Source of the DNA: Candidatus Zixiibacteriota bacterium
Lineage (GTDB): Bacteria > SM23-81
NCBI GenBank assembly: GCA_030628225.1
Contig: DAOVRJ010000040.1
Location: 1 to 13,278, forward strand
Direction: 5' to 3'
DNA: 13,278 bases
The translations under genes were made by a program, and so were the position numbers. The notes beneath the pieces were generated by a model that saw only the letters and a list, made by a program, of their open reading frames with translations, did no database searches and was not told the origin of the DNA. Below, piece by piece: positions 1 to 13,278 of the stretch (its first letter is position 1; every line of letters starts with the position of its first letter).

Positions 1-774
1 GAGCACATATTTGGCTTTGTCCAGGTCGTAAGAGCCCAGGATCTCCGCCTGCGTCTTTGTCTTGCGCTTGAACAACCCCATCACTTTCTGGGGCTCCCGG
101 GGCAGGATCAGATCGTAGATGTTGGGGTCGATGTCCAGATCCTGCACCCCGCCGCCGCCCTTCCACTCCTCGGCCTGCGCCTCCACCACACGGAAATCTC
201 CCAGACCGCCGGCTCCGTAGTCGTCCTGCAGGCCGGCGGCGATGGTGTACTTCCACGCCTTGGTAGGCTCGCCGATGTCCGCCAGGGGCACCGAGAAGTG
301 CATGATGTTCTTCTCGTTGTCCACCTGGCAGATGGCCCCGGTGGTCATCTTGTTTCCCTGGGCGTCCATGATCTCGCAGGTATCGCCGGCCATAAATATC
401 TGCAGCTCGCTGGGACACTCCAGGTAGGCCCCGGCGTTGTGCCACAACTGGTCGTTTCCGCCCTCGGCGGTGTCCACGGCGATGGCCACGAAGGTCAGCC
501 GGTTGCCCACGTGCCAGGGGTCCACTAAGTCTCGAAAGCGCAGCTCAACCAGGAAGTGTCCCTCATCCCGGGAGATGATGCAGCTCAAGATGTCCGCCTG
601 GCCGCCCTGGCCGAAGGATTCGTGGGTGGGATAGACGTAATCGCCGTCGCCGGTGTCGTCAGCGGAGGGGTCCTCCGCCTGGAAGAGAGTTTGTTCGCCG
701 GCCGCCGGTAGGGCGCCGAGGAGCAGGGCCAGGCCGGTGAGCAGCAGCGTCTTCCACATTCTCGTCGGGATCAT
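1..774 (-). CDS. Secreted protein with glucodextranase C-terminal-like (DOMON-type) domain, 3' end outside the window
   Basis: The reading frame stays open to base 1, so 258 codons are visible and the C-terminus is missing. The N-terminus is a signal peptide: a short basic start (MIPTRMWK), a Leu-rich core, then a signal-peptidase-I-like PAAGE. The mature start (DPSADDTGDGDYVYPTHESF), followed by an LRFRDLVDPW stretch, resembles the C-terminal SLH-like binding module of glucodextranases (Glucodextran_C family). That module in known proteins accompanies alpha-glucan-degrading enzymes or surface glycan binding. No catalytic domain is visible, so this may be a stand-alone binding protein. ATG at 774 has AAAGGA-type purines about 8 nt upstream, and ATG at 759 is an in-frame alternative. 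It starts 14 nt after the preceding stop, so it is co-transcribed with the EB_dh lipoprotein. Family assignment is from recalled motif similarity. Confidence 0.75.
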   Translation of the reverse strand, partial: MIPTRMWKTLLLTGLALLLGALPAAGEQTLFQAEDPSADDTGDGDYVYPTHESFGQGGQADILSCIISRDEGHFLVELRFRDLVDPWHVGNRLTFVAIAVDTAEGGNDQLWHNAGAYLECPSELQIFMAGDTCEIMDAQGNKMTTGAICQVDNEKNIMHFSVPLADIGEPTKAWKYTIAAGLQDDYGAGGLGDFRVVEAQAEEWKGGGGVQDLDIDPNIYDLILPREPQKVMGLFKRKTKTQAEILGSYDLDKAKYVL

Positions 775-788
775 CTTCCTTTTTCCTT

Positions 789-1799
789 TTATGGTTTTAT
801 TGTGTCCTCAAAGGGTATCGCTTCACTGGCCGATAGCACCTCATTGCCCAGGCTGGGCTCGATGACCGGATGCTGCACGTATGGCGGATATGATTTCTGC
901 GGATCGTAATTATCGGTGAACACGCCCGTGCCATCGTCCTCGCCCAATTCCGAATCTGTGGCCAGCAGGTCATCAGCCCATCCCAGAGGATTTGTACGCC
1001 CCGCGCACCATCTCCAGACGTTCACAGAGCCATCGGCAGGATGGTTAGCCGCGGGGAAGTAAGTTGCCCCACCCAGCTCGTCCCAACCAGCAGGAGCCTG
1101 CTCCGTGGGGAAGAGGAACATGACCATGTCCTCCTGGCCCTCTCGAGTCCAGGTGAGCTGGCCGTCGAAATACCACATGTTCCTGGCCATATCTATACTG
1201 CCCGTGGGATCGGGCCAGGCCAGTTTGAAGTAGATTCTCGTGCTGTCATGGACGGCTATGAGATAGGCTTCGCTCAACCCGTTATCTCCGCAGACCCCGG
1301 TAATCTCCAGTTGGGTCTCAGGCACGCCATCGAAGACATTCCAGGTCTCATCGATGCCGTCCCCGTCGATGGCCGGTGCCGGCTTCCCGTTGGCCGCCAG
1401 GTCGTAGACGCTGACCGTGTCCGGCGAGTCGTAGTCGGTGTCGGACCAGACCAGATGGATAACGTGCTGGCCGTTCCAGATGGAATCCGAGGCGTCGGAG
1501 ATATACAGGGCGAAGACCAGCTCCTGGTCCACAACGAAAGCATGATCGTCATCGTGCCCGGTGTTCAGATAAGAGGCCAGCTCGAGGGCGTAGTAGTTAC
1601 CCCACATCTGAGCCTTGGCCTCTACATCGGCCCGGCTCCCCGAGGGGCAACTCAGCACGTATCCGGGCACCGCGTCTCCGCTTTGCCAGGTCTTCCACAG
1701 GGGAGAGACGGAATAAATTTTGTCCGAGCATGCAACGATGAGCAGGACACTCAGAAGGGCGAGGAACATCAGTAAAATTAGCAGTGGGGTTTTCTTCAT
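789..1799 (-). CDS. Lipoprotein with ethylbenzene-dehydrogenase-type (EB_dh) haem-binding domain
   Basis: This is a 336-residue lipoprotein. A basic start (MKKTPLL), hydrophobic core and lipobox I-V-A-C put the lipidated Cys at residue 24. Residues about 140-280 hold the hallmarks of the cytochrome c-552/DMSO-reductase-like haem-binding family (EB_dh): AIDGDGIDETW, then YFKLAWPDPT, a hydrophobic MVMFLFP strand, and VWRWCAGRTNPLGWADD. Known members bind haem b as gamma subunits of molybdenum enzymes, or occur as orphan periplasmic proteins. No molybdoenzyme is visible here. Residues about 57-117 (SRADVEAKA, LASYLNTGHDDD, FALYISD) resemble the part that usually closes the EB_dh fold at the C-terminus, but here it comes first. 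ATG 1799 gives a clean signal peptide, with AGGAG 11 nt and GGGGAG immediately upstream. A GTG at 1811 is the alternative. Haem binding is not proven because the axial ligands cannot be assigned by eye. Confidence 0.82.
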   Translation of the reverse strand: MKKTPLLILLMFLALLSVLLIVACSDKIYSVSPLWKTWQSGDAVPGYVLSCPSGSRADVEAKAQMWGNYYALELASYLNTGHDDDHAFVVDQELVFALYISDASDSIWNGQHVIHLVWSDTDYDSPDTVSVYDLAANGKPAPAIDGDGIDETWNVFDGVPETQLEITGVCGDNGLSEAYLIAVHDSTRIYFKLAWPDPTGSIDMARNMWYFDGQLTWTREGQEDMVMFLFPTEQAPAGWDELGGATYFPAANHPADGSVNVWRWCAGRTNPLGWADDLLATDSELGEDDGTGVFTDNYDPQKSYPPYVQHPVIEPSLGNEVLSASEAIPFEDTIKP

Positions 1800-1858
1800 C
1801 TCCCCGATCACTCCTTTCCAAAAAGAAAATTCACAGACGTTATTTGATAGTTTTTTTC

Positions 1859-2010
1859 CGCCTTTTCCGTGATTTCCATTTCTTCCATGATTGTTTTAGT
1901 CTTTTTTCCGTTTTTCTCCGTCTCTTCCCTTTCTTCCATGATTATTTTGGCCTTTTTCCGTCCCCTTCCGTCTCTTCCATTCCTTCCATGATTACATTTA
2001 TTCCATGATT
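1859..2010. repeat. Approximately 50-bp imperfect tandem repeat, purine-rich on the coding strand
   Basis: The 11-mer CTTCCATGATT begins at 1882, 1933 and 1983, and a shortened TTCCATGATT lies at 2001-2010. The repeat unit is therefore 50-51 bp (1882-1932, 1933-1982), with a degenerate half unit at about 1859-1881 and a truncated one to 2010. Within each unit the pyrimidine words TTTTTCCG, CTTCCG and TCTCTTCC recur, so the minus (transcribed) strand is almost all purine (GGAAG, ACGGAAAAAG). The array fills most of the gap between the CBM48 lipoprotein and the EB_dh lipoprotein and contributes the TAA stop of the former. I see no hairpin or T-tract terminator in it. Confidence 0.8.
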
Positions 2011-2419
2011 ATTTGATCACGATGACCGAGTTGTATCCCCCGAAGCTGTCGTCCACCCGCTCGGCGTTGTTGGGGTCGTGCTTCCAGACTACCCCGCCAT
2101 CCAGGACGAACTTGTACTCGTACCGGCCGGGTTTGAGGGGGATGACGATCTGCCAGAGGCCTTTTTCGTTCTTGGTCATGGGGTCGATGGTGGGGTCGAA
2201 GGGGCCGATGACGGTGCCGCCCCAGTTGTTGAACACGCCGGCTAAGTTGACTCGCTGGGCCGCCGGAGCGTCGAATTGAAACAGAACTCCGCCCTCCACC
2301 TGGTGGGGCGGCGGGAGACGGTCCTTGATGGCGGTCATGGCAGTGCAGGCCAGAAGGCCGCAGCACAGAAGCAGCATCATAAAGGCCGAGAAATTGGGTA
2401 ATCTGATGTGCGGTCTCAT
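2009..2419 (-). CDS. Small lipoprotein with a single CBM48 (AMPK-type) glycogen-binding domain
   Basis: This is a 136-residue protein. The lipobox L-L-A-C at residues 22-25 predicts a lipid anchor at Cys25. After a short linker, residues about 42-136 form one AMPK-beta/CBM48-type domain: VNLAGVFNNW, a beta strand, GRYEYKFVLDG, VWKHDPNN and GGYNSVIVI. Residues equivalent to those that contact sugar in AMPK beta CBMs are present (Trp66, Lys103, Trp112, Asn130). No catalytic domain follows, so it should act as a surface or periplasmic alpha-glucan-binding lipoprotein. Its ATG abuts the TAA of the upstream gene (TAA-ATG, no spacer). The likely SD, GAGGTG, lies 9 nt before the ATG inside the last codons of that gene, implying translational coupling. 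The stop codon falls in the adjoining tandem repeat. Confidence 0.9.
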   Translation of the reverse strand: MRPHIRLPNFSAFMMLLLCCGLLACTAMTAIKDRLPPPHQVEGGVLFQFDAPAAQRVNLAGVFNNWGGTVIGPFDPTIDPMTKNEKGLWQIVIPLKPGRYEYKFVLDGGVVWKHDPNNAERVDDSFGGYNSVIVIK

Positions 2420-4639
2420 TTAAAAATTCACCTCGATGGTCACCGTAAGGCGGTGTTCGTTCTCCAGAGCGTTTTCAGCCCGGCGGACGAGTTCCAGTTT
2501 GTACTCGTTGTCTCGACCGTAGTTGGGCACATCGCTGCCTTCATCTATCTCCTGGACCAGAAAGTCCACGCGCCCCTTGGATCGCCTGTATCGGTCGAAC
2601 TGGTCGATGGGATTGACGCCCCAGGCCAGGCCTAACCGCACCTTCGGGGAGGGATGATAGGCCACCTCCAGATACGGATTTCCGTAGTAATTGCGGAAGT
2701 AAAGGACCTGATCAGTGCTCAGGGCGTAGATCTGAAAACGGCAATTGGCCCCGGCGGTGACATGCCTGGTGAGGGGAAATGCCGTTTCCAGGATGATCTC
2801 GCCGGTCTCCAGATAGAGGTTCTCCCACACCAGATCGCCGTCGCCAAGGGCCAGCTTCTCCATGGTGTAGCGATGATACTTGCCGTCCAGGCTGCATCGC
2901 CAGTCGCCCATGGTCTTGAAGGCCAGGATGGACTGCAGCGTCAGGGTCTGTTTTACGTTCCTCAGGTACAGGTCGTGAAAGTTGTTCAGATACCCATACC
3001 GGTTGTAGCGCGGGTACTCGTAGAAAGCCCAGTGCTCCCCATAGATGAACCCGTCGATGATCTTTTGGTCTTCAAGCATGGCCAGCAGGGTGATTTCCGG
3101 TTCTTCCAATAGCCAGACAGGAGGTGCCTGCCAGCGGGCCCGGCATTTGAGCAGAGTGATCTGAGGCTCATATTTCACCGGATCGTCGATCTCCTGCCCC
3201 AGATTGGTGTGCACCTGTCCCTTCTCCAGCTCGTAGCTGATCTCCATCTGGAAAGCCTCGTTAGGCCTGGCCAGGATGCCTCCCACGAACCGGTTCACAT
3301 CGTATTTCTCGTTGAAGATCACGGTGCTGGTGTCGTACTCGACGGCTCCAGTGGAGGATTTGAAGGTGTGCACGTCCGATGTGGCCTTCAGGGAGGGATA
3401 GCGGCGCAGGGCCACCTCGCCGTAAAAGATCAGGTTTTCCGAGAGCAGGGGAACCCGCAGGTCAGCGGCGTAGGTCTTGTCGGCCTCGCGGTCCACCTCG
3501 AATTCGGTGAAGTGGAAGTAGTGCTCCACGTTCCAGCTTCTGGTATCGCTGCCGGTGGAATCATACCAGTCATGATAGAACTGACGCCACCACGCGCTGG
3601 GCAGAAAGGTCCAGTTCTTCTCGTTGACCCCGGCGGCGATGGTTCGCTCGTCCAGGACGGGCACCGCCTGGACCGGCTTAACCCTCAGGAATGAGATACC
3701 CACAGAGGGGAGCTGGCCAACCTTTAAGCGCAACCCCGTGCGGTCCACCTCTTTCTCATCGTCGGCGTAGAAGGCCAAGAGCTCGGTGCCCTCATCCCCG
3801 ACCAATTTGGCCATGCCCAGGGTGTGGCTTGAGATGGCCGAGGAGGTCAGCACGATGCCCTGGGTGTTCTCCCCGAAGGGGTCCTGCGTGTCTCCGATCT
3901 TGCCCACCAGGGCCAGGGGATCGTCGAACTCGACCAGCAGCTCGTTGTGATAGGGCAAGATCCTGAAGCGGGCCGCATCTACCATGATGTGAGCCCGGTG
4001 TAGCTTCAAGGTGGGATCATCGTCGATGGTGTTGATCCTGGTCTCGACCCAGGCGGAAACCCCCGAGCTAACCTCAACGGAGATGTCCAACCTGATGTCG
4101 TGCTCCGGCTTGATCAGGCCGAAGCGGTTATCGTCCTCCGGGTCACGCCGGGTGAGCAGGGCGCTGACGTACCGTCCGCTGACATAGGGCAAGGCGCTTT
4201 TCTCCACAGCAGCCTCTACGGGCGCTGCCTTGCCCTTCTCGGGGATCACGATCTTCAGCCTTTCTCCGGAGCCCGTGAGGACCAGGATTGCATTCTCGCC
4301 GCCGTAGCCGTCGGGGCCTGTGTCGTGAGCGTTGGGATCGATGGTCCAGTTGCCGTCGATGACGAACTTGTACTCGTGGCGCCCGGCCGACAGAGACAGA
4401 GACAGGCGCCAGACGCCATCGTCGCCCTGTTTCATCAAGTTTGCCTGCGCGTTCCAGCCGTTGAAGCTTCCGGCTAAATACACTGCCCCGGCGCCGGGGG
4501 CCAGGCAGGAGAAGACCACCTGGCCGTTCTCTACCTCGGGGGCCAGATCCTCCTGGGCCCGGAGAGCATGGGCGGGGATCAGAAGCCCCACAAGCGCCAG
4601 CAAAGTCATCCCCAATCTGGCAAGTCGCTTTGTGATCAT
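2420..4639 (-). CDS. Outer-membrane beta-barrel protein with N-terminal CBM48 glycogen-binding domain
   Basis: This is a 739-residue protein. Its signal peptide (residues 1-28) ends ALRA before QEDLAP. Residues about 37-122 are a CBM48/AMPK-type domain: VYLAGSFNGW, GRHEYKFVIDGNW and YGGENAILVL, with the sugar-contacting equivalents Trp62, Lys91, Trp98 and Asn116 all present. A charged, Pro/Ala-rich linker (about 123-150) leads to about 590 residues of alternating polar/hydrophobic strands rich in Tyr, Trp and Arg, ending TVTIEVNF. This matches an outer-membrane barrel with a terminal aromatic BAM signal. The inferred role is binding or import of alpha-glucan at the outer membrane, with the CBM on the periplasmic or outer face. 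ATG 4639 has GGAG six nt upstream. A stronger AAGGAGG sits further up, at the upstream gene's stop 24 nt away. I do not recognise a named barrel family, and this is not SusC-like since no plug or TonB box is seen. Confidence 0.88.
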   Translation of the reverse strand: MITKRLARLGMTLLALVGLLIPAHALRAQEDLAPEVENGQVVFSCLAPGAGAVYLAGSFNGWNAQANLMKQGDDGVWRLSLSLSAGRHEYKFVIDGNWTIDPNAHDTGPDGYGGENAILVLTGSGERLKIVIPEKGKAAPVEAAVEKSALPYVSGRYVSALLTRRDPEDDNRFGLIKPEHDIRLDISVEVSSGVSAWVETRINTIDDDPTLKLHRAHIMVDAARFRILPYHNELLVEFDDPLALVGKIGDTQDPFGENTQGIVLTSSAISSHTLGMAKLVGDEGTELLAFYADDEKEVDRTGLRLKVGQLPSVGISFLRVKPVQAVPVLDERTIAAGVNEKNWTFLPSAWWRQFYHDWYDSTGSDTRSWNVEHYFHFTEFEVDREADKTYAADLRVPLLSENLIFYGEVALRRYPSLKATSDVHTFKSSTGAVEYDTSTVIFNEKYDVNRFVGGILARPNEAFQMEISYELEKGQVHTNLGQEIDDPVKYEPQITLLKCRARWQAPPVWLLEEPEITLLAMLEDQKIIDGFIYGEHWAFYEYPRYNRYGYLNNFHDLYLRNVKQTLTLQSILAFKTMGDWRCSLDGKYHRYTMEKLALGDGDLVWENLYLETGEIILETAFPLTRHVTAGANCRFQIYALSTDQVLYFRNYYGNPYLEVAYHPSPKVRLGLAWGVNPIDQFDRYRRSKGRVDFLVQEIDEGSDVPNYGRDNEYKLELVRRAENALENEHRLTVTIEVNF

Positions 4640-4663
4640 CGTTTTCTCCAGAAGAAGTCCTCC

Positions 4664-6199
4664 TTAAAATGAGATTTTTGTAACAAAAAAGAGCTTGTGG
4701 TCGATTTTGCGGATGTTGTCGGCGATGTCGTTGTCATTGACCAGATCGTTGTCGGTATGCCAGCCGCTGCCGAACTCGATGAAGATCTCCGCATTGGAGG
4801 CAAGAAAATAGCCCACGTGCGCCATCAGGGTGGACCACTCGTCCACCCGGGAGTCAACCAGGGCCATTCGGGAATAGACCTGCCACCTCTCGCTGATGTT
4901 GGCCTTGACCTCGGTGCCGAAAATGGTTCGCTCGCCGAACCGCCGCGATCCGCCGTAAACCCGGTCTTTCTGACCGATGTCCTTTTTCTTCACCTGAAAC
5001 TTGACCAGGGCGATCTCGTTCTCCGACTGGACCTCCGCGAAGAAGCTTTCCGTGCTCTCGGAAAGCTTGAACTCCCCGCGGATGGGATCGTGGTTGGTGT
5101 ACCAATCGTAGTTGATTCTGGCCGTGATGCCCCCCTTGAACTCGATGTACAGCTCCGCCTGGCTCCAGCGCACCCGATAGGCCCGCCGCCTGTCCTCCCA
5201 CACCAGGAAGGTGCGTTTCTCGGGATCGTATGACGTCTCGTAGCCATCGTGCCGCAGGGTCAGGGTGATGGCCTTGCGGGGAACGGGAATGACCGCCTGG
5301 AGAAAGTAGCCCGTCTGATCGAAAGAGCTGCCCCAGTCGGTGGGGTGGAACTGGTCGGAGAGGTGGTCGTGAAACTCCCTGCCGTAGTCCCGATAGTGTC
5401 CCAGAAAGCTTATAGAGCCCAGCCGCAGCCCCCGGGCCTCTAGTTTGAAGGCCGATCGATTGCCGGCCCGGCCGTCGATCCAGCGTCGTTGGGGCTGTTT
5501 CTCCAGAGAGGGGTCCCAGCTCTCGGCGTATTCCAGGGTGAGGTCGGCGTTAAGGACGGTGATTTTCAGATCGCCAGCGATGACCCGGTTGAAGGATGAG
5601 TCCGGATGGACGTTGTCATCCGACCAGTCCCTCTGCAGGAAGGTGGTGCCCAGGTCAAGATGGCGGCTCAGTCGCTTTTCAAACCGGCCGATGTATACGT
5701 CGTCGCCCTCGCCGTTGCGGGAGATCATCAGGGCGCCGCGAGCTCCTTTTCTCTCCAGCATATCAAGCCGCAGGCCCTGAGCCCGGCCATAGTCGCCCCT
5801 GGCCTCGCCGCTGATCAAGCCCAACAGATATTCGCTGAAGGAGTGCCGCCACTCGTTGCTGAACAGGACCGCCTCCATGCCCCAGCGTTTGAGCTGGATG
5901 TGATTCTCCCAGCAGTGAAAGTTCTCCGGCTTGAGCACGTTCTCGCCGTTGGCACCCACCTTGAAAAATGTCTCCACCCAGCTCGTGGGTTTGCTGTAAA
6001 AGCGGAGCTCAAAGTAATGTTTGATATAGCCTAAGTTGCCACCGTGGGAGTCGCCGGGATTGTCCTGGAGCTGCTCGTAGTTGAGCTCGTAGAAGCCGCT
6101 CATGGATGGGCCGGCCAGAGCTGGGATGGTGGCCATGGTTGTCAGGAGCAAGGCGAGAGCCAGAGCTCCGCCGATCTTCACGGCCTCGTGTTTGCGCAT
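4664..6199 (-). CDS. Probable outer-membrane beta-barrel protein, family not recognised
   Basis: This is a 511-residue protein. From ATG 6199 the signal peptide is textbook: MRKHEAVK, a long Ala/Leu core and cleavage after IPALA (about residue 29). The mature part has regular amphipathic strands with many Tyr, Trp, Arg and Asp/Glu (for example YIKHYFELRFYS, LTLEYAESW, QAVIPVPRKAITLTLRHDGY). It closes with KLFFVTKISF, a terminal Phe typical of barrel signals read by BamA. Size and texture fit a porin or transporter barrel. An in-frame TTG at 6223 has GGAG seven nt upstream and could be the true start, adding eight residues before the signal peptide, so this start is uncertain. The next gene (CBM48 barrel) begins 24 nt after its stop, so both barrels are probably made from one transcript and may work together. 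Confidence 0.8.
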   Translation of the reverse strand: MRKHEAVKIGGALALALLLTTMATIPALAGPSMSGFYELNYEQLQDNPGDSHGGNLGYIKHYFELRFYSKPTSWVETFFKVGANGENVLKPENFHCWENHIQLKRWGMEAVLFSNEWRHSFSEYLLGLISGEARGDYGRAQGLRLDMLERKGARGALMISRNGEGDDVYIGRFEKRLSRHLDLGTTFLQRDWSDDNVHPDSSFNRVIAGDLKITVLNADLTLEYAESWDPSLEKQPQRRWIDGRAGNRSAFKLEARGLRLGSISFLGHYRDYGREFHDHLSDQFHPTDWGSSFDQTGYFLQAVIPVPRKAITLTLRHDGYETSYDPEKRTFLVWEDRRRAYRVRWSQAELYIEFKGGITARINYDWYTNHDPIRGEFKLSESTESFFAEVQSENEIALVKFQVKKKDIGQKDRVYGGSRRFGERTIFGTEVKANISERWQVYSRMALVDSRVDEWSTLMAHVGYFLASNAEIFIEFGSGWHTDNDLVNDNDIADNIRKIDHKLFFVTKISF

Positions 6200-6239
6200 T
6201 GCTGGTTTTCCAAAAAGTGTCAAGGGATCTCTCCCGGAA

Positions 6240-6250
6240 AGCTGTCAGCT
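6240..6250. promoter_or_regulatory. 11-bp perfect palindrome in the gap before the barrel gene
   Basis: AGCTGTCAGCT is a perfect inverted repeat (AGCTG-T-CAGCT) in the 70-95-nt gap between the NYN gene stop (6295) and the barrel gene start. Its size and position would suit a regulator site or a small mRNA hairpin. I see no convincing -35/-10 pair beside it. The site is too short to exclude chance. Confidence 0.25.
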
Positions 6251-6294
6251 AAGGTTCTTGGTAATTCCCTTGTGTATTACGGCTTTCTCTGGAC

Positions 6295-7071
6295 TCACTT
6301 TTTCCCGGCTGCGCCGCTCAGTTTGGTGACGATGTACGTTCCCCCGGCTTTGGGATCCCGGGTGATCTCCACGATGCCGTGACTTTTAGCGTCCTCCAGA
6401 AGGTCACCGAAGCTGGAGTACCCGTAGCTCTGCTCGGTGAAGGAGGGCTGTTTGCGCTTCATGGTATCCTTGATCAGGGAGGAGTACAGCACGTCCTTAT
6501 TTTCGCGGATCAAGGCATTCACGGTGGAGACCAGAAATTTGAAGACCTCCGCTTTATCGGCGGGAAAAGTCCCTAATGTCTGTGACTTGGTCTGCCCACT
6601 CCTCAGGTCGTCGTAGAAGATGAACTCGTCGCAGTTGTCGATTAAAAGGTTCGAGCAGGACTTGCGCACGCCGATACCGATGACCGATTTGTCGTTCTCG
6701 CGCAACTTTGAGACCAGGGGGGAAAAATCGGAGTCGCCGGAGAGGATCACAAAGGTGTCCAGGTGTTCCTTGGTGTAGCACAGGTCCATGGCGTCAACAA
6801 CCATGCGGATGTCGGCGCTGTTTTTCCCGGTCATCTGCCGCTTGGGGATGTCGATGAGCTCGATGCCCGCGGCGTGGAGTTTTTCTTTGTACTCGCCAAA
6901 GTGACTCCAGTCGGCGTAAGCCTTCTTGACGATAATCTTGCCCTTCTCCAACAGCCGCTCCAGGACCAGCCGGACGTCGAACCGTTTCCGGCGAGAGGCC
7001 CTCAGGCCCAGGGCGATGTTGTCGAAGTCGATGAACAGAGCTAAATTTTTCTCTTGATTTGTTTTATTCAT
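6295..7071 (-). CDS. NYN (PIN-like RNase) domain protein with C-terminal OST-HTH/LOTUS domain
   Basis: This is a 258-residue cytoplasmic protein with no signal peptide. Residues about 9-158 form a NYN/LabA-type PIN-like nuclease domain: LFIDFDNIA (Asp15, Asp17, Asn18), KNSADIRMVVDAMD (Asp87, Asp93, Asp96) and ILSGDSDFSPLV (Asp113, Asp115). The acidic set expected for metal-dependent RNA cleavage is present. Residues about 165-252 match an OST-HTH/LOTUS RNA-binding winged helix (VLYSSLIKDTMKRKQPSF, YGYSSFGDLLEDA, GGTYIVTKL). This NYN plus OST-HTH order is a known bacterial combination, presumed to act in RNA processing. ATG 7071 is preferred because AAGG lies eight nt upstream. An in-frame GTG at 7095 is possible. 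It sits between genes for outer-membrane proteins on the same strand, with 70-95 nt gaps on either side. Confidence 0.92.
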   Translation of the reverse strand: MNKTNQEKNLALFIDFDNIALGLRASRRKRFDVRLVLERLLEKGKIIVKKAYADWSHFGEYKEKLHAAGIELIDIPKRQMTGKNSADIRMVVDAMDLCYTKEHLDTFVILSGDSDFSPLVSKLRENDKSVIGIGVRKSCSNLLIDNCDEFIFYDDLRSGQTKSQTLGTFPADKAEVFKFLVSTVNALIRENKDVLYSSLIKDTMKRKQPSFTEQSYGYSSFGDLLEDAKSHGIVEITRDPKAGGTYIVTKLSGAAGKK

Positions 7072-7145
7072 GAAAAGCGCCTTCTTTCGATTCACTATCT
7101 TTTGTCAGCAAGATGGAAAGGGTCGGCATCAACAGCGCCTTCTCC

Positions 7146-8051
7146 TCAGTATATCAGCCCCACCGTTACCCGGTAGGAGTTGTCCATCCGCTGGTGGTTG
7201 ACCAGGGCGAAGTCCACCTTCCAGTGGTCGGCCTGGACCCCTACTCCGGCACTCTGGCGATCCTGAGCCGTGCCCACCCGGACGGCATAGGCATTGAAGA
7301 ACCAGATCTCTCCTCCGGCATGAAAGCGAAAGTCACCGAAATCGCCTGTCAGGGAGGCCAGGTCGGTGGTAAGAATGACCGTTTCCCGGAACACGTAAGC
7401 CGCTCCGAGGTGGTATCGCCGGGAGATGAGGTCGGGATTGGTGGTGGTGCTGAGCATGCTCATCTTCGGCTCGTTCAGGTTGCGGGCTGAGAGGCCCAGG
7501 GTGAGGTTGCGTCGGAACTGCAGCAGCAGGCCCAGGTCGACACCCCATGCCGACTGGGCCCCCTCGTAAGCCGGGTCGTTGTACCGCTCGTAGCCCGGAG
7601 CGTCCAGCCGGAAGTGCTTCAGGTTGACCCCGGCGCTCAACGGTCCCAACCCGCCCCGGGCCAGAGAGAGGATGAAGGTGTTCTCGCTGAGCACGTCCTT
7701 TAAGGCGGCGTTCAGCCAGCCGAGCCCCAGAGACACGAATCCCAGGTCCGGAGCCTTAAAGGCCAAGTAGCTCACCTGGAAATCGGGCACATCGAACATC
7801 CAGGCCCGGGTGCCCATGAGGCGGATTCCCTGCATGCGAGTTAAACCGGCGGGATTCCAGTAGATGGCGTTGGCGTCGTCGGCGATGGCCACGAAGGCGC
7901 CTCCCAGGGCCAGGGGCCTTGCTCCCACGGCAACATCTTCGAAGCCCGCCTGGCAGACCCCAGCAGACAGCAGACAGCCGACAGCTAACAGCGTGCCGAT
8001 TGCGGTGATCCTGCCTCTCATGGTGGTGTGCGTCGCGTGAATCATGATCAT
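7146..8051 (-). CDS. PorV/UPF0164-family outer-membrane protein
   Basis: This is a 301-residue protein. A signal peptide core follows MRGRITAIG and cleavage is likely after GVCQA. The mature N-terminus has the family's signature: GARPLALGGAFVAIADDANA followed by IYWNPAGL (residues about 43-70), a pattern shared by PorV, PorQ and UPF0164-type FadL-like barrels in FCB bacteria. The rest is amphipathic strands ending VTVGLIY, with a terminal Tyr. PorV itself shuttles type IX substrates to the cell-surface attachment complex. Here the protein directly follows a secreted protein with a FlgD-like C-terminal domain, which suggests a partner or surface-assembly role (inference). Start choice: ATG 8051, ATG 8045 (GGTGA seven nt upstream) and ATG 8021 (best signal peptide but no SD) are all in frame. 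A 36-nt gap separates it from the upstream gene. Confidence 0.85.
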   Translation of the reverse strand: MIMIHATHTTMRGRITAIGTLLAVGCLLSAGVCQAGFEDVAVGARPLALGGAFVAIADDANAIYWNPAGLTRMQGIRLMGTRAWMFDVPDFQVSYLAFKAPDLGFVSLGLGWLNAALKDVLSENTFILSLARGGLGPLSAGVNLKHFRLDAPGYERYNDPAYEGAQSAWGVDLGLLLQFRRNLTLGLSARNLNEPKMSMLSTTTNPDLISRRYHLGAAYVFRETVILTTDLASLTGDFGDFRFHAGGEIWFFNAYAVRVGTAQDRQSAGVGVQADHWKVDFALVNHQRMDNSYRVTVGLIY

Positions 8052-8087
8052 TTCACCATCTTTTCCTTCGGCCTGCTAAGCCGTAAA

Positions 8088-10274
8088 TTATCGGATGACT
8101 CCCACCCCCCGGGCCAGCTTGGCCAGGGGCAGCTCCTCTCGCTCGCTCTTAGCGTAGATGAAGACGAAGTAGAAGCCAAAGGAAACGATATCGCCCTGGG
8201 CGTCCCGGCCATCCCAGATTAGGTTGTGCCCGCCCCGGGTGAAATGCTTTTCCTCGGCCAGGATTCTGGTCAGCTGCCCGGTGATGTCGTAAATCTCGAT
8301 GCGCAGCAGGGCAGCGGTGTTCAGGGAAAACTGGATGGAGAGGTCGTCATACAGGCCATCTCCATTGGGGGAGAATGGGTTTGGGTCAAGGTGGACATCG
8401 TCGATGACGCTGGCTACCTCGCCGGAGACGCCGGGATCCACGAAGAGGCCGTAGATGCCCGTCTGGGTGATCTGGGCCTGGACGATGTTTGCCGCCGGGT
8501 CCACACGCCCCCCGGTTCGCGCCCAGCGCTGGGTTCCCTCGTTCCAGTTGTAGAGGCGCAGTTGGCTCTCGTTGCCCGACACCTGATCCTGGGTGTAGTG
8601 GAAAGTCAGCCCCACGGGTTTTGTGAAAACCTCTGTTCCTTTGTCCGGCAGCGAAATCCTCCGGTACAGTCCGGTGGGCGTAAGGGGGCCGTTAGTAGCA
8701 TAGGGAGGCGAGGCCGTGTTGGCCGAAGGCGCCGTGAAGGTAGAGGGATCCGGGATGGCGATGGAGATATGTCTCCCTGCTGGGAGAATTCCCGGGGGAA
8801 CCTCCAGCATGGTGCCGTCGGGGGCGAAGACGGTGATGGTGTCCGGCTCCTCGGGGACAACCTCAGCCCAGGACACCTCCTGGATGGCCGGTGGGGCGAA
8901 GACGATCACCACGGTGTCCATGTCCGCTGGCGTGATTGGCACCCTGGTCCCGTAGGTGCCATCTTCGGCCTGAATGAAGAAGTAAACCGAGTCGGGGATA
9001 TCTGCCAGCCACAGCTGGGTGCCGCTGATGTTGGCCATCCTCACACAGGAGGCCTGCTCCACATCACCCTCCGGGATCACGTACACAGAGTCCATATCCT
9101 GGGCCGTTTCCACGTAAAAGACGACCACGCTGTCCAGGGTGCCGATGGAGCTCTGCTGCCCGATGCTGGTCTGGTCGGACACGTCGGCCAGCACGGTGAT
9201 ACGATCCAGGCCGGCCACGGAGGACTCCAGGATTACCGAGCTGGGCAGTTCCTCGAACAGGATGGAGGGGGGAACCTGATCCAGGCTTTCCATGAGAATG
9301 TAATCGGCGTACTGGCTTAAGTCAGTTTTATCGCCTCCCGTCGACCAGTCGCCCATGGAGGGGTAGTGGCCCAGCTGGGCGTCGGTGGGCACAGTGTCGT
9401 ACGCGCCCCGGCCGGGTTGGGTACACCAGGCCTCCAGGGAGATTACCGGCGGCTCCACATTCTCCCCGTCTTCATCGTAGACGGCGTCATAGTCGATCCC
9501 TAAGGCCCGCAGGGGAATCTGGAACTCCACGAACTTGTTGGGCCCTGAATAAGGTCCCTGGTCCCGGTTGGGAATGCCGTCGTCTCCGATAATGGTGAAA
9601 AAGCCCGGCTCGAACTCGGGATAATAGCTGTCCACCGAGTCCTGGGTGATCTCATTCCACCATTGGTCATCAACGTCCCAGTGATACAGCTTGAAATCGT
9701 TGGAGTGGTGGTCGAACCAGGTGATGAAGTCCGGGCGATGCTCGTGGAGCAGCTCCTCGTTATTGTTCCACGGGTCGGTGTAGCCGCTGGGTGAGGCCTC
9801 GCTCTGGTTGCCGCCAGTAGGCGTCCTATTCACGTCGATGACCACCCCGACCTGTGTGCTCCAGTAGCCAAATCCTCCGCCCTGCGCGGGCAGGCCATCG
9901 GTGTCGGTGTGTACCAGGCCGATGTAGAGATAGAGCATATCGTTGGTGACATACATCTTGCCCATCTCCATCGGATTGGCGCTATAGTCGTTCTCCGGGC
10001 CGATCCAGTGGTTCCAGTTGTCCTCGATGGGAGCGTCGCCGATGCCGTTGTTCCACTCCGACCAGATGGGGGCCAGCTCCTCGGTGGCCGGGTCATAGTC
10101 GTTGTCGATGGCCGCCAGGTACTCGTCCACATCCTCGGTCTGGGGGTCGTCGAAGTCATTTGACCCGTCTACCACGATGTTTTTGCCATACTCCTCCGAA
10201 TACTGGGCCCAGGCAGGCCAGGCCAGCAGAAGGCCGGTGAGGAAAAGGGCAAAACAGGATCTCCAACTTCTCAA
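8088..10274 (-). CDS. Secreted multidomain surface protein with DOMON/CBM9-like, ZU5-like and FlgD-like domains
   Basis: This is a 728-residue protein from a probable TTG start at 10274. That start is preceded at 9 nt by GAGAGG and gives a clean signal peptide (MRSWRSCF, Leu-rich core, cleavage after AWPAWA). The open frame extends to an ATG at 10376, but that would overlap the upstream gene by 80 nt and bury the signal peptide. Residues about 30-340 are acidic, Trp-rich and resemble a DOMON/CBM9-like binding region (KMYVTNDMLYLYIGL, VGVVIDVNRTPTGG). Residues about 350-480 look Ig-like. Residues about 490-615 resemble a ZU5-like fold (EVPPGILPAG through GIYGLFV). The last 104 residues contain DPNPFSPNGDG, LRIEIYDITGQ, LIWDGRDAQG and a terminal GVGVIR. 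This is a FlgD-Ig-type C-terminal domain common in FCB exported proteins. The inferred role is surface glycan binding. Confidence 0.85.
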   Translation of the reverse strand: MRSWRSCFALFLTGLLLAWPAWAQYSEEYGKNIVVDGSNDFDDPQTEDVDEYLAAIDNDYDPATEELAPIWSEWNNGIGDAPIEDNWNHWIGPENDYSANPMEMGKMYVTNDMLYLYIGLVHTDTDGLPAQGGGFGYWSTQVGVVIDVNRTPTGGNQSEASPSGYTDPWNNNEELLHEHRPDFITWFDHHSNDFKLYHWDVDDQWWNEITQDSVDSYYPEFEPGFFTIIGDDGIPNRDQGPYSGPNKFVEFQIPLRALGIDYDAVYDEDGENVEPPVISLEAWCTQPGRGAYDTVPTDAQLGHYPSMGDWSTGGDKTDLSQYADYILMESLDQVPPSILFEELPSSVILESSVAGLDRITVLADVSDQTSIGQQSSIGTLDSVVVFYVETAQDMDSVYVIPEGDVEQASCVRMANISGTQLWLADIPDSVYFFIQAEDGTYGTRVPITPADMDTVVIVFAPPAIQEVSWAEVVPEEPDTITVFAPDGTMLEVPPGILPAGRHISIAIPDPSTFTAPSANTASPPYATNGPLTPTGLYRRISLPDKGTEVFTKPVGLTFHYTQDQVSGNESQLRLYNWNEGTQRWARTGGRVDPAANIVQAQITQTGIYGLFVDPGVSGEVASVIDDVHLDPNPFSPNGDGLYDDLSIQFSLNTAALLRIEIYDITGQLTRILAEEKHFTRGGHNLIWDGRDAQGDIVSFGFYFVFIYAKSEREELPLAKLARGVGVIR

Positions 10275-10283
10275 CGGTAAAAT

Positions 10284-10289
10284 CCTCTC
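10284..10289 (-). promoter_or_regulatory. Ribosome-binding site that decides a TTG start
   Basis: On the minus strand GAGAGG lies 9 nt before TTG 10274 and just after the TGA (10299-10297) of the substrate-binding protein gene. It is the only SD-like site in the 22-nt gap and fits the start that yields a normal signal peptide. Confidence 0.55.
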
Positions 10290-10296
10290 ATCTTGG

Positions 10297-11559
10297 TCAA
10301 TCGGATCTCCCCAGCACTTCTTTGTTGATCCGCCGGACGGCGTCGTCCAGGGCCTTTTGGACCGATTTGGTCCCATCTAGGGCCGCCTGCATCTCCGGGT
10401 TGATGATGTTCTCCAGCTCATCGTAGTCGGGGATGGGGGGCCTGGGGATGGCCGTCTTCATCTGCTCGACGAAGATTCGCAGATAAGGGTGTTGCTCGAA
10501 GTCCAGGTGTTTCTCCGCCTGGATGTTCACCGGGATCTGGCCCAGCTCGTTGCACCATCTGGCCTGTACGGCCTCGCTGGCCATGAACTTCAGGAATTCA
10601 AGAGCCTCTTGTGGGTGCTGGCAACTGCGGAAGATGATCAGGTCATTGCCGCCGACGTTGGTGGAGGTGCCCGCCGGGCCTTCGGGAATGAGGCCCACCC
10701 CAAAATCGATCCCCGCCGCCAACAGGCTTTTGACAGCCCACGGTCCGCTGAATATCATGGCATACTTGCCGTTCTGAAAGCCCATGTCGCCTCGCACCCC
10801 ACCGGCCCGCCAGCCACCACCCTCGATCTTGTGCTTGCCATACAGATCCACTTTCAGTTGAAATGCCTGAACGCCCTTTTCCCCGTTGAGCACACAACTT
10901 GTGCCATCCTCGCTGAGGAATTGCGCCCCGAAGGTGTTGAAGAAGGGAAAGGTCCACCACAGGGAGTTGCGCATTCCGAAGCCGAAGACGCCCTTTTGCG
11001 GATCGGTGAGCTTTTTGCCGAAGGCGATGAACTCGTCCCAGGTTCTGGGAGGTTTCTCGGGATCCAGGCCCGCCTGGCGAAAGAGGGTCTTGTTGTAGAA
11101 CAGGCACAGCCCGTTGACCTGTTCCGGCATGGCGTAGGTGATCCCCTCTACCAGGCAGCTGCTCAGGGCCACCGGGAGCAGCTCGCCCCTGATCTCGCCG
11201 AAGCCCAGCGTGTCTAAGTTGACCAGGGCGTTGCGGGTGGCCAGCTTGGGCACGAAGGAGCCGTCCACCCGGGCGATGTCCGGTGTGGTGCGGGTGGCCA
11301 GAGCGGTGAGGATCTTCGGCTCTGCTCCCACAAAAGGCAGCCGGGTGGCCTTGATGGTCACATCGGGATGGCTGACCTGGTATTCGGTCAACAGTTCCTG
11401 AAACAGGGCGTTTTCCTGGTCGTTGTAGGTCTGCCAGATGGTCAGGGTGATGAGGCCCTCTTCCTTTTGTCCGCCGCCGCAGGAGATGAGCAGAGCTGTG
11501 AGGATGAAAAGACTCATTGCAAATTGTACATTGCAAATTTTAAATATTAAATTTTTCAT
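10297..11559 (-). CDS. Sugar ABC transporter substrate-binding lipoprotein (family 1)
   Basis: This is a 420-residue lipoprotein. The lipobox L-I-S-C places lipidated Cys at residue 27, followed by GGGQKEE. The mature protein has the family 1 solute-binding pattern: LTIWQTYNDQEN at the start, then HPDVTIKATRLP, TPDIARVDGSFV, GLCLFYNKTLFRQAGLDP followed by TWDEFIAFGKKL, and a C-terminal-lobe GKYAMIFSGPWA with PEGPAGTSTNVGGNDLIIF. Such proteins bind mono- or oligosaccharides (maltodextrin, glycerol-3-phosphate and others) for an ABC importer. The ligand cannot be read by eye, but the CBM48 neighbours favour an alpha-glucan oligosaccharide. No permease or ATPase gene is in the window. ATG 11559 has AGAGG five nt upstream. 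The frame also opens at ATG 11595, which would misplace the signal peptide. It appears to be the first gene of the envelope cluster, with its stop 22 nt from the next start. Confidence 0.93.
   Translation of the reverse strand: MKNLIFKICNVQFAMSLFILTALLISCGGGQKEEGLITLTIWQTYNDQENALFQELLTEYQVSHPDVTIKATRLPFVGAEPKILTALATRTTPDIARVDGSFVPKLATRNALVNLDTLGFGEIRGELLPVALSSCLVEGITYAMPEQVNGLCLFYNKTLFRQAGLDPEKPPRTWDEFIAFGKKLTDPQKGVFGFGMRNSLWWTFPFFNTFGAQFLSEDGTSCVLNGEKGVQAFQLKVDLYGKHKIEGGGWRAGGVRGDMGFQNGKYAMIFSGPWAVKSLLAAGIDFGVGLIPEGPAGTSTNVGGNDLIIFRSCQHPQEALEFLKFMASEAVQARWCNELGQIPVNIQAEKHLDFEQHPYLRIFVEQMKTAIPRPPIPDYDELENIINPEMQAALDGTKSVQKALDDAVRRINKEVLGRSD
11514..11556. repeat. AT-rich direct and inverted repeat inside the signal-peptide codons
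   Basis: CATTGCAAATT occurs at 11515-11525 and 11529-11539, a 14-bp period. Next to it is an AT-only imperfect palindrome (AAATTTTAAATATTAAATTT). Together they encode most of the start of the substrate-binding lipoprotein (NLIFKICNVQFAM) and are far more AT-rich than the rest of that gene. Confidence 0.55.
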
Positions 11560-11651
11560 CATAGCCTCTGGATAGTGATGAAAGTTTACATCCATCTGAA
11601 TTTCTTACCAGATGATTTTTTCACGATATTTGTTTTTTGCATTGGTAATCG

Positions 11652-11744
11652 CTAAGGGATTTCTGCTTGTTCCTCTCGAATAATCCTTTTCATCATTGGG
11701 ATGAGGACTTCAAGATAATCTATATAATCGCGTGCTTGTTTCAT
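11652..11744 (-). pseudogene. Probable truncated HEPN (HepT-like) toxin remnant, 30 codons
   Basis: The ATG at 11744 overlaps the TGA of the MNT antitoxin gene by four bases (ATGA), exactly where a HepT toxin gene begins in MNT-HEPN pairs. The product begins MKQARDYIDYLEVLIPMMKR, which resembles the first helix of HEPN/DUF86 proteins. It then runs IIREEQAEIP and stops at a TAG. Full HepT proteins are roughly 100-150 residues and carry an RX4-6H RNase motif. No such motif appears here or in the sequence after the TAG before the next gene. It may be a decayed toxin, an internally deleted one, or an unrelated short coupled ORF. The remnant call rests on position plus about 20 weakly similar residues. 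Confidence 0.45.
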
Positions 11745-12043
11745 ACAAAAACAACCTCTTTCAATATACGTTGTCCGATCCTTGGTTTGAGAGCATCTTT
11801 CATCACCAAGTCGACTTTGATCTCCAGGAGGTCGCTCAGGTAGTTTTCCAGCTCGATGAACTTCAGAAGACCGGGTGTCTCCTTGAAAACAACCAGGATG
11901 TCAAGATCGCTCCCTTTCCCTTGTCGCTGATGTATATATGAACCAAAGAGCCCCAGCGATTCCACTTTGTAGCGTTCGCTAAGCAAGGGAAGTTGCTCGC
12001 GCAGTACGTTTATGATCTGCGATATATTTTTTTCCTGTTGCAT
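11741..12043 (-). CDS. MNT-domain nucleotidyltransferase, MntA-like antitoxin
   Basis: This 100-residue protein is essentially a minimal nucleotidyltransferase domain. LGLFGSYIHQRQGKGSDLDI gives the GSX10DXD motif (Gly34, Ser35, Asp46, Asp48), and a third acidic residue is Asp78 in IKVDLVMKDAL. The C-terminal KPRIGQRILKEVVFV is also typical of the family. Characterised MntA antitoxins AMPylate a Tyr of the HEPN toxin HepT and so inactivate it (type VII toxin-antitoxin). All the residues needed for transfer are present, so the enzyme looks intact even though the toxin position after it holds only a short stump. ATG 12043 is chosen (AAGAGA about seven nt upstream). A TTG at 12070 is in frame but unnecessary. 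The stretch is AT-rich compared with the downstream operon, consistent with mobile accessory DNA. Confidence 0.88.
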   Translation of the reverse strand: MQQEKNISQIINVLREQLPLLSERYKVESLGLFGSYIHQRQGKGSDLDILVVFKETPGLLKFIELENYLSDLLEIKVDLVMKDALKPRIGQRILKEVVFV

Positions 12044-12083
12044 GCTTATTCTCTTTTCATGAATTGACAATGAATGAGATATG

Positions 12084-13157
12084 TTACTTTAATAACACCA
12101 ACTTTCTCATATCGTAGAGATTTGCTCCTGTTGTTAATCGACAGAAGTAGATGCCACTCGCTACTGCGCGTCCAACATCATCTCTCCCATCCCAAGCAGC
12201 CTGATATCCGCCCGGGTCCTGGATATTATCTACCAGTGTTTTCACTTCCTGTCCCAGAATGTTATAGATTCTTAAAGTAGTACGGCGCAATCTTTCCTCC
12301 GAATCTATTTCTGGTACAGAGTAACCAATTACGGTCGTTGAATTGAATGGATTGGGGTAGTTCTGATAAAGCTGGAAGGCTTTAGGCATCACTACTTGAT
12401 CATCATCGTCTACCTTCACCACATCTAGTTCAGAAAAGACCTTCACCTCATCAAAATTGGCATAGGTAGCGTATGCACAAAAACCAAGGTAGTGATGACA
12501 TACAGATTCTGATAGATAGACACACAAGTTTAGATAAGCCCAAGTTAAATAATGGCCATCAGGACCAGGATAAATCATCCAATTGACTGGCTCCTCCTCT
12601 TCTTCTGGCCAGACCTTGAAGTAAATCTGAGGTGGACGTTGGTTTACTGTATCTGACTGACCTATCTTGAAGTAATACCAGTTGTTTATCTCCAGATCAT
12701 AGGGAAGATAGGCAAAATAAGGAGTATTGATAAGTGCATCGCTAAGGAATAGCCCTTTCTTATGATCAAGGTAAGGCGAGTAATAACAAGCAATATTACC
12801 ACCATAGCAAAAGCCCACCTTTGGATCAAAGAAATAAGGACTTGAATTAGGGAAGAAGTCAGTGACTTTAATCTTCACCTGAGCAGTAAAGGCCACAGGT
12901 GGAGGATCATAATCGACAGCAAAAACATCTGCTGGCAATGTGCTATCTCCGCTCCAATGCCGGTATACTTTGGTGCTTCCATCCATCACTACCTTCCAGG
13001 TGGTATCAGAATATAGCGAGGCCCACGGAGATCCCCATCCTTGAGCAGGTCCTCCGACGGCGTTTTGCTCAAAATCATCAAACCAAAGAAGCTCCGCCTG
13101 AGCTAAGTAGGGGAGGAAAAGAACGAATAAGATTCCAGATAGCATAATTCTCGTCAT
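12084..13157 (-). CDS. Secreted protein with lectin-like body and type IX-like C-terminal sorting domain
   Basis: This is a 357-residue protein. Its signal peptide is MTRIMLSGILFVLFLPYLAQA, cleaved before ELLWFDDFE. Residues about 22-245 look like a beta-sandwich of the concanavalin A/LamG type: FDDFEQNAVGG at the start, many aromatic strands, YATYANFDEVKVFSE at the end, and several Cys. No catalytic residues can be assigned. Residues 257-357 are a classic FCB C-terminal sorting module: FQLYQNYPNPFN, LRIYNILGQEVKTL, AAWDGRDDVGR, ASGIYFCRL and MRKLVLLK. In type IX systems this module directs export and surface attachment. No T9SS machinery gene is nearby. ATG 13157 has GAGAGGG about 8-11 nt upstream. 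The gene is distinctly AT-rich (22 G+C of 60 at 12481-12540) compared with the downstream envelope cluster. Confidence 0.88.
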   Translation of the reverse strand: MTRIMLSGILFVLFLPYLAQAELLWFDDFEQNAVGGPAQGWGSPWASLYSDTTWKVVMDGSTKVYRHWSGDSTLPADVFAVDYDPPPVAFTAQVKIKVTDFFPNSSPYFFDPKVGFCYGGNIACYYSPYLDHKKGLFLSDALINTPYFAYLPYDLEINNWYYFKIGQSDTVNQRPPQIYFKVWPEEEEEPVNWMIYPGPDGHYLTWAYLNLCVYLSESVCHHYLGFCAYATYANFDEVKVFSELDVVKVDDDDQVVMPKAFQLYQNYPNPFNSTTVIGYSVPEIDSEERLRRTTLRIYNILGQEVKTLVDNIQDPGGYQAAWDGRDDVGRAVASGIYFCRLTTGANLYDMRKLVLLK

Positions 13158-13219
13158 TTTAGGTCATCCCTCTCGTTGACTTTACCTCACCTCATCTTAA
13201 GCTTCTCCCATCCACCAAA

Positions 13220-13250
13220 CTCCTCACCCCGCCACGAGGGGGTAGCGGAG
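13220..13250 (-). terminator. GC-rich imperfect hairpin upstream of the sorting-domain gene
   Basis: CTCC (13220-13223) pairs with GGAG (13247-13250), and ACCCC (13226-13230) with GGGGT (13239-13243), around an 8-nt loop. On the minus strand it is followed by only TTT. It could end a transcript from an upstream gene outside the window, or be a REP-like element. The weak T-tract makes terminator function doubtful. The rest of 13158-13278 shows no gene. Confidence 0.3.
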
Positions 13251-13278
13251 GAAAGCTTCCAGAAAGGTTTATGCCCCA

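Follow-up and report, generated by a model that had tools for sequence, protein, structure and literature searches.

A conserved barrel and CBM48 gene cluster for probable alpha-glucan acquisition without SusC/SusD in a Zixiibacteriota bacterium and other phyla

A contig of a Candidatus Zixiibacteriota bacterium carries a run of envelope genes with a core that keeps its order and strand across many lineages: a protein with a predicted C-terminal sorting domain (CTD), a PorV-like barrel, the genes that we call g7 and g8, and the CBM48 lipoprotein g9. We interpret this core as probably belonging to a porin-plus-CBM system for the acquisition of alpha-glucan (starch, glycogen or maltodextrin) that supplies GH57 and GH13 enzymes in the periplasm as well as an ABC importer of the Mal type and lacks SusC and SusD, the pump of gut Bacteroides, with the sequence analysed here encoding its outer-membrane half. 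The conservation and the alpha-glucan substrate class are well supported; the transport and topology parts of the model are what we infer.

The window is the whole of contig DAOVRJ010000040.1 (13,278 bases). Its ends are the contig ends, so the locus is incomplete here. All genes lie on the minus strand, and the run reads as follows:

10297..11559, minus strand: g3, MalE-like lipoprotein that binds sugar for an ABC importer (SBP_bac_1, E 2.7e-45, at 10297-11595)
8088..10274, minus strand: g4, secreted protein with a putative FlgD/CHU_C T9SS-type C-terminal sorting domain
7146..8051, minus strand: g5, probable PorV/PorQ-family outer-membrane barrel (NF033709, 8e-18)
6295..7095, minus strand: g6, NYN nuclease-like domain and LOTUS domain (NYN 2e-38, OST-HTH 1e-5)
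4664..6223, minus strand: g7, predicted outer-membrane beta-barrel of an unnamed family (AlphaFold model)
2420..4639, minus strand: g8, signal peptide, AMPK-type CBM48 and predicted outer-membrane beta-barrel of an unnamed family (AMPK1_CBM 7.4e-13)
2009..2419, minus strand: g9, CBM48 lipoprotein (CBM48 match)
789..1811, minus strand: g10, EB_dh-domain lipoprotein (EB_dh 2.6e-13)
1..774, minus strand: g11, secreted Glucodextran_C domain protein (Glucodextran_C 1.8e-29)

The original prediction described a co-directional run, and Pfam and NCBIfam profile matches together with predicted folds indicate that every gene it listed is real and on the minus strand; it had missed the NYN/LOTUS gene inside the run. 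From g3 to g11 the junctions measure about 22 (with the g4 start at TTG 10274), 36, 50, 71, 24, 0, 197 and 14 nt. The gaps of 0-36 nt that had been given for most junctions apply to five of the eight, the other three being wider.

The original prediction is supported on each of the three points that could have refuted it: gene order, neighbours and ligand. Gene order is kept within the family and over many phyla. In a second genus of the same family (G003) the order persists over two contigs at 59-89% identity, and the run continues into a GH57-CBM48 gene and then MalE, MalF and MalG. In another lineage, a single strand carries the secreted protein, PorV, g7, g8, g9, GH57, MalE, MalF, MalG and MalK. 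Identity of the conserved genes across phyla is ~20-55%. Seventy-eight GTDB loci were anchored on g9; where loci had enough upstream DNA, g8 was found upstream in 59 of 63, g7 in 51 of 51 and PorV in 42 of 44. Nineteen loci were found via g7 alone, a set free of selection for any sugar domain, and in these a g8-type protein adjoins g7 wherever the contig reaches. GC-rich loci were read by six-frame profile searches.

The CBM48 domains of g8 and g9 are AMPK-type, by fold and by a W/K/W/N set of predicted glucan-binding residues. That of g8 superimposes on AMPK beta1 (1z0m) at 1.3 A rmsd, and its W62, K91, W98 and N116 (conserved in 49, 45, 43 and 48 of 49 sequences) match W100, K126, W133 and N150, the glucan-binding residues of AMPK (PMC4032982). 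The four residues are also conserved in g9, which has a KxRLPPP linker and 423 relatives in GTDB genome contigs. The likeness to the glycogen-binding domain of the AMPK beta subunit lies in both the fold and the four carbohydrate-contacting residues; unlike that subunit, these are bacterial envelope proteins, and the domain is joined either to a barrel of the outer membrane or to a lipid anchor.

Structure prediction suggests that g7 and g8 both fold as outer-membrane beta-barrels. The 519-aa g7 has zero Pfam or NCBIfam matches. Its AlphaFold model (pLDDT 84.8, pTM 0.79) is a big open barrel without a plug domain, the C-terminal residue is aromatic, and structural matches give VIA Z 17-19 to the PapC/FimD usher barrels and 14-16 to OccK, OprD, LamB and TBDT barrels. 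The g8 model is moderately confident (pLDDT 76.8), and its barrel matches porins and plug-less TBDT barrels at Z 13-16; the protein ends in Phe, and Phe739 is invariant in 49 homologues. LamB scores Z 14-15 against both barrels, tied with many other porins. A g7 profile, which matched 25 of 386 sampled genomes, was far more sensitive than g8 alone as query (three distant matches in 386 genomes at 1e-30). The CBM48 of g8 is N-terminal and therefore, by the usual topology rule, most likely periplasmic, so that it would hold glucan on the inner side of the pore and not serve for outer-surface recognition. It had been proposed that the parts for outer-membrane recognition and periplasmic hand-off were present: the CBM48 barrel, the CBM48 lipoprotein and the substrate-binding protein are indeed there, and it is the surface role of the g8 CBM48 that is unlikely to stand.

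The secreted protein g4 has 762 aa as called; its start is probably the TTG at 10274, and the alignment with the G003 copy begins at residue 35. The N-terminal half is DOMON/CBM9-like by inspection, and the C-terminus resembles a T9SS CTD (CHU_C 8e-6, 26.3 bits versus a curated cut-off of 27). Its neighbour g5 reaches 65 bits against PorV_fam NF033709 (cut-off 90, for a subfamily model), with further matches to TraF_2 (4.9e-8) and PorP_SprF (0.007), and may shuttle or anchor g4. In 30 of 43 related loci the gene immediately upstream of PorV encodes a CTD protein, and the T9SS component SprA occurs in all seven genomes tested, that of the window included. This arrangement resembles T9SS cargo genes directly beside their PorV/PorP-type partner barrels (PMC9143113, PMC12618676); unlike the known pairs, it is found here inside a probable sugar-acquisition locus, outside Bacteroidota, and with CTD scores under curated cut-offs.

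The lipoprotein g3 (lipobox LLISC) belongs to SBP family 1, as carbohydrate ABC importers of the MalEFGK type require. Its NCBIfam matches to MalE (1.5e-18) and GanS (1.6e-20) are both under equivalog cut-offs. A non-sugar ligand, which had been named as grounds for rejecting the sugar assignment, did not emerge, the nearest solved relatives including the acarbose/maltose-binding GacH. The protein is 87% identical to the substrate-binding protein of G003, where MalF and MalG lie just upstream. The window itself contains neither MalF nor MalG, and the assembly holds no close permease or MalF for g3; the GH57-MalEFG genes of this genome are on a separate contig. Extending the neighbourhood in relatives recovered GH57, GH13, MalE, the MalF and MalG permeases and the ATPase MalK, and the neighbours thus proved to be related to glycan metabolism. 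GH57 or GH13 occurs in 26 of 34 loci longer than 15 kb, and an enzyme or ABC part in 31 of 34. In Pfam searches of representatives, locus enzymes bear AMPK-type CBMs in up to four copies and some CTD proteins have CBM20-like domains; the GH57 proteins show N-terminal secretion signals by inspection.

Three genes fall outside the conserved core and are local additions: the NYN gene, the EB_dh gene and the free-standing Glucodextran_C gene. The NYN gene g6 is a local insertion in the run; G003, of the same family, has an 89% identical copy in this position and is the only other genome in which it was seen there. G003 also has, at the same places, a 59% identical copy of g10 (lipobox LIVAC) and a copy of g11 (between L026:4066 and 4900), by comparison with which g11 runs off the contig just a few residues short of its stop codon. 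A Glucodextran_C domain also terminates the GH57 enzyme of the window genome. DOMON-like domains related to EB_dh bind sugar or heme, and one candidate role for g10 is that of a redox subunit that binds heme; the gene did not turn up in the conserved core.

The predicted absence of SusCD extends well beyond the window. The PF07980 model detected SusD in none of 7 and none of a further 35 genomes, with a positive Bacteroides control; a home-made TBDT profile had no match in the 78 g9-anchored loci; and in seven genomes the Plug-domain matches are all away from the loci, on other contigs or ~98 kb off.

In the system that we propose, g4 would leave the cell via the type IX system and be held at the surface by g5. 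Glucan chains or long dextrins would pass through one or both of the large barrels, g7 and g8, independently of TonB, and the periplasmic g8 CBM48 and g9 would catch and hold the chain, which would make diffusion directional. In the periplasm, GH57 and GH13 enzymes would then cut the chain, and MalE would pass maltodextrins to MalFGK. Several observations count against this model: TonB-dependent receptors elsewhere in all seven genomes tested could perform the outer-membrane step; the placement of the g8 CBM48 in the periplasm follows the usual topology rule; the g4 CTD scores are under curated cut-offs and the g8 model is of moderate confidence; and in the window genome the GH57-MalEFG genes are on a separate contig, with no close permease for g3 in the assembly.

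These receptors are central to an alternative that we consider unlikely, in which the locus displays CBM and enzyme proteins that bind and digest alpha-glucan at the surface, a TonB-dependent receptor or general porin encoded elsewhere is the importer, and g7 and g8 are T9SS-type assembly or anchoring barrels. Consistent with this, all seven genomes encode Plug-domain receptors and SprA, PorP-like barrels serve in Bacteroidota as anchors for type B CTD proteins (PMC9143113), and an analysis of Latescibacteria assumed non-specific porins (PMC4454575). However, the loci contain no TBDT, g7 and g8 are distinct from PorV and PorP (no such family match in Pfam or NCBIfam), and their adjacency is kept beside g9 and sugar importers.

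Much less probable is that the barrels export or organise a capsule-like surface alpha-glucan, with the hydrolases and the ABC importer serving to recycle it. Both barrels match the structure of AlgE, a polysaccharide exporter (Z 14-15), but not above other porins; no recurring glycosyltransferase or synthase was noticed in the loci read, an unsystematic reading, whereas importer genes and secreted hydrolases recur. We give least credence to a chance adjacency of unrelated envelope genes in which CBM48 binds another ligand. The NYN, EB_dh, nucleotidyltransferase and carbamoyltransferase neighbours are non-sugar genes that vary among genomes, yet the shared order and strand of the five core genes and the conserved glucan-binding residues argue otherwise, and the g9- and g7-anchored synteny largely refutes this reading.

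The proposed acquisition system resembles the Sus/SusCD-type PULs of Bacteroidota in that surface glycan-binding proteins, proteins for outer-membrane transport and hydrolases of alpha-glucan are co-localised. It differs from them in lacking SusD (42 genomes) and, within the loci, any TonB receptor, in its large plug-less barrels and in using MalFGK at the inner membrane. With the enterobacterial maltose system (LamB, MalE, MalFGK, MalS) it shares a MalE/F/G/K importer, a porin-type barrel and an extracytoplasmic amylase; in contrast, its barrels belong to unnamed families and one of them carries a fused CBM48, it has in addition a CBM48 lipoprotein, a T9SS-type secreted partner and PorV, and the enzymes are GH57/GH13 with AMPK-type CBM48. 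No title or abstract returned by PubMed Central searches described such an architecture (subscription papers and preprints were outside the scope of the search).

Polysaccharide passage across the outer membrane without SusCD has been little studied in uncultured FCB-group phyla such as Eisenbacteria, Krumholzibacteriota, Zixibacteria, Cloacimonadota and Latescibacteria; in Latescibacteria this step was left to non-specific porins (PMC4454575). We advance tentatively the possibility that a TonB-independent class of long-alpha-glucan importers, composed of two unnamed barrel families (one with a periplasmic CBM48) and a CBM48 lipoprotein, replaces SusCD in many of these phyla. The locus names specific candidate genes for the step and puts two unnamed families of outer-membrane proteins into context; it could also serve as a genome marker for starch or glycogen use in FCB-group phyla.

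The original prediction was right in outline: the locus is a probable cluster for alpha-glucan acquisition, and it is widely conserved. The window is a complete contig (13,278 bases) from a draft genome of 2.34 Mb; all genes lie on one strand:

12084-13157, minus: g1, protein with a T9SS-type C-terminal domain (CTD), the most upstream
11741-12070, minus: g2, nucleotidyltransferase (NTP_transf_2)
10297-11559, minus: g3, sugar-binding lipoprotein (SBP)
8088 to about 10274, minus: g4, secreted protein with a T9SS-like C-terminus
7146-8051, minus: g5, PorV-like barrel
6295-7095, minus: g6, NYN-LOTUS protein
4664-6223, minus: g7, 519-aa barrel
2420-4639, minus: g8, CBM48 plus barrel
2009-2419, minus: g9, CBM48 lipoprotein
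789-1811, minus: g10, EB_dh lipoprotein
1-774, minus: g11, Glucodextran_C protein, truncated at the contig end

The genes named in the original prediction are correct; g6 was passed over, and the short gaps of 0-36 nt occur at five of eight junctions. g6 sits within the run of envelope genes and has no evident link to sugar uptake. g2 stands alone, with no HEPN partner in the window.

An alignment scan with g9 over one genome per GTDB species returned 423 relatives, and 78 loci were fetched. Their titles (submitters' labels) include Eisenbacteria, Krumholzibacteriota, Cloacimonadota, Zixibacteria, WOR-3, Gemmatimonadota, Elusimicrobia, Latescibacteria, Neomarinimicrobiota and UBP1. In profile searches of loci with room, g8 lies upstream of g9 on one strand in 59 of 63, g7 in 51 of 51 and PorV in 42 of 44. 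Among the 34 loci longer than 15 kb, 26 carry GH57 or GH13, and 31 an enzyme or Mal-type ABC gene. Loci L073/L099 hold the full set on a single strand: CTD-CBM protein, g4-like protein with Glucodextran_C, PorV, g7, g8, g9, GH57, MalE, MalF, MalG and MalK. Because g7 lacks a sugar-binding domain, a search anchored on it is unbiased towards CBM48, although its profile was built from g7 copies of the g9-anchored loci. In a sample of 386 genomes from across Bacteria, the profile matches 25. In the 19 g7-anchored loci fetched, some from species common to both sets, a g8-type CBM48 protein adjoins g7 in every case where the contig is long enough; most have PorV on the opposite flank of g7, and in many Mal or amylase genes come next. 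In a locus of the same kind, one GH57-like protein combines a dockerin with two pullulanase X25 domains (L111:13419-16901).

Three other genomes of the phylum were compared. The same-family genome G003 keeps the window's gene order, split between two contigs: it begins at the end of C74 and continues at the start of C85. The former reads CTD protein, MalF, MalG, transposase-like gene, SBP (87%), two g4-like genes, PorV (75%), NYN gene (89% identity, in the same place in the run), SnoaL-like gene and g7 (80%). C85 continues with the final 32 codons of g7, g8 (73%), g9 (79%), g10 (59%), a g11 copy, carbamoyltransferase, second CBM48 lipoprotein, GH57 with CBM48 and Glucodextran_C, then MalE, MalF and MalG. 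The GH57-MalEFG group of the window's genome is on a separate contig, C163. Directly upstream of the SBP, G003 has MalF/MalG (C74:8111-9879) where the window has the nucleotidyltransferase and CTD protein, and no close MalF for g3 was found in the window's assembly. Both the gene order and neighbours of the kind that the original prediction looked for (MalF, MalG, MalK, GH13, GH57) are found in relatives. In G003, g4 is duplicated (L060:11866-13476, 13523-15706), with a common N-terminal half and differing C-terminal parts; the T9SS type A tail is clearer in one copy. Between g11 and the GH57-MalEFG group, G003 has genes for a carbamoyltransferase and a small membrane protein (L026:5044-7454), a pair that was not observed in the other loci inspected.

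Alpha-glucan is well supported as the substrate by sequence and fold comparisons: the CBM48 domains with their conserved binding residues, the neighbouring enzymes and the relatives of the SBP. The g8 CBM48 superposes on the glycogen-binding domain of AMPK beta1 at 1.3 A, and the g9 profile matches the same AMPK-type structures. The AMPK residues that contact cyclodextrin, W100, K126, W133 and N150 (PMC4032982), correspond, as read by eye from the alignment, to g8 W62, K91, W98 and N116 (conserved in 49, 45, 43 and 48 of 49 sequences) and to g9 W66, K103, W112 and N130 (invariant among five). The enzymes encoded nearby, GH57 and GH13 alpha-glucanases, carry as many as four AMPK-type CBMs, and some CTD proteins bear CBM20-like domains. 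g3 is closest to a sugar-binding set that includes the acarbose/maltose-binding GacH, in agreement with the sugar ligand first proposed.

Pfam and NCBIfam searches give no match for g7. Its model (pLDDT 84.8, pTM 0.79) is a barrel of roughly 24 strands, counted manually, with no plug domain. In structure it is closest to the usher barrels of PapC/FimD (Z 17-19), a likeness of barrel size in the predicted model and not of function; OccK, LamB, AlgE and TonB-dependent receptor (TBDT) barrels come next. The g8 barrel, modelled less certainly (pLDDT 76.8), matches porins and plug-less TBDT barrels (Z 13-16). The last residue is Phe in all 49 g8 homologues, the usual signal for assembly into the outer membrane. 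Barrels of this type normally have both termini on the periplasmic side, so the CBM48 at the N-terminus of g8 most likely lies in the periplasm; instead of the surface recognition originally pictured, it would act as a catch behind the pore.

g4 and g5, whose T9SS-type family scores fall below curated cut-offs, are best read, by analogy, as a putative surface protein and the barrel that partners it. SprA, the type IX translocon, occurs in seven of seven genomes, and in 30 of 43 loci the gene immediately upstream of PorV encodes a CTD protein. In Bacteroidota, type B CTD proteins are anchored by PorP-like barrels (PMC9143113) and cargo is directed by PorV-type shuttles (PMC12618676). A second arrangement recurs in G000:C266 (L061), G001:C91 (L063) and G002:C216 (L065): MalF/MalG if the contig extends far enough, SBP, a single CTD secreted protein or two of them (one has a Lamin Tail Domain), a PorV/PorP-like barrel, and a helix-hairpin-helix protein whose C-terminal part is long. 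ABC importer, CTD protein and PorV-like barrel may be a general pattern of the phylum, serving other substrates. Large SBP-like lipoproteins also occur in L066 (G003:C58) and L067 (G000:C256), where neighbours resembling corrinoid-binding and methyltransferase proteins suggest a ligand other than sugar.

Alongside the observed gene content, order, conservation, binding-site residues and SusD absence, we propose a scheme by which uptake probably proceeds. Surface glucan would be held by g4 and CBM-CTD proteins; chains would cross via g7 and/or g8; once inside, they would be gripped by the g8 CBM48 and g9, giving direction; GH57/GH13 enzymes with N-terminal signals would cut them in the periplasm; and MalE with MalFGK would import the maltodextrins. 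The main rival assigns the outer-membrane passage to a TonB receptor encoded elsewhere. Plug-domain receptors are present in all seven genomes tested; the only one that shares a contig with the locus, in G154, is about 98 kb from it. A home-built profile from four receptors, of uncalibrated sensitivity, found no TBDT in the 78 loci. SusD_RagB is absent from these seven genomes and from 35 further locus-bearing ones (a Bacteroides control was positive), in line with the lack of a SusCD pair noted originally.

Passage through the g7 and/or g8 barrels and the inner-side CBM48 catch would be the novel part of the proposed scheme. We found no prior description of the locus in the open-access literature, mainly titles and abstracts. 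Glycan-uptake loci and the families of most parts are already known; the new element is the outer-membrane module.
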